Below, piece after piece: positions 1 through 53,003 of a stretch of 53,003 bases of DNA. The notes below the pieces were generated by a model, which was not told the origin of the DNA, did no database searches, and saw nothing but the letters and a program-made list of their open reading frames with translations. This stretch comes from Candidatus Chloroploca mongolica (lineage in GTDB: Bacteria > Chloroflexota > Chloroflexia > Chloroflexales > Chloroflexaceae). A program made the position numbers and the translations under genes. The stretch's first letter is position 1. Each line of letters opens with the position of its first letter. Location: NCBI RefSeq assembly GCF_004762035.2, contig NZ_SIJK02000013.1, positions 1 through 53,003 on the forward strand, read 5' to 3'.

Positions 1-87
1 GGCACCCGCACGGAAAACGGCCAAATGTTGTGTCTTGACAAATGGGTCCACCTTACCATGCCCACCGATGTTTACGTGGGGATGGAT

Positions 88-116
88 GTAGGGGCACGGC
101 GACGCCGTGTCCCTAC
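88..116. repeat. Short palindrome upstream of the ParA-like gene
   Basis: Two 13-base arms (GTAGGGGCACGGC and its near reverse complement, one G/T wobble) surround the triplet GAC. The sequence resembles short dispersed palindromes found in many bacterial intergenic regions. It lies about 90 bases upstream of the parA-like promoter and has no coding potential that I can support. Confidence 0.6.
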
Positions 117-142
117 AGGGGCGGGGGCCGAATCCGGTGTAC

Positions 143-163
143 GGGCACCCCGTGCGGGTGCCC
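143..163. repeat. Second short hairpin, GGGCACCC arms
   Basis: Arms GGGCACCC and GGGTGCCC flank a 5-base loop. Together with the palindrome at 88-116 it makes a repeat-rich 5' flank for the first gene. It could be the remnant of a dispersed element or a terminator of a gene to the left of the window; there is no T run. Confidence 0.5.
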
Positions 164-207
164 TTGCAGGTGCCATGCCCACGGGCAGCATTGCTACGTA
201 CCACTGG

Positions 208-236
208 TTGACATGGATTGGCGCTTGCACTACACT
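208..236 (+). promoter_or_regulatory. Promoter of the ParA-like operon
   Basis: TTGACA at 208-213, a 17-base spacer, then TACACT at 231-236. Transcription would start near 243, leaving a leader of about 57 bases before the ATG at 300. This supports the internal ATG over upstream starts in the same frame. Confidence 0.65.
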
Positions 237-299
237 GAACACGATGTAACAACCGTTGCACAAAGCGTGCTTGCAGTCTTCGCTGAGTTGGATACTTCT

Positions 300-1319
300 A
301 TGGGCCGCATTGTTGCGATTACCAATCTCAAGGGTGGCATCGGCAAGACGACTACGGTAGTCAATTTGAGTGCCGGCCTGGCGCTGAAGGGTGCTCAGGT
401 GTTGCTTGTTGATGTTGATGCCCAGGGCAATCTGGCGATGGCGCTTGGCCTCAAGCCGCGCCGGACGCTCTATGATGTGCTCGTTGATGGCAAGCGCCCC
501 GAAGATTGCCTGGTCAACGCTCGTCCTAACCTCGATCTGTTGGCTGCCAATGAGTCGCTTTTGACTGCCCAACCCGAGCTTGCACGACGTCCTGATTGGG
601 CGCGGGTGCTCGAGCAGGCGCTGCGTCCAGTACGCTCGAAGTATGATTTTATTTTGATTGACTGCGGCGGCTCGCTGACTGTGCTGAATCTTAATGCGCT
701 CACTGCGGCCAGCGATGTGGTGGTGCCAACGACGGTTGAGCCTTTTTCGATCAAGGGCCTTGAGATGCTGGTGAAGCAGATTATTCAGTTGAAGGGTAGC
801 ACGAGTAGCCTGCGGGCGATTGTGCCAACGATGTATGATCCGCGTACCCGCCAGTCTGTTGCGCTCCTCGAGCAATTGCAGGCTCAGTATGGTGCCCAGG
901 TGACCCCTCCGATCCGGGTCAATGTGCGCCTTTCAGAGTCGTCCGCTCAGGGCAAGACGATCTATGAGTTTGATCCTCGTTCGCGTGGCGCACGTGATTA
1001 TGCGGTGCTGGTTGAAACCTTGAGTACGCTATGGAATTTCAAGCCACCTGCTGCGCCGGTTTCTGCTCCTTCGCCGAATGGGGCGCAGGCCCCCGTTGCT
1101 TCACCTGAGGTTCACCCCCTAACACCTGCCCCGCTCCGTTCTGCCGCTTCGGCCTCTACCCCTGCGCCGGTTGTTGCCGGTGCTGGCAATATCCTCTCGT
1201 CAACCTGTCCGATCTGCGGTGGGCCGCTGCAGCGTGCGACCGTCGCAGGCTATCGGGTCGCGTATTGCGATCACTGCCGCTATCGCCAGCAAGAGCTTGT
1301 TTCTGGCCCTCGTCGATGA
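300..1319 (+). CDS. ParA/MinD-like ATPase with C-terminal zinc ribbon
   Basis: 339 residues from ATG 300, chosen because the protein there begins directly with the ATPase beta-strand and a good promoter lies just upstream; the open frame continues to 42 but that extension is Cys/His/Gly-rich and unconvincing. Seen: deviant Walker A KGGIGKTT at residues 11-18, VDVDAQGN at 37-44 (Walker A' with Asp38 and Asp40), and LIDCGGSL in place of the usual IDtpPsl. After about residue 250 comes a Pro/Ala-rich linker, then a ribbon with Cys303, Cys306, Cys323 and Cys326 (CPIC...CDHC). ParA proteins are dimerising ATPases that position DNA or protein complexes, usually with ParB. No parB follows; instead two membrane-protein genes overlap its end. 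It may position a membrane complex rather than DNA; that is inference. Confidence 0.85.
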   Translation: MGRIVAITNLKGGIGKTTTVVNLSAGLALKGAQVLLVDVDAQGNLAMALGLKPRRTLYDVLVDGKRPEDCLVNARPNLDLLAANESLLTAQPELARRPDWARVLEQALRPVRSKYDFILIDCGGSLTVLNLNALTAASDVVVPTTVEPFSIKGLEMLVKQIIQLKGSTSSLRAIVPTMYDPRTRQSVALLEQLQAQYGAQVTPPIRVNVRLSESSAQGKTIYEFDPRSRGARDYAVLVETLSTLWNFKPPAAPVSAPSPNGAQAPVASPEVHPLTPAPLRSAASASTPAPVVAGAGNILSSTCPICGGPLQRATVAGYRVAYCDHCRYRQQELVSGPRR

Positions 1320-2677
1320 TGCAGTCGGTGGCACGCTTCCGTTTTCCGTCGATTTTGTCCATTGTCGGTCTGACAGGGTTGCTCCTGGTCGGCTTGATGC
1401 TGGCATGGCTTGCGCATGATCGTCCGCTCGCGCCGCAGGTTGCACACGGGTGGCTGCGCGCCGATCTGCTGAGTGCGTTGACGCTGTTGCTGCTGGCTGG
1501 TTATGGGCTAGCCGCAGTCGTCGTGTCTCAGGCCGATCATTGGCGCACCGCAGTTGTGGCCTGGTGCTATGGGATGGCTGCGCTGACCGGGCACCTGGCC
1601 CTCATTGCTGCCCTGGTGATTGTTGGCGTTGCGTTGCAACCTGCCGCGCTGGCTCAACGCCGCCTGGCTTTGGCCTCGGCTTTGGCTACCGCCGGTGGCC
1701 TCGTGCTGATTGGTGTGATGAGTGGCGAGTGGCTCTATGCGGCCCCCGGTGCAGGGGCGGGGTTGGTTGGGGGAAGCCTGGTGTTGTTGCTGGTCGGCAC
1801 CGTGCTGGCATCAAAGGCACAGCCACACCTTCTGTTTGCCATGGCCTGTTATGCGCTGTTGCGTACCTTTAGCCTGGGGCCGTGGGCACTTCAATGGCTG
1901 TTTGTGGCCCTTGTCACCGGGGCAGCGCTGGCGCTCTGGGCAAGTTGGCACGCGACGGTTGCTGCTCGTGCGTTGCTTCCGGGTTGGGTGCAGCTTGTGA
2001 TGGCGGGTTTCGTGCTGGTCGGGGCTGGCCTTGGGGCTGGCGCCGGGGTTGTGATGGCCTCGTATGTGTTGCTGATCGGGCCACTGGTGCTGCTCGCTCG
2101 GCGTCCGTCGTTCCCCTTGCCCAACTGGCCGCTGCTGGTGCTCGTCTGGATGGCCGTGGCCGCTGCGGTCGCTGCACGGCTGACGGTGCTGGCGATCCTG
2201 CTGGGCCTGTCCGGGTTTTTGCTGGTCCTGGCGCTCGCCCGTTGGGCGGTACCTCCGCTGCGCAGTGCTCATGTTGGTCGGGCTGGACAGGGACTGGCGC
2301 TGGTTGGTGCCGTTGGTGCCCCGCTCTTTGTCGGGACGCTCGCTGGCCCACTTGTTGCTCAGTTGCAAGCGGGGTTGTCGCCGTATGGTGAACTGGTGGC
2401 TTCGCCCTGGACAGGCTTGCTTGTTGTCTACAATGCGGAAAAGGAGTATGTGGCGAGCCTGCCGGTCTTTGTGCTGGTTGCCCTGGGCATGGTGCTTGCG
2501 GCGGCTGGCTGGCTGATCCTGCGAGTATGGGCGAAGTTCTGGCCTGACCGCGACGATGCCTGGCTGCCCCTCTCTGCAGCGGAAAGGGGGCCGGGAGATG
2601 ACGTCGATCGTGCAGTCTGTCCAACCGGAATTGATATGAATCGTTCCACAGACAAGCCGAAGGTTCCAGATCTATGA
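1316..2677 (+). CDS. Polytopic membrane protein, function unknown
   Basis: 453 residues from ATG 1316, which overlaps the stop of the ParA-like gene (ATGA), so the two are probably translationally coupled; ATG 1319 is equally possible. The protein is almost entirely hydrophobic with roughly a dozen predicted membrane segments rich in Leu, Val, Ala and Gly, a short soluble stretch near residue 370 (PYGELVASPWTG, NAEKEY) and a charged C-terminal tail of about 50 residues. The overall shape is like the antiporter-type subunits of complex I or Mrp systems, but I see none of their conserved Lys/Glu motifs, so no function is assigned. The next gene overlaps by four bases, making a three-gene operon. 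Confidence 0.75.
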   Translation: MMQSVARFRFPSILSIVGLTGLLLVGLMLAWLAHDRPLAPQVAHGWLRADLLSALTLLLLAGYGLAAVVVSQADHWRTAVVAWCYGMAALTGHLALIAALVIVGVALQPAALAQRRLALASALATAGGLVLIGVMSGEWLYAAPGAGAGLVGGSLVLLLVGTVLASKAQPHLLFAMACYALLRTFSLGPWALQWLFVALVTGAALALWASWHATVAARALLPGWVQLVMAGFVLVGAGLGAGAGVVMASYVLLIGPLVLLARRPSFPLPNWPLLVLVWMAVAAAVAARLTVLAILLGLSGFLLVLALARWAVPPLRSAHVGRAGQGLALVGAVGAPLFVGTLAGPLVAQLQAGLSPYGELVASPWTGLLVVYNAEKEYVASLPVFVLVALGMVLAAAGWLILRVWAKFWPDRDDAWLPLSAAERGPGDDVDRAVCPTGIDMNRSTDKPKVPDL

Positions 2678-3489
2678 TCGAGTTGCTCGCGGCGCTCGGT
2701 CAGGTCTGGCCGCGTCTCTTGTTGTATCCAGGGGGGCTGTTTGCGCTCGGGGCAAGCTGGATGCTCTGCCGGTGGCTTGCATGGGTTTCACGCCAGCGGC
2801 CCGCGTGCGCAGGACCAGTGATGCTGGCGAGCCTCCCCGGTCTTCTCCCTCCCATGATCGTGCTTGCCTTGATGCCGCTTGCCCCGGCACGTGGCTTTCC
2901 TTATGGCCTCGATCTTGTGGTGGCCCTGGGTTTGCTTGAGTGGCCGTATCTGCGACGAGGCGTAGCAGGGATCGGGAAGGTTGATCGTGCGCGGTTGCTG
3001 CGGATGTACGGGCCGTTGCTGCTCGCCGGAGGAGGCATGGCCGAGGCGAATGCGAGTCTCGGGTTGAGCAATCTCCTGACTGTGCCCGAGGCCCCGGTCG
3101 CACGCGCTTTGCTGCTTGCCAGTGCGCTCCTCTGGCTGGCGAGTCTTCCGCAGCTCTTGATGAACCCTTGCGCCGCTGAAGATGACCACAGTGCTGGCGA
3201 TGGGTCGAAAGAATGGCCGCTTGCGTCGCTGGCTGCACGGCTGCGAGCGCTCGGGTTAGTGCTAATCGGGATGCTCGCCTTGCTGGGATTTGCGTCAGTG
3301 CGCTCAGAACCGTGGCTAACGGCTACGCAGGCGGGCTGGCTCTTGCCCCCGCTGGTTGGCGTCGTCACGGCTCTGCTGCTGGGCGTGCAATTGCGCATGG
3401 CACCGTGGTTGCAGCGGTTCTATGTAGGCCTGCTGGTAGTGCTGGTCGTGGTTCTTCTGGTGTCGAAGAGCGTCGCCTGGTTGGTGTAG
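2674..3489 (+). CDS. Polytopic membrane protein, function unknown
   Basis: 271 residues; its ATG overlaps the previous stop (ATGA). About seven to eight hydrophobic segments are visible, beginning with a YPGGLFALGASW segment near residue 19, with a hydrophilic loop near residues 165-185 (NPCAAEDDHSAGDG). The segment FPYGLDLVVALGLLEWP has a faint look of a NuoH/HyfC-type subunit, which would fit the preceding antiporter-shaped protein, but the diagnostic quinone-site motifs are absent and this is only a suggestion. The gene ends two bases before the end of a convergent gene on the other strand. Confidence 0.7.
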   Translation: MIELLAALGQVWPRLLLYPGGLFALGASWMLCRWLAWVSRQRPACAGPVMLASLPGLLPPMIVLALMPLAPARGFPYGLDLVVALGLLEWPYLRRGVAGIGKVDRARLLRMYGPLLLAGGGMAEANASLGLSNLLTVPEAPVARALLLASALLWLASLPQLLMNPCAAEDDHSAGDGSKEWPLASLAARLRALGLVLIGMLALLGFASVRSEPWLTATQAGWLLPPLVGVVTALLLGVQLRMAPWLQRFYVGLLVVLVVVLLVSKSVAWLV

Positions 3490-3490
3490 G

Positions 3491-4117
3491 TCAGGCGGCA
3501 TCCACACTCTTGTAGCCACCGCGTCCACGAGGCGAGAAGGCATCCGCAAGATTGCCGATAATTGCCGCAGCGAGTTGAAACTCCAGGCGGAGCAACATAC
3601 GCAACCCGATGAGATCCCGTTCAGCCCACTGCTCAAAAATATCGGTCATCGTGCTGCTGACAATCTGGATATAATCGAGATGCAGTGGTTGACTGCCGGG
3701 GAGATAAATCCGGCGCACTTCCACCGCAACTGGTTCCATCTCGGTGGCTTCGGCGGGATAGTAGCGCTGGAAGGCGTGGATCACGGCACGTTGAAACATG
3801 CGCACCAGTTCTGCATCGGTATGATCCTGACGATCGCCCAGGGTGGCAATGTAGGTCCACGTAAGATCGAGTGGTTCAACCTCGAGGTTGCGCCCCTCGG
3901 CGATCAACTGATGCACGGGTGACCAGGCGAAGCTGAGCTCAAGATAGGGGGGCATATTGGTACTGCTGAGCGGCTCATCGTGATCGGGAAAGAGCTCGAT
4001 CTTGCAGGTGCGATCATGGGTTGATGGAGTAATGCTTTCAAGAAAGAGATGCTCGTGCAGACCAACTGCCAGCCAGGCATCCTCCAACCCGGCCACAAGA
4101 TCGTCATAAGTCAACAT
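3491..4117 (-). CDS. Conserved-type hypothetical protein, 208 aa
   Basis: Soluble, acidic protein. Start ATG at 4117 is preceded by GGGAG with a 6-base gap; a TTG two codons upstream is less likely. No family recognised. Features seen: an N-terminal half with many aromatic and acidic residues (ELFPDHDE, PYLELSFAW), a central helix-rich stretch (ELVRMFQRAVIHAFQRYY), a VEVRRIYLPG strand and a C-terminal amphipathic region ending in a basic Gly-rich tail. No signal peptide or membrane segment. It is monocistronic, with its own promoter, convergent with the membrane-protein operon and divergent from glutamine synthetase. Confidence 0.75.
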   Translation of the reverse strand: MLTYDDLVAGLEDAWLAVGLHEHLFLESITPSTHDRTCKIELFPDHDEPLSSTNMPPYLELSFAWSPVHQLIAEGRNLEVEPLDLTWTYIATLGDRQDHTDAELVRMFQRAVIHAFQRYYPAEATEMEPVAVEVRRIYLPGSQPLHLDYIQIVSSTMTDIFEQWAERDLIGLRMLLRLEFQLAAAIIGNLADAFSPRGRGGYKSVDAA

Positions 4118-4149
4118 CGTCAACTCCCTGTATCACGGTATATTGCGCT

Positions 4150-4178
4150 ATTGTACTCTGATTGGGGGTTCAGGGCAA
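4150..4178 (-). promoter_or_regulatory. Promoter of the 208-aa hypothetical gene
   Basis: On the minus strand TTGCCC (4173-4178), a 17-base spacer and TACAAT (4150-4155). Predicted start near 4143, about 25 bases before the ATG at 4117, leaving room for the GGGAG ribosome site. Confidence 0.55.
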
Positions 4179-4298
4179 TAGGCTCCTAGCGCATGTGATA
4201 CAATGCAACAAGAGTGTTGGCAACATCCTGGTCAGTGTGCATCTGGCGATGAGCGTGCATTGCCCGTCTTCCAGGACTTCTGGGGAGGACCCCATCCT

Positions 4299-5636
4299 AT
4301 GAGTGATGATCTCCGTCAAACTTTGCTTGAGCGTGCCGAAGAAGAGCGTGTTGCCTTTGTGAATCTTCAGTTTACTGATGTGCTGGGGATGGTGAAGACG
4401 GTCACTATTCCGGTCAGTGAGCTTGAAGATGCCCTTGGTCATGGGGTCTGGTTTGATGGTTCGTCACTCGAAGGGTTTGCCCGAATGGTCGAGAGCGATA
4501 TGTATCTCGTACCTGACCCTGCGACGTATGCGTTGATTCCGTGGGATAAACACGAGGGCCTGACAACCGCACGGTTGATCTGCAATATTTATACACCCGA
4601 TCGCAAACCGTTTGCGGGCGATCCGCGGCATGTCCTGACGAATGCACTGAACCAGGCTGCTGCGATGGGCTACGGTTTCAATGTTGCACCTGAACTCGAG
4701 TTTTTCCTTTTTAAGAGCAATGCCGACGGTCTGCCGACACCGATGGTGCATGATCAGGCGAGTTATTTTGATCTTTCGACCGATCAGGCGACGTTGATTC
4801 GGCGTCAGATGGTGCGTGCGCTGAGCCAGCTTGGCATTACCGCCGAGGCTGCCCATCACGAGGTGGCGGCAGGGCAGCACGAGATCGACCTGCGGTATGA
4901 CGGGGCGCTGCGGGCGGCTGACCATACAATTACGGCACGGGTCGCGCTCAAAGCCATTGCCCAACTCAATGGGCTCTATGCAACTTTTATGCCCAAGCCG
5001 TTGGCCGGCGTCAATGGCAATGGTATGCACGTGCATCAGAGTCTGGTTGATCTGGTGACCGGGCAGAATATCTTTAATGATCCGGATGATCCCTACGGCC
5101 TTTCGCCAGTAGCGCACCATTTTATTGCCGGCTTGCTGGCTCACGCCCGTGGTATGTGCGCGATCCTGGCCCCTCTGGTCAATTCGTATAAACGCCTGGT
5201 ACCGGGGTTCGAGGCACCGATCTATATCTCATGGGGGCGTACCAATCGATCCGCGCTGGTGCGCGTGCCGCGCATTACCACCGGGCGCCACCAGAGCACA
5301 CGGGTCGAATTGCGTTGTCCTGATCCGGCCTGTAATCCCTACCTGGCGTACGCCGTCATGCTGGTCGCGGGGCTTGACGGTATTAAACGCAAGCTCTCGT
5401 TGCGTGAAGCCTCGGAAGAGGATCTCTTTCACGTTGATCCACGGGCTCGGGGCCTGGCGACGCTGCCGTCGTCGCTCGGCGCGGCGCTGGATGCCCTGCG
5501 CGAAGATGAAGTCATTGTGCAGGCGCTTGGCCCGAATGCGTTTGAGCGTTTTGTTGATGCCAAACAGCAAGAGTGGGAGAGTTATCGCCAGCATGTTTCA
5601 GCGTGGGAGATCCAGCGCTACCTGGCGATTTTTTAG
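4299..5636 (+). CDS. glnA: Glutamine synthetase, type I
   Basis: 445 residues from ATG 4299, preceded by GGGGAGG ten bases upstream. Forms glutamine from glutamate, ammonia and ATP. Visible family motifs: WFDGSSLEGFAR followed by ESDMYLVPDP in the beta-grasp part, ELEFFLF (metal ligands), NGNGMHVHQSL, NSYKRLVPGFEAP and SWGRTNRSALVRVP, ending in a WEIQRYLAIF tail. The length fits the short GSI-alpha type. The place of the adenylylation tyrosine (LYDLP in the enterobacterial enzyme) reads LATLP here, so control by adenylylation is not expected. A bidirectional terminator follows. The genome may contain a second, primary enzyme; I cannot tell. Confidence 0.93.
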   Translation: MSDDLRQTLLERAEEERVAFVNLQFTDVLGMVKTVTIPVSELEDALGHGVWFDGSSLEGFARMVESDMYLVPDPATYALIPWDKHEGLTTARLICNIYTPDRKPFAGDPRHVLTNALNQAAAMGYGFNVAPELEFFLFKSNADGLPTPMVHDQASYFDLSTDQATLIRRQMVRALSQLGITAEAAHHEVAAGQHEIDLRYDGALRAADHTITARVALKAIAQLNGLYATFMPKPLAGVNGNGMHVHQSLVDLVTGQNIFNDPDDPYGLSPVAHHFIAGLLAHARGMCAILAPLVNSYKRLVPGFEAPIYISWGRTNRSALVRVPRITTGRHQSTRVELRCPDPACNPYLAYAVMLVAGLDGIKRKLSLREASEEDLFHVDPRARGLATLPSSLGAALDALREDEVIVQALGPNAFERFVDAKQQEWESYRQHVSAWEIQRYLAIF

Positions 5637-5656
5637 GGTGGAGCAGGCTGAAAGAG

Positions 5657-5698
5657 ACAAAAAAGCGGGGCTGTGTAAACACAGTCCCGCTTTTTTGT
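5657..5698. terminator. Bidirectional terminator between glnA and tRNA-fMet
   Basis: A stem of about 19 pairs containing AAAAAAGCGGG on one side and CCCGCTTTTTT on the other, loop TAAA, one mismatch. Because the A and T runs form the base of the stem it works in both directions, ending glnA from the left and the tRNA from the right. Confidence 0.9.
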
Positions 5699-5705
5699 CT
5701 ACGAT

Positions 5706-5780
5706 TGGTAGCGGCGGCAGGATTCGAACCTGCGACCTTCGGGTTATGAGCCCGACGAGCTGCCACTGCTCCACGCCGCG
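5706..5780 (-). tRNA. Initiator tRNA-fMet (CAT)
   Basis: 75-base cloverleaf with encoded CCA. Anticodon loop CTCATAA gives CAU. Initiator marks: three consecutive G-C pairs in the anticodon stem (GGG before, CCC after the loop) and an unpaired first position, here C1 opposite U72, where the usual bacterial initiator has C1 opposite A72. T arm GCAGG-TTCGAAT-CCTGC is normal. It has its own consensus promoter and a strong terminator. Confidence 0.93.
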
Positions 5781-5794
5781 TTAGTCACCATTAA

Positions 5795-5823
5795 ATTATA
5801 ACAACGTGGAGAGGTCATGTCAA
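5795..5823 (-). promoter_or_regulatory. Consensus promoter of tRNA-fMet
   Basis: Minus-strand TTGACA (5818-5823), 17-base spacer, TATAAT (5795-5800). The -35 box overlaps the first codons of the divergent amidohydrolase gene at 5817, so strong tRNA transcription may interfere with that gene. Confidence 0.85.
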
Positions 5824-7175
5824 GCACTTCGCTCTTGATTAAACATGCTGATCGGCTGGTGACGATGGATGCTGCCAGGACTGAGCTTGCCGATGGGGCG
5901 TTGTATGCGGTTGATGGGGTGATTACCCATGTCGGGCCGACTGCTTTGCTGCCTCAGGAAGCCGATCAGATCATTGATGCACGTGGCATGCTGGTCATGC
6001 CCGGCCTGGTCAATACCCACCATCACTTTTGTCAGACGCTGACGCGCTGTATGGCGCAGGATCGTGATCTCTTTGGCTGGCTCACGACGCTCTATCCGCT
6101 CTGGGCCAGGATGACCGTCGAGGCGGTGCAGGTGGCAACCAGGACGGCCCTGGCCGAGTTGTTGCTGACGGGTTGCACGACGACGAGCGATCATACCTAT
6201 CTGTGGCCCAACGGGGCGCGTCTCGATGATCAGATCGAAGTGGCTGTCGCGATGGGGGTGCGTTTTCATGCGGCACGCGGAAGCATGTCGGTCGGGCAGA
6301 GCAAAGGCGGGTTGCCGCCTGACCAGGTGGTTGAAGATGAGGCTCATATTCTCGCTGATTCGCAGCGCCTCATCGAGCAGTACCACGATCCCGCACCGGG
6401 GGCGATGCTTCGCATTGTGCTGGCTCCCTGTTCGCCGTTTAGTGTTTCCCCCGCTTTGATGCGCGAGAGTCTGGCACTGGCGCGGAGCTACGGGGTACAC
6501 GTTCATACGCATCTTGCCGAGACGCTTGACGAAGAGCGGTATTGTCTGGCTCAGTTCGGGCGTCGTCCGGTCGAGCTCTGTGAAGATCTAGGCTGGGTGG
6601 GGAAGGATGTTTGGCACGCGCACATGGTGCATCCTTCGGCAGCGGAAATCGAGCGTCTAGGGCGCACGCATACCGGGGTCGCCCATTGTCCGTGTTCAAA
6701 TATGCGGCTTGCCTCGGGCATTGCGCCCATCGGGGCGCTGCGGCGTGCGGGGGCGCGTGTCGGGTTGGGCGTAGACGGTTCGGCGTCGAATGATGGTTCG
6801 CATATGCTCGGCGAGGCTCGCCAGGCCTTGCTCTTGCAACGTGTGCAGGGCGATCCGGCGGCCATGAGTGCGCGTGAAGCGCTGTGGCTGGCGACGCGAG
6901 GCGGGGCCGAGGTACTCGGGCGTGACGACATTGGGCAACTGGCCCCAGGGTTGTGTGCCGATGTGATTGGCTATCGGCTTGATCAACTCGCGTTCGCCGG
7001 GGGTGCGGTGCATGATCCTGTCGCGGCCCTCGTCTTTTGCACGCCGCCGCCGGTTGACCTCAGCATCATCAATGGGCGTGTCCGCGTCGCTGAGGGCCAC
7101 ATCCTCGGTCTCGATCTCCCCGTCCAGATCGAACGGCACAACGCCATTGCCCGCGAACTTGCCAACCAGATGTGA
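5817..7175 (+). CDS. Amidohydrolase, 8-oxoguanine deaminase-like
   Basis: 452 residues; ATG 5817 has GGAGAGG close upstream. Cytoplasmic metal-dependent hydrolase of the ATZ/TRZ (cytosine deaminase-like) group. Seen: N-terminal beta domain, the metal motif VNTHHHF near residue 65, TTSDHTYLWPNG, HVHTHLAETLDEERY near 225 with the third His and catalytic Glu, HAHMVHP, VAHCPCSNMRLASGIAPI near 285 and GVDGSASNDG near 320 with the last metal Asp. The HHHFCQTLTR and LF-WL-LYPLW segments match proteins annotated as 8-oxoguanine or hydroxyatrazine-type deaminases; the exact substrate cannot be fixed from sequence. Single gene, bounded by the tRNA and the convergent LuxR-type gene. Confidence 0.85.
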   Translation: MSSTSLLIKHADRLVTMDAARTELADGALYAVDGVITHVGPTALLPQEADQIIDARGMLVMPGLVNTHHHFCQTLTRCMAQDRDLFGWLTTLYPLWARMTVEAVQVATRTALAELLLTGCTTTSDHTYLWPNGARLDDQIEVAVAMGVRFHAARGSMSVGQSKGGLPPDQVVEDEAHILADSQRLIEQYHDPAPGAMLRIVLAPCSPFSVSPALMRESLALARSYGVHVHTHLAETLDEERYCLAQFGRRPVELCEDLGWVGKDVWHAHMVHPSAAEIERLGRTHTGVAHCPCSNMRLASGIAPIGALRRAGARVGLGVDGSASNDGSHMLGEARQALLLQRVQGDPAAMSAREALWLATRGGAEVLGRDDIGQLAPGLCADVIGYRLDQLAFAGGAVHDPVAALVFCTPPPVDLSIINGRVRVAEGHILGLDLPVQIERHNAIARELANQM

Positions 7176-7210
7176 CGCGAGGTTGTTGACGCTCAGCCAA
7201 TGTCACTGAC

Positions 7211-7804
7211 TCAGAGCGTCAACAATCCCTGACGCGCCCCGATACTCACGGCCTCGGTACGCGAGGTGGCCCCAAGCTTGGTGAAGATCGAGCCAATATG
7301 AAATTTGACGGTATGCTCGCTAATCTGTAACCGCAGTGCGATCTGTTTGTTGGGGAGCCCCTGGCTGAGCAGGCTCAAGACCTCGGTCTCGCGTGGCGTC
7401 AATGGTTCAGCAGGGGGTTCGTCGGTCAACCTCGTACCGGGTAATTGCTCGGCGAAGCGCTGGGGCAGCGCGACATAGCCGTGCGCGGCGGCATAGATGG
7501 CCGCCTGCACCTCTTCAGCCCCGGCCTCGGGCAGGGCAACGGCCCACCCGCTGAGGGCAAGGCTACGCAGTAGGCCGGGCAGTCGCTGATCATCGCTGAG
7601 CGCAACGAGGGCAACGCCCTCGTTGCCTGCCAGGGCGCGCCCGATGGCGGCCACGTTGTCACCGGCGACCAGAATGACATCGGCGGCGGGGGCAAGCACT
7701 GCCCCCGCCGCTTCGCCAATGATCTCAATGGTGTCGCTGGCTGCCATCGCTCGTAGCCCTGCCCGCAGCGCAGGCGTTGGGGCAATGATAAAGACGGTGA
7801 TCAT
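7211..7804 (-). CDS. LuxR-type regulator with degenerate receiver domain
   Basis: 197 residues. The C-terminal 65 residues are a NarL/LuxR helix-turn-helix (LTPRETEVLSLLSQGLPNKQIA, then ISEHTVKFHIGSIFTKLGA). The N-terminal 120 residues fold like a response-regulator receiver (ITVFIIAPTPALRAGLRAM), but the usual acidic pair after the first strand and the phosphorylated Asp are absent: the third strand reads DVILVAGDN. It is therefore probably not controlled by ordinary phosphotransfer. Its ATG overlaps the stop of the protease gene upstream by four bases, so the two are cotranslated and the regulator may act on the same stress pathway. Confidence 0.87.
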   Translation of the reverse strand: MITVFIIAPTPALRAGLRAMAASDTIEIIGEAAGAVLAPAADVILVAGDNVAAIGRALAGNEGVALVALSDDQRLPGLLRSLALSGWAVALPEAGAEEVQAAIYAAAHGYVALPQRFAEQLPGTRLTDEPPAEPLTPRETEVLSLLSQGLPNKQIALRLQISEHTVKFHIGSIFTKLGATSRTEAVSIGARQGLLTL

Positions 7805-8703
7805 GGGGTGGCCTGGGCGGCTTGCGCCGCTAGACGGATCGCGGTGGTGAGTGGTTGCCCGCCGCGCAAGCCTTCGATGCGCACAGTATCACCGGGTGTT
7901 CGCACCTGCAATGCCGCAAGCAGGGCTTCGGTATTGGGCAGGGGTTGGTCATCAAAGCGTTGGAGCAGATCGCCAACCTGCAAGCCACCAGCGGCAGCTG
8001 GGCCGTTGTTCGCTACGGCTGCCACCAGCAAGCCCTGGATTTGATTATTTTCGCCACCAACGGCCGGTTGCACCGCCAGGCCGAGAAAGACCGGACGGCG
8101 GGGCAGACTCGCGGCCCAGGCCTGGGCGACATGGCTGGGGATGGCGACCGCCAGATCGCCCCCAAAGATCATCGCATTGATGCCAACGACCTCGCCGCGT
8201 GCGTTGAGCAGTGGCCCACCTGAATTGCCTGGGGCCAGACGAACATCAGACCGAATGTAACTGGCAGCTTGCTCGCCTTGTTCAGCCGGAATTTCACCAA
8301 CTGCACTGACAATGCCTGCGGTTACGATGCCCCGCATGCCCCACGGATTGCCGACCGCAAAGACGAGTTCCCCAACCCGCAGGTGCGTTGAGTCACCGAC
8401 AACGACGGGCGGCAACAGACTCTCTTCAACGGCAAGCAGCGCGAGATCAAGCCGTGGATTGCCTGCGATCAGACTCGCCCGATAGCGGCGATCATCCGCC
8501 GCTACAAGCTCAACCCGCTCGCCAACGCCGGCAATGACATGAAAATTGGTCATCACCGTCTTGCTATCACGCCAGACCACACCTGAACCGGCCCCACGCC
8601 GACGTCCTTGCACCTGCACCACACTGGCGCGGGCCTGTGCGGCAAGCGTGGCAGCTTCTATGCCAATCAGCATTGCAGCTGAGTTTTGTTCAACAAGGGT
8701 CAT
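7801..8703 (-). CDS. Trypsin-like serine protease with PDZ domain (HtrA-like)
   Basis: 300 residues from ATG 8703 (AAAGGA nine bases upstream). Order: short N-terminal region without signal peptide or membrane anchor, a trypsin-like domain (about 25-200) with the catalytic His in TNFHVIAG, Asp in RLDLALLAV and Ser in APGNSGGPLLN, then one PDZ domain (about 205-295, LQVGDLLQRFDDQPL). All three catalytic residues are present. HtrA proteins are normally exported; absence of a signal suggests a cytoplasmic protein, unless the start is wrong. It is followed by the overlapping LuxR-type gene and preceded by a paralogous protease gene on the same strand. Confidence 0.9.
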   Translation of the reverse strand: MTLVEQNSAAMLIGIEAATLAAQARASVVQVQGRRRGAGSGVVWRDSKTVMTNFHVIAGVGERVELVAADDRRYRASLIAGNPRLDLALLAVEESLLPPVVVGDSTHLRVGELVFAVGNPWGMRGIVTAGIVSAVGEIPAEQGEQAASYIRSDVRLAPGNSGGPLLNARGEVVGINAMIFGGDLAVAIPSHVAQAWAASLPRRPVFLGLAVQPAVGGENNQIQGLLVAAVANNGPAAAGGLQVGDLLQRFDDQPLPNTEALLAALQVRTPGDTVRIEGLRGGQPLTTAIRLAAQAAQATP

Positions 8704-8772
8704 CTTTTTTTATCCTTTGCAACGAGCGCTGAGTTTTGTCGTCGGTCAAGGGAATTTTTGCTCTGCGCACAA

Positions 8773-8850
8773 TTTTGTCATGCTGAGCGCAGCGAAGCAT
8801 CTCTGCCGTCGGGAGGCCTGCGACCCTTCGCTTTGCCCAGGGCGACAAAA
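8773..8850. repeat. MITE-like element with terminal inverted repeats
   Basis: A 78-base segment bounded by TTTTGTC...GACAAAA. The left arm continues TGCTGAGCGCAGCGAAG and the right arm, read in reverse complement, gives a similar CCTGGGCAAAGCGAAG. This kind of GTCATnCTGAGCG element is scattered through many bacterial genomes. It lies between the two protease genes and carries no gene. Confidence 0.6.
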
Positions 8851-8893
8851 CCCGGAAAACTTTGTTCACCGACAAATGCGTCGTGTGCGTTTG

Positions 8894-9796
8894 TTAACTT
8901 CGCTGGCCCACCGTGACGAGGGCCGTAAAGAGTGAGCCTCCCCGCAAAACCTGTACCGGCACTTGCTTGCCAACCCGCTCACCGACCAGCAAGGCCTGCA
9001 ATTCGTCGGTGTCGGTAAGTGGATGTCCGTCAAAGGTGATCAAGACATCGCCGAGTAACAGGCCGCCCTGGGCCGCCGGGCTGCCTGGTTCGACGCGAAC
9101 AATGAGCAACCCCTGTGCCTGACTCTGTCCACCGCGCTGGCCTTCGGGCAACTCGACGGGTTGGCTACTAATGCCAAGAAAGCCGCGTTTGATATAGCCT
9201 GTTGCCCCAAGGGTTGTGGCAATCCGCCAGGACAGTGCGGCTGGAACACCAAGGGCGACCCCGTTGATCAACCCGGTGGTCAAGACTGCGGCCACCTTGC
9301 CTTCGGCATCAATCAAGGCTCCCCCGGAAAAGCCAGGATAGGGAATCGCATCAGTCTGGACATATTGCTCAAGCATCGCCCCGCGTCGCCCGCGCAAAGG
9401 GCCGCCGGTGGCACTGATAATCCCAAACGAGGCCATTGCACTGCTGCCAGGCCGCCCCACGGCGAGAATCAACTGCCCCACACGGGCCGGACTTTCAACA
9501 AACGTCGCCGGAGTTGTCCCGAGATTATCAATGCGCAGCAAGGCAAGATCACTCGCATGGTCACGCCCAGCCAGTTGGGCTGGCAGGATACGGCCATCAG
9601 GCGTTGCAATGGTCAGATCATCATCGCGTTCTAGCACATGGTCGGCCGTCAGCACCGTATCGTTTGTGACAACAATGCCGGTAGCCGGGCCGCGTGTACG
9701 CCCGCGTACCTGCACCAGACTCATTCCGATGCGTTCAACTGCATCCGCCATTTGGGTCGAAATCATTGCCAGGGCCGAAGCTTCATTTGTTTCCAT
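8894..9796 (-). CDS. Trypsin-like serine protease with PDZ domain, paralogue
   Basis: 300 residues, the same length and layout as the gene at 7801-8703. Catalytic His in LTADHVLERDD, Asp in ASDLALLRID, Ser in YPGFSGGALID; PDZ domain in the last 95 residues (LLLGDVLITFDGHPLTD). There is no signal peptide. The two proteins differ widely outside these motifs, so the duplication is old. The oxyanion-site sequence GFSGGA instead of GNSGGP is a tolerated variant. The upstream 190 bases before its neighbour hold a MITE-like repeat. Role: probable protein quality control or regulated proteolysis. Confidence 0.88.
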   Translation of the reverse strand: METNEASALAMISTQMADAVERIGMSLVQVRGRTRGPATGIVVTNDTVLTADHVLERDDDLTIATPDGRILPAQLAGRDHASDLALLRIDNLGTTPATFVESPARVGQLILAVGRPGSSAMASFGIISATGGPLRGRRGAMLEQYVQTDAIPYPGFSGGALIDAEGKVAAVLTTGLINGVALGVPAALSWRIATTLGATGYIKRGFLGISSQPVELPEGQRGGQSQAQGLLIVRVEPGSPAAQGGLLLGDVLITFDGHPLTDTDELQALLVGERVGKQVPVQVLRGGSLFTALVTVGQRS

Positions 9797-9829
9797 AAGA
9801 TTGTATGCTTTCTTGTTAAGCCGATCACG

Positions 9830-9889
9830 CTAAAAAAGCGCTCTTTTCCTCGAAGGGGCTCAGGCCATCGACCTCAGCCCCTTCGAGGA
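9830..9889 (-). terminator. Composite hairpin downstream of the GGDEF gene
   Basis: A 14-base arm pair (TCCTCGAAGGGGCT at 9847 and its exact reverse complement ending at 9889) with a partly paired loop, followed on the minus strand by a second small palindrome of AAAAGAGCGC and six T residues. Read leftward this ends transcription from the GGDEF gene before the protease gene. Confidence 0.65.
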
Positions 9890-9979
9890 TCTACAGATAC
9901 TATAAACCGGCACGCAGCGTCACGCCATCGGCAACCTGGTTAGCCGCGACCTGGAAAATTGATGAGGTGACGGTAGAGG

Positions 9980-11524
9980 TTATTCCGGCTGGATCGTGAT
10001 CACTGACTCGTTCCAGACCTTGATTTGATTGCGTCCAGCATGCTTGGCGGCATAACAGGCTTGATCGGCATAGATGATCAGGTCATCAAGCTCGCAATCA
10101 AGCTGCTTGCCCGAGACAATGGTTACGCCAATACTGACGGTCAGTTGAAACGAGCCATGCTCACTCTCGATGGTCAGGGTGGCAATGCTTGTTCGGATGC
10201 GTTCGGCCACAACCAGCGTTTGCTCAAGGCTTGCATCGGGGAGCAAGACAACCATCTCTTCACCGCCAAAACGGGCGCTGACATCGGCAGTGCGTACCCG
10301 CTGACGTAACAGATCCGCCACCAGTTGGAGCGCTTGATCGCCTGCGTGGTGCCCATACTGGTCGTTGATCTGTTTGAAGTGATCAATATCAAGCAACATG
10401 AGCCCTAGTGAACCACGGCTACGACGCATACGTTCAAGGTCACGTTGCGCGATTTCATAGAAATAACGTCGATTGAAAAGCCCGGTAAGAGGGTCAATGC
10501 GGGCCAGGTGTTGTACCTCCTCAAAGAGGCGCGTATTCTGGATGGCAATCGTTGCTTGCTGGGTAAAGAGCCTCAGTAATTGAAAATCCGCGTGATCAAA
10601 CGAGATTTTTGACGTAGCCTCGACGACCACGATGATGCCTTCAAGGCGATCGCCGACAATGAGCGGGGCCGCCAGGGTCTCGCCTGTGCTCTGCAGTTCG
10701 GGTGGGCTGGTCTCCCACTGCAGCATGATCTTCTCGGCGGCCACGCGGCCAAGAAACGGATCTTGCCAGGGTATCTGGATGCCGACCACATCCGGCGACA
10801 AATTAGCGACGGCAACAATTTCCAGATAGGTGTTGGCCTGTTGGGCACGTGCCAGCGCAGCTGATACGCAAGGGAGCACTCTCGTGACACCGTTGACAAT
10901 AGCTTGATAGACGCTGGTGAGATCGAGTGGGCCGCTGATGATCATCATTTCATTCAGCAACTGATCGAGCCGTAACACTCGTTCCCGCTCGTGTGCCAGC
11001 AGGTGCGCATTCCGCTCTTCAGCTGCACGCCGCGCAACAATCTCTTGCCCCAGGAGTCTGTTGGTTGTTTCTAATTCATTCAGCCTGATCGCTAGATTCT
11101 TGTTCGCCTGTTGCAACTGGAGGTTCAGTTGTCGCAGGGCGAGATGGGTTGCAACACGTGCAAGCACTTCCTCGGGATGAATCGGCTTGGTGACGTAGTC
11201 TACCCCGCCAGCACGGAATGCATTGACTTTGGCGTTCGTGTCATCAAGGGCACTGATAAAAATAATCGGAATTTGATGACTGATAGAATCTGTTTTTAAG
11301 ATCGAACAAACCTCAAACCCATCAATATCAGGCAAGCGAATATCGAGTAAAATAAGCTCTGGTTGACTATGCCTGACCGCAGCTAGGGCACGTTCCCCAT
11401 TCGTGACGGCACGCACGCGATATCCAGCCCCCTGGAGTACCTGGAGCAGTAAGCGGAGGTTGGCCGGTGTATCGTCGACAATTAAAATGTCGTTGTGCGT
11501 TGATGCCTGTGATGATTGAACCAT
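9980..11524 (-). CDS. Response regulator with GAF and diguanylate cyclase domains
   Basis: 514 residues. Order: receiver domain 12-130 (ILIVDDTPANLRLLL, phosphorylation Asp in LILLDIRLPDIDGFEV, Lys in VTKPIHPEE), a coiled coil about 135-195, a GAF sensor domain about 195-345, and a GGDEF domain about 350-505 with LARIDPLTGLFNRR and the active-site loop RFGGEEM. The fifth position of the usual GGDEF/GGEEF signature is Met instead of Phe; synthesis of cyclic di-GMP is still likely. No RxxD inhibitory site is visible just before the loop. The gene stands alone; its 5' leader contains two direct repeats and its -10 box is of the extended type. Confidence 0.93.
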   Translation of the reverse strand: MVQSSQASTHNDILIVDDTPANLRLLLQVLQGAGYRVRAVTNGERALAAVRHSQPELILLDIRLPDIDGFEVCSILKTDSISHQIPIIFISALDDTNAKVNAFRAGGVDYVTKPIHPEEVLARVATHLALRQLNLQLQQANKNLAIRLNELETTNRLLGQEIVARRAAEERNAHLLAHERERVLRLDQLLNEMMIISGPLDLTSVYQAIVNGVTRVLPCVSAALARAQQANTYLEIVAVANLSPDVVGIQIPWQDPFLGRVAAEKIMLQWETSPPELQSTGETLAAPLIVGDRLEGIIVVVEATSKISFDHADFQLLRLFTQQATIAIQNTRLFEEVQHLARIDPLTGLFNRRYFYEIAQRDLERMRRSRGSLGLMLLDIDHFKQINDQYGHHAGDQALQLVADLLRQRVRTADVSARFGGEEMVVLLPDASLEQTLVVAERIRTSIATLTIESEHGSFQLTVSIGVTIVSGKQLDCELDDLIIYADQACYAAKHAGRNQIKVWNESVITIQPE

Positions 11525-11601
11525 TGTGAAGAACCGGGCGGCTGATCGCGACGTAGCCGTAAGTAGCTACCACAAATACCTTGACAGACCCGTTCGTTCG
11601 A

Positions 11602-11658
11602 TTTGCGACATCTCAGTGTCTTTGCATTCGGTTTGCGACATCTCAGTGTCTTTGCATT
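11602..11658. repeat. Two 27-base direct repeats at the GGDEF promoter
   Basis: Copies at 11602-11628 and 11632-11658 are identical and spaced 30 bases apart, close to three helical turns. Each contains the palindrome GACATCTCAGTGTC, that is GACA-N6-TGTC. They sit immediately downstream of a minus-strand extended -10 box, over the expected transcription start. They look like paired operator sites; an origin as insertion-sequence ends is the alternative. Confidence 0.75.
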
Positions 11659-11664
11659 ATAACA
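11656..11664 (-). promoter_or_regulatory. Extended -10 box of the GGDEF gene
   Basis: Minus-strand TGTTATAAT. Transcription would start near 11649, inside the second direct repeat, leaving a leader of about 125 bases before the ATG at 11524. Confidence 0.55.
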
Positions 11665-11749
11665 TTGAGAAAATCTTGTATCATATGTCCGATGATCGTC
11701 AGTCAGCCTTGGTCGGTGGGCTGTCATTCAGCGAGGATGGAGGTTACGT

Positions 11750-12217
11750 GTGGATAGTCGTCTCAAACGGGCTGCTCGTGGCTCGGTGCTGGTGCTTCGT
11801 TATAGCTTTGGAGCATTCTTCCTTTATGGAGCTTACCACAAGATTACGCGCGGTTGGCTCTCTAGCCCGGTGATGCGTGAGCATTTTCTCCAGCGTCTTT
11901 CCGAAATTGATCCCGACTCTTTCTCGGCAGCGTATCTGCGCATGTTTGCTATTCCATGGTATCGCCCTGTCGCTTGGGTGTTGACCCTTGGGCAGGTGGT
12001 TGTGGCGATTGGGATGTTGTTCGGTTTGTCGGTGCGGGCAAGTGCCGCCCTGTCGCTCTTTTTGCTGACCAATATCTCGGCTGGCTCGTTCTATAATGTG
12101 ACCATGCCGCCCTTTTTTGCCGCTTCGCTCGTGTTGATGGCGACCCCCTCGGGCCAATGGCTGGGCCTTGACAAGCAACTCCACGAGCGTTATCCCGATG
12201 CGCCTTGGTTTAAGTAA
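11750..12217 (+). CDS. DoxX/DoxD-like membrane protein
   Basis: 155 residues from GTG 11750, with GGAGG six bases upstream. Four membrane segments: 11-30 (LRYSFGAFFLYGAYHKI), 70-90, 92-112 and 115-135. The YGxxHK motif near the end of the first segment and the overall layout match the DoxX / thiosulfate:quinone oxidoreductase small-subunit group, membrane proteins linked to redox and sulfur chemistry whose bacterial roles are mostly undefined. The loop after segment 1 is unusually hydrophilic (REHFLQRLSEIDPDSFS). Monocistronic, closed by a strong palindromic terminator. Confidence 0.75.
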   Translation: MDSRLKRAARGSVLVLRYSFGAFFLYGAYHKITRGWLSSPVMREHFLQRLSEIDPDSFSAAYLRMFAIPWYRPVAWVLTLGQVVVAIGMLFGLSVRASAALSLFLLTNISAGSFYNVTMPPFFAASLVLMATPSGQWLGLDKQLHERYPDAPWFK

Positions 12218-12223
12218 GTTCTG

Positions 12224-12266
12224 TCGCTCGCAAAGAAGCCAGCTTAGCTGGCTTTTTTGCGAGCGA
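12224..12266. terminator. Palindromic terminator after the DoxX-like gene
   Basis: Stem TCGCTCGCAAA-AAGCCAGC, loop TTA, then GCTGGCTT and TTTGCGAGCGA. The apex CCAGC-TTA-GCTGG belongs to the palindrome family seen at many gene ends here. Convergent with the phosphotransferase gene, so it can serve both. Confidence 0.85.
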
Positions 12267-12301
12267 AGCAAGGTTGCCCTCGGCCAGAAGAAGAACAGGT
12301 C

Positions 12302-13189
12302 TCAAGGTTCCATCTCTCCCTGCGCTAGTGTCCACGAGGCTCGCCGCACCCACTCTTCCCAGGCTGCTGCTTGCCCCGCCGATCGGACAAGCAGTGCGGT
12401 AATCTGTCCCATAATCAGGGCGTTGTGGGTCGCTGGTTCGAGGTCTGGTGACTCACGCCTGGTCATGATGTACCGCTCGAGAAAGACCTCCCAGAGTACT
12501 CGTGGCAGTTGGCGAAACCGAATTGTCCAGTCGACCCACGCGAGATCAAGCCGTGGATCCCCCCACCCCGCCCATTCCCAGTCGAGCAGACTCAGCCCAC
12601 GCGCCCCCCAGAGAATGTTGTGGAGCCCCGCGTCTCCGTGGATCAACCGTGGTGCTGTTGGCTGCCAGACAGGATGCGCAATGGCCGCGATCAGGTTGCG
12701 GGTGAGCATGTCGGGCAGGGGTAATTCAGCCAGCCGGGGTGCCAGGTTGCCTATTTGCACATGGATCGCGAGCCCCTCTGTCGGCGGGATCTGGCTGTCC
12801 GCCGGCGTTTGTTGATGAAGGCGGGCCAGGGTGTGACCGAGGGCTTGATAGATTGGGATCAGATCTGCTGCTGGTCGGGTAACAAACCGCAGCCCCGGGA
12901 GGCCGGGCCGACGCCGCATGACCAGGATGCTCCATGCATCATCGTCAAGCAGGGCGAGCGTTGTCGGCGCACCGAGCCGTTTGCCTGCCAGCAAGCCAAG
13001 GATGGTCGCTTCGTGGCGCAGGTCATTGCGCTTGCCAGGTTGCTCGGCAGCTTTCAAGACACATGGTGTGGTGCCAATGCGTAGGGCGAGACTCATGTTC
13101 GAAACGCCACCAAAGGTTGGCCTGATTGACGTGATCGCTTGCCCGGCAAAGTGCTCCTCTAAACGTTTGGCGATTGCAGTGGGAAGCAT
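12302..13189 (-). CDS. Aminoglycoside/choline-kinase-type phosphotransferase
   Basis: 295 residues from ATG 13189; AAGG lies nine bases upstream, and in-frame starts further up (13216, 13225) lack a ribosome site. The fold is that of small-molecule kinases of the APH family: an N-lobe with GGVSNMSLAL and VLKAAE (ATP lysine), the Brenner loop LIHGDAGLHNILW with catalytic Asp and Asn, and LLDWEWAGWGDP holding the metal Asp. Substrate unknown; these proteins phosphorylate choline, sugars, homoserine or drugs. Divergent from the PPK2 gene, with about 58 bases between the starts. Confidence 0.85.
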   Translation of the reverse strand: MLPTAIAKRLEEHFAGQAITSIRPTFGGVSNMSLALRIGTTPCVLKAAEQPGKRNDLRHEATILGLLAGKRLGAPTTLALLDDDAWSILVMRRRPGLPGLRFVTRPAADLIPIYQALGHTLARLHQQTPADSQIPPTEGLAIHVQIGNLAPRLAELPLPDMLTRNLIAAIAHPVWQPTAPRLIHGDAGLHNILWGARGLSLLDWEWAGWGDPRLDLAWVDWTIRFRQLPRVLWEVFLERYIMTRRESPDLEPATHNALIMGQITALLVRSAGQAAAWEEWVRRASWTLAQGEMEP

Positions 13190-13231
13190 GGTTGTCTGCC
13201 TTCGTCTCACCTGCATAAGGTGCATGAGTCA

Positions 13232-13240
13232 TGGTACAAT
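13232..13240 (+). promoter_or_regulatory. Extended -10 box directly before the PPK2 gene
   Basis: TGGTACAAT ends eight bases before the ATG at 13248, so the predicted transcription start falls on or next to the start codon. The mRNA may be leaderless. No clear -35 box. Confidence 0.5.
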
Positions 13241-13247
13241 ATACCCC

Positions 13248-14846
13248 ATGTTAGACCAGATTGACCTATCGGTGGCGCTCGATAAGGCTGAATACCGCGC
13301 CCAGATTTCGCAGTTCCAGTTGCGTCTGTACGCCTTACAGCAGGCGATGCTCGAAGCACGGGTGCCGGTCATTGTTGTTTTCGAGGGCTGGGCCGGTACG
13401 GCCAAAGCGCGTACGATTGGGGTGATGGTGCGTCGCCTCGATCCGCGTGGTTTACGGGTGCATTCGATTACTCCGCCACGTACCTCGGAAATGCAATACC
13501 CCTGGCTTTACCGTTTCTGGCAAAAAATCCCAAGCTATGGACGGATGGCAATCTTTGATCGCTCGTGGTACCGTGAAATGCTCGCCGAGCGTACTGCTTC
13601 AGATGCCGATCCCCAACGCTGGCGGGTGCGTTGTGAGAATGCAGCCGCTTTTGAGCGCCATCTATCGAATGATGGCACGGTGATCCTCAAGCTCTGGTTG
13701 CATATCTCTGAACGTGAACAAGCTCATCGCTTTAAGAGCATCCTCAAAGATCCGCTGACGGCCCATCAGGTCACTGGTGAGGATCGTCGCCAGCATCGCC
13801 ATTATCATGCCTATGCCGATGCGGTTGAAGATATGATCGCACGTACCAGTACCAGTTATGCTCCCTGGCACGTCATCCCGGCAACGAATAAGTACTACGC
13901 CCGCGTTGCGGTGATGCAGGCCGTGATTGCCGGTATTGAGGATCGCCTCGGTCGTAAAGCAACTCCCGTTGCTGATGATGTACGTGATGCGGGCCTTGAC
14001 GACGCGAGTGCCGCCTTCCGTCGCCAGCGCCGTTCAATGCCCAATGGCCTGACCTCGCCCCTCCCCCAACCTCCTGTTGTGCCAAGTGCTATTCCTTTTG
14101 AGCCGATGCGAACTGAGGTCGCCCATATTCTGCGCCGCGTTGATTTGACGCTGACCCTCGATGAAAAGAGTTATGGCAAACAGGTCAAACAACTCCAGGC
14201 CCAACTCTATCGCATTGGGTTGCAACTCTATCACAAGCGCCGCCCGGCGGTGCTCGTTTTTGAGGGCTGGGATGCCGCTGGCAAGGGCGGGACAATCCAA
14301 CGCCTCACCGCTGAGATTGATCCCCGTAGCTATGTTGTCCATACTATTGCGGCACCTGAAGGTGAAGACAAGATCCATCATTATCTCTATCGCTTCTGGC
14401 GTCGCCTGCCCCCCCGTGGTCAGTTTGCGATCTTCGATCGCTCGTGGTACGGGCGGGTGCTTGTAGAGCGTGTCGAAGGCTTTGCCCGCCCCGATGAATG
14501 GTCGCGCGCCTATGCCGAAATCAATGAGTTCGAACGCCAGTTGATCGATTTTGGTGCCGTCGTCTGTAAATTCTGGCTCCATTTTAGCCCCGAAGAACAA
14601 CTTCGTCGTTTTGAGGCCCGTAAGACGGTGCCCTATAAGGCGTGGAAACTCACCGATGAGGATTGGCGCAATCGCGACAAATGGCCGCTCTATGAAGAAG
14701 CCGTTGATGAGATGCTCTTGCGTACTTCTACGCCAGCCGCCCCCTGGACGGTCGTTGAGGCTGAGGATAAACGCTTTGCTCGTATCAAGGTGCTCCGTAC
14801 CGTTGTGCAACGCTTCGAGGCTGAACTCGGCAAGGTTGAGTTGTAG
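13248..14846 (+). CDS. pap: Two-domain polyphosphate kinase 2 (polyphosphate:AMP phosphotransferase-like)
   Basis: 532 residues from ATG 13248; upstream in-frame sequence overlaps the divergent gene and was rejected. Two PPK2 domains follow each other, about 10-240 and 285-525. The second has an intact Walker A FEGWDAAGKGG (about 337-347), Walker B FDRSWYGRVLVERVEGF and the lid Arg/Lys residues. The first has FEGWAGTAKAR at 45-55, where the Asp and two glycines of the loop are lost, but keeps FDRSWYREMLAERT. In class II PPK2 enzymes (AMP to ADP using polyphosphate) the C-terminal domain is catalytic and the first is structural, which matches. The two halves are clear tandem duplicates. Confidence 0.9.
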   Translation: MLDQIDLSVALDKAEYRAQISQFQLRLYALQQAMLEARVPVIVVFEGWAGTAKARTIGVMVRRLDPRGLRVHSITPPRTSEMQYPWLYRFWQKIPSYGRMAIFDRSWYREMLAERTASDADPQRWRVRCENAAAFERHLSNDGTVILKLWLHISEREQAHRFKSILKDPLTAHQVTGEDRRQHRHYHAYADAVEDMIARTSTSYAPWHVIPATNKYYARVAVMQAVIAGIEDRLGRKATPVADDVRDAGLDDASAAFRRQRRSMPNGLTSPLPQPPVVPSAIPFEPMRTEVAHILRRVDLTLTLDEKSYGKQVKQLQAQLYRIGLQLYHKRRPAVLVFEGWDAAGKGGTIQRLTAEIDPRSYVVHTIAAPEGEDKIHHYLYRFWRRLPPRGQFAIFDRSWYGRVLVERVEGFARPDEWSRAYAEINEFERQLIDFGAVVCKFWLHFSPEEQLRRFEARKTVPYKAWKLTDEDWRNRDKWPLYEEAVDEMLLRTSTPAAPWTVVEAEDKRFARIKVLRTVVQRFEAELGKVEL

Positions 14847-14902
14847 TAGCTCTGTCGGATGTGGAAAGGGGTGGTCTGGCTCCGCGTAGCCATATCACCC
14901 CT

Positions 14903-15523
14903 TCATACTTCGATCAACGAGACTAGCGCTACCAGGCCAAAGCCGGTGATAATCACGCCTGAAACCAGGTTGACGATGCGCAGTACTCTGGGCGTCAGGC
15001 GTCCGTGGAGCAAGCCGGCTGCACTGCTCAACATCAACCACCAGAGCGCCGAGCCTGTTCCGACGCCGGCAATCAGCAAGATGGCCTCGCCTGGTGTCTC
15101 GGCGCTGCTCCCAATGCCGAGCCCCGCAAAGATTGCCGCAAAGGCAATGATTGTCGCGGGGTTCGTGATCGTCAGGAAGAGGGTTGAACCATATGCGCCT
15201 AGGAGACCGCGGGCTGTGGCCTGGGCTGCTTTGTCTGATGGTTGTTCGCGCATGGTTCGTATCCCCAGATAAATGAGGAAAAGCCCGCCGAGCAGACGTG
15301 TCCAGAAACTCAGCCCGATCAGCAGACTCGTGAGCATGCTCAGGCCAAGCACGGCAATCGTCCCGTAGATCAGGTCAGCGGTCGCTGCCCCCAACCCCGA
15401 AACAAAGCCGGTCAGTTGCCCATCACGCAGGGTGCGTTTGATGCACAAGACACCGATTGGCCCCACCGGGGCCGCAATCGCCAGGCCGAATAAAGCTCCA
15501 CGCGCAAACAAGCCATAATCCAT
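14903..15523 (-). CDS. LysE/RhtB-family amino-acid exporter
   Basis: 206 residues, six hydrophobic segments. Family signature at the N-terminus: GLAIAAPVGPIGVLCIKRTL, followed by GFVSGLGAATADLIYG, and the TITNPATIIAF motif in the fourth segment. Such inner-membrane proteins export basic amino acids, homoserine or threonine; the substrate is not predictable here. It is convergent with the PPK2 gene, and I see only a weak AT-poor hairpin between them. Confidence 0.9.
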   Translation of the reverse strand: MDYGLFARGALFGLAIAAPVGPIGVLCIKRTLRDGQLTGFVSGLGAATADLIYGTIAVLGLSMLTSLLIGLSFWTRLLGGLFLIYLGIRTMREQPSDKAAQATARGLLGAYGSTLFLTITNPATIIAFAAIFAGLGIGSSAETPGEAILLIAGVGTGSALWWLMLSSAAGLLHGRLTPRVLRIVNLVSGVIITGFGLVALVSLIEV

Positions 15524-15966
15524 ACCCGTACCCCATAGTGTGTTGCGTCAAAGCGTTCATGTTAGCACACAAAGCGTAACATCAGGCTAGTATGCTGCTC
15601 TTTCGGCCTCCACACCTCAGTCGGAATGCTGATCTCTCAGGCGACAAGCGCCATGATTTGAGTATAATTCAGGTGGTCTTGGTTCTTGGGTGGACTGCAG
15701 CCCTCAAAGGGCTTCACTCCCATGGCTCGCTGGCTGCCCGCCTGCGTGGGCATGACATGGGCATGACAGGTACCATGTCGTTCCCGCACACGCGGGAACC
15801 CAGGTCTGGGCCATCCTGCGCCAAACACGGCGTGGCACGCACCGCTGCGGTGGGGGGCTGCATCAGGCAGCCTTGCGTAGGGCAGGTGAAACCCTTTGAT
15901 GGGCGGTGACCCCTGGGAATCTCGCTTATGCTGGCGAAAACGGCCAGTTTTAGAAGAGCAGTAGCA
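15524..15966. other. 443-base intergenic region built from dispersed repeats
   Basis: No gene seen. It holds a duplicated GGGCATGACAT unit near 15748-15770, a hairpin GTTCCCGC-ACAC-GCGGGAAC at 15780-15799, a CAGGCAGCC/GGGCTGC stretch, and from about 15911 half of the long palindrome family (GGGAATCTCGCTTATGCTGG then GCGAAAACGGCCAG), cut off before its second arm. Promoter elements for the CoA-transferase gene are not obvious. Confidence 0.6.
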
Positions 15967-17892
15967 ATGATCAAACGCAACAAAATTATTTCGGCTGACG
16001 AAGCGGTTCGCCTTATTCTGGATGGCGATACCATCGCCACCAGCGGCTTCGTTGGCATTGGGTTCCCCGAGGCGCTGGCAGTTGCCCTTGAAGAGCGCTT
16101 TCAGACGACGGGCCATCCACGTGATCTCAGTCTTGTCTTTGCGGCTGGTCAGGGTGATGGCCGTCTGCGTGGGCTCAACCATTTTGCCCACGATGGCATG
16201 GTCAGACGTGCCGTTGGTGGGCACTGGGGCCTCGCCCCCGCGCTCGGGCGAATGGCGCTTGAGGGGCGCATCCAGGCCTATTGTTTGCCCCAGGGGGTTA
16301 TCTCCCACCTCTTTCGGGCGATCGCCGGACGCAAACCGGGGGTCATTACCCACGTGGGCCTCCGTACCTTTGTTGATCCCCGTCTTGAGGGCGGTCGCCT
16401 GAATCAGGTGACGACCGAGCAGATTGTTGAGGTTGTCACCCTTGCAGGCCAGGAGTACCTTTTCTATAAGGCGTTTCCGATCAATGTGGGCCTGATTCGC
16501 GGGACAACCGCCGATGAAGAGGGCAATATCTCGATGGAGCGTGAAGCGTTGACGCTCGAAAGCCTCTCGCTTGCCCAGGCTGTCAAGAATAGCGGCGGGG
16601 TCGTCATTGCGCAGGTCGAGCGCGTAACCACGCAACATCTGCGGAGTCCGAAAGAAGTCAAGATCCCCGGCATTCTTGTGGATTGTGTCGTGGTGGCCCC
16701 GCCTGAGTTGCATCCGCAGACCTTTGGGGAACCGTATAATCCAGCCTATACAGGCGAAGTGCGCGTTGGGCGCGGGCGGCTTGTTCCGATGGCGTTGACG
16801 GCACGCAAGGTGATCGCACGCCGCGCTGCGCAGTTTCTGCGCATCAATGCGATCGTGAACCTTGGCATTGGGATGCCCGAAGGCATTGCGTCGGTTGCTA
16901 ATGAAGAGGGCATCCTCGATCTGATTACGCTGACCGTCGAACCCGGTGGGATTGGCGGGATTCCCGCCGGTGGGCTGAGCTTTGGCGCAACGGCGAATGC
17001 GCAGGCGATTATTGATCAGCCCTATCAGTTTGATTTCTATGATGGCGGTGGTCTTGATCAGGCCTTCTTGGGCATGGCTCAGGTTGATGTCCATGGCAAT
17101 GTGAATGTGAGTCGCTTTGGGCCGAAATTTGCTGGTGCGGGCGGCTTTATCAATATTAGCCAGACGGCGCGCAATCTCTATTTTGTTGGAACGATGATGG
17201 GCAATGCTGTGGTCAGCGTTGAACATGGCAAGCTGTGCATTGTGCAGGAAGGGACGACGTGCAAGTTTGTCGAACAGGTCGAGCAGGTTACGTTTAGCGG
17301 AGCCTATGCGGTCTCGCGGGGTCAGCAGGTGCATTATCTGACCGAGCGTGCGGTCTTTCGTCTGACGCCTGAGGGTCTTGAGTTGATCGAAATTGCCCCC
17401 GGGCTCGATCTCGAACGCGATGTGCTAGCGATGCTCGCTTTCCGCCCGCAGATCAGCCCCGATTTGCGCGTGATGGACGAGCGTATTTTTGCCGAACGCC
17501 CGATGGGCCTCGGTCAACGCTCGGTGTTGAGCCTTGAAGAACGGACGCGCTATGATCCTGATGCGAATCTCACCTTTGTCAATTTCGAAGGGCTGAACCT
17601 GATAACGCCAGAGGATGTTCACGAACTTGCTGCCTATCTCGATGGGTTTTTCACTAGTATTGGCTGCCAGACCAATGTGATCGTCAATTATGACAATTTT
17701 AATCTGAACCCCAATGCCGCCGATGCGTTTTATGCGATGGTGCGACACAATACCGAACGCTATTTCCTCTCGTCGACCCGCTACTCCACCCACGCCTTCT
17801 TCCGCCGTCAACTCGGAGCAAGTCTCGAAGTCATGCAGATGTCGCAGGAGATCTATCGCAGTTTCGACGAGGCCCGTGAAGGGCTTGGTTAA
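15967..17892 (+). CDS. Acyl-CoA:acetate/propionate CoA-transferase
   Basis: 641 residues from ATG 15967 (the preceding in-frame ATG at 15928 lies in the repeat). Family I CoA-transferase with alpha and beta parts fused: the alpha half begins [28 protein letters not shown]; the beta half begins near residue 278 with [17 protein letters not shown]. The catalytic glutamate is Glu325 in TVEPGGIGG, at the position known for propionate CoA-transferases, followed by [12 protein letters not shown]. It moves CoA between short acyl groups, for example acetate, propionate or acetoacetate. The extra C-terminal 130 residues ([13 protein letters not shown]) are typical of the longer members. Monocistronic. 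Confidence 0.9.
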
Positions 17893-18006
17893 GACATGCT
17901 AACAATGCTGGTGTTTGCTGCGCTTCAAGGGCCTATTGTTCGCTTAAAACGAGCGCACACCCTATGCACGGAACTTGTTTATATACCAGGAACTTTCGTC
18001 GAGTGG

Positions 18007-18012
18007 TATAAT
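18007..18012 (+). promoter_or_regulatory. Possible -10 box of the bch operon
   Basis: TATAAT at 18007-18012, 78 bases before the bchN ATG. No -35 box at a normal distance, so an activator or an alternative sigma factor may be needed. The rest of the 197-base gap before bchN shows nothing else. Confidence 0.4.
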
Positions 18013-18089
18013 GGCCCCCGTTGATCGTAGTACGCACTGTAAACTACATTGCCCTCTTGGGCCTCCATGTAGCGGCAAGGAGCCCCCCT

Positions 18090-19370
18090 ATGCCCCCAAA
18101 GGCACAGTTCACACGCGAAGATGGGATCTATCATTCGTTTTGTGGCCTGGTCAGTGTTGGCTGGTTGTATCAGAAGATCAAGGATAGCTTCTTTCTCATT
18201 CTTGGTACCCATACCTGCGCCCATTTGCTCCAAAATACGATGGGCGTGATGATTTTTGCCCGCCCACGCTTCGCCATTTCATTGCTTGAAGAAGCTGATC
18301 TCTCTTCGGCTCAGCCTGCCATTGCTGACCAGATCGCCGAGATTACCCGTGAACACCACCCCTCCGTGATCTTCTTGCTCTCCTCCTGTACCCCCGAAGT
18401 GATGAAGGTTGAGTTTGAGGGCCTCGCGCAGTCGGTTAGTACCCCCGAGGTGCCGGTGCTCTTTGTGCCTGCTTCCGGCCTCGATTTTACCTTCTCCCAA
18501 AGCGAAGATTCGGTGTTGCAGGCGTTGATCCCGTTCTGTCCCCAGGCCCCGCCCGATGATAAACGGGTTGTCTTCCTCGGTTCGGTCAATGATGCGATTG
18601 CCGATGATTTTCTCTTTGAGGCCTCGCGTCTGGGTATTCCGGTCGCTGGTTTTCTGCCGGCCAATCATTTCCACGAACTGCCGCCGATTGGCCCAGGAAC
18701 AATCATTGCGCCCCTGCAACCCTTCCTTGCCAAAGTGGCGAATCAGTTGACGAATGATCGTGGCGCGACGGTGATGTCGTCGCTCTTTCCCTTTGGTCCC
18801 GATGGCTGCCGTGCGTTCTGGGAAGACCTCGCGGCTCACTTTGATCTGAAAGTTGATCTGAGTGAGCGTGAAGCGGCGTCCTGGGCGCGGATCAAAGAGC
18901 ATACCGATCTGCTCAAGGGTAAGAAGGTCTTTCTGTCCGCCGATACGCTGCTTGAATTGCCCCTGGCCCGCTTTATTCGTGCCGCTGGTGCCGAGGTGCT
19001 TGAGTGTTCGACCCCTTATATTAACCGCCGCTTCCACGCCCGCGAACTGGCCTTGCTCGATGGGGTGCGCCTTGTTGAACAGGCGAATTTCGAACGCCAG
19101 TTGCGCAGTATCGCCGAAGAACAGCCCGATCTCGTGATCTCCAATATTATTACCGCTAATCCACTCATTGGTCACGGCGTGGTCGCGAAATGGGGCACCG
19201 AGTTCATCTTTTCCCCTATTCACGGCTGGGCTGGCGTCAATACGCTCGTTGGCCTCTTTACCCGAGCCCTCCGCCGTCACGCCCGCCTTGACCCCCTTGG
19301 CAGTGATCCGGTCTGGATGGCTGGTGTGATGCCGGGTGCCCCTGAGATCATTCCGCTTACCCGCGGGTGA
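18090..19370 (+). CDS. bchN: Light-independent protochlorophyllide reductase subunit N
   Basis: 426 residues from ATG 18090, preceded by AAGGAG seven bases upstream. With BchB it forms the nitrogenase-like NB component that reduces ring D of protochlorophyllide in the dark, fed with electrons by BchL. Cluster ligands expected from this subunit are visible: Cys18 (YHSFCGL), Cys43 (GTHTCAHLL) and Cys100 ([15 protein letters not shown]). The C-terminal part shows [20 protein letters not shown]. It is first of the cluster; bchB begins 23 bases after its stop. The 69-base in-frame extension upstream lacks a ribosome site. Confidence 0.96.
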
Positions 19371-19393
19371 GCCTATGCTGATGGAGTGAGCGC

Positions 19394-21094
19394 ATGCGAC
19401 TGGCTTATTGGATGTACGAAGGTACGGCCCATCACGGGGTCGGTCGGGTGATGAACTCGATGCGCAATACCCACGCCGTCTTTCATGCCCCGCAGGGTGA
19501 TGGGTATGTGAATACGATCTTTACGATGCTCGAACGGACGCCCGGGTTTCCGGCGATGACGACGAGTGTGGTGAGTGGTACCGATCTCGCCCGTGGGACG
19601 CTTCGCCTTCCCGAGACGCTGCGGCAGGTCGAGGCGACCCGCCATCCCGATCTGATTGTGGTGGTTGCCTCGTGCTCGACGATTTTGCTGCAAGAAAATC
19701 TGGAGATTGCCGCGCATCAGTCTGGTCTCGCTTGCGAGGTGATGGTCTATGATGCGAATCCCTATCGGATGCAAGAGACCGCCGCCGCCGAGGGGCTCTT
19801 TACTGCGTTGGTGAAGAAGTATGCAACCCCTCAACCCCTGACCTCGCTGCCGAGTGTGAATATCCTTGGACCTTCGTCGCTCGGCTTTCACGCCCGCCAC
19901 GATCTCATCAGTCTCCGTCGCATCCTCAAAACGCTCGGGGTGGCCGTCAATGTGGTGGCCCCTTGGGGGGCGAGTGTTGATGATCTCCGTCGCTTGCCGG
20001 CGGCCTGGCTCACCATTGCGCCCTACCGCGAGCTCGGTCGGCTCGCCGCTGAACACCTCGAGGCGCAGTTTGGTACGGCTGCGCTCTATGATGCGCCGAT
20101 TGGGGTGCAGCCAACGCTGCGCTGGCTCGATGCTTTGCTCGAGACCCTCAATACGGTTGGCTCGCGGCTTGCTGTGCCGCCATCGCCGCTCAAGTTGCCC
20201 CCACTGACCGAGTTTTCGCTTGATGGCATGTCGGCACCTTCGAATGTGCCCTGGTTTGCCCGTACGGCCGATATGGAGAGCTTTACGGGTAAGAAGGCGT
20301 TTGTCTTTGGCGATGCAACCCATACCGTCGGTGTCACCAAGTTTCTTGCCGATGAATTGGGTATGCCAATTGCGGGTGCCGGTACCTATCTCGTGAAGGA
20401 GGCCGACTGGGTGCGGTCGCAACTCCAGGGTTATGTCAGCGATGCGGATTTCCTCGCCACCGATGAGTTTCAACAGGTCGCTGACCGGATCGGTCAGTTG
20501 CGCCCTGAACTTGTCTGTGGGACGCAGATGGAACGGCATACCGGTCGTCGGTACGATCTGAATGTGATGGTTATTTCGTCGCCAACACATATCGAAAATC
20601 ACTTGCTTGCCTATCGCCCATTCCTCGGTTTTGATGGGGCCGATGTGATTGCCGATGAGGTCTCAACAACCTGTACACTCGGCATGGAGAAGCATCTCAT
20701 CGATATGTTTGGTGATGCCGGGCTGGAACTTGTTGAACCCGCCGCCGCTGAGTCGGCTGAACCAGTGCTTGCGAGCAATGGCAATGCCGCTGTGGCACCA
20801 GTTGCTGTGGTCGCTGAGCTGGTCAAGCCAACAAACGGCCATGCGCCTGAAGAGCAATCTTCCAACGGCAACGGATCCGCTCTACCCACCGGTGCTGCGC
20901 CATCTGGTCAGACCGCTGCGGTGCCCGCTGTGAATCCGGTCTGGACGGCTGATGGCGAAGCGATGCTCAAGAAGATCCCCTTCTTTGTTCGTGGCCGCGC
21001 ACGGGGCAATATCGAGAAGTATGCCCGTGAACATGGAATCGCGACGATTACCGCCGAGGTGCTGCTCGCTGCCAAAGAGCATCTCGGTGCCTAG
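19394..21094 (+). CDS. bchB: Light-independent protochlorophyllide reductase subunit B
   Basis: 566 residues from ATG 19394. Partner of BchN in the NB complex. The unusual aspartate cluster ligand known from this subunit is at Asp36 (APQGDGY). Other marks: VASCSTILLQENL, TVGVTKFLADELG and VISSPTHIENH. The C-terminal 50 residues form the PCP_red helical domain (MLKKIPFFVRGRARGNIEKYA). Between the catalytic part and that domain lies a low-complexity Ala/Asn/Pro linker of about 60 residues (about 452-512), longer than in typical homologues. The next gene starts 12 bases after the stop. Confidence 0.96.
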   Translation: MRLAYWMYEGTAHHGVGRVMNSMRNTHAVFHAPQGDGYVNTIFTMLERTPGFPAMTTSVVSGTDLARGTLRLPETLRQVEATRHPDLIVVVASCSTILLQENLEIAAHQSGLACEVMVYDANPYRMQETAAAEGLFTALVKKYATPQPLTSLPSVNILGPSSLGFHARHDLISLRRILKTLGVAVNVVAPWGASVDDLRRLPAAWLTIAPYRELGRLAAEHLEAQFGTAALYDAPIGVQPTLRWLDALLETLNTVGSRLAVPPSPLKLPPLTEFSLDGMSAPSNVPWFARTADMESFTGKKAFVFGDATHTVGVTKFLADELGMPIAGAGTYLVKEADWVRSQLQGYVSDADFLATDEFQQVADRIGQLRPELVCGTQMERHTGRRYDLNVMVISSPTHIENHLLAYRPFLGFDGADVIADEVSTTCTLGMEKHLIDMFGDAGLELVEPAAAESAEPVLASNGNAAVAPVAVVAELVKPTNGHAPEEQSSNGNGSALPTGAAPSGQTAAVPAVNPVWTADGEAMLKKIPFFVRGRARGNIEKYAREHGIATITAEVLLAAKEHLGA

Positions 21095-21106
21095 ATCAGG
21101 TGAAGT

Positions 21107-22387
21107 ATGACCATGACAGCCCGACCGCTCCACGAGATTACCCTGCTTTCGCAGGCCGAGCGGTTCAAAGGTCGCCCGAAGCTGTGTAGTGATTGCGGGG
21201 TCTGTGGCGGTGAGTTGCGCCCGAAGATGGCCGCTTCGTGTGTCTTTGTCAACAATAAGCACGAGGTGTTTGAACGTCAGTTCCACGGGCGCAACCGTCG
21301 CGATGGCGATGAGTTGCTCTTTGGGGTACATCGGGCCATCCATATCGCCCGGATGCGCACGCCCAATCTCGAAGCGCAGTGGAGTGGCATTATTACGTCG
21401 CTTGCCGCTTTGCTGCTCGAGCGTGGTCTGGTCGAGGGCGTCATTACGACGAAAGCCGCCCCCGGGACCCGCTGGGCACCGCTGCCCTTCTTGGCGCGTA
21501 CGCCGGAAGAGGTGCGGGCGAGCGCCGGCAATAAGCCCTGCCTCTCGCCGAATCTTGAGGTGCTCGATGAGGTGCGGGCCGCTGGCCTCAAGCGCCTTGC
21601 TTTCATTGGCACCGGTTGCCAGGTTCATGCGCTGCGCGCGCTTGAGCCGGAACTTGGCCTCGAGCAGTTGTATGTGATCGGGTTGCCCTGTACCGATAAT
21701 ACGGCCTATCCCGATCTCCAGCGCTTCTTGAAGGTTGCTTCGAAGTCGCCCGAGACGATTGTGCATCACGAGTTTATGCAGGATTTTCGCGTCTGGATGC
21801 GCCACGAAGATGGTCATACCGAGACGATCAATTTTGTTGATCTTGATGTCAGCGCCCTCGGCGGTGAGCGCGGCGTCTTCCCGGCAGCCTGCCTCAGTTG
21901 TTTCGATTATCAGAATGGCCTGGCCGATCTCACGGTGGGCTATCTCGGAGCCCCCTTGCCCCCCGATGAACGCTGGCAGTGGATGTTTGTCCGTAACGAG
22001 CGCGGCGAAGAGCTCTTTGAGTTGATCCGTCCCTCGCTTGAACTCGGTCAACGTACCGAGGGTGGCGACCGTCGGGCGGGTATTCAGGCCTATGTGGGGA
22101 TGCTGCGCAAGCCCCGTAAACGGCCCCCGTTGCCGGTGCGCAAATTTGTCGCCTGGCTCCAGCGCTCCAAAGGCCCCAAAGGGGTTGAGTTTGCCCGCAG
22201 TGTGATCGAACAGAAACTGCTGCGCAATCTCGTCTATGTCCGTGACCAGTTCCCCCGCCACGAACAGCGTATTGTGCCTGGGTATGTCTATCGTGCCCTC
22301 GCCTATACCGCCGATGTCTATGCCCGTGAGTTCGGTCGCCCCCTCGCATATGCCCCCGCCGAGGCAGCGACCAGAAGCGAGGCTTGA
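21107..22387 (+). CDS. bciB: Divinyl (proto)chlorophyllide 8-vinyl reductase, BciB-type
   Basis: 426 residues from ATG 21107 (AGGTGA four bases upstream; ATG 21113 is also possible). The protein belongs to the F420-hydrogenase beta-subunit family: iron-sulfur cysteines CSDCGVC at 27-33, further CxxC at ACLSCFDYQ, and flavin-region motifs FIGTGCQVHALRAL and GLPCTDN. Two related enzymes share this fold, the ferredoxin-dependent 8-vinyl reductase BciB and the 7-hydroxymethyl chlorophyll a reductase. Position between bchB and bchL, in an organism without chlorophyll b, favours BciB. It would reduce the 8-vinyl group next to the ring D step. Confidence 0.85.
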   Translation: MTMTARPLHEITLLSQAERFKGRPKLCSDCGVCGGELRPKMAASCVFVNNKHEVFERQFHGRNRRDGDELLFGVHRAIHIARMRTPNLEAQWSGIITSLAALLLERGLVEGVITTKAAPGTRWAPLPFLARTPEEVRASAGNKPCLSPNLEVLDEVRAAGLKRLAFIGTGCQVHALRALEPELGLEQLYVIGLPCTDNTAYPDLQRFLKVASKSPETIVHHEFMQDFRVWMRHEDGHTETINFVDLDVSALGGERGVFPAACLSCFDYQNGLADLTVGYLGAPLPPDERWQWMFVRNERGEELFELIRPSLELGQRTEGGDRRAGIQAYVGMLRKPRKRPPLPVRKFVAWLQRSKGPKGVEFARSVIEQKLLRNLVYVRDQFPRHEQRIVPGYVYRALAYTADVYAREFGRPLAYAPAEAATRSEA

Positions 22388-22405
22388 GTTGAAGGAGAGA
22401 GCTTC

Positions 22406-23224
22406 ATGTCCCTGATTCTTGCTGTCTATGGCAAAGGCGGGATTGGCAAATCAACGACCAGTGCCAATCTCTCGGCGGCGATGGCCCTCAAAGGGGCGAA
22501 GGTGTTGCAGATTGGCTGTGACCCGAAACATGATAGTACCTTCCCCTTGACCGGCTTGCTCCAGCCTACCGTGATTGATGTGCTCGAAGAGGTTGATTTC
22601 CATATTGAGGATGTCGCCCGCGAGGATGTGATTCTGACCGGTTTTGCCGGTGTCGATACGCTCGAAGCGGGTGGCCCGCCTGCTGGCAGTGGCTGTGGCG
22701 GCTATGTGGTTGGCGAGACGGTGAAGTTGCTCAAAGAGTTTGGCCTCTATCATAAGTATGATGTGATTCTCTTTGATGTGCTTGGGGATGTGGTCTGTGG
22801 TGGCTTTTCGGCCCCGCTCAACTATGCCGATTATGGCATTATCATTGCATGCAATGATTTTGATAGCATCTTTGCCGCCAACCGCCTCTGTCTCGCCATC
22901 CAGCAGAAGAGTCAACGCCATAAAGTGAGGATGGCTGGCTTGATTGCGAATCGGGTCGATCCTGATTTTGGTGGAACTGGCCTCCTTGAGCAGTTTGTTG
23001 AGACCGTTGGTACCAAGATTATCGGGCGAGTTCCCTATCACGACCTGATCCGTCGCTCCCGCCTGGCAGGCAAGACCCTCTTTGATATGGAGGGTGAAGG
23101 CAAAGAGGATTGCCTCCGTCCCTTCAATGAAATGGCCGAATATCTCCTTGGTCAACCCGAATCGACGATCCCGAATCCAATGCACGACCGTGCGATCTTC
23201 GACGTGGTGGGTGGATGGAAGTAG
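22406..23224 (+). CDS. bchL: Light-independent protochlorophyllide reductase, iron protein L
   Basis: 272 residues from ATG 22406 with AAGGAGAG upstream. A NifH-like ATP-dependent reductase that passes electrons from ferredoxin to BchNB. Seen: P-loop [10 protein letters not shown] (8-17), [10 protein letters not shown] (switch I region), and the two cysteines that bridge the single 4Fe-4S cluster of the dimer, Cys97 (GSGCGGYV) and Cys131 ([10 protein letters not shown]). FDVLGDVV is the Walker B region. Length and motifs are normal. It closes the bchN-bchB-bciB-bchL set and is followed by a long hairpin. Confidence 0.97.
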
Positions 23225-23230
23225 ATTATG

Positions 23231-23283
23231 TTTTTTTCGAGCGAAGGATGCCTGCAAAGCTGGCATCCTTCGCTCAGAAAAAC
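23231..23283. terminator. Long hairpin after bchL with reversed T/A tracts
   Basis: Arms GAGCGAAGGATGCC and GGCATCCTTCGCTC around TGCAAAGCT. On the plus strand the T run comes before and the A run after the stem, so it is a classical intrinsic terminator only for leftward transcription; for bchL it could be an mRNA-stabilising or processing hairpin or an attenuator before the next gene. Confidence 0.7.
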
Positions 23284-23333
23284 CTGGTTTGGAGCCTCTT
23301 AGGTGGGACGATGTCCCTCAAAAGGTAACGTCT

Positions 23334-24605
23334 GTGGATCCATCACGAAACTATGCGCTCGCTGGAGCTGCGCTCTTTAATCCGATGGCATCCGTCTACT
23401 GGCTTGATGTCGTACGTGGGCGCAAGCCCGGGGTTGGTCTTGCGCTTGTGAGTGCTGCTGGAGCCGCCTGTGCTGCCCTTGCCTCGCCGCGTGAGCAGCC
23501 GTTGCGTGCGGTTGGCACCGGCTTGCTGGCTGCCGCAGGTGCAGCGGTGACCGGCTTGGTGCTGCAGCGTTTTGTTACCTGGGTTGAGCAGCGCGATGGC
23601 CCACCTGCCCCACCCGATGCACGCGATCTGCTGGTTCCAGCCGCAGCAGTCTGTGGTGCCGTTGTTGGTGCCGTTGCCCTTGGGGGGCGTGCGCCGATTA
23701 CGTATGCGCCCTACAATGGCAAGCCTGGTCATTATCGCTGGATCTCTGAAGGACCGCATACCGCTGCCCGGATCACCGCCTGGAGCGGCTATCTCTTGCA
23801 TCAACTGGCTGTCTGGGGATGCATTTATGCTGCCCAACGCGCTCGCCCATCCTACGATAATGGGATGCGACCCCTCAACTGGACGGCGCTCGCCGTCAAT
23901 GCTGCTGGGGTCGGGTTGCACTATGCTCAGACGCGCCGGTATTACGATGGCCTCGCGGTCGATGTGCCCGAAGGTACCTCGCTTGGCTCGGCGGCCTTTA
24001 TGCTTATGCTGATTCTGGCGATGGAGACGCCCCGCCGCGGTTTGATCATGGGGCTGAAGCGTCCGGGCCTGCCACCTGAATTGGTTCGTTTTGTGCGACG
24101 TTACCACGGGTATATCTTTAGCTGGGCGACCGTCTATACCTTCTGGTACCATCCGATGGAGCCCCTGCCCGCGCATCTTGGTGGGCTCTACCATATGATG
24201 CTTCTCTTTGTGCAATCTTCCTTGCTCTATACCAATGCGCACCGTGACCCGCGCTGGACATTGGCGCTCGAGATGATGGTCTTGCCGCATGCTGTGATCA
24301 CAACCCTACAAAAAGGTAGTGGTTTCGAAGGCATGTTCACCTTCGGTTTTCTCGGGATGTTTGTATTGGCGCAGATGCACGGTCTCGGCTTGAGCAAAGA
24401 GGCTCGTATTGGTATCGGGTCGACGTATGCAGCCTCAGCCCTTGCCTGGTATGGTTTGCGCCGCGAAATGCATCGCTTGCCTGACATTCTGCGGGTGCCA
24501 ATCCTCGAATACGGCATTGTGAGCATCCTCGCCGGCTTGTCGCTGTTGATGCGGGCCTTGCGTCGCGGTACACAGCGCATTTCTGCCCCTGGCAGTGCTG
24601 TCTGA
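23334..24605 (+). CDS. Histidine-rich polytopic membrane protein downstream of bchL
   Basis: 423 residues from GTG 23334, chosen because AAAGG ends eight bases upstream; the frame is open further up but runs through the hairpin and bchL. Family not recognised. About nine hydrophobic segments: Ala/Gly-rich ones in the first 140 residues, then segments carrying conserved-looking His: WSGYLLHQLAVW, GLHYAQ, YHGYIFSWATVYTFWYHP, HLGGLYHMMLLF, TNAHRD, MVLPHAVI, LAQMHGLGL. Membrane histidines in such numbers can bind heme, chlorophyll or metal, but the usual cytochrome b or desaturase patterns are absent. Its place right after bchL suggests a role in pigment synthesis or photosystem assembly (inference). 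Confidence 0.8.
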   Translation: MDPSRNYALAGAALFNPMASVYWLDVVRGRKPGVGLALVSAAGAACAALASPREQPLRAVGTGLLAAAGAAVTGLVLQRFVTWVEQRDGPPAPPDARDLLVPAAAVCGAVVGAVALGGRAPITYAPYNGKPGHYRWISEGPHTAARITAWSGYLLHQLAVWGCIYAAQRARPSYDNGMRPLNWTALAVNAAGVGLHYAQTRRYYDGLAVDVPEGTSLGSAAFMLMLILAMETPRRGLIMGLKRPGLPPELVRFVRRYHGYIFSWATVYTFWYHPMEPLPAHLGGLYHMMLLFVQSSLLYTNAHRDPRWTLALEMMVLPHAVITTLQKGSGFEGMFTFGFLGMFVLAQMHGLGLSKEARIGIGSTYAASALAWYGLRREMHRLPDILRVPILEYGIVSILAGLSLLMRALRRGTQRISAPGSAV

Positions 24606-24616
24606 GTTGAAAGGTA

Positions 24617-25426
24617 TCACGCTTCGTGTACCTGCATCTTTGTGCAGAGATCGAGGGCCTGTTGTAGTTGTTCCAGGCTTTGTGCTAGCGCAAAGGTTAC
24701 TTCAGGCTCGGGCATGGCTTCGTTGTACAGGATGCTCGCTGCGTGCAAGAGACGTTCGTGGATCTTGTTGAGGGTGGCCTGAAGTTGGGTCAGGTCTTGT
24801 GCAAGACGTGGATCGATGGTGGGGCGTGTTTGTTGACGGTGTTGTTGCTCGCGCAGGCGCTCAAAGGTCTGGCGGAGCAAAGGCATCGCTGCCGCGAGGG
24901 TACGGCGGACAGAATGGTTTAAGGGTGGCTCACAGCCGAGCAAGAGAAGCCCGGGTGGGCCGTGACGTGTCGGTAAAATACCGGCAATATGGATGCTACC
25001 GTCCAGAGGCACTAGGCCCCCCGGTAGCACGGTAATGCCAACGAGTTGCATTGCGGCCTGCACGGCTGGCAAGGCATAGATGGCAACAACTTCGTCAGCG
25101 GTGGGGGCCGACATCCCGATGCTGAGTGGCACGATGTCAGGCATAAGCAGCAGACCACTCTTTGCCTGCGTACAGCGGGCAAAGGTTTCGAGTGTTACCT
25201 GCGCTGCTTCACTCAGTTCCTGGATTGATCCAAGTTGTAAGGCTAGATTGTAAAGCAACTCACTGTCAGGTTTCGCGTGAAAGGTCGTATCCAACGTTTG
25301 TGACCACAACTCTTGTGCTGGAGGCAATCTTATCCAGTATACCAAAAACTCGGGTTTGACGCACGACTCTGCCCTCGCTATAATGCCATGAATATCCTGA
25401 ATCGCAGGACGAGGAGTAAGTTTCAT
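24617..25426 (-). CDS. GAF-like domain protein, function unknown
   Basis: Up to 269 residues; the start is uncertain. The ATG at 25426 overlaps the start of the divergent dsbA-like gene and has no ribosome site, while no ATG or GTG follows until residue 94; a TTG start near residue 33-45 is more likely. The middle (about 65-205) reads like a GAF sensor domain (LSEAAQVTLETFARCTQAKSGLLLMP, LGCEPPLNHSVRRTLAAAMPLLRQ). The C-terminal third is a Gln-rich coiled-coil (TFERLREQQHRQQ). No output domain is present. It ends 12 bases from the convergent membrane-protein gene, with no terminator visible. Confidence 0.65.
   Translation of the reverse strand: MKLTPRPAIQDIHGIIARAESCVKPEFLVYWIRLPPAQELWSQTLDTTFHAKPDSELLYNLALQLGSIQELSEAAQVTLETFARCTQAKSGLLLMPDIVPLSIGMSAPTADEVVAIYALPAVQAAMQLVGITVLPGGLVPLDGSIHIAGILPTRHGPPGLLLLGCEPPLNHSVRRTLAAAMPLLRQTFERLREQQHRQQTRPTIDPRLAQDLTQLQATLNKIHERLLHAASILYNEAMPEPEVTFALAQSLEQLQQALDLCTKMQVHEA
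25357..25385 (+). promoter_or_regulatory. Promoter of the DsbA-like gene
   Basis: TTGACG (25357-25362), 17-base spacer, TATAAT (25380-25385). It lies inside the uncertain 5' end of the leftward GAF-like gene, which is another reason to think that gene starts further in. Confidence 0.8.
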
Positions 25427-26132
25427 GAGTCAGCCACAGAGTCGGCGTGGACGTAGAGTCGCCGAACGAAAGCGTAATCCACTGATCCCCTTCTACTGGG
25501 CGATCGGTGCTCTGGTTGTTGTAGGGGCGGCCTTTTTGATCACCTTTGCGGTGCGGGGTGGGTTCGGTGGCGGCGAAGTGCCAACGATCAATGCGCAAAC
25601 TGGGCAGACGCCCGAGGGCTTCTGGTTTAAGGGGAATCCCGAGGCGGCGGTTACGGTTGTGGAATATGCCGACTATCGTTGTCCTGCCTGTGCGTTTTTT
25701 GATCGGAACATGTCGCCAATTATTACGCGTGACTATGTTGAGACCGGCAAAATCCAGATGATCTTTCATGAATTTCCTTTGAACAATAATGCGCAGGCGA
25801 TTTCAGCGGCGGAAGCCGCCCGCTGTGCCGGTGATCAGGGCCAGTTCTGGGAAATGAACCATCTCTTGATGACCAATCAAGGTCAGTGGGCACAACTGAA
25901 TAATGTCAACAATGTCTTTTCGGGGTATGCAGGTCAGCTTGGCCTGGATCGGGCGGCCTTTGATAGCTGTATGAGCGCAGGTACGCACAATGCAGCCATT
26001 CTCGCTGCCGTCGAGAGCTCGGTTGCCCGGGGCGTGACGGGCACCCCCTCGTTTGATGTGAATGGGCAACTGGTCGATATGAATGGCCTGCCTGGCGCCA
26101 TTGAGGCAGCGCTGCGCACTGCCGGCCAATAA
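25425..26132 (+). CDS. Membrane-anchored DsbA-family thiol oxidoreductase
   Basis: 235 residues from ATG 25425 (AGGAG upstream). A basic N-terminus of about 24 residues (QSRRGRRVAERKR) is followed by one membrane anchor (about 26-48), then an extracytoplasmic thioredoxin-fold domain with inserted helices. Active site CPAC in YADYRCPACAFFD, cis-proline loop TGTPSFDVNG. Four further cysteines or none in pairs: Cys in ARCAGD and DSCMSAG could form a structural bond. The family forms or shuffles disulfide bonds in exported proteins. Monocistronic, with its own promoter and a perfect palindromic terminator. Confidence 0.9.
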   Translation: MSQPQSRRGRRVAERKRNPLIPFYWAIGALVVVGAAFLITFAVRGGFGGGEVPTINAQTGQTPEGFWFKGNPEAAVTVVEYADYRCPACAFFDRNMSPIITRDYVETGKIQMIFHEFPLNNNAQAISAAEAARCAGDQGQFWEMNHLLMTNQGQWAQLNNVNNVFSGYAGQLGLDRAAFDSCMSAGTHNAAILAAVESSVARGVTGTPSFDVNGQLVDMNGLPGAIEAALRTAGQ

Positions 26133-26157
26133 GCGTTGTTCCGCATAAGCGACCTTG

Positions 26158-26202
26158 TGCAAAGCGATGCGGTTGCCCTTAGGGCAACCGCATCGCTTTG
26201 CA
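26158..26202. terminator. Perfect 21-bp palindrome after the DsbA-like gene
   Basis: Arms of 21 bases, TGCAAAGCGATGCGGTTGCC plus C, with loop TTA. No T run follows. It ends two bases before the -35 box of secD. Confidence 0.85.
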
Positions 26203-26203
26203 A

Positions 26204-26232
26204 TTGACATCATATCAGCAGAGGTCTATAAT
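26204..26232 (+). promoter_or_regulatory. Consensus promoter of secDF
   Basis: TTGACA (26204-26209), 17-base spacer, TATAAT (26227-26232): a full consensus match. Start of transcription is expected near 26240, about 26 bases before the secD start codon. Confidence 0.9.
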
Positions 26233-26265
26233 GCCGTGGTTACGAAACCTGAGCACGAGGAGTAG

Positions 26266-27669
26266 TTGAACGCCGTGCGTAGCAGAGAAATCATTTCAAT
26301 CTTAGGGATTGTGATCATTGCGGCCCTGGCCCTCTGGATCAATCTGGCCCCTAACCAGATGGCGCTTGGTCGCGATGTGAGTTTTCGCCTGGGCCTCGAT
26401 TTGCAAGGCGGTATTCAAGTCTTGCTGCGAGCAACAGATCCTGACGTTGATCGCGAACAGATGGAGATTGCCCGTGGGGTGATCGAGCGCCGGGTCAATG
26501 CCCTCGGTGTCGGTGAGACGCTCGTGCAGGTCGCCGGCAATGATCGCCTGATCGTTGAGTTGCCCGGCGTTGATGATCCCGAGCAGGCCGTTGAGACGCT
26601 GCGTGGTACCGGACGCCTTGAATTCATTGACTCGCAGGGCCAGTATCTACCTCCGGGTGCGTTGATCCGCACGACGGGCAGCCCCAATCCAGTGTTGCCT
26701 GAGGGAGTTGAAGAGGTCCAGACGCTTGACGATCTTGGGCCAATTTTTGAGAGCATTACTGATGGAGCTGACCTTGATACCAGTTCCGTCCAGCCAGCCT
26801 TTTCGCAGGGTGGGGTCGCTGGGAGTCGTCCGGCTGTGTCGTTTGCCTTTACTGGTGAGTCGGCTCAACGTCTGGCTGCATTTACTGCCCAGAATGTTGG
26901 CCAACCAATGTGTATTGTGCTCGACAATGTTGTCATCAGTTGCCCCCAGATCAACGCGGCCCTCCGTGATGGCTCGGGTGTCATTGAGGTCAATGATGTC
27001 AATGACCGCGACAATATTCTCAATCAGTTGAAGTACGGCGCGTTGCCAGTGCCGCTCGTTGTCGAAACAAGCCGCAGCGTTACGGCAACCCTTGGTCAAG
27101 AGTCGGTTGAGTCAAGCGTTATAGCTGGTTCGATCGGGTTGAGTCTGGTCGCCATCTATATGATCGCCTTCTACCGGTTTCCTGGTCTGCTGGCAACCCT
27201 GGCGCTGGCGCTCTATGTCTTGATTAGCTTTGCCCTGTATCGCCTCATTCCCATTACGCTTACGCTACCAGGCATCGCTGGTTTCGTGCTCTCGATTGGT
27301 CTGGCGGTTGATGCCAATGTGCTGATCTTTTCACGGTTACGCGAAGAGTATCGACGTGGGCGCGATATTCATAGTGCCCTTGAATTTGGCTTTGAGGAAT
27401 CATGGTCTGCAATCCGTGATTCGAGTGTTTCGACGTTGATCACGAGCATCGTGCTCTTTATCTTTGGCAATAGCTTTGGCGTGAGCATTATTCAGGGTTT
27501 TGCCCTGACGCTGGGTCTCGGTATTCTGCTCAGTCTCTTTACGGCTGTGGTGGTGACACGTACCTTCCTGCGCCTCTCGACGCCGATCTTTCGGGATGAC
27601 CGGGCATGGATCTTTGGCATTGATCGCACCAAACCTGCGGTGGCACCCTCCACCGCTGAGGCGATCTGA
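26266..27669 (+). CDS. secD: Protein translocase subunit SecD
   Basis: 467 residues from TTG 26266, with GAGGAG just upstream; GTG 26275 is the alternative. Works with SecF in the inner membrane to draw proteins out of SecYEG using the proton gradient. Seen: N-terminal membrane segment (about 8-28), the motif LGLDLQGGIQVLL, the first periplasmic domain (ERRVNALGVGE, LPGVDDPEQA), then the cluster of five C-terminal membrane segments with GQESVESSVIAGSIGLSLV, LTLPGIAGFVLSIGLAVDANVLIFSR and REEYRRG. The large periplasmic region is shorter than in the enterobacterial protein. secF follows after 26 bases. Confidence 0.96.
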   Translation: MNAVRSREIISILGIVIIAALALWINLAPNQMALGRDVSFRLGLDLQGGIQVLLRATDPDVDREQMEIARGVIERRVNALGVGETLVQVAGNDRLIVELPGVDDPEQAVETLRGTGRLEFIDSQGQYLPPGALIRTTGSPNPVLPEGVEEVQTLDDLGPIFESITDGADLDTSSVQPAFSQGGVAGSRPAVSFAFTGESAQRLAAFTAQNVGQPMCIVLDNVVISCPQINAALRDGSGVIEVNDVNDRDNILNQLKYGALPVPLVVETSRSVTATLGQESVESSVIAGSIGLSLVAIYMIAFYRFPGLLATLALALYVLISFALYRLIPITLTLPGIAGFVLSIGLAVDANVLIFSRLREEYRRGRDIHSALEFGFEESWSAIRDSSVSTLITSIVLFIFGNSFGVSIIQGFALTLGLGILLSLFTAVVVTRTFLRLSTPIFRDDRAWIFGIDRTKPAVAPSTAEAI

Positions 27670-27695
27670 TATCCTTCTGTGGAGTGGTACGTCGT

Positions 27696-28706
27696 ATGTT
27701 GGAACAGCTTGTCAAGCGCCGCTACTGGTGGTTTGTGCTTTCGCTCGCCATGATTTTGCCCGGGCTCTATTTTCTTTTGCTGCATCCTCTCATTACCACC
27801 GGGCAACCCCGGCTTGGTTTGCGCCCGAGCATTGACTTTAGTGGTGGTTCCCTCTGGGAGGTGCGTTTTGCTGAACGCGCCCCCGGTGAACTGGGTTCCT
27901 CTGAGGTCGGGGCTGCGTTCGCTGCCGCAGGGTTCGACAATGCCCAGGTGCAGATGAGTCAGGTCGACCTGGATGGAAACCTGATTGTGACTGCCCTTGT
28001 GCGTACGCGCCCTCTGAACGAGCAGTCGCCCCTGCAGGATCGTCAGGCAGTCGAGGCTGCCCTTAATGATCAGATCGGCGCTGCGGCGATTGAACGCCTC
28101 GAAAGCGTTGGGCCGACAGTTAGTCAAGAGTCAACCCGCAGTGCCGTGATTGCCGTGATCGGTGCATCGTTGATAATCTTGCTCTATCTGACCTGGGCCT
28201 TTCGCCAGGCGCCCCATCCGTTTCGGTATGGGATGTGTGCCATTATCTCGATGGTGCATGATGTGGTTATTATTATTGGGGTAGCTGCGATCTTCAGCAC
28301 GTTCAATCCCCGGTTTGAGGTGGACGCCCTCTTCTTGACGGCCTTGCTAACCATCCTGAGTTTCTCGGTACACGATACGATTGTCGTCTTTGACCGCGTT
28401 CGCGAGAATCTGCTGGCCCGTCAACCCGATCAGCACTTTAGTGATCTCGTCAATCATAGCATTGTGCAGACGCTGCCGCGCTCGATCAATACCCAGATGA
28501 CGACGTTGTTTACGTTGACTGCGCTGCTCTTCTTTGGTGGCGAGACAATCCAGAATTTTGTCTTGATCCTCTTGATCGGGTTGGTTGTAGGCACCTACTC
28601 TTCGATCTTCAATGCCGCTCAGATCCTGGTGGTCTGGGAATACCGTGAATGGAAGAACTGGTTTGGTCGTGGGCGCGGTGATCACGAAAAGCCGGCGACC
28701 GTCTAA
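27696..28706 (+). CDS. secF: Protein translocase subunit SecF
   Basis: 336 residues from ATG 27696 (GGAG eleven bases upstream; a GTG at 27684 is in frame but less likely). N-terminal membrane segment about 13-33, then IDFSGGSLWEVRF (SecF signature DFxGG), a periplasmic domain up to about 150, GPTVSQESTRSAVIAVIGASLI starting the membrane cluster, and LTILSFSVHDTIVVFDRVREN with the conserved V-D-T-V-V-x-D-R-x-R-E-N motif. Partner of SecD and transcribed with it; closed by a palindromic terminator. Confidence 0.96.
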   Translation: MLEQLVKRRYWWFVLSLAMILPGLYFLLLHPLITTGQPRLGLRPSIDFSGGSLWEVRFAERAPGELGSSEVGAAFAAAGFDNAQVQMSQVDLDGNLIVTALVRTRPLNEQSPLQDRQAVEAALNDQIGAAAIERLESVGPTVSQESTRSAVIAVIGASLIILLYLTWAFRQAPHPFRYGMCAIISMVHDVVIIIGVAAIFSTFNPRFEVDALFLTALLTILSFSVHDTIVVFDRVRENLLARQPDQHFSDLVNHSIVQTLPRSINTQMTTLFTLTALLFFGGETIQNFVLILLIGLVVGTYSSIFNAAQILVVWEYREWKNWFGRGRGDHEKPATV

Positions 28707-28716
28707 CACTGCTGTT

Positions 28717-28751
28717 GACGAAAACGACCAGCGAAGCTGGTCGTTTTCGTC
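28717..28751. terminator. Palindromic terminator after secF
   Basis: Perfect 16-base arms GACGAAAACGACCAGC with loop GAA. A and T runs lie inside the stem, so it works for both secF and the convergent flippase-like gene, whose stop is three bases beyond. Apex CCAGC-GAA-GCTGG as in the family. Confidence 0.9.
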
Positions 28752-28753
28752 AT

Positions 28754-29785
28754 TTATGGCGTATCGCCCATGCTCGAATGGGTGGCTTGCAGCGGAACAA
28801 CTGGTTCATGGGTCAACCAGTAGTAACATCCTGCGGCCACTGGTGTCAGCAGCCAGTAGTTGAAGAGCCGGAAGATGATCGCGGCGGGTACCGCAGCAGG
28901 CCCGACCCCAAGTTGCAGCAGGGTTGCGACCAGAGCCGCCTCGACGGTGCCGCCGCCCCCTGGTAGCACGTTGAAGGTCGAGGTAATCAGGGCAATGCCA
29001 AAAGCGACGATGACCGTCACGAGACTAGCTTCCACCTCAAAAGCCCAGAGCACGCAGAGCATCCCGAAGCTATGGGTGATGAGGGCCGTCAACTGGATCA
29101 GCACCAGCACGATGACATCACGCCGACGACTGGCAAGCAGCCTGCGACCAATAATCAATTCGGCGAGCAGACCTTCGAGCCACGTGCTCTTCCAGGGGTG
29201 ACGCAGCAGGCGGCTGACGGTGTGTTGAAAATGTGCGAGCCACGCACGTAGTTGCGCCCCCGGTCGGGTCAGGACATAGAAGGCCGCGCCTACAAGCGTG
29301 ATGGCAATACTCCCCGCGATATAACTTGCCTCGCCGGTAGCCTGGTGTTGGAGGGCCAGGATGATCAGGCTGAAGGCAAACATCATCAGCATTGCGGTGA
29401 CATAACTAATCGTCTCGAGTGAGGCGATCAGGGCCGACTGCCCCTGGCTGATGCCACGACGGTTGAAGGTACTGATCAAAAAGGCATAACTGCCAACCCC
29501 ACCGGCAGGCACTGACTGACTGATAATGATGGCGACAAGGGCAATCGCCCAGAGCCGCATCAGATTCATACGATAGCCTAGTGAACGCAGGACAAGATTG
29601 AGGACCTGGGCGCTCATCAGGTACCCGATTGGAATCAACCCCATCGCCAGGAGTAACCATTCCGGACGAGCATCATCAAGAAGCTCAAAGGCTTCGAGAA
29701 GCCATGCGCGATTCAGGTAGGCGAGAACCAGCAGTGCCAGACTGATCAGCAGACTGGTGAGTAACTTCCAGCGGGTACGACGCAT
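28754..29785 (-). CDS. Flippase-like integral membrane protein (UPF0104 / LPG synthase TM-like)
   Basis: 343 residues with about eight membrane segments. The family marks are QSVPAGGVGSYAFL near residue 95 and STFNVLPGGGGTVEAALVATLLQLGV near 265, followed by FRLFNYWLLTPVAAG; these glycine-rich segments are typical of the membrane part of lysylphosphatidylglycerol synthases and related proteins (AglD/YbhN type). The soluble aminoacyl-transferase part is missing, so lipid or lipid-linked sugar transfer across the membrane is more likely than lysine transfer. It stands 14 bases downstream of the acylphosphatase gene on the same strand and is probably cotranscribed with it. Confidence 0.85.
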   Translation of the reverse strand: MRRTRWKLLTSLLISLALLVLAYLNRAWLLEAFELLDDARPEWLLLAMGLIPIGYLMSAQVLNLVLRSLGYRMNLMRLWAIALVAIIISQSVPAGGVGSYAFLISTFNRRGISQGQSALIASLETISYVTAMLMMFAFSLIILALQHQATGEASYIAGSIAITLVGAAFYVLTRPGAQLRAWLAHFQHTVSRLLRHPWKSTWLEGLLAELIIGRRLLASRRRDVIVLVLIQLTALITHSFGMLCVLWAFEVEASLVTVIVAFGIALITSTFNVLPGGGGTVEAALVATLLQLGVGPAAVPAAIIFRLFNYWLLTPVAAGCYYWLTHEPVVPLQATHSSMGDTP

Positions 29786-29799
29786 CTGTCTTCCTCGAA

Positions 29800-30078
29800 T
29801 TACCAGACGATACTAAAGTTACCCTCTTTGCGGGTTGGTTCTTCCCAGGTAACGTCAACTTTTTCAACCTGGGCCTGGATTGGTCCGCTATAGCACCAGG
29901 TGACGAGCCGTTGAACGGCTGGGCGTGTTCCTTCAAAGACCGCCTCGACGCGGCCATCAGGGAGGTTGCGAACCCATCCCTCTACCCCGGTTGCACGTGC
30001 CCGATCACGGGCATAGGCGCGGAAACTGACACCTTGCACGCGCCCCGCGATAAATACATGCGCACGTACCAGATCCAT
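29800..30078 (-). CDS. acyP: Acylphosphatase
   Basis: 92 residues from ATG 30078, the usual family length; the frame is open another 27 codons but without a ribosome site. Hydrolyses acyl phosphates such as acetyl or carbamoyl phosphate. Signature one GRVQGVSFRAYARDRA holds the catalytic arginine, signature two GWVRNLPDGRVEAVFEG the catalytic asparagine. First gene of a leftward pair with the flippase-like gene; a TATACT box on the minus strand at 30132-30137 is a likely -10. Confidence 0.92.
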   Translation of the reverse strand: MDLVRAHVFIAGRVQGVSFRAYARDRARATGVEGWVRNLPDGRVEAVFEGTRPAVQRLVTWCYSGPIQAQVEKVDVTWEEPTRKEGNFSIVW

Positions 30079-30164
30079 AGCTCTTTTGCCTCTAGCTTTT
30101 TCTTGTTCAAGGGTGCTTCGTTGCATAGAATAGTATACCGCACGCAGCGAGCATCGCACAATAA

Positions 30165-30173
30165 TGGTATACT
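30165..30173 (+). promoter_or_regulatory. Extended -10 box of lepA
   Basis: TGGTATACT. Start of transcription near 30180, giving a leader of about 95 bases that carries the long hairpin at 30193-30233. The divergent acylphosphatase -10 box lies about 30 bases away. Confidence 0.5.
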
Positions 30174-30192
30174 GCTTTCAGCATTTCTCCTT

Positions 30193-30233
30193 CGCTGAGA
30201 AACCAGCCAGCTTAGTTGGCTGGTTTCTCAGCG
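30193..30233. repeat. Long hairpin in the lepA leader
   Basis: Arms CGCTGAGAAACCAGCCAGC and its reverse complement with one wobble, loop TTA. Same family as the gene-end palindromes, but here it lies between two divergent genes, downstream of the lepA -10 box. Confidence 0.8.
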
Positions 30234-30274
30234 AGGCAATAGATTTCAGGGCTATAGCCTTGAACATAGACTCT

Positions 30275-32095
30275 ATGATTGATCAGGCAAAAATCCGCAA
30301 CTTCTGTATTATCGCCCATGTTGACCACGGTAAGACGACGCTCTCGGATCGTCTGTTGCAAACAACAAGCACGATTGCCGATCGCGATCGCCGTGAGCAG
30401 CACCTTGACTCGATGGATCTCGAGCGCGAACGGGGTATTACGATCAAGCTCAAGGCTGTCCGTATGCAGTATCATGCTGCTGACGGTGAGACCTATATGC
30501 TCAATCTGATTGACACCCCCGGTCATGTCGATTTCAACTATGAAGTCGGACGCTCACTTGCCGCGTGTGAGGGTGCCCTGCTGGTCGTGGATGCCGCTCA
30601 GGGAATCGAGGCTCAAACGCTGGCGAATGTCTATCTGGCCCTCGAGCATGATCTGGCAATTATCCCCATCATTAATAAAATTGATCTGCCTGGTGCCCAT
30701 CCCGATGAGGTCGCCGCAGAGATTGAAAAGGTGATCGGCATCCCCGTCGAAGAGTCGATTATGGCGTCGGCCAAAGAGGGCCTCGGCGTGCCCGAGATCC
30801 TCGAGGCGATTGTTGCACGCGTTCCGCCACCTCACGGGCAGATATCACGGCCCGCTCGTGCGCTGATCTTCGACTCACACTATGATCCCTATAAGGGGGT
30901 TATTGCCGCTGTGCGTGTGGTTGATGGTGTCTTCCTGTCAGGCTCACGGGTGCAGTTGATGGGTACTGGTGCAAAAGCTGAGACGCTCGAGATCGGGTGT
31001 TTTCGGCCAATGATGCAAGCGTTGCCCGCCCTCAATCCCGGCGAGGTCGGTTATATCGCCACTGGTCTCAAGACGATTGAGGAGTGTCAGGTCGGTGATA
31101 CGATTACGCTCGCCGATAATCCCGCCGAGATGCCGCTTGTCGGCTATCGTCCCGCCAAGCCGATGGTCTTTGCTGGCCTCTATCCCATTGAGAGCAATGC
31201 CTACCCTGATCTCCGTGATGCGCTCGAGAAACTGAAGTTGAATGATGCCGCTCTTTCGTATCAACCTGAGAGCTCGGCAGCGCTTGGGTTCGGTTTTCGC
31301 TGCGGCTTCCTCGGTCTCCTCCATATGGAGATTGTGCGTGAGCGCCTCGAGCGTGAGTATAATCTCGATCTGCTCATTACGGCGCCGAGCGTCGAGTATC
31401 AGGTGTTGTGTACCGATGGCGAAATCCTGACCGTCGCCAATCCCTCGGAAATGCCCGATCTCAGCAAGATTGTGGCGATTGAAGAGCCGATTGTCCAGAT
31501 TAGTGTCATTGCACCGTCGCGCTATATCGGTACGGTTATGGAGTTGGTGACGACGCGGCGCGGTATCTTTGATACCATGGAGTACCTCGATCCAACACGG
31601 GTGGTGCTCAAATATCGGATGCCCCTGGCTGAAATTGTGATTGACTTTTATGATCAACTCAAGAGCCGTACGCAGGGCTATGCTTCCCTTGACTATACCC
31701 TGGCTGGTTATCTTGAGGCCGATCTGGTCAAACTTGATGTGCTGGTCAATCAAGCCTCTGTTGATGCGCTCTCGTTGATTGTGCATCGCGAATTTGCCTA
31801 TCAGCGCGGGCGCGATCTGGTCGAACGGTTGCGTCAGTTGATCCCGCGCCAGATGTTTGAGGTGCCGATCCAGGCGGCCATTGGTAGCAAGGTGATCGCT
31901 CGTGAGACGGTGCGGGCCATGCGGAAAGATGTGCTGGCGAAGTGCTACGGTGGCGATGTGAGCCGCAAACGCAAACTGCTCGAAAAGCAGAAAGAGGGCA
32001 AACGTCGTATGAAGATGGTCGGTAATGTCGAGATCCCGCAAGAAGCCTTTATGGCTATCCTCTCGCTTGGTGAGGATGTGCCTGAAAGTCGGTAG
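30275..32095 (+). CDS. lepA: Elongation factor 4 (LepA), ribosomal back-translocase GTPase
   Basis: 606 residues from ATG 30275, the start that gives the family N-terminus ([17 protein letters not shown]). G-domain motifs: AHVDHGKTT (P-loop), [22 protein letters not shown]. Characteristic LepA features: [17 protein letters not shown] and the C-terminal domain with [27 protein letters not shown]. Acts on stalled or mis-translocated ribosomes and in ribosome biogenesis. I see no good Shine-Dalgarno sequence. The lipoprotein gene follows six bases after the stop. Confidence 0.97.
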
Positions 32096-32101
32096 GCTGT
32101 C

Positions 32102-33028
32102 ATGAGTATGCGTTATGCTGGTGTGCTGGTGATCTTGCTGCTCTTGCCACTACTGGTGGCTTGCCAGAGTACCGCGCAAGGCCAGGCAAACCTCGGTGCG
32201 CCTGAGAGCCCGGTGATGATGAGGGTTGGGGGGCAACAGTTCACCATAGCCGATTTTTCGCAGCGCCTTACACGCGATATTGGGCCTGCAATTGAAGGTT
32301 TGCTTGCCCAGGGCCAGACTCCCGCTGAGATCGAGCAACTTGCCGTCGAAGCTGAGATCCGGACACAGATTTTTGACCAAATGCTCCAGGATGCCTTGCT
32401 TAGTCGCTATGCGCGCCAGCATGGCATCGGCGTTGATGCAGCGGCAATTGATGCCGAGGTGCTGGCAATTGTCCAGCCTGCTGAAGATAGCCCTTTCCTG
32501 ATTACCACCGATGCACGTTTGCAAAGCGCGCAAAGCCAGCTCAGTTTCGAGGTGGTCGCACGCAATACTGTCGCCCCAATGGTGCGCACGCGCTTGATGC
32601 TGGTGCCCGATGAGGCGCAGGCCGATGAGGTGCTGGCGCTGCTTGCCGCCGGCGGCGATTTCTATGCCCTCGCCGGTGAACGTGGCCTTGATATCGGGGC
32701 TCCCATGAATGATGCGGCCATCACCTGGGTTCCCACTGGTGATTTTCCGCCCGAAATCGATAGCGTTGTCTTTAGTGCTCCTCTCGAGACCCCGGGTAAA
32801 GTCAGCACAACCAGCGGTGTCTATGTCTTTGAGGTTCTTGAACGTGCCGAGCAGCGTCCTTTCGACTCCTTCGAGATGCTGCGCTCGAGCCAGAATGCCC
32901 AGGTCTTCTATGAGCAGAGTTTTGCGCCCTGGTATGAGGCCCTGCTCCTTGATGCACAGGCAAGTGGCGATCTTCAGATTGCCGAAAATTTCGATCCGAA
33001 TATGGTGCCTTTGCCATTTCCTCAGTAA
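32102..33028 (+). CDS. Lipoprotein with PpiC-type peptidyl-prolyl isomerase region
   Basis: 308 residues. Signal: basic MSMRYAG, hydrophobic core and lipobox LVAC with the modified Cys at 21. Residues 30-165 resemble the SurA/PrsA chaperone N-domain (IADFSQRLTRDIG, QMLQDALLSRYARQHGI). From about 165 a parvulin-like domain follows (RLMLVPDEAQADEVLALLAAGGDFYALA, then ITWVPTGDFPPEIDSVVFSAPLETPGKVSTTSGVYVFEVLE). Several usual catalytic residues are not evident, so it may be mainly a chaperone for exported proteins. Probably cotranscribed with lepA and mazG. Confidence 0.82.
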   Translation: MSMRYAGVLVILLLLPLLVACQSTAQGQANLGAPESPVMMRVGGQQFTIADFSQRLTRDIGPAIEGLLAQGQTPAEIEQLAVEAEIRTQIFDQMLQDALLSRYARQHGIGVDAAAIDAEVLAIVQPAEDSPFLITTDARLQSAQSQLSFEVVARNTVAPMVRTRLMLVPDEAQADEVLALLAAGGDFYALAGERGLDIGAPMNDAAITWVPTGDFPPEIDSVVFSAPLETPGKVSTTSGVYVFEVLERAEQRPFDSFEMLRSSQNAQVFYEQSFAPWYEALLLDAQASGDLQIAENFDPNMVPLPFPQ

Positions 33029-33037
33029 TTCTTCGTT

Positions 33038-34255
33038 ATGAATGTTACACCAGGTCAGTTGCTTGACGCTGCATTGCGTATCTTTGCTCTCGAAGGGACG
33101 TCTGGCGTCCAGTTTTGGGAGGCGCACGCTCTGCTGGCGGCCTCTCAGCCGCCTGGCTTGCCCCAGGTCGGGCACGCGTTAGGTGTTCGTCCGTGGGCCG
33201 AGACGATGCAGGCAGGCTCCTATCGTGTGCCTGTGATGCCCTTTCCCCTCCAGCCTGTCGCCCCGGCACTGATCTGGTGGCACCACGATGATCCGTCAGT
33301 GCCTCTGCATGATCTGCTGGCGCTGCGTTATCCTCCCCATCATCTGATCCGTCTGGCAATCCTTGATTCCCAGGGAAGACTGCGCGACCTCGTTGAAGGC
33401 TCGCTCACGACCTGGCCTGAACTGGTCGCTCAACCCGGTGAGACCTCCTTGCTGGCCGTTGACCACTTGCCGGTCAATGAGGATCAACGGAGTGCCGACG
33501 GCTTGCGCTGGGTGATGACCCGTTTGCTTGGGCCTGAAGGCTGTCCCTGGGATGTCCGGCAGAGCCACGCGGATCTGCGCAGTGCATTGATCGAGGAGAC
33601 GTGTGAAGTTCTGGAAGCCCTCGATACGGGTGATATGGAGGCGCTGAAGGAGGAACTCGGCGACCTGCTGATTTCGATCTTTGCGCATTGCGAAATGGCT
33701 CGACAGGCTGGATATTTCACGTTCGAGGACGTTTTTGCCCAGGTCACAGGCAAGTTGATCGGGCGCCACCCGCATGTTTTTGGGAACCTGGTGGTCGACG
33801 GCGAGCATCAGGTGTTGCAGAACTGGGAACAGATCAAGGCGACCGAGTTGGCCGCGAAAGGCCGTACACGCGCTGGGACGCTTGATGGTGTCCCGCCCGA
33901 GCTGCCGGCGCTGGCTACAGCCCAAAAGATTGGCAAACGTGCTGCACGCACCGGTTTCAACTGGACGGGCATTGACCAGGTCTGGGCCAAGATCAATGAA
34001 GAACTGGACGAACTGCGGGCCGCCGCTGCCAGTGCTGATCCTGCTCACATCGCCGAAGAGTTTGGTGATACCCTCTTTGTCCTGACCCGTCTGGCGGCGT
34101 GGCTCCAGATTGATGCCGAACTCGCCTTACGCGACGCTAACCTCAAATTCCGTCGTCGTTTCGGGCAACTCGAAGCAACCGTCGCTGCGCAAGGACACCA
34201 GATGCACGCATTGAGTCTGGACGAGATGATCAGGCTCTGGCAAACCGTGAAATAG
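33038..34255 (+). CDS. mazG: Nucleoside triphosphate pyrophosphohydrolase MazG
   Basis: 405 residues. The C-terminal 255 residues are a double MazG domain: LLGPEGCPWDVRQSHADLRSALIEETCEV with the acidic helix EELGDLLISIF (EExxD metal site), then NWEQIKATE, and a second module FNWTGIDQVWAKINEELDEL with EEFGDTLFVL. The first 150 residues are a separate domain; in Bacillus YabN-type proteins this place is taken by a methylase fold, but here it is shorter and I cannot recognise one. Hydrolyses NTPs, including damaged ones and in some bacteria alarmone precursors. Starts ten bases after the lipoprotein gene. Confidence 0.92.
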   Translation: MNVTPGQLLDAALRIFALEGTSGVQFWEAHALLAASQPPGLPQVGHALGVRPWAETMQAGSYRVPVMPFPLQPVAPALIWWHHDDPSVPLHDLLALRYPPHHLIRLAILDSQGRLRDLVEGSLTTWPELVAQPGETSLLAVDHLPVNEDQRSADGLRWVMTRLLGPEGCPWDVRQSHADLRSALIEETCEVLEALDTGDMEALKEELGDLLISIFAHCEMARQAGYFTFEDVFAQVTGKLIGRHPHVFGNLVVDGEHQVLQNWEQIKATELAAKGRTRAGTLDGVPPELPALATAQKIGKRAARTGFNWTGIDQVWAKINEELDELRAAAASADPAHIAEEFGDTLFVLTRLAAWLQIDAELALRDANLKFRRRFGQLEATVAAQGHQMHALSLDEMIRLWQTVK

Positions 34256-34257
34256 TC

Positions 34258-34467
34258 GTGTCGAAACCACCGCTTGAACTTCAGTTGGACGATATTGTAC
34301 AGACGCGCAAAGCGCATCCGTGCGGTGGTGATACGTGGCGGATCGTGCGGCTTGGTGCCGATATCGGCATGCGTTGCGAAACCTGTGGGCGCAAAATTAT
34401 GCTCCCCCGGGCAGAATGCGAACGCCGCATTAAACGCTTTGTGCGACGTGCAAATGATGAGGCTTGA
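34258..34467 (+). CDS. DUF951 family small protein
   Basis: 69 residues from GTG 34258, two bases after the mazG stop. Basic protein with the family pattern LDDIVQTRKAHPCGGDTWRIVRLGADIGMRCETCGRKIMLPR; the single Cys in HPCGG and the CxxC pair suggest a nucleic-acid or zinc-binding small protein. In many Firmicutes and Chloroflexi such genes lie near parB or ychF; the function is unknown. Last gene of the lepA-ppi-mazG run. Confidence 0.88.
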   Translation: MSKPPLELQLDDIVQTRKAHPCGGDTWRIVRLGADIGMRCETCGRKIMLPRAECERRIKRFVRRANDEA

Positions 34468-34471
34468 AATG

Positions 34472-34492
34472 CTGGGGGCCACAGGCCCCCAG
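34472..34492. repeat. Mini-hairpin CTGGGGGCC-ACA-GGCCCCCAG
   Basis: Nine-base perfect arms just after the DUF951 gene and before the larger palindrome. Similar mini-hairpins with GTA, GCA or ACA loops accompany the long palindromes at 36466, 41537 and 43585. Confidence 0.7.
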
Positions 34493-34498
34493 GAAGCT

Positions 34499-34545
34499 GT
34501 ACCGCTGGAAAAAAGCTAGCGCAGTTAGCTTTTTTCCAGCGGTAC
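34499..34545. terminator. Bidirectional terminator overlapping the pepF stop
   Basis: Perfect 20-base arms starting GTACCGCTGG with an AAAAAA/TTTTTT block near the apex and loop GCGCAGT. The stop codon and last residues of the convergent pepF gene (stop at 34525-34527) lie within the stem. Confidence 0.88.
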
Positions 34546-36339
34546 AAGTAACCCTTCGAGGCGCTCGATATACCCTTCCATCACTGCAAAAGTCTGCTCA
34601 ACGGGTTCCGCACTGCTCATGTCTACCCCGGCGTGACGCAGGGTATCGAGTGGGTAGCGTGAACTCCCTGCTGTCAGAAAATCACGGTAGCGCTCGACAG
34701 CCCCCTCGTGCTGCGCCAGGACACCCTCGGCAAGGGCGTGGGCACCTGAAATGCCCGTTGCATACTGATAGACATAAAAATTGGCATACAAGTGCGTCGA
34801 GAATTGCATCCAGGTTGACCCGACGCGTTCACGATCCACGACGACCTCGTCGCCATATCCTTCGGCAAAAAGATCGGCCATCAGATTGATCAGGTCATCG
34901 GCGGTGAGCGCCTGCCCCGCCTCGATGCGCTCGTGGATCGCCAGTTCAAAGCGGGCCAGGGTCGGCATGATGAAGAAGTAGCGATGGAAATTCGCCATCG
35001 CCTCTTCGAGTAGCGTAATCTGCTCGTCGCGGCTGGTCAGACGTTCAAGCAGGTGTTTGCGTACCAGGGCTTGATTGAAATTCGAGGCGACTTCGGCGAG
35101 AAAGAGCCCGTAGTTGCTATAGACGTAGGGCTGGGTGCTACGGGTATAGTACGAGTGCATCGAGTGCCCGAGCTCGTGGGCCAGCGTACTGAGCCCAAAA
35201 ATATCGTCGTTGTACGACATCATAATGAAGGGATGTGTCCCTGGCGAGCCCATCGAGAAGGCTCCGGCCCGTTTGCCTCGGTTGGGATAGACATCAACCC
35301 AGCGTTGCTCGACGAGGCCCCGCCGCATCGTGCTCACATACTGCTCGCCAAGTGGGGCCATGCCTTCACAGATCCAGGTCACGGCTTGATCATAGGGTAC
35401 CTTGAGTGGCTGTTGGGTCAGAGGTGCCTTGCTGTCATAGACATGCAACGGTTGCCCACCAAGCACACGTCGGCGGAGACGCCAGTAGCGGTGCCAGGTC
35501 GGCAGATGCCGTTTGAAGGTCGCAATCAACTGGTGAAAGACCTCAAGCGGAATGTGGTTGGGCGTGAGCGCCGCATCAAGTGCCGAACGATAGCCGCGGG
35601 CGCGGGCATTGAAGACATTGCGGCGCACCTCGGTGGCGAGACAGGCGGCCATCGTATTCTTGAGCGCCAGATGCGCATCGGCATAGTTCTGCCATGCACT
35701 CTTGCGCACCGCCGGATCGATATGGGTCACCAGCGCATTGATATTGCCCTGGGCAATCTCGTAGGTCTCGCCTGTCTGGTCGCGCGCAGGTTCAAACCTC
35801 AGATCGGCATTGGTCAGGATGCCATGGATGGTTGCGGCGGCATCAAAGGGTTCACTGGCCTGGCGCAACAGCGCTTCGACCTCAGCCGAGCGCACATAGG
35901 GTTCACGCCGACTCAGCCGGTCGAAGTGATGCGCAAAGATCGCCAGGCGCGGCTCTTGCTCGACCCACTGCTGCAGGGTGGTGGCACCAAGTGCGAGCAA
36001 TTCGGGTTCAGTAAATGCGGTCGCTGACCCCAGGCGTACCAGGGTTGCTGCCGTACGATCGACTCGTGCTTTGGCCGCCTGATCAAGCGTATTAACCGCA
36101 TAAAACATGCGCGCATAGACCGTCACCTTGCCACTCAGGCGCAGGACGCGCTCGGCGAGTTCAAGGTAATCGGCTACCACCGCAGGCCCTTCAGCAAAGC
36201 GGCCCTGAAAGGCCTGCAATACCTCAATGTGACCAGTCACTTCATCAAGTGCCGCTTGCCACGCTGTATCATCACCAAACACACTCTGGGTATCCCACGT
36301 ATACGCGACAGGAAGAGCACTACGTTCCACAAGACTCAT
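34525..36339 (-). CDS. pepF: Oligoendopeptidase F (M3 family)
   Basis: 604 residues from ATG 36339 (AAGGA eight bases upstream). Cytoplasmic zinc metallopeptidase that cuts oligopeptides of roughly 7-17 residues. The zinc site is [13 protein letters not shown] near residue 390 with the downstream Glu in [13 protein letters not shown]. Also seen: the M3 N-terminal helical domain ([15 protein letters not shown]) and the C-terminal [37 protein letters not shown]. Length is normal. Single gene; the last six codons are part of the terminator stem shared with the opposite gene. Confidence 0.95.
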
Positions 36340-36602
36340 ACAAAAGTTCCTTTCAACTCCCGCTTCCCCCACCGGTCACCATTGCGACACGCCCTGTCAT
36401 GGTCGCAGTTCCTTTGATAGCCTGTGACATTTGTCTAAGTATATAGCACATTCTAAAACCCTTGTTTGTGCTGGTGAAAACGGCAGCGAAGCTGGCCGTT
36501 TTCACCAGCACAAGCGAGATTCTTGGGGGCCGTAGGCCCTCAGAAGAAACCTGGGTTGTTAGGGCGTCAGCCCTAAATCTCATACATTTGGGGCGTAGCC
36601 CC
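36340..36602. other. 263-base intergenic region with stacked hairpins
   Basis: No gene seen. From left to right: pepF upstream region, the long palindrome 36466-36513, then three mini-hairpins, GGGCC-GTA-GGCCC (36527-36539), TTAGGGC-GTCA-GCCCTAA (36559-36576) and GGGGC-GTA-GCCCC (36590-36602), the last one abutting the trmJ-like stop codon. Confidence 0.75.
36466..36513. repeat. Dispersed palindromic repeat, copy with GCGAGATTC flank
   Basis: Arms TTGTGCTGGTGAAAACGG and its reverse complement, apex CAGC-GAA-GCTG with one base missing in the left arm. The outer flanks AAAACCCTTG and ACAAGCGAGATTC are shared with the copy at 41537-41587, so the repeated unit is longer than the hairpin. It may end trmJ transcription, but it is also a repeat. 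Confidence 0.8.
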
Positions 36603-37313
36603 CTACCTACGCCGTAAGGCAATGAGTACCTCACGGAAGAGCGCCGTCAGCAGGGCAAGTTCATGACGCTCTGGTTGAGCGCGGGTGATGAGATTGCGGA
36701 GCCGCCGCAGTGTCGTTGCCCCGTCGCCCGATTTGATAAAGCCAACCGTTGCGACCAACTCGCTCAAGACGGCGGCAAAGCGTTCGCGTTCGGCAAGCGT
36801 GGCTGGTTTGCGCATGCGTTCAGGCATTGCAACAGATTCATCTCTGGCCATACGCAATTCGTAGAGAATGAGCATAACAGCCTGCGCCAGATTGAGCGAT
36901 GGGTAGCCTGGTTCCGTCGGCAGACTGACCACGCAATCGCAACGGTCAAGGGCCTCGTTGTCGAGCCCGTGATCTTCGGGGCCAAAGAGAAGGGCGACTG
37001 GCCCGGCAGTTGCGTTGCGCACCACGAGCTCACGGGCAAAAGGGCGCAGATCATGCCGCATCACCCTCCCAGGGTGACTGCGTTCGCTTGTTCCGACGAC
37101 AAACCGCGCTTCGGCGAGGGCCACGGCGAGATCCGCCTCATACCGGATGCGCGCAACAAATGCCTCACTCCGATGGGCAATGCCGAGCAGGTCAGCTTCG
37201 ACGAAGGGGGTTGGTTCAACCAGGCGTAGCTCGGCAAAGCCAAAATTGAGCATCGCCCGCACAACGGCCCCAATATTGCGCACATCCTGTGGGCGCTGCA
37301 AGACAATGATCAT
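36603..37313 (-). CDS. TrmJ/TrmH-family (SpoU) RNA methyltransferase
   Basis: 236 residues. Trefoil-knot methyltransferase: motif 1 QRPQDVRNIGAVVRAMLNFGF, motif 2 VALLFGPEDHGLDNEAL, motif 3 VSLPTEPGYPSLNLAQAVMLILYEL. The C-terminal helical extension with a TrmJ-like arrangement (about 155-236) suggests 2'-O-methylation of position 32 in tRNA. The exact target is not certain. It begins four bases after the stop of the AlbA_2 protein gene, so the two form an operon. Confidence 0.88.
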   Translation of the reverse strand: MIIVLQRPQDVRNIGAVVRAMLNFGFAELRLVEPTPFVEADLLGIAHRSEAFVARIRYEADLAVALAEARFVVGTSERSHPGRVMRHDLRPFARELVVRNATAGPVALLFGPEDHGLDNEALDRCDCVVSLPTEPGYPSLNLAQAVMLILYELRMARDESVAMPERMRKPATLAERERFAAVLSELVATVGFIKSGDGATTLRRLRNLITRAQPERHELALLTALFREVLIALRRR

Positions 37314-37317
37314 CGGC

Positions 37318-38727
37318 TTATTTCAGAATATAGTAGGTCGCCCGTTTGTCGCCGACCTTCAACAAGAGCCCACGGTCAACCAGGTCAGCCAGGTCGCGGC
37401 GGATCGTCTCGGGGCTGACCTCGGCATACTGCTCTTGCAGATCGCGGTTGGTGATGCGATGCTCGGCGGCCAGATGCATCAACGCGGCAATCTGGCGCTC
37501 GTTGAGCCCGAGGCGCACCCATTCGCGGGTATCAAAGCCGTCTGGCCCGTAGGCCTCAAGCGGTTGACCCTGAAGGCTAACGAGAAAACCGGCCGCCGTT
37601 TCGCGGAAGACCGGCGGCGGCAGATTGGCCTCGGCCATCTGGCGCAACATACGATCAATGCCATAGCCGAGGCGCTCGATCATGCCATAATCAGCCAGTA
37701 CCTGCACCAGACTCTCGTTGCGTGAGTAGCGTTCTTCGACCAGATTGTGCAGCGTCACATGGCCGGGCAGGCGCCCTGGTGAGTAGACCTCAAGCCGGTC
37801 GCTAAAGAGTGAGACCCGGATGCCCTCGCCGCGCACACTGTAATCACGATGGGCCACAGCATTGACCAGCGCCTCACGCACCGCACCCGGCGGGAATTGC
37901 GTCCAATCCTGGCGTTCAAAGCCGGCCATCCGGCTCCCTTTACGGATATGTTCGCTCAGCCACCGTTCAGCGCGTCTAATCATCTCAACAAGTGGCGCAC
38001 GAATATCTTCACGCTCAAAAACATCGGCCATATCGTAGCCACGGTAATGCACAAGCGTCATTTCAGCCTGGGGATACCGAGCCTCGACACGTCGGGCAAA
38101 GAGCAGGAACCCGGCATTGGTCGGCTGCCACGTCGGATGCGCCTCAGACAGGGGTTGCATCGGCACGACAGCCCCACGCCGGTAGAGCAAGCCGAGCGCC
38201 TCCTCGGTGGCATCAAGCCCCACCCGTCGGGCATAGGCCTCGATGCTAACCGGATCAAGCTCGTCAAGCGTTGCCCCGTCGGGCACCGAGCGTTCCCAGC
38301 TTACCTCGCCGCGCTCGAGCAACAGGCGCCGCAGGGCATCCGGGGCGAGCGGCTGATTCGTGGCACCTTCGCGGCGCACATACTTGCCGTGCAGCGCATA
38401 AACTTGCGAAAGGCCCGCAGGCACCGTGAGGATCAGCAGGTGCTTGCCGTCGTGCTGTACCTCGCGGGGCAACGGCAAAATCAAGGGTGGTGTACAGGCG
38501 AGCGCCGCGTCGAGCAACAACTCGCGGGCAGCGAGAGCATCAGTGAGCCCTTCAACCTTGGCCCGGATGCGCCCGCTCACGCCAAGCACCAGCGTCCCAC
38601 CAGTGTTATTCGCAAAGGCCACGAGGATCTCGGCCACCTCATCAACACGCGCCCGTTCACGCGCAAAGGCCACGTGCGGCCCTTCGCCTGCGGCCAGGAT
38701 CATGGTCAGTTCAGGTAATACTTGCAT
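37318..38727 (-). CDS. AlbA_2 (Schlafen-like) domain protein, RecG-like putative regulator
   Basis: 469 residues from ATG 38727; the frame extends 34 codons further but crosses the promoter. N-terminal AlbA_2/Schlafen-AAA-like domain about 15-135 (EILVAFANNTGGTLVLGVSG, GKHLLILTVPAG, YVRREGATNQP), a middle ATPase-like GHKL-resembling region with FPPGAVREALVNAVAHRDYSVRGEGIRVSLFSDRLEVYSPG, and a C-terminal winged helix (LMHLAAEHRITNRDLQEQYAEVSPETIRRDLADL). Proteins of this plan are annotated as ATP-dependent DNA helicase RecG-like or transcriptional regulators; no helicase motifs are present. Minus-strand TATACT at 38752-38757 is a likely -10 box. Confidence 0.87.
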   Translation of the reverse strand: MQVLPELTMILAAGEGPHVAFARERARVDEVAEILVAFANNTGGTLVLGVSGRIRAKVEGLTDALAARELLLDAALACTPPLILPLPREVQHDGKHLLILTVPAGLSQVYALHGKYVRREGATNQPLAPDALRRLLLERGEVSWERSVPDGATLDELDPVSIEAYARRVGLDATEEALGLLYRRGAVVPMQPLSEAHPTWQPTNAGFLLFARRVEARYPQAEMTLVHYRGYDMADVFEREDIRAPLVEMIRRAERWLSEHIRKGSRMAGFERQDWTQFPPGAVREALVNAVAHRDYSVRGEGIRVSLFSDRLEVYSPGRLPGHVTLHNLVEERYSRNESLVQVLADYGMIERLGYGIDRMLRQMAEANLPPPVFRETAAGFLVSLQGQPLEAYGPDGFDTREWVRLGLNERQIAALMHLAAEHRITNRDLQEQYAEVSPETIRRDLADLVDRGLLLKVGDKRATYYILK

Positions 38728-38788
38728 AAAACGCACACTTGAGCTATGCTTAGTATATATTGTAGCATACATGTGAGGAGTTTGGCGA

Positions 38789-39394
38789 ATGCCTGATGCA
38801 CGTACCCACGATCTGATTACTGTTGCCACCGGCGCGGTGATGACACCGGTGGTGTATGGCTATCTGAGCGAAGCGATGCAACGAGGGCATGCCGATGCGG
38901 TTACGCTGACCCTCTGGCTTGTCGGGTCGCATCTCGTTTCGGGCATCCTCTTTTCACCAGATCTTGATCTTGATTCGAAAATTGATAATCGTTGGGGTGT
39001 TTTCTACTGGATCTGGCGTCCGTATATGCGTATCATCCCTCATCGCCACTTCTTTAGCCATAGTCTGATTTTTTCTCCGCTCCTCCGTCTTGCCTATTTC
39101 TATCTGGTGGTGACTTTGCTCCTCTTTTTTTGGGTTTGGGTGATGGCACAACTGGGTCTCGTTGTGCCCGATTATCACATGCAGTTGTACCAGTATATGC
39201 GTGCCTGGCTGAGTGCCAACCCCGAGGTCAGCATTGCCGTCTTGTTGGGTTTTTGCACGGGCAGCGCGGCGCATACCATTGCTGATTGGAGTGTCACCAA
39301 CGGGCAGCGGTTCCTCCGGATCTTTGGCATTCGCATCACGCGCAGCTATCGTGGACACGACGGCTCCATCCATCAGCGTCGCGTGCGTTGGTAG
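38789..39394 (+). CDS. DUF2227 putative metal-binding membrane protein
   Basis: 201 residues from ATG 38789 (GAGGAG upstream). Family features: N-terminal DARTHDLIT, LFSPDLDLDSKIDNRWG, IPHRHFFSHSLIFSPLLRLAYF and, near the C-terminus, GSAAHTIADW. The clustered His and Asp residues resemble the metal site of membrane-bound LexA-binding/YdjM-like hydrolases. Three to four hydrophobic segments. Function not known. Divergent from the AlbA_2 gene, followed by a perfect palindrome. Confidence 0.85.
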   Translation: MPDARTHDLITVATGAVMTPVVYGYLSEAMQRGHADAVTLTLWLVGSHLVSGILFSPDLDLDSKIDNRWGVFYWIWRPYMRIIPHRHFFSHSLIFSPLLRLAYFYLVVTLLLFFWVWVMAQLGLVVPDYHMQLYQYMRAWLSANPEVSIAVLLGFCTGSAAHTIADWSVTNGQRFLRIFGIRITRSYRGHDGSIHQRRVRW

Positions 39395-39400
39395 GTTGGA

Positions 39401-39439
39401 ATGGCGGTTGTGGGCGGCTTTGCCGCCCACAACCGCCAT
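39401..39439. terminator. Perfect 18-bp palindrome after the DUF2227 gene
   Basis: Arms ATGGCGGTTGTGGGCGGC with loop TTT, seven bases after the stop. No T run. Confidence 0.85.
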
Positions 39440-39474
39440 GGGAGGTGGGGCAGATGCACGGACGCATGCCCAGA

Positions 39475-39503
39475 TTGCTCCCTGGCACGATCTGTGGTAC
39501 ACT
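39475..39503 (+). promoter_or_regulatory. Promoter of the ParB-like gene
   Basis: TTGCTC (39475-39480), 17-base spacer ending in TGG, TACACT (39498-39503). Start near 39510, leader of about 38 bases. Confidence 0.6.
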
Positions 39504-39548
39504 TGTGCGTCTTATGGGAACACTTTGCAGTGAGAAGGCCAGGAGGGT

Positions 39549-40610
39549 ATGCAACTCCTCTATCTTGATCCGCAACAACTTGAACTCGATCCTGAGGGCG
39601 TCCGTGAAGATCCGGGTGATATTGCTGGTCTCGCCGCAACGATTGCCGACCGTGGTCTGCTGCAACCGCTTGGTGTGGTCGCAATTGGTACCGGACGGTA
39701 TCGGGTTGTCTATGGTGGCCGTCGCCGTGCGGCAGCGGTGCAGCTCGGGCTCGAACGAGTCCCATGCATCGTACTGGATGCCGATGATCCTGATCTCTTG
39801 CTGCGCCAGTTGATCGAAAATGTGCAGCGCCAGGATCTGAATGATCTTGAACAGGCACGTGCCTATGCGCGTTTGCGTGCCCATCTGATCGAGCAGCATG
39901 GCAAACAACCCGAAGGTGAACTGGATGAGGCCGTGGGCAAACTCGTTGGTATGACGGGTCGCACGGTTCGCCGCTATCTCGGTTTGCTCGAATTGCCTGA
40001 AGAAGTCCAGTTGATGGTACGCCGTGGTGAGTTGAATGTCACGCAAGCCCAGCATCTCCGCCGGGTGCCGAGTCCGAAAACCCAGCTTGAACTGGCCCGC
40101 TTTGCCGCCGATGAAGGCATGTCGGCGTCTGAGTTGAGCCGTCTGACCGCCTATTTTGCGGCCAATCCTAACCTGACGCTTGAAACGGCGTTGCAGGCCC
40201 TCGAGGCTGGCGAGCAATTGCGTACGACACCTTCACCTGCCGAGCATGGAAGTGCCGGAGGCCCGCTCGCCAAAACGAGTGGGGTTGTCCTGGAGGAGGT
40301 CGAACGTGACGCCGATCTCTGGGACGATGACGAAGCTAACGACGATGACCAGTATCTACGGGTCGAAGAAGAGACCGTCGAGAATCAGCCCAAAAATAAA
40401 GCGCGCGTCTTTCGCATTCGCTCGCTTGACCAGATGGTCGACGAGACTGATCGCCTTTCACGCGCCTATGTTGAGGGCGATCTCAACAAGTGGGTCGAGC
40501 ACGACGATGGTGCACCCTTCAAGCTCCGACTCCTCTTGAAGCAACTCGAAAGCCTCAGTCGTGGGCTGCGTGAACTGGCCCATCAACGCGGTTGGCCCAC
40601 CGAAGAATAA
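39549..40610 (+). CDS. ParB/Spo0J-family protein
   Basis: 353 residues from ATG 39549 with AGGAGG just upstream. N-terminal CTPase/nuclease-like domain 1-95 (box II-like YGGRRRAAAVQLGL, where most ParBs have GERR; then LIENVQRQDLNDLEQARAY), helix-turn-helix domain about 110-200 (AVGKLVGMTGRTVRRYLGLLELP, ELNVTQAQHL), then a long acidic linker (DADLWDDDEANDDD near 258-270) and a basic/helical C-terminal region. There is no parA next to it, and it lacks the usual position near gidB or oriC genes. It may be a secondary ParB or a transcriptional regulator of the Noc type. Confidence 0.88.
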   Translation: MQLLYLDPQQLELDPEGVREDPGDIAGLAATIADRGLLQPLGVVAIGTGRYRVVYGGRRRAAAVQLGLERVPCIVLDADDPDLLLRQLIENVQRQDLNDLEQARAYARLRAHLIEQHGKQPEGELDEAVGKLVGMTGRTVRRYLGLLELPEEVQLMVRRGELNVTQAQHLRRVPSPKTQLELARFAADEGMSASELSRLTAYFAANPNLTLETALQALEAGEQLRTTPSPAEHGSAGGPLAKTSGVVLEEVERDADLWDDDEANDDDQYLRVEEETVENQPKNKARVFRIRSLDQMVDETDRLSRAYVEGDLNKWVEHDDGAPFKLRLLLKQLESLSRGLRELAHQRGWPTEE

Positions 40611-40630
40611 GCTCCTCGCTCTCAAAAAAC

Positions 40631-40675
40631 GTGATGCGCGGCGAGGCCAGCTTTGCTGGCCTCGCCGCGCATCAC
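40631..40675. terminator. Perfect 21-bp palindrome between parB-like gene and csoR
   Basis: Arms GTGATGCGCGGCGAGGCCAG plus C, loop TTT, apex GCCAGC-TTT-GCTGGC. Lies in the convergent gap and can end both genes. Confidence 0.88.
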
Positions 40676-40682
40676 CCGAGCA

Positions 40683-40967
40683 TTACTTTGCGCCCTGAAA
40701 GAGTGCGATCAACTCGGCAATCGTTTGCTCTTGTGGTACCTCGCTATCGCCGAGGCACCCCTGGGCATAACACTGGAGCACTACACTGCTCACGCTCGCG
40801 AGCGCCGACTTGACTGCCGCCACCTGAGTGACAATCTCGCGGCAGTCACGGCCAGCCTCGACCATCCGTTGGACACCACGCACCTGGCCCTCAATCTTGC
40901 GCAGGCGCAACAGAACGTCATCACGCCGAGGGTCACTAAGGGTATGTACGTGATCCTGATCGGCCAT
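40683..40967 (-). CDS. CsoR/RcnR-family repressor, CstR-like
   Basis: 94 residues, all-alpha DUF156 fold (LLRLRKIEGQVRGVQRMVEAGRDCREIVTQVAAVKSALASV). In copper-sensing CsoR the ligands are Cys, His and Cys, with the His 25 residues after the first Cys. Here Cys42 and Cys71 keep the 29-residue spacing but the His place is Tyr67; an extra Cys66 precedes it. Two cysteines without the histidine is the pattern of persulfide-sensing CstR-type members. It is downstream of trxA on the same strand, and the trxA promoter carries a CsoR-like operator, so it probably represses its own operon. Confidence 0.85.
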   Translation of the reverse strand: MADQDHVHTLSDPRRDDVLLRLRKIEGQVRGVQRMVEAGRDCREIVTQVAAVKSALASVSSVVLQCYAQGCLGDSEVPQEQTIAELIALFQGAK

Positions 40968-41061
40968 AATAGTCTCTCTCGATCTGAGATAGAAACGAAA
41001 TATCTTACTTATTCCGATCTACATGCGCAGATTGACATGCAACCTTGACTATCGACATCAA

Positions 41062-41388
41062 TCAGGCGAGAATTTTATCGAAGGCCTCGCGATAGCGAGC
41101 CTCGGGCTGTGAACCAACCATCCGCCCGATCTCAAGGCCATCCTTGAAGATTATAAGGGTCGGAATGCCCTGAATACCCAGCTTGCTGGCATTCTGAACC
41201 TCTTCATCGGTATTGACCTTGGCAATCGTCAGGCGTCCCTCGTACTCACCGGCCAGTTTATCAAGGATTGGCCCGATCACGCGACACGGCCCACACCAGG
41301 GTGCCCAGAAATCAACGACAACCGGCGTCTCAGCCTGCAAGACCTGCTGCGCAAAATTAGCATCCGTGACCACGATTGGCTTTGCCAT
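41062..41388 (-). CDS. trxA: Thioredoxin
   Basis: 108 residues from ATG 41388 (GAGAGGA upstream), the normal thioredoxin length; upstream in-frame sequence lies over the promoter and operator. Active site WCGPC at 31-35, FWAPWC context, buried Asp26, cis-proline loop GIQGIPTLIIF. General cytoplasmic disulfide reductase. The linkage with a CstR-like repressor points to a copy induced by reactive sulfur or other thiol stress rather than the only housekeeping thioredoxin. csoR follows after 94 bases. Confidence 0.95.
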   Translation of the reverse strand: MAKPIVVTDANFAQQVLQAETPVVVDFWAPWCGPCRVIGPILDKLAGEYEGRLTIAKVNTDEEVQNASKLGIQGIPTLIIFKDGLEIGRMVGSQPEARYREAFDKILA

Positions 41389-41454
41389 TAGAATTCCTCT
41401 CAAAGACGGGCCATCCCGACCCGCAATATAGCTTTCATAAAGTATCCTTCGGGG

Positions 41455-41469
41455 TACCCCCCTGGGGTA
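41455..41469. promoter_or_regulatory. CsoR/CstR-type operator at the trxA start site
   Basis: TACCCC-CCT-GGGGTA: six-base perfect arms around three bases, the G/C-tract form bound by CsoR-family proteins. It lies just downstream of the -10 box, over the expected transcription start, a position suited to repression. Confidence 0.75.
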
Positions 41470-41470
41470 T

Positions 41471-41499
41471 AGTATACCCGGAGCCTTTTCTCTTGTCAA
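41471..41499 (-). promoter_or_regulatory. Promoter of trxA-csoR
   Basis: Minus-strand TTGACA (41494-41499), 17-base spacer, TATACT (41471-41476), followed directly by the operator at 41455-41469. Confidence 0.85.
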
Positions 41500-41536
41500 G
41501 TCATGAACTTTAGGCCTGGCGACCTAAAAACCCTTG

Positions 41537-41587
41537 CTTGTACTGGCGAAAACGGTCAGCGAAGTTGGCCGTTTTCGCCAGCACAAG
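41537..41587. repeat. Dispersed palindromic repeat, second flanked copy
   Basis: Arms CTTGTACTGGCGAAAACGG and near reverse complement, apex TCAGC-GAA-GTTGG with compensating wobbles. Shares AAAACCCTTG and ACAAGCGAGATTC flanks with the copy at 36466-36513. Lies between trxA (leftward) and the hydrolase gene (rightward), upstream of both, so it is not acting as a 3' terminator of either. Confidence 0.8.
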
Positions 41588-41625
41588 CGAGATTCCTGGG
41601 TGCCGCAGGTCCCACCCAAGCACCC

Positions 41626-41650
41626 ATGGCCCTCAGCCGCTGAGGGCCAT
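41626..41650. repeat. Hairpin ATGGCCCTCAG-CCG-CTGAGGGCCAT
   Basis: Perfect 11-base arms ending two bases before a TATACT box (41653-41658) that may be the -10 of the hydrolase gene. Confidence 0.7.
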
Positions 41651-41695
41651 GTTATACTATCCTCACATACCATGAACCAACGTGAGGTGCTGCCA

Positions 41696-42319
41696 ATGGT
41701 GCCATTGCTTGTTCGTACCTGTGAAGTTGGCCCCTGGCCGATGAATGCATATGCCTTGGTCTGCCCGCAGACTGGTGCGAGTGCCCTGGTTGATCCCGGG
41801 GCCGACCCTGAACGCTTGCTGGCGCTGCTGCAGGGTACGCAACCAGTCGCGCTGATTTTGACCCATACCCATCGTGATCATATCGGCGCACTAGAAGAGA
41901 TGCGTGCCCTCCTGCACGTTCCTCTTTCTGCCCACCCTGGCCCGCACGCCAACGATCTGCACCTCGAACTCGATGCGCACCTGCATCACGATGCGACGCT
42001 GAACATTGGTGAAGGCCAGGTGCGTATCTATGCCACCCCCGGCCACTGCGCCGATCAGGTGAGCCTCGCTGTTATTGGTGGCGAAGCGATCCTGGTTGGT
42101 GATACCCTCTTTGCCGGTGGCCCGGGACGTACCTGGTCAGCCGGAGATTTTCAGACTTCGCTTGCGACCCTTCGTACCGTTGTATTGCCCTGGCCTGATA
42201 CGGCGCACTGCTATCCCGGCCATGGCCCCGCGTTTCGTCTCGGCGAAGTTCGCCCGCTGATCGAGCAATTTCTCGCTCGACAACGCCCCGCCGATTTTTA
42301 CGGCCATGCTGAATGGTGA
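41696..42319 (+). CDS. Metallo-beta-lactamase-fold hydrolase (glyoxalase II-like)
   Basis: 207 residues from ATG 41696, preceded by GAGG eight bases upstream; ATG 41672 in the same frame lacks a ribosome site. Zinc motif LTHTHRDHIGAL (HxHxDH) near residue 58, then the third His in ATPGHCADQVSL, Asp in LVGDTLFAGGPGRTW and final His in CYPGHGPAF. Small stand-alone enzymes of this kind hydrolyse thioesters or act on sulfur compounds. The ETHE1 type would fit the nearby sulfur-type regulator, but the sequence does not settle this. The glycogen synthase gene follows 12 bases later. Confidence 0.87.
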   Translation: MVPLLVRTCEVGPWPMNAYALVCPQTGASALVDPGADPERLLALLQGTQPVALILTHTHRDHIGALEEMRALLHVPLSAHPGPHANDLHLELDAHLHHDATLNIGEGQVRIYATPGHCADQVSLAVIGGEAILVGDTLFAGGPGRTWSAGDFQTSLATLRTVVLPWPDTAHCYPGHGPAFRLGEVRPLIEQFLARQRPADFYGHAEW

Positions 42320-42331
42320 CATGGAGTAGTT

Positions 42332-43555
42332 ATGCTGCGCAAAGTTGCCCTTTTTACCAATGAGTATCCGCCCAATGTTTATGGTGGTGCTGGCGTTCAT
42401 GTTGAGTATCTGAGCCGTGCCCTCGCTAAACTTGTGTCGGTAGAGGTGCGCTGTTTTGGCGATCAGGTCGTTGATGACCCCGCCCTCACGGTGCGTGGCT
42501 ATCCCCAGTGGGAGGAGACAAAACGCAATACCGACCCCCGCTTTTCTGGTGCCGTTGATGCGTTTGTCCGTTCACTCATCATGGCCAAAGATAATCTCGC
42601 TGCCGATGTGGTGCATTGCCATACCTGGTATACCGATATGGGTGGTTTGCTTGCTGGCAAACTCTGGGGCATTCCCTATGTGTTGACCATCCACTCGCTC
42701 GAGCCGTTACGCCCGTGGAAGGTTGAGCAACTGGGCAATGGCTATCACCTCAGTTCCTGGATGGAACGCACGGCCATCGAGCAAGCGAGTGCGATTATTG
42801 CTGTCTCAAACGAGACACGCTCTGATGTGCTGCGCTTCTTTAACATTGCCCCTGAAAAGGTTCATGTGATCTACAATGGTATCGATCTGGCAGAGTATCG
42901 CCGCACTGCCGCAACTGATGCGTTGGAGCGTTACGGGATCGATCCTGACCGTCCATTTGTGCTCTTCGTCGGACGCATCACCCGTCAAAAGGGCATTATT
43001 CACCTAGTCAACGCCATTCCGCACATCGATCCCGAGTTGCAAGTCGTGCTCTGTGCCGGTGCCCCCGATACACCCGAGATTGGCAAAGAGATGGAAGAAG
43101 GCGTGGCTATGGTAAGCGCCGGTCGCCCCGGTGTGATCTGGATCCGCGAGATGCTGGCCCGCCCCGATGTCATTCAGCTCTATTCGCATGCCGCTGTCTT
43201 CTGTTGCCCTTCGGTGTACGAACCCTTTGGCATTATTAACCTTGAGGCGATGGCCTGTGAGACCGCAGTTGTCGCCTCAGCGGTTGGTGGCATCAAAGAG
43301 GTTGTCGTCCCCGAAGAGACCGGTGTGCTGGTTGATCCTGGTCTCAAGCCAGATAGCTTCGAGCCAGACGATCCAGCGGCTTTCTCGGCCGATCTAGCGG
43401 CGGCCATCAATCGCATCGCAGGTGATGCGGCCCTGCGCGAGCGTTTTGGGCTCGCCGGACGGCGTCGCGTTGAAGAGCATTTTAGCTGGGACGCGATTGC
43501 CCAGAAGACGGTTGCTTTGTACGAGTCGCTGGTTGCCGAGGGGGTGCAAGGGTAG
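42332..43555 (+). CDS. glgA: Glycogen synthase, Corynebacterium/GlgM type (GT4)
   Basis: 407 residues from ATG 42332. GT-B glycosyltransferase: N-terminal EYPPNVYGGAGVHVEYLSRALAK, CHTWYTD, VLTIHSLEPLRPWK with the acceptor-site His, VSNETRSDVLRFF; C-terminal FVGRITRQKGI and the family 4 motif YEPFGIINLEAMACETAVVASAVGG (EX7E). This matches the actinobacterial-type glycogen synthase family, which uses ADP-glucose or makes maltose 1-phosphate. Many Chloroflexales store glycogen. Followed by the longest palindrome of the window. Confidence 0.9.
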   Translation: MLRKVALFTNEYPPNVYGGAGVHVEYLSRALAKLVSVEVRCFGDQVVDDPALTVRGYPQWEETKRNTDPRFSGAVDAFVRSLIMAKDNLAADVVHCHTWYTDMGGLLAGKLWGIPYVLTIHSLEPLRPWKVEQLGNGYHLSSWMERTAIEQASAIIAVSNETRSDVLRFFNIAPEKVHVIYNGIDLAEYRRTAATDALERYGIDPDRPFVLFVGRITRQKGIIHLVNAIPHIDPELQVVLCAGAPDTPEIGKEMEEGVAMVSAGRPGVIWIREMLARPDVIQLYSHAAVFCCPSVYEPFGIINLEAMACETAVVASAVGGIKEVVVPEETGVLVDPGLKPDSFEPDDPAAFSADLAAAINRIAGDAALRERFGLAGRRRVEEHFSWDAIAQKTVALYESLVAEGVQG

Positions 43556-43584
43556 CTTCTAGCTGGGGCCGCAGGCCCCCAGGA

Positions 43585-43647
43585 ATCCTGCGTATGCTGG
43601 CGCAAACGGCCAGCGAAACTGGCCGTTTGCGCCAGCATACGCAGGAT
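43585..43647. terminator. Perfect 29-bp palindrome after glgA, followed by TTTT
   Basis: Perfect arms of 29 bases (outer ATCCTGCGTATGCTGG, inner GCGCAAACGGCCAG) around CGAAA, then GATTTTGG. A mini-hairpin CTGGGGCC-GCA-GGCCCCCAG precedes it at 43563 and GGGC-GACA-GCCC follows. The inner half is the shared family sequence. Confidence 0.9.
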
Positions 43648-43679
43648 TTTGGAGGGCGACAGCCCTGACACAGCGTAAC

Positions 43680-43707
43680 TGGCAAGCACAATAAAGTATG
43701 TTATGAT
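43680..43707 (+). promoter_or_regulatory. Possible promoter of rsfS
   Basis: TGGCAA (43680-43685), 16-base spacer, TATGAT (43702-43707). Start near 43714, which excludes the in-frame ATG at 43703 as translation start. Confidence 0.45.
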
Positions 43708-43756
43708 TCCGTTAGGAAGCAATGCAAAGAGAGGAGCAAAGACCATCGAGACTGGA

Positions 43757-44089
43757 ATGATTGCCCGACGCGTGGTTGAACTGGCCGAGGATAAGCAGGC
43801 GCACGAAATCGTCTTGCTCGATATCCGACTGCAGAGTACCATCGCTGATTATTTTGTGATCTGTTCTGCCGACAATGATCGTCAGATTAAGGCGATTGTT
43901 GAACACGTTGATGAAAAAATCCAGCAGGAATATGGCCAGAATCCTCGGATCGAGGGTGCGGCTGACACCGGATGGATTGTGCTTGACTATGGCGATGTGG
44001 TCGTGCATGTCTTTAATCAACTTCAGCGCGACTACTATCGCCTCGAACGTCTCTGGAGTCTCGTTCCGCCAGTGGTGGTGGTGCAGTGA
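43757..44089 (+). CDS. rsfS: Ribosomal silencing factor RsfS
   Basis: 110 residues from ATG 43757, or 114 if the rare codon ATC at 43745 is used: the only good ribosome site, GAGGAG at 43731-43736, is eight bases from that ATC and twenty from the ATG. The protein is the Iojap/RsfS family: ELAEDKQAHEIVLLDIRLQSTIADYFVICSADNDRQIKAIVEHV, GWIVLDYGDVVVHVFNQLQRDYYRLERLW. Binds ribosomal protein L14 and blocks subunit joining when nutrients are low. The downstream SDR gene begins at or before its stop codon. Confidence 0.92.
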   Translation: MIARRVVELAEDKQAHEIVLLDIRLQSTIADYFVICSADNDRQIKAIVEHVDEKIQQEYGQNPRIEGAADTGWIVLDYGDVVVHVFNQLQRDYYRLERLWSLVPPVVVVQ

Positions 44090-44091
44090 TA

Positions 44092-44808
44092 ATGAATCTG
44101 GAACAAAAAATAGCGGTCGTCACAGGTGGCACAGGTGCGCTTGGCAGTGCAATTGTGCAGATATTGCTCGCTGGCGGGGCCACGGTTGTGGTTCCCTTCC
44201 ACCGCGAGCAGGATCTTGACCGTTTACGTGATCGCCTCGCGCTTCCGCCCCACGCTGCCCTCATCGGCGCACAGGTCGATCTCACTGATGAGCAGGCGGT
44301 GATGGCTTACTATCACCAGGTAGCGCAGGATTACGGTGGCCTTGATATCCTCGTCAATGTGGCTGGAGGTTTCGCCGGGGGTAAACCAGTCCATGAGAGC
44401 GGCTGGGCGATCTGGCAAACACAACTTGATCTCAATTTAAAAACAGCCGTGCTTTCGTGTGCTGCGGCTGTGCCCCATATGATGGCCCGCGGTGGCGGTG
44501 CGATTGTCAATGTGGGAACCCGCACGGCGACGCAACCGGGTGCCAATCTGGCCGCTTATGCTGCATCAAAGCGGGCTATCTTGCAGCTTACTGAAGCACT
44601 TGCTGCCGAATTGCAACCACACCGCATTACGGCCAATACCATTTTGCCGAGTGTCATCGACACACCATCTAATCGGAGTGCGATGCCCGATGCGGACTAC
44701 GATGCATGGGTGCCCCCCGCGGCAATTGCACGCGTCGTCCTCTTCCTGGTTGGCCCCGACGCACGCATCATCAGTGGGGCGCATATCCCTGTCTATGGTG
44801 CCGCCTGA
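44092..44808 (+). CDS. Short-chain dehydrogenase/reductase
   Basis: 238 residues from ATG 44092, two bases after the rsfS stop; GTG 44086 (overlapping it) is the alternative. Rossmann-fold NAD(P) motif TGGTGALGSAI, NVAGG, and the active-site YAASK. The usual catalytic serine 13 residues before the tyrosine is a threonine (NVGTRTATQ), and the Asn of the tetrad is in LDLNLKTAV. Substrate not predictable. Cotranscribed with rsfS. Confidence 0.88.
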   Translation: MNLEQKIAVVTGGTGALGSAIVQILLAGGATVVVPFHREQDLDRLRDRLALPPHAALIGAQVDLTDEQAVMAYYHQVAQDYGGLDILVNVAGGFAGGKPVHESGWAIWQTQLDLNLKTAVLSCAAAVPHMMARGGGAIVNVGTRTATQPGANLAAYAASKRAILQLTEALAAELQPHRITANTILPSVIDTPSNRSAMPDADYDAWVPPAAIARVVLFLVGPDARIISGAHIPVYGAA

Positions 44809-44831
44809 ACGACCCAGGCACTCCCTCTATC

Positions 44832-44876
44832 GTTCATATGCCGAGGTACGCGGAGAGCGTACCTCGGCACATGAAC
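44832..44876. terminator. Palindromic terminator after the SDR gene
   Basis: Arms GTTCATATGCCGAGGTACGC and reverse complement with one mismatch, loop GGAGA. Lies between convergent genes. Apex differs from the CCAGC family. Confidence 0.82.
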
Positions 44877-44885
44877 AGAACCCTC

Positions 44886-45173
44886 CTACTCACCCTCAGG
44901 GATATTCCCAGTCTCTTCGTATTCGCGCAAGGCACGTACAGCCTGTTCAAATGAAAAGTAGTAGATTTCGGCGTCCCACCGACCATGCGCTGGATTCAGG
45001 CTGCACAAAATAGCAATCTCTGCCGCACCGTCATGATAGACGGTTGCCGTCGCCAACCAGAGGTTCTGACAGCGTACAGCATGGGCACTCAGCAGTTCAC
45101 CGCGAAAGGTGTCGGCCCCGGCATCAGTCAAGATCTGGCCTGGATCCATCGCCGTTGTCGTCCTGCCTGCCAT
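44886..45173 (-). CDS. Small hypothetical protein, 95 aa
   Basis: Start ATG 45173 has AAGGAG nine bases upstream, and a TATAAT box lies at 45221-45226 on the minus strand, so the gene is likely real. Acidic soluble protein of no recognised family: a central beta-rich stretch (NLWLATATVYHDGAAEIAILCSLNPAHGRW), then DAEIYYFSFEQAVRALREYEETGNIPEGE ending in a helix. It lies just downstream of mrdA on the same strand but has its own promoter. Confidence 0.7.
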   Translation of the reverse strand: MAGRTTTAMDPGQILTDAGADTFRGELLSAHAVRCQNLWLATATVYHDGAAEIAILCSLNPAHGRWDAEIYYFSFEQAVRALREYEETGNIPEGE

Positions 45174-45239
45174 CTCAAGTCGCTCCTTCTAGGGATGCAG
45201 TATGCTGTCTGGCTATTGGTATTATAACGCAAACTGCCA

Positions 45240-47597
45240 CTAAGGGGTATGCCCAACGGTGTCAAGGCCAGGCTCAGTCGGTTCAACGGGCAAAACTGGG
45301 CAACTCATCGGGGCATCTTCTGGCCGACTCGCGCCAAAATAAGCTTGCATAATCTGGGTTGTTGCAGGTACGGCCATCGTCGAAGATCCGTCACTCAGGT
45401 CGCCCACGCCCTCGATGAGCACCGCGACCACCACTTCTGGGTTGTCATACGGGGCAAAACCGACAAACCAGGCATGGCTCTGACGTATGAGACGACCATC
45501 GGTACGCTGGATCAATGGCCCAAACTCCGCGGTGCCAGTTTTGCCGGCAATCACCAATCCAGAACATTCAGGACGGGCAGCAACACCCAGACCATTGATG
45601 ATCGACTCTAGCATGCCTTCACGCATAACACTCAGGTAATCTGGTTCAATGGGGACGCGCTGGAGCACCTCAGGGGTGATTTCGCGCACCAGATTGCCAT
45701 TGGTATCCACGATCCGCGACACGATATGCGGTCGGTAAATCGTACCATCAATGGCAACTGCCCCTGCCGCAACCGCGAGTTGCAACGGCGTCACCTGCAT
45801 ATCACCCTGGCCAATGGCCGTATTATAGGTGTCACCAGTCGTCCAGACTTCTCGTTTTGCCTGAACTTTCCAGGTGCGGGTTGGCACAAGCCCACTCGCC
45901 TCACCAACCAGATCAACACCGGTGCGGCGTCCGAGTTGAAACCACTCGAGGCCCTCGACCAGGCGATCTATTTGCAGGCCATTCACCCGCAGATCGCTTG
46001 CTCTCAGATTTGATGCCTGATCATTCCCACCGGCAATCGAGGCAAAAAAGACATTCGACGAGAGGCGCATTGCATCAATGACCGTTAATTCGCCATTGTC
46101 GCGATTACGTACCGAGTTGGGCAACTCAAAGAGCGCACCGCTCCGCTCAATCAATTGCAGCAGGCCCGGGTCACGCAATCTGGTCTCGGGGGTAATGACT
46201 CCTGCTTGCAGGGCGATGGCACCGACAAATTGCTTGAGCGTTGAACCCGGTGGATACTGACCGGCAATGGCCCGATTTGTCAGTGGGGCGAGGCGCAACA
46301 ATTCGGCTAGTTCTTCTGGATCGCTGCGCGTCAAGAGCGCTTGCAATTCGGCCTGACGATCTGGAGTCACCCAGACATTATTGTCGTACGTTGGCAATGA
46401 GACCATCGCCAGAATGCGCCCATCGCGCGGGTCAATGACGACGGCACTGCCAGCGATAATCGGATCATAGGCCTGTTTATACGGTTCAGGGGCCGTCACC
46501 CGTCGACGTTCGCCCTCAGCGATCCAGCGGCGCATAATCTGTTCAACCTCGGCCTGGAATGCGAGGTCAAGCGTCATGACCAGATTATTGCCATTGAGCA
46601 CCGGCCGTACCTGCTGGAGTGGGCCAACCGGACGTTGCAAGGCATCAACAAGCAGTGTATCGATCCCAATGCGCCCGCGAAGATCATGCTCGTACGCCCC
46701 TTCGAGGCCCTCTTTGCCAATGCGATCATCAAGTTGATAGGGTAACTGACCGATGCTTGTTGGATCAATCTGTTTGGGGATCAGGCCACACCGTCCAGCC
46801 CGGCTGACGACATCAACCAGGCTGGTCAACCACGAAGTAGACGGATTTTCGAGCATGAGCTCGCATTCGGTGATCCGTCCAACATACCCCAGTGTATGCG
46901 ACAAGCTCTGCATCACTTCACTTTGCGGATACGAGCGGCGATAGCCTTCGGTCACCTCGGTACCTGGCAAATAGTTGGCATTCTCGCGAATGGCCATGGC
47001 AAGATCGGGGCTAATATCCTCTTTCACGAGGACATATTGATAGCCACGGACATTCTGTTGGACAATCATTGCCTCAATCGGGTTCGCGAGTTCCAACAGG
47101 GGGGCGTAGGCCCTCACGAGATCGAGGATCTCGAGGATGCCTTCTGGAGCAACGATGAGGGTTGATGGCTCGGCGGTATTCCATTCCAGCACCGGATCGA
47201 GTTGTTGCAGCCTGGCATAGAGGGCAGGATGGGTCGCAATACTCACCGATGGATCGAGCCGTAGTGTTGCCGACAAGCCTGCCACCAGGCTTAGCCGTGT
47301 GAGCACATCAGCACGGCGCTCAGGATCAGTCGTCGCATTGGGCAAGCGTCCGGGCACAACCGAGAGATTATAGATAGGCAGACTCTCGGCAACCAGGGTA
47401 ACGCCATCCGCAGCATATATTTCACCGCGACGGGGCAGGACGGTCAACGTCCGCCGGGTGATGACATCGGGGTTGCTCCCAAAACGCTGACTCTCCTGAT
47501 CAACCAGTTGGAGTTGATAGAGTCGCCCCACCATAATGGTCACAACAATGATGACAAGGAGACGTAACAAAATCAAGCGTGGCATACTATTGCTCAC
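45240..47597 (-). CDS. mrdA: Penicillin-binding protein 2 (elongation transpeptidase)
   Basis: 785 residues. Class B PBP of the cell-elongation complex: N-terminal membrane anchor about 8-27, PBP dimerisation domain (RRGEIYAADGVTLVAES), transpeptidase domain from about 390. Catalytic motifs: STLK in GQYPPGSTLKQF (serine nucleophile), SSN in MRLSSNVFFAS, and KTGT in VIAGKTGTAEFG. The region between dimerisation and catalytic domains is about 100 residues longer than in E. coli. Fourth gene of mreB-mreC-mreD-mrdA, four bases after mreD. rodA does not follow. Confidence 0.95.
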   Translation of the reverse strand: MSNSMPRLILLRLLVIIVVTIMVGRLYQLQLVDQESQRFGSNPDVITRRTLTVLPRRGEIYAADGVTLVAESLPIYNLSVVPGRLPNATTDPERRADVLTRLSLVAGLSATLRLDPSVSIATHPALYARLQQLDPVLEWNTAEPSTLIVAPEGILEILDLVRAYAPLLELANPIEAMIVQQNVRGYQYVLVKEDISPDLAMAIRENANYLPGTEVTEGYRRSYPQSEVMQSLSHTLGYVGRITECELMLENPSTSWLTSLVDVVSRAGRCGLIPKQIDPTSIGQLPYQLDDRIGKEGLEGAYEHDLRGRIGIDTLLVDALQRPVGPLQQVRPVLNGNNLVMTLDLAFQAEVEQIMRRWIAEGERRRVTAPEPYKQAYDPIIAGSAVVIDPRDGRILAMVSLPTYDNNVWVTPDRQAELQALLTRSDPEELAELLRLAPLTNRAIAGQYPPGSTLKQFVGAIALQAGVITPETRLRDPGLLQLIERSGALFELPNSVRNRDNGELTVIDAMRLSSNVFFASIAGGNDQASNLRASDLRVNGLQIDRLVEGLEWFQLGRRTGVDLVGEASGLVPTRTWKVQAKREVWTTGDTYNTAIGQGDMQVTPLQLAVAAGAVAIDGTIYRPHIVSRIVDTNGNLVREITPEVLQRVPIEPDYLSVMREGMLESIINGLGVAARPECSGLVIAGKTGTAEFGPLIQRTDGRLIRQSHAWFVGFAPYDNPEVVVAVLIEGVGDLSDGSSTMAVPATTQIMQAYFGASRPEDAPMSCPVLPVEPTEPGLDTVGHTP

Positions 47598-47601
47598 ATG
47601 A

Positions 47602-48135
47602 TCACAACTGATTGCGGAGCAACCAGCGTACCAGAAAAAAGATCGGCAGGGTTGGGATCAGGGTGACGAGAATACTCGGCAACATAATAAGCAGGGCGTA
47701 TGTTGACCATTCTATCATGCCTCGATTGATCAACAACGCCAGCACGAGTTCATAGATCACGCTCGCGATCAGCACGGCCAGCAACGGAATCATGATACCT
47801 TCAATGCGTATCCGTCGCGCCAGCACGACGACGACCAGGGTTGCTGTGAGCAGGGCCAGGGCGTGAGTCCCCAGATAGGTCGCCGCCAGGATATCGAGCG
47901 TCAATCCTCCATAGAGTGCCCAGCGCAAAACGCGCTGGACGCCAACATCAGGAAACGCCGCGCCCATGCTCAGCAGCGCACCTGAAATTACCACAATCAA
48001 AACGAGCGAAACAGAGAACCCGAGGGGTGTATTCAGGAGCGTTACCTGAATGAGCGCCATGGCAACCATACCCACAAGGCGCCCTAGTTCATGTACAACC
48101 TGTTCTTCTAATCGTCTTGGTTGAGAATCACCCAC
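47602..48135 (-). CDS. mreD: Rod-shape protein MreD
   Basis: 177 residues from GTG 48135, overlapping the end of mreC by 28 bases. Five to six membrane segments: MVAMALIQVTLLN, FSVSLVLIVVISGALLSMG, then GGLTLDILAATYLGTHALAL, which is the typical glycine-rich MreD segment, and a C-terminal pair. Links MreC and MreB to the wall-synthesis complex. Confidence 0.9.
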   Translation of the reverse strand: MGDSQPRRLEEQVVHELGRLVGMVAMALIQVTLLNTPLGFSVSLVLIVVISGALLSMGAAFPDVGVQRVLRWALYGGLTLDILAATYLGTHALALLTATLVVVVLARRIRIEGIMIPLLAVLIASVIYELVLALLINRGMIEWSTYALLIMLPSILVTLIPTLPIFFLVRWLLRNQL

Positions 48136-49016
48136 ACGTACCGTACCTGGTCTGGATCAACAAGAGGTCGTAGGTCAGCATACTGATAATTTTCGGCTGT
48201 GCGTACCTCTTCGATCACACCGACAGGAATGTTTGAGGGCACCGAGGCGAGATCAAGTGGCAAATTGAGGGCGGCGGTCATGCCTGCTGTCATTACCGAT
48301 GCCCCTTGCTTGAGTGGCAAGCCCCGGTCAACCTGGTTGAGCCGCAAGCGTGATCCATTCTGCCATTGTCCCTGCATCATCCCCAGTGCTGAACGCCCTT
48401 CGCTCATCACACGGGCACTGATCTGACTACTAATATCAGTGATCAAGAGCACTTCGGCCGTACTTGGGCCGACACCCTCAACAATCCCGATCAGTGCCGT
48501 TGGTCCACCGGGCAACTGGCTGATTACCGCCATCCCTGGCGCGACGCCTTCACGTGTCCCGCGGGCAATCACAATCACCCGTCGTCCGGCATCAGGCGAG
48601 CGTACGGTGACTTCAGCCCCCAACAAGGTCCAGGGGTGCTCACGTTGAATCTGGAGTTGCTGGCGTAAGAAAACGTTCTCGACCTGGGCTTGCTCAAGGC
48701 GCAGCAATTGATCGGCAAGCCGACTATTTTCCCGTTCAAGCTCTTGCAGACGCGCCCGGACAGCGGCGTCACCAAAAGGAGCCGTGGCGAACCCATCAAC
48801 CTGCCCACGGATGCCGGTCAACACCTGTGCCACGGGAGCAAGCCCCTGCTGCACGAATGCGCGAGCCGGCGCAAGAGTCCCCTGACTATCAAGGATGATC
48901 AACAGGAAGGCCATGCCACAGAGGAACAACCCCACCAGCAGCGACCGTAGCCCGAGTGGAAGCCTGATCTGGCTGCGGCGCAGTTTGATTGGTTTATCGT
49001 TCAGCAAATCATGCAT
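48108..49016 (-). CDS. mreC: Rod-shape protein MreC
   Basis: 302 residues. Basic cytoplasmic N-terminus (KPIKLRRSQIR), membrane segment about 25-45, coiled coil about 85-120 (ARLQELERENSRLADQLLRLEQ), then the beta-barrel part with VTVRSPDAGRRVIVIARGTREGVAPGMAVIS and LLITDISSQISARV. Forms filaments outside the membrane that activate PBP2. The 109 bases between mreB and mreC contain a minus-strand TTGACA at 49080 and a TATAGT near the start codon, but no well-spaced promoter. Confidence 0.93.
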   Translation of the reverse strand: MHDLLNDKPIKLRRSQIRLPLGLRSLLVGLFLCGMAFLLIILDSQGTLAPARAFVQQGLAPVAQVLTGIRGQVDGFATAPFGDAAVRARLQELERENSRLADQLLRLEQAQVENVFLRQQLQIQREHPWTLLGAEVTVRSPDAGRRVIVIARGTREGVAPGMAVISQLPGGPTALIGIVEGVGPSTAEVLLITDISSQISARVMSEGRSALGMMQGQWQNGSRLRLNQVDRGLPLKQGASVMTAGMTAALNLPLDLASVPSNIPVGVIEEVRTAENYQYADLRPLVDPDQVRYVWVILNQDD

Positions 49017-49125
49017 AACTGCACTATACTACAGGTCAGCTACAATGGGTGCCCCCGGATAGGCATGATGCTCTCTTTTGTCAAGGTAGTACGTGACTAT
49101 CGGCTGGTTAGGGCTACCCTGATTT

Positions 49126-50205
49126 TTAAAACTTGGCGCGGCGCGAATTTTGCGAACGGGTCAAAATATCTTGATAGACTTTGTTCTCAAAATTCTCGAC
49201 CATTTTGCCCGCACCGCGTGCGACACACGAGAGCGGATCTTCGGCGATATGTACTGGCATGCGGGTTTCGGCTGCAATGCGCCGGTCGAGGCCATGCAAC
49301 AATGATCCTCCGCCAGCCAGAGTGATGCCATGCTCCATGACATCGGCGACAAGTTCTGGGGGTGTCTCTTCGAGTGCGAGGCGCACCTCTTGAATAATCG
49401 CATTGACCGGGCCGGCAATGCCCTCACGGATTTCCACCGAACTAACCTCGACTGCCTTGGGCAAGCCAGTCAGTAAGTCACGCCCGCGCAGCACCACTTT
49501 GATTTCTTCATCAAGAGGATATGCCGAGCCTGCCGCGATCTTGGCCCGTTCGGCCATCCGCTCGCCGATCAGGAGGTTGTATTCACGACGGGCGAACTGG
49601 ACAATCGCATCATCGATCTCGTCACCGGCTGTGCGGATCGAGTGGTTGACGACAATCCCACCCAGCGAAATAACGGCTACCTCGGTTGTTCCACCACCCA
49701 CATCAACGATCATGCTGCCAATCGGCTCATCAACTGGCAATCCCGCCCCGATCGCAGCCGCCATTGGCTCTTCAACAACATAGGCCTCGCGAGCCTTCGC
49801 ATTCAGGGTCGCATCACGGGCTGCGCGCCGTTCTACTTCGGTTACGCCCGAGGGAACGCCAACAACTACCCGCGGACGGGGATCCATCAGCCGCATCGCC
49901 GAATAGGCGTGGGCCTTTTTGATAAAATAGGCCAGCATCTTTTCGACGACATCAAAATCAGCAATCACCCCGTCCTTTAGTGGACGTACGGCAATAATAT
50001 TGGCTGGTGTCTTGCCTACCATCGCCTTGGCCTCGGCCCCGACAGCATATACTTGCTTGGACTTGGCATCAATTGCCACCACCGAAGGTTCGCTGATCAC
50101 GATGCCCTTGCCACGTACATGCACCAGGGTATTGGCTGTGCCAAGATCAACCCCAAGATCACGACTAAATGCTCCAAACAGCGAATTGATCGGGTTAAAG
50201 CCCAC
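49126..50205 (-). CDS. mreB: Rod-shape actin homologue MreB
   Basis: 359 residues from GTG 50205, with GGAG six bases upstream. Actin fold: phosphate 1 loop DLGVDLGTANTLVHV, connect 1, phosphate 2 MIVDVGGGTTEVAVISLGGIV, adenosine motif ITLAGGGSLLHGL. An internal amphipathic insertion and normal length. Polymerises under the membrane and directs lateral wall synthesis. First gene of the shape operon; divergent from the chelatase gene. Confidence 0.96.
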   Translation of the reverse strand: MGFNPINSLFGAFSRDLGVDLGTANTLVHVRGKGIVISEPSVVAIDAKSKQVYAVGAEAKAMVGKTPANIIAVRPLKDGVIADFDVVEKMLAYFIKKAHAYSAMRLMDPRPRVVVGVPSGVTEVERRAARDATLNAKAREAYVVEEPMAAAIGAGLPVDEPIGSMIVDVGGGTTEVAVISLGGIVVNHSIRTAGDEIDDAIVQFARREYNLLIGERMAERAKIAAGSAYPLDEEIKVVLRGRDLLTGLPKAVEVSSVEIREGIAGPVNAIIQEVRLALEETPPELVADVMEHGITLAGGGSLLHGLDRRIAAETRMPVHIAEDPLSCVARGAGKMVENFENKVYQDILTRSQNSRRAKF

Positions 50206-50312
50206 GTTCTACTCCAAAAATCGCCGCAACCCATGTGCGGAAACAGAAATCAGCACCAAATAAAGCTTTCTCGTGCGCAACTCTAATGTGCGATGCCTTA
50301 GAGTTCGCCCTC

Positions 50313-50321
50313 ATTATAGCA
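50313..50321 (-). promoter_or_regulatory. Extended -10 box of mreB
   Basis: Minus-strand TGCTATAAT, a full extended -10. A -35 box is weak. Start of transcription near 50306, at the base of the leader hairpin. Confidence 0.7.
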
Positions 50322-50365
50322 TAGTCGCTTGTCGCAACGGCACAACGTAGCATTTGCCTCAAGAT

Positions 50366-50394
50366 TTGACTTTTGCGCCGGGTTGTGAGAGAAT
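50366..50394 (+). promoter_or_regulatory. Possible promoter of the chelatase gene
   Basis: TTGACT (50366-50371), 17-base spacer, GAGAAT (50389-50394). The -35 is good, the -10 mediocre. Confidence 0.4.
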
Positions 50395-50561
50395 GCGTAC
50401 TGCTGTGGTTGAAGTCAGTGCAGATCCTTGTGGGGAAGTCTGGCAGCACGCGTACACATCGGGCGGGTGGTCGTCATTGGGTCGTTTTCGCTTCAAACTC
50501 TCTACCGGCGCTGCAGCTTAGGACTTCTGGCTCTTCTGAGGGCTGGAAGATTTTTATTGTT

Positions 50562-52631
50562 GTGACAACCTCGGTTTTACGTCCAGTTTATCCTTTCACT
50601 GCCATCGTTGGCCAGGAACGCCTCAAACGCGCCCTGATCCTCAACGCGATCAATTCGCGTGTGGGCGGGGTGCTTATTCGTGGTGAGAAGGGGACGGCCA
50701 AGTCGACCGCTGTGCGCGGCCTGGCTCATCTCATGCCGTCAATTACGGTCGTGGAAGGGTGTCCCTATTCCTGTCAGCCAGATCGCGTCGCTGGCCTTTG
50801 CCATACCTGTCAGGCCCTCGGCGAAGGCGAGCCACCCCCAACTCGTACCCGAACTATTCGTTTGGTTGAGTTGCCTGTTTCAGCATCAGAAGATCGGGTT
50901 GTAGGTTCCCTCGATCTCGAACATGCGATTACCGAAGGTCAGCGTCGTTTTGAGCCTGGTCTGCTTGCCCAGGTTAATCGTGGTCTGCTCTATGTTGATG
51001 AAGTCAATCTGCTTGATGACCACCTCGTTGATCTGCTGCTTGATGCTGCTGCGATGGGCATTAATACGGTTGAACGTGAGGGGGTGAGTATTTCGCATCC
51101 GGCACGCTTCATCCTTGTTGGCACGATGAACCCCGAAGAGGGTGAGTTGCGCCCGCAGTTGCTTGATCGCTTTGGCCTTGCGGTTGAGGTTGTCGGCCTG
51201 ACCGACGTTGCTTCCCGGGTGGCTGTGATCGAGCGCCGTCTCGCTTATGAGACGAACCCCCACCTTTTCAGTGAAGAGTGGCGCACCGCTGAAACTGAGT
51301 TAGCTGCGCGCATTGTCGCTGCACGTGAGTTATTACCCGCAGTGCGTATGGATCGGTCTGATATGGCTGCCGTCGCGAGCCTCTGTATCGAACTTGGTGT
51401 CGATGGCCATCGGGCTGATCTGACGATCCTTGAGACTGCTCGCACGCACGCTGCGTGGAGTGGTCGTACGCAACTGACGGTCGAAGATATTCGTACTGCT
51501 GCCGAACTAGCGTTGCCCCATCGGATGCGACGTCAACCCTTTGCCGAGATCAAGCTTGATGAACAGCGTGTTGCCTCGATCCTCGAGCGCAATGGTAAGG
51601 CTGCCGAAGCTGCGGCCCAGGATGAAGTAAAAAAAAAAGCTGATTTAGGTGAACCAGGTGATGATGGTGAGAGTGGCGATGACCAGGGCAATACGGATGG
51701 CTCAGTGACACCAACTGGCAGTGCGGGGACTGCTGACGTGAGTGGACAGACGAGTGACAAACAGACGGGGGGGAAGCAGTTCGATGCCGATGAGATGTTT
51801 CGGACGCGTCGGCTCGAGGCGACTTCTGATCGCAAGCAGCGACGTTCGCCGGGTAAGCGTACACGTACCCGGACAACCCGCAAGCAGGGTCGTTACATTA
51901 CGAGTCGGCAGCAACACCGTGTGACTGATCTGGCGCTTGATGCAACCTTGCGCGAAGCCGCGATTTATCAGCGCGAGCGCCGCGCCTTGGTTTCAGCCCA
52001 CGGGCGTCGCCGCCTACGGGTGCTGCTCACCCGCCGCGATCTCCGCCAGAAGGTGCGCGTCCGGCGTACCCGTAATGCGGTCTGCTTTGTGGTCGATGCA
52101 AGTTGGAGTATGGCTGCGGAAGAACGCATGCAGGCGACGAAAGCCGCAGTGCTGTCACTCTTGCGAGATGCCTATCAGCGCCGCGATCGCGTTGGTCTGG
52201 TCAGTTTTCAGCGTGACTATGCTCGGGTGCTCTTGCCCCTCACGAATAGTGTCGAACTTGCCCAGAAACGCCTCCAGACTATGCCGACGGGTGGCAAAAC
52301 TCCACTTGCACGGGGTATGTTGACCGCCTTTGAGTTGCTCGAACGTGCACGTCGTCAGGATAGCGAAATCTTGCCGTTGATGGTTCTCTTGACTGACGGC
52401 CAGGCCAATGTTGCGATTAGTCAGTTGCCTCCTCAACAAGAGGCCTATCAGATTGCTGATCTGATTGCGGCCCGCGATATTCGGGCGATCGTGATTGATA
52501 CCGAGCATCCAACCTTTGAGCGGGGGCTTTCACGTCGCCTCGCTGAACACCTCAAAGGATCGTATTATCGGCTTGAAGACCTGAGCGATGATGGCCTGGT
52601 GCAGGCTGTCCGTCGCCAGATGCAAATATAA
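50562..52631 (+). CDS. Mg/Co-chelatase subunit, ChlI-ChlD (BchD-like) fusion
   Basis: 689 residues from GTG 50562 (GGAAG twelve bases upstream; in-frame sequence above is not protein-like). AAA+ half 1-350: VYPFTAIVGQERLKRAL, Walker A GEKGTAKST from Gly41, zinc-like insert Cys67/Cys71/Cys80/Cys83, Walker B VDEVN near 145, MNPEEGELRPQLLDRFG. Then a charged linker (360-480) and a VWA half with MIDAS D512-x-S514-x-S516. The intact ATPase site resembles BchI/ChlI plus BchD/ChlD in one chain; such fusions serve magnesium or cobalt chelatases with BchH- or CobN-type partners. A run of ten A at 51629-51638 encodes Lys357-359; a -1 slip there gives one Ser and a stop. Confidence 0.9.
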   Translation: MTTSVLRPVYPFTAIVGQERLKRALILNAINSRVGGVLIRGEKGTAKSTAVRGLAHLMPSITVVEGCPYSCQPDRVAGLCHTCQALGEGEPPPTRTRTIRLVELPVSASEDRVVGSLDLEHAITEGQRRFEPGLLAQVNRGLLYVDEVNLLDDHLVDLLLDAAAMGINTVEREGVSISHPARFILVGTMNPEEGELRPQLLDRFGLAVEVVGLTDVASRVAVIERRLAYETNPHLFSEEWRTAETELAARIVAARELLPAVRMDRSDMAAVASLCIELGVDGHRADLTILETARTHAAWSGRTQLTVEDIRTAAELALPHRMRRQPFAEIKLDEQRVASILERNGKAAEAAAQDEVKKKADLGEPGDDGESGDDQGNTDGSVTPTGSAGTADVSGQTSDKQTGGKQFDADEMFRTRRLEATSDRKQRRSPGKRTRTRTTRKQGRYITSRQQHRVTDLALDATLREAAIYQRERRALVSAHGRRRLRVLLTRRDLRQKVRVRRTRNAVCFVVDASWSMAAEERMQATKAAVLSLLRDAYQRRDRVGLVSFQRDYARVLLPLTNSVELAQKRLQTMPTGGKTPLARGMLTAFELLERARRQDSEILPLMVLLTDGQANVAISQLPPQQEAYQIADLIAARDIRAIVIDTEHPTFERGLSRRLAEHLKGSYYRLEDLSDDGLVQAVRRQMQI
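51629..51643 (+). promoter_or_regulatory. Candidate programmed -1 frameshift site
   Basis: Ten A residues, then GC and TGA. In the zero frame this reads Val-Lys-Lys-Lys-Ala and continues. In the -1 frame the next codons are AGC and TGA, so the product stops after about 360 residues, right after the AAA+ half. An AGGA at 51619-51622 lies about ten bases before the run, where an internal Shine-Dalgarno stimulates -1 shifts. The +1 frame also stops three codons on (CTG ATT TAG). Confidence 0.6.
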
Positions 52632-52679
52632 ATGGATAATTAGAGCAGTGGACGCCACACGTCAGGAGGAACGCAGGAG

Positions 52680-53003
52680 ATGACCGATCAGGTACGTAAC
52701 GATGAGACCACCGAGAATGAGGGGCTGACGACGCCACTCACCGCAGTGGAAACTCCAGCAGTTGAGGCCACAGTTGCCCCATCAGAGCAAGCAGAAGCGG
52801 TTGCGTCTGATGGTCAGCCTGCCTCTGAACTGACTGAGTCTGCTCCCTCAGCAGACACCGCACAGATTGTGACAACTGAAGATGCCTCTGCTCCGGCGGA
52901 AGCGGTCGCCACGCCCGAGGTGGAAGCGGTCACTACGCCCGAGGTAGAAGCGGTCGCCACGCCCGAGGTGGAAGCGGTCGCCACGCCCGAGGTGGAAGCG
53001 GTC
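52680..53003 (+). CDS. 5' part of a gene with 8-residue acidic repeats, runs off the window
   Basis: ATG 52680 has AGGAGG nearby, 48 bases after the chelatase stop. 108 codons are visible without a stop. The protein is acidic and low in complexity: MTDQVRNDETTENEG, then Thr/Pro/Glu/Ala-rich sequence, then four perfect or near-perfect repeats of EAVATPEV starting at residue 74 and continuing past the edge. No domain can be named. Long acidic Ala/Pro/Glu N-termini precede S1-type RNA-binding or envelope proteins in some genomes, but nothing here proves either. Confidence 0.75.
   Translation, partial: MTDQVRNDETTENEGLTTPLTAVETPAVEATVAPSEQAEAVASDGQPASELTESAPSADTAQIVTTEDASAPAEAVATPEVEAVTTPEVEAVATPEVEAVATPEVEAV
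52899..53003 (+). repeat. 24-base tandem repeat inside the last gene
   Basis: Units at 52899, 52923, 52947 and 52971 plus a partial unit at 52995. Unit GAAGCGGTCGCCACGCCCGA plus GGTG, with one variant (ACT for GCC, GTA for GTG). The period is in frame, so copy-number change would alter the protein length without a frameshift. Confidence 0.95.

Follow-up and report, generated by a model that had tools for sequence, protein, structure and literature searches.

The gene and its surroundings

The window (the whole stretch of DNA analysed here, 53,003 nucleotides from Candidatus Chloroploca mongolica) carries on its forward strand bchN (positions 18021 to 19370; TIGR01279, 620.7 bits), bchB (19394 to 21094; NF002789, 860 bits), an FrhB/FdhB-type gene (21107 to 22387; PF04432 and PF04422) that we take to be bciB-like, and bchL, encoding the DPOR ATPase (22406 to 23224; TIGR01281, 456.8 bits); the matches of bchN, bchB and bchL lie above their cut-offs. 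Next in this order and on the same strand comes an intact open reading frame (23334 to 24605), which begins with a GTG codon 109 bp after the bchL stop and encodes a membrane protein of 423 amino acids. The position of the start codon is backed by an ATG at the equivalent site in two other Chloroploca genomes. Within Chloroploca the gene is under purifying selection (dN 0.019-0.022, dS 0.20-0.35, dN/dS about 0.06-0.10), and bchL is constrained more tightly still (dN 0-0.0016, dS 0.14-0.19).

An inverted repeat with 24-nt arms (23232 to 23282) separates bchL from the membrane protein gene, hence adjacency alone does not establish co-transcription. Inspected by eye, the same interval holds palindromes of different sequence in two other Chloroploca genomes (L025 and L026, the latter seemingly with several), so that these elements appear to turn over quickly there; in the intervals of L111 and L112 a palindrome was not evident by eye. 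Just beyond the membrane protein gene, on the opposite strand (24617 to 25426), lies a gene for a 269-aa protein with no Pfam or PADLOC match, which has relatives in the same place in L025, L026 and L111 (33% in L111).

A widespread family without a name

Relatives of the window protein are encoded by 240 of 254 pattern matches in a public genome set, and the best 80 of these 240 were kept, a selection that leans towards the peptides of the window. By database label they belong to Chloroflexota, Actinomycetota, Pseudomonadota, Deinococcota, Cyanobacteriota, Spirochaetota and Myxococcota, many of them being metagenome bins whose individual phylum names may be wrong. Two merged sets of gene calls, with identical copies removed, gave 90 distinct family proteins at 89 loci, ten of which are long forms that share the N-terminal extension of the window protein; a copy interrupted by a stop or an unread codon (L066) and a broken copy in L118 are not in this protein set. 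Our alignment of 77 sequences consists of the window protein and 76 of the 90, and the 14 omitted are near-copies and the fragments L119 and L073.

The earlier note on this DNA had described a protein of no recognised family, and this holds: the window protein has no significant match in Pfam, NCBIfam or PADLOC, and a profile of the 77 family members has none among PDB sequences. Just two single members of the 77 touch unrelated Pfam models (E 0.006), and among the 66 short forms two show similarity to a single NCBIfam model, labelled ‘hypothetical protein’ (best E 0.0008). The best Pfam name for the window protein, CPP1-like (PF11833), is that of a POR chaperone and thus linked to protochlorophyllide reduction, but the weak match covers only residues 6 to 81 and, with E 0.11 and 12.5 bits against a cut-off of 28.4, was treated as chance. 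A weak match to SLATT was dismissed as well. The fatty-acid oxygenase UfaO, grouped with DUF1365 in the portions of PMC7380195 available to us, was considered and dropped, as no family member matches the DUF1365 model. No Pfam match to the BCD/Blh carotene dioxygenases (PF15461) was found among the 77 members at E 0.01. In a partial literature survey, conducted by topic and not by sequence (Chloroploca bchL, UfaO, LitR/photolyase, Chloroflexus DPOR/bciB), we found no treatment of the family.

The AlphaFold model of the window protein (pLDDT 91.8, pTM 0.89) has 13 long helices, so that the ‘about nine’ membrane segments counted previously were an underestimate; one short form modelled alone reached a pLDDT of 93.5. 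Neither model had a Foldseek match in the PDB at E 0.001, nor did the long model have one in the viral BFVD set at the same threshold. With VIA the best Z was 5.4 for the long and 6.2 for the short model. The comparison of the short model to a cytochrome b561 with its four-helix di-haem core (Dcytb, 5zle; Z 5.4, rmsd 3.9, 137 aligned residues) is under the noise level of the tool and ranked beneath potassium channels. For predicted models such as these, a missing fold match is no proof of a new fold.

Cytochrome b561 and the Ni-hydrogenase b-type cytochromes resemble our family in having membrane helices with conserved histidines, and histidines at two depths would suit two haems. In contrast to cytochrome b561, our family has more helices, many more invariant polar residues and no sequence or profile similarity: none of the 77 members matches PF01292 in Pfam at E 0.01, and hhalign against the bacterial b561 family (13 of 20 fetched PF01292 loci, the other 7 being long, fused or doubtful ORFs) gave probabilities of 0.5-0.6%, compared with 0.1-0.5% for unrelated membrane controls from three families. 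NnrS is a haem- and copper-containing membrane protein which, like our family, is polytopic and about 400 residues long. No member matched it in Pfam (PF05940, 77 members), and its hhalign probability of 0.3-0.4%, obtained with untrimmed ORFs chosen by position and hydrophobicity at five fetched loci, was at the level of the unrelated controls.

Conserved histidines and membrane topology

The window protein had been called histidine-rich, with a dozen histidines concentrated in its second half. The count of 12 is correct, but 12 in 423 residues is no enrichment (P=0.23 at an assumed background of 2.2%), and 8 of 12 in the second half is no significant cluster (P=0.19); as statistics, both descriptions were therefore dropped. 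What distinguishes the family is the conservation of its histidines and not their abundance. In the family core (residues 130 to 405; 23721 to 24548), delimited by the alignment and the short-form model, six histidines are invariant in all 77 aligned members across the seven phyla: H196 (23919 to 23921), close to the outer end of helix 180-202; H258 (24105 to 24107), in the middle of helix 248-272; H273 (24150 to 24152), in the YTFWYHPM stretch on the outer side; H281 (24174 to 24176), at the outer end of helix 279-296; H303 (24240 to 24242), in a cytoplasmic loop; and H319 (24288 to 24290), in the outer part of helix 306-326. Together with the YTFWYHPM region these six, each present in 77/77, are the features that mark a protein as a member. 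Two further histidines are nearly or largely conserved, H156 (23799 to 23801) in the middle of helix 143-170 in 76/77 and H349 (24378 to 24380) at the cytoplasmic end of helix 332-350 in 60/77, with Tyr in 15. Other invariant polar residues are N182, Q199, R234, R235, Q294, E313 and Q347, and E231 is found in 76/77.

The loops 171-179, 236-247, 297-305 and 351-354 and the C-terminal tail are together richer in K+R than the opposite side in every one of the 77 proteins, and these K+R-rich loops are hence probably cytoplasmic. With this orientation H273 and H281 are predicted at the outer surface, H196 and H319 6-7 residues (about two turns) below the outer helix ends, H156 and H258 in mid-membrane, and H303 and H349 at the inner (cytoplasmic) surface, where depth means position along a predicted helix rather than a measured distance. 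In the models the six invariant histidines thus sit within or near predicted helix ends, towards both sides of the membrane. Among the ligands suggested earlier (a haem, a chlorophyll precursor or a metal), a haem or metal site is plausible from this arrangement, while membrane delivery of bacteriochlorophyll intermediates found no support.

The reading we favour, tentatively and at less than even confidence, is that the gene represents the phototroph-clade branch of an unnamed polytopic membrane family and encodes a transmembrane redox protein, possibly of a di-haem b-type. Histidines paired at matching depths would then hold two b-type haems across the membrane, which would connect the outer face with the quinone pool or the cytoplasm by electron transfer. 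The conserved polar residues along the core helices would also fit a rather unlikely alternative, a membrane enzyme (oxidoreductase or oxygenase) that would use a histidine-bound metal to modify lipids or isoprenoids (e.g. a carotenoid) under light stress, and in phototrophs a pigment-related lipid. In known di-iron membrane oxygenases, however, the histidines form a single cluster, and the predicted positions towards both membrane sides speak against such an enzyme.

Distribution and phototrophy

It had been proposed that the protein delivers bacteriochlorophyll intermediates to the membrane and, as a check, that it might be restricted to phototrophic Chloroflexota. In the class of the window genome we found the protein in 24 of 158 genomes, 13 with the long and 11 with the short form, and BchL in 53 (51 above the cut-off). 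All 13 long-form genomes are positive for BchL and for CsmA; of the 11 short-form genomes, 2 are positive for BchL. One short form of the class (G051, C1:487509-487991) has two in-frame stops and is apparently a decaying copy. In a sample of 400 Chloroflexota genomes (completeness >=85%; thresholds E 1e-20 for the protein and E 1e-80 for BchL), 32 carry the protein and 32 BchL; 11 carry both, all with the long form, which leaves 21 protein-positive genomes without BchL and 21 BchL-positive genomes without the protein. The family as a whole, with its members in other phyla, is not a phototrophy family, and the proposed restriction applies to the long-form clade only. Even there, 40 of 41 genomes of the window's taxonomic family are BchL-positive, so that the link of the clade to phototrophy is inseparable from kinship.

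Of the 53 genomes of the class with BchL, 40 lack the long form, some of them being incomplete; several genomes of the window's taxonomic family that lack the gene are at least 99% complete. The gene lies directly after bchL in 5 of the 13 carriers, namely the three Chloroploca genomes, G023 and G031 (three genera), and in G027, which lacks it, bchL is followed 365 bp on by a DsbA-like gene. In the eight carriers of one other genus (g4) the gene is not beside bchL, judged over 1.5 kb or up to the contig end in all eight and over longer flanks in six. These six have an amidohydrolase and an MFS gene on one flank, and five of them a pyridine-nucleotide-disulfide oxidoreductase on the other. Along single-contig genomes of g4 the distance to bchL is about 2.6 Mb (G006), 65 kb (G007) and 51 kb (G009). 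The position directly after bchL, given in the earlier note, is correct for the window, with its 109 bp and the intervening inverted repeat, and does not extend to most carriers. Phototrophy genes are described as scattered in C. aurantiacus (PMC9316378, in the parts covered), and we found no statement on the membrane gene in those parts of this proteome paper. At one g4 locus (L105:9236-10481, in G006) near-identical short ORFs are repeated directly downstream of the gene, probably a local repeat; none was seen at the five other g4 loci.

An accessory protein or subunit of DPOR would be expected wherever BchL is present and linked to bch genes. Both expectations failed: among BchL-positive genomes, 13 of 53 in the class have the long form and 11 of 32 in the sample of the phylum have any form, and bchL adjoins the gene in 5 of 13 carriers. 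Given its absence from 40 of 53 BchL-positive genomes and this limited adjacency, neither DPOR nor pigment synthesis seems to depend on the protein. The more specific proposal, that the long-form protein binds a bacteriochlorophyll intermediate or delivers it from or to DPOR, draws on the exclusive occurrence of the long form in BchL-positive genomes, on the adjacency to bchL in three genera and on one histidine exclusive to the clade. However, the same 40 genomes do without the long form, 8 of 13 carriers keep the gene away from bchL and the clade restriction is confounded with kinship, so that we regard it as quite unlikely. For the family at large, with 21 of 32 carriers lacking BchL, delivery is unsupported.

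The long-form clade

In the tree the 11 long forms of the alignment are split from the 66 short forms with a support of 100/100 and by a stem of 1.43 changes per column; a stem of this length suggests that the function of the long-form clade may differ from that of the rest of the family. The N-terminal extension (residues 1 to 95; 23334 to 23618) comprises three helices missing from the short forms. Strong matches to it are confined to the 13 long-form genomes of the 158, with weak matches (E 0.0017-0.0091) in six other genomes. Invariant columns among nine long forms number 40 of 95 in the extension and 131 of 276 in the core. If a column is counted as separating the forms when it is fixed in the 11 long forms and shows one residue in >=60 of the 66 short forms, only two core columns do so: H287 (24192 to 24194), with Tyr in 66/66 short forms, and T324, with Ala in 64/66. 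H287 is the single clade-exclusive histidine, present in 11/11 aligned long forms as well as in L009 and L010, two long forms outside the alignment.

If any member delivers bacteriochlorophyll intermediates, it would be one of this extended clade, with the change from Tyr to His and the added N-terminal helices as the place to look. A bolder and very unlikely reading would make the family a new membrane fold class of histidine-ligated redox proteins, whose phototroph form, with three added helices and Tyr287His at about the depth of H196 and H319, might bind a bacteriochlorophyll precursor or another tetrapyrrole, or feed electrons to the DPOR/BciB steps.

Gene neighbours and possible partners

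Neighbours were counted for the 90 proteins at 89 loci, including near-copies (eight Lentzea and one Prauserella). In 12 of the 90 a molybdenum hydroxylase large subunit (MoCoBD) lies <=1 kb from the gene, and its 2Fe-2S subunit is found <=1 kb away in 11 of these and at 2.2 kb in L067. At the nine Lentzea/Prauserella loci and in G028/G029 the two subunit genes begin next to the family gene and lie on the opposite strand. In L067 both are upstream on the same strand in an operon-like order, the aligned part of the large subunit ending 18 bp before the gene. Three regions of the tree have this context (Lentzea/Prauserella, L067 and G028/G029), although some forks between L067 and G028/G029 are modestly supported. 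A 2Fe-2S and Mo pair is found 7-10 kb off in L037, and a lone 2Fe-2S subunit at 4.4 kb in L055. Each of the 12 large subunits has a twin-arginine-like motif, which would place a Mo-hydroxylase partner outside. A MarR gene lies beyond the subunit pair at the nine actinomycete loci and directly adjoins the family gene in L039, L055, L093 and L095, none of which has the pair nearby. Elsewhere in their genomes G000, G007, G031 and G023 encode MoCoBD_2 family proteins; none was found in the Herpetosiphon-type short-form carrier G043.

The known cytochrome partners of periplasmic 2Fe-2S/Mo aldehyde dehydrogenases are cytochromes c. Our family shares with these systems the proximity to genes for 2Fe-2S and Mo subunits that have Tat-like motifs; it differs from such cytochromes in being polytopic and in having no family match. 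Compared with a lipid- or isoprenoid-modifying enzyme, the molybdenum hydroxylase neighbours suit electron transfer better.

A second context is one of light-response genes. A TIGR01777 gene (the representative scores above its cut-off) lies <=1 kb upstream on the same strand in 10/90, a CarH-like gene within 5 kb in 9/90 (the representative scores 146.8 bits, below the NCBIfam CarH cut-off of 400) and a photolyase within 5 kb in 7/90; at least one of the three is found within 5 kb in 19/90. An aldo/keto reductase is <=200 bp upstream on the same strand in 6/90 (L035, L040, L041, L044, L048 and L050), and at a few loci there is a flavin amine-oxidase-type neighbour which by eye resembles phytoene desaturase. 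A 152-aa neighbour that is SRPBCC-like by eye has no Pfam match. The TIGR01777, CarH-like, photolyase and reductase genes, with the few desaturase-like ones, would be in keeping with the enzyme for lipids or isoprenoids discussed above. In the parts of PMC6739363 and PMC9758184 accessible to us, LitR/CarH proteins are described as light sensors, and a LitR region of Pseudomonas is said to include phrB together with a short-chain dehydrogenase gene and others of unknown function; we found in these parts no experiment tying the family to light.

In four near-identical loci (L054, L060, L064 and L080) the gene is inside a peptide-type ABC transporter operon, with SBP_bac_5 at -2 and binding-protein-dependent permeases at +1 and +2, all on the strand of the gene, and an MFS gene lies <=1 kb away in eight other loci. 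Such neighbours, the conserved polar residues on 13 helices and the window protein's weak NCBIfam matches to CbiQ (E 0.014) and NikB (E 0.027) would fit a protein that transports or chaperones haem, a metal or some other small molecule and whose histidines are ligands or proton relays. We consider this unlikely, since the ABC context belongs to one lineage, with other ABC genes mostly several genes away, and the CbiQ and NikB matches are far below the cut-off.

The redox protein that we favour would agree with the six invariant histidines, the uniform topology, the Mo-hydroxylase neighbours with their Tat-like motifs and the light-related neighbours; the similarity to 5zle adds weak evidence. 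Against it stand the b561 profile comparison at control level, the invariant polar residues that also suit an enzyme or transporter, the four ABC-operon loci and the 59 of 90 proteins with neither the Mo-hydroxylase nor the light context. All long forms are among these 59, their neighbours being bchL or an amidohydrolase with, mostly, a disulfide-type oxidoreductase. From these data we infer the haem, electron transfer, the partner enzymes and the direction of electron flow. Several lineages would have as outer partner a molybdenum hydroxylase with 2Fe-2S subunit that is exported by Tat, while in others the gene would be part of a light-response set. Some filamentous anoxygenic phototrophs would have kept and modified the protein, and its position after bchL would reflect local gene order rather than a subunit of DPOR. 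A redox protein that handles electrons or deals with light stress is more likely than one that carries chlorophyll intermediates.

The Pfam, NCBIfam and PDB copies searched contain no name for a family that spans seven phylum names, keeps six histidines invariant and gave two confident models with no significant fold match. The Mo-hydroxylase and light-response neighbours in some lineages supply direct hypotheses on its function, and the clade-exclusive Tyr-to-His change in the phototrophs is a cheap point for experiment. At one locus (L088) we noted two diverged family copies about 2 kb apart, at 5388-6425 on the reverse and 8407-9384 on the forward strand.
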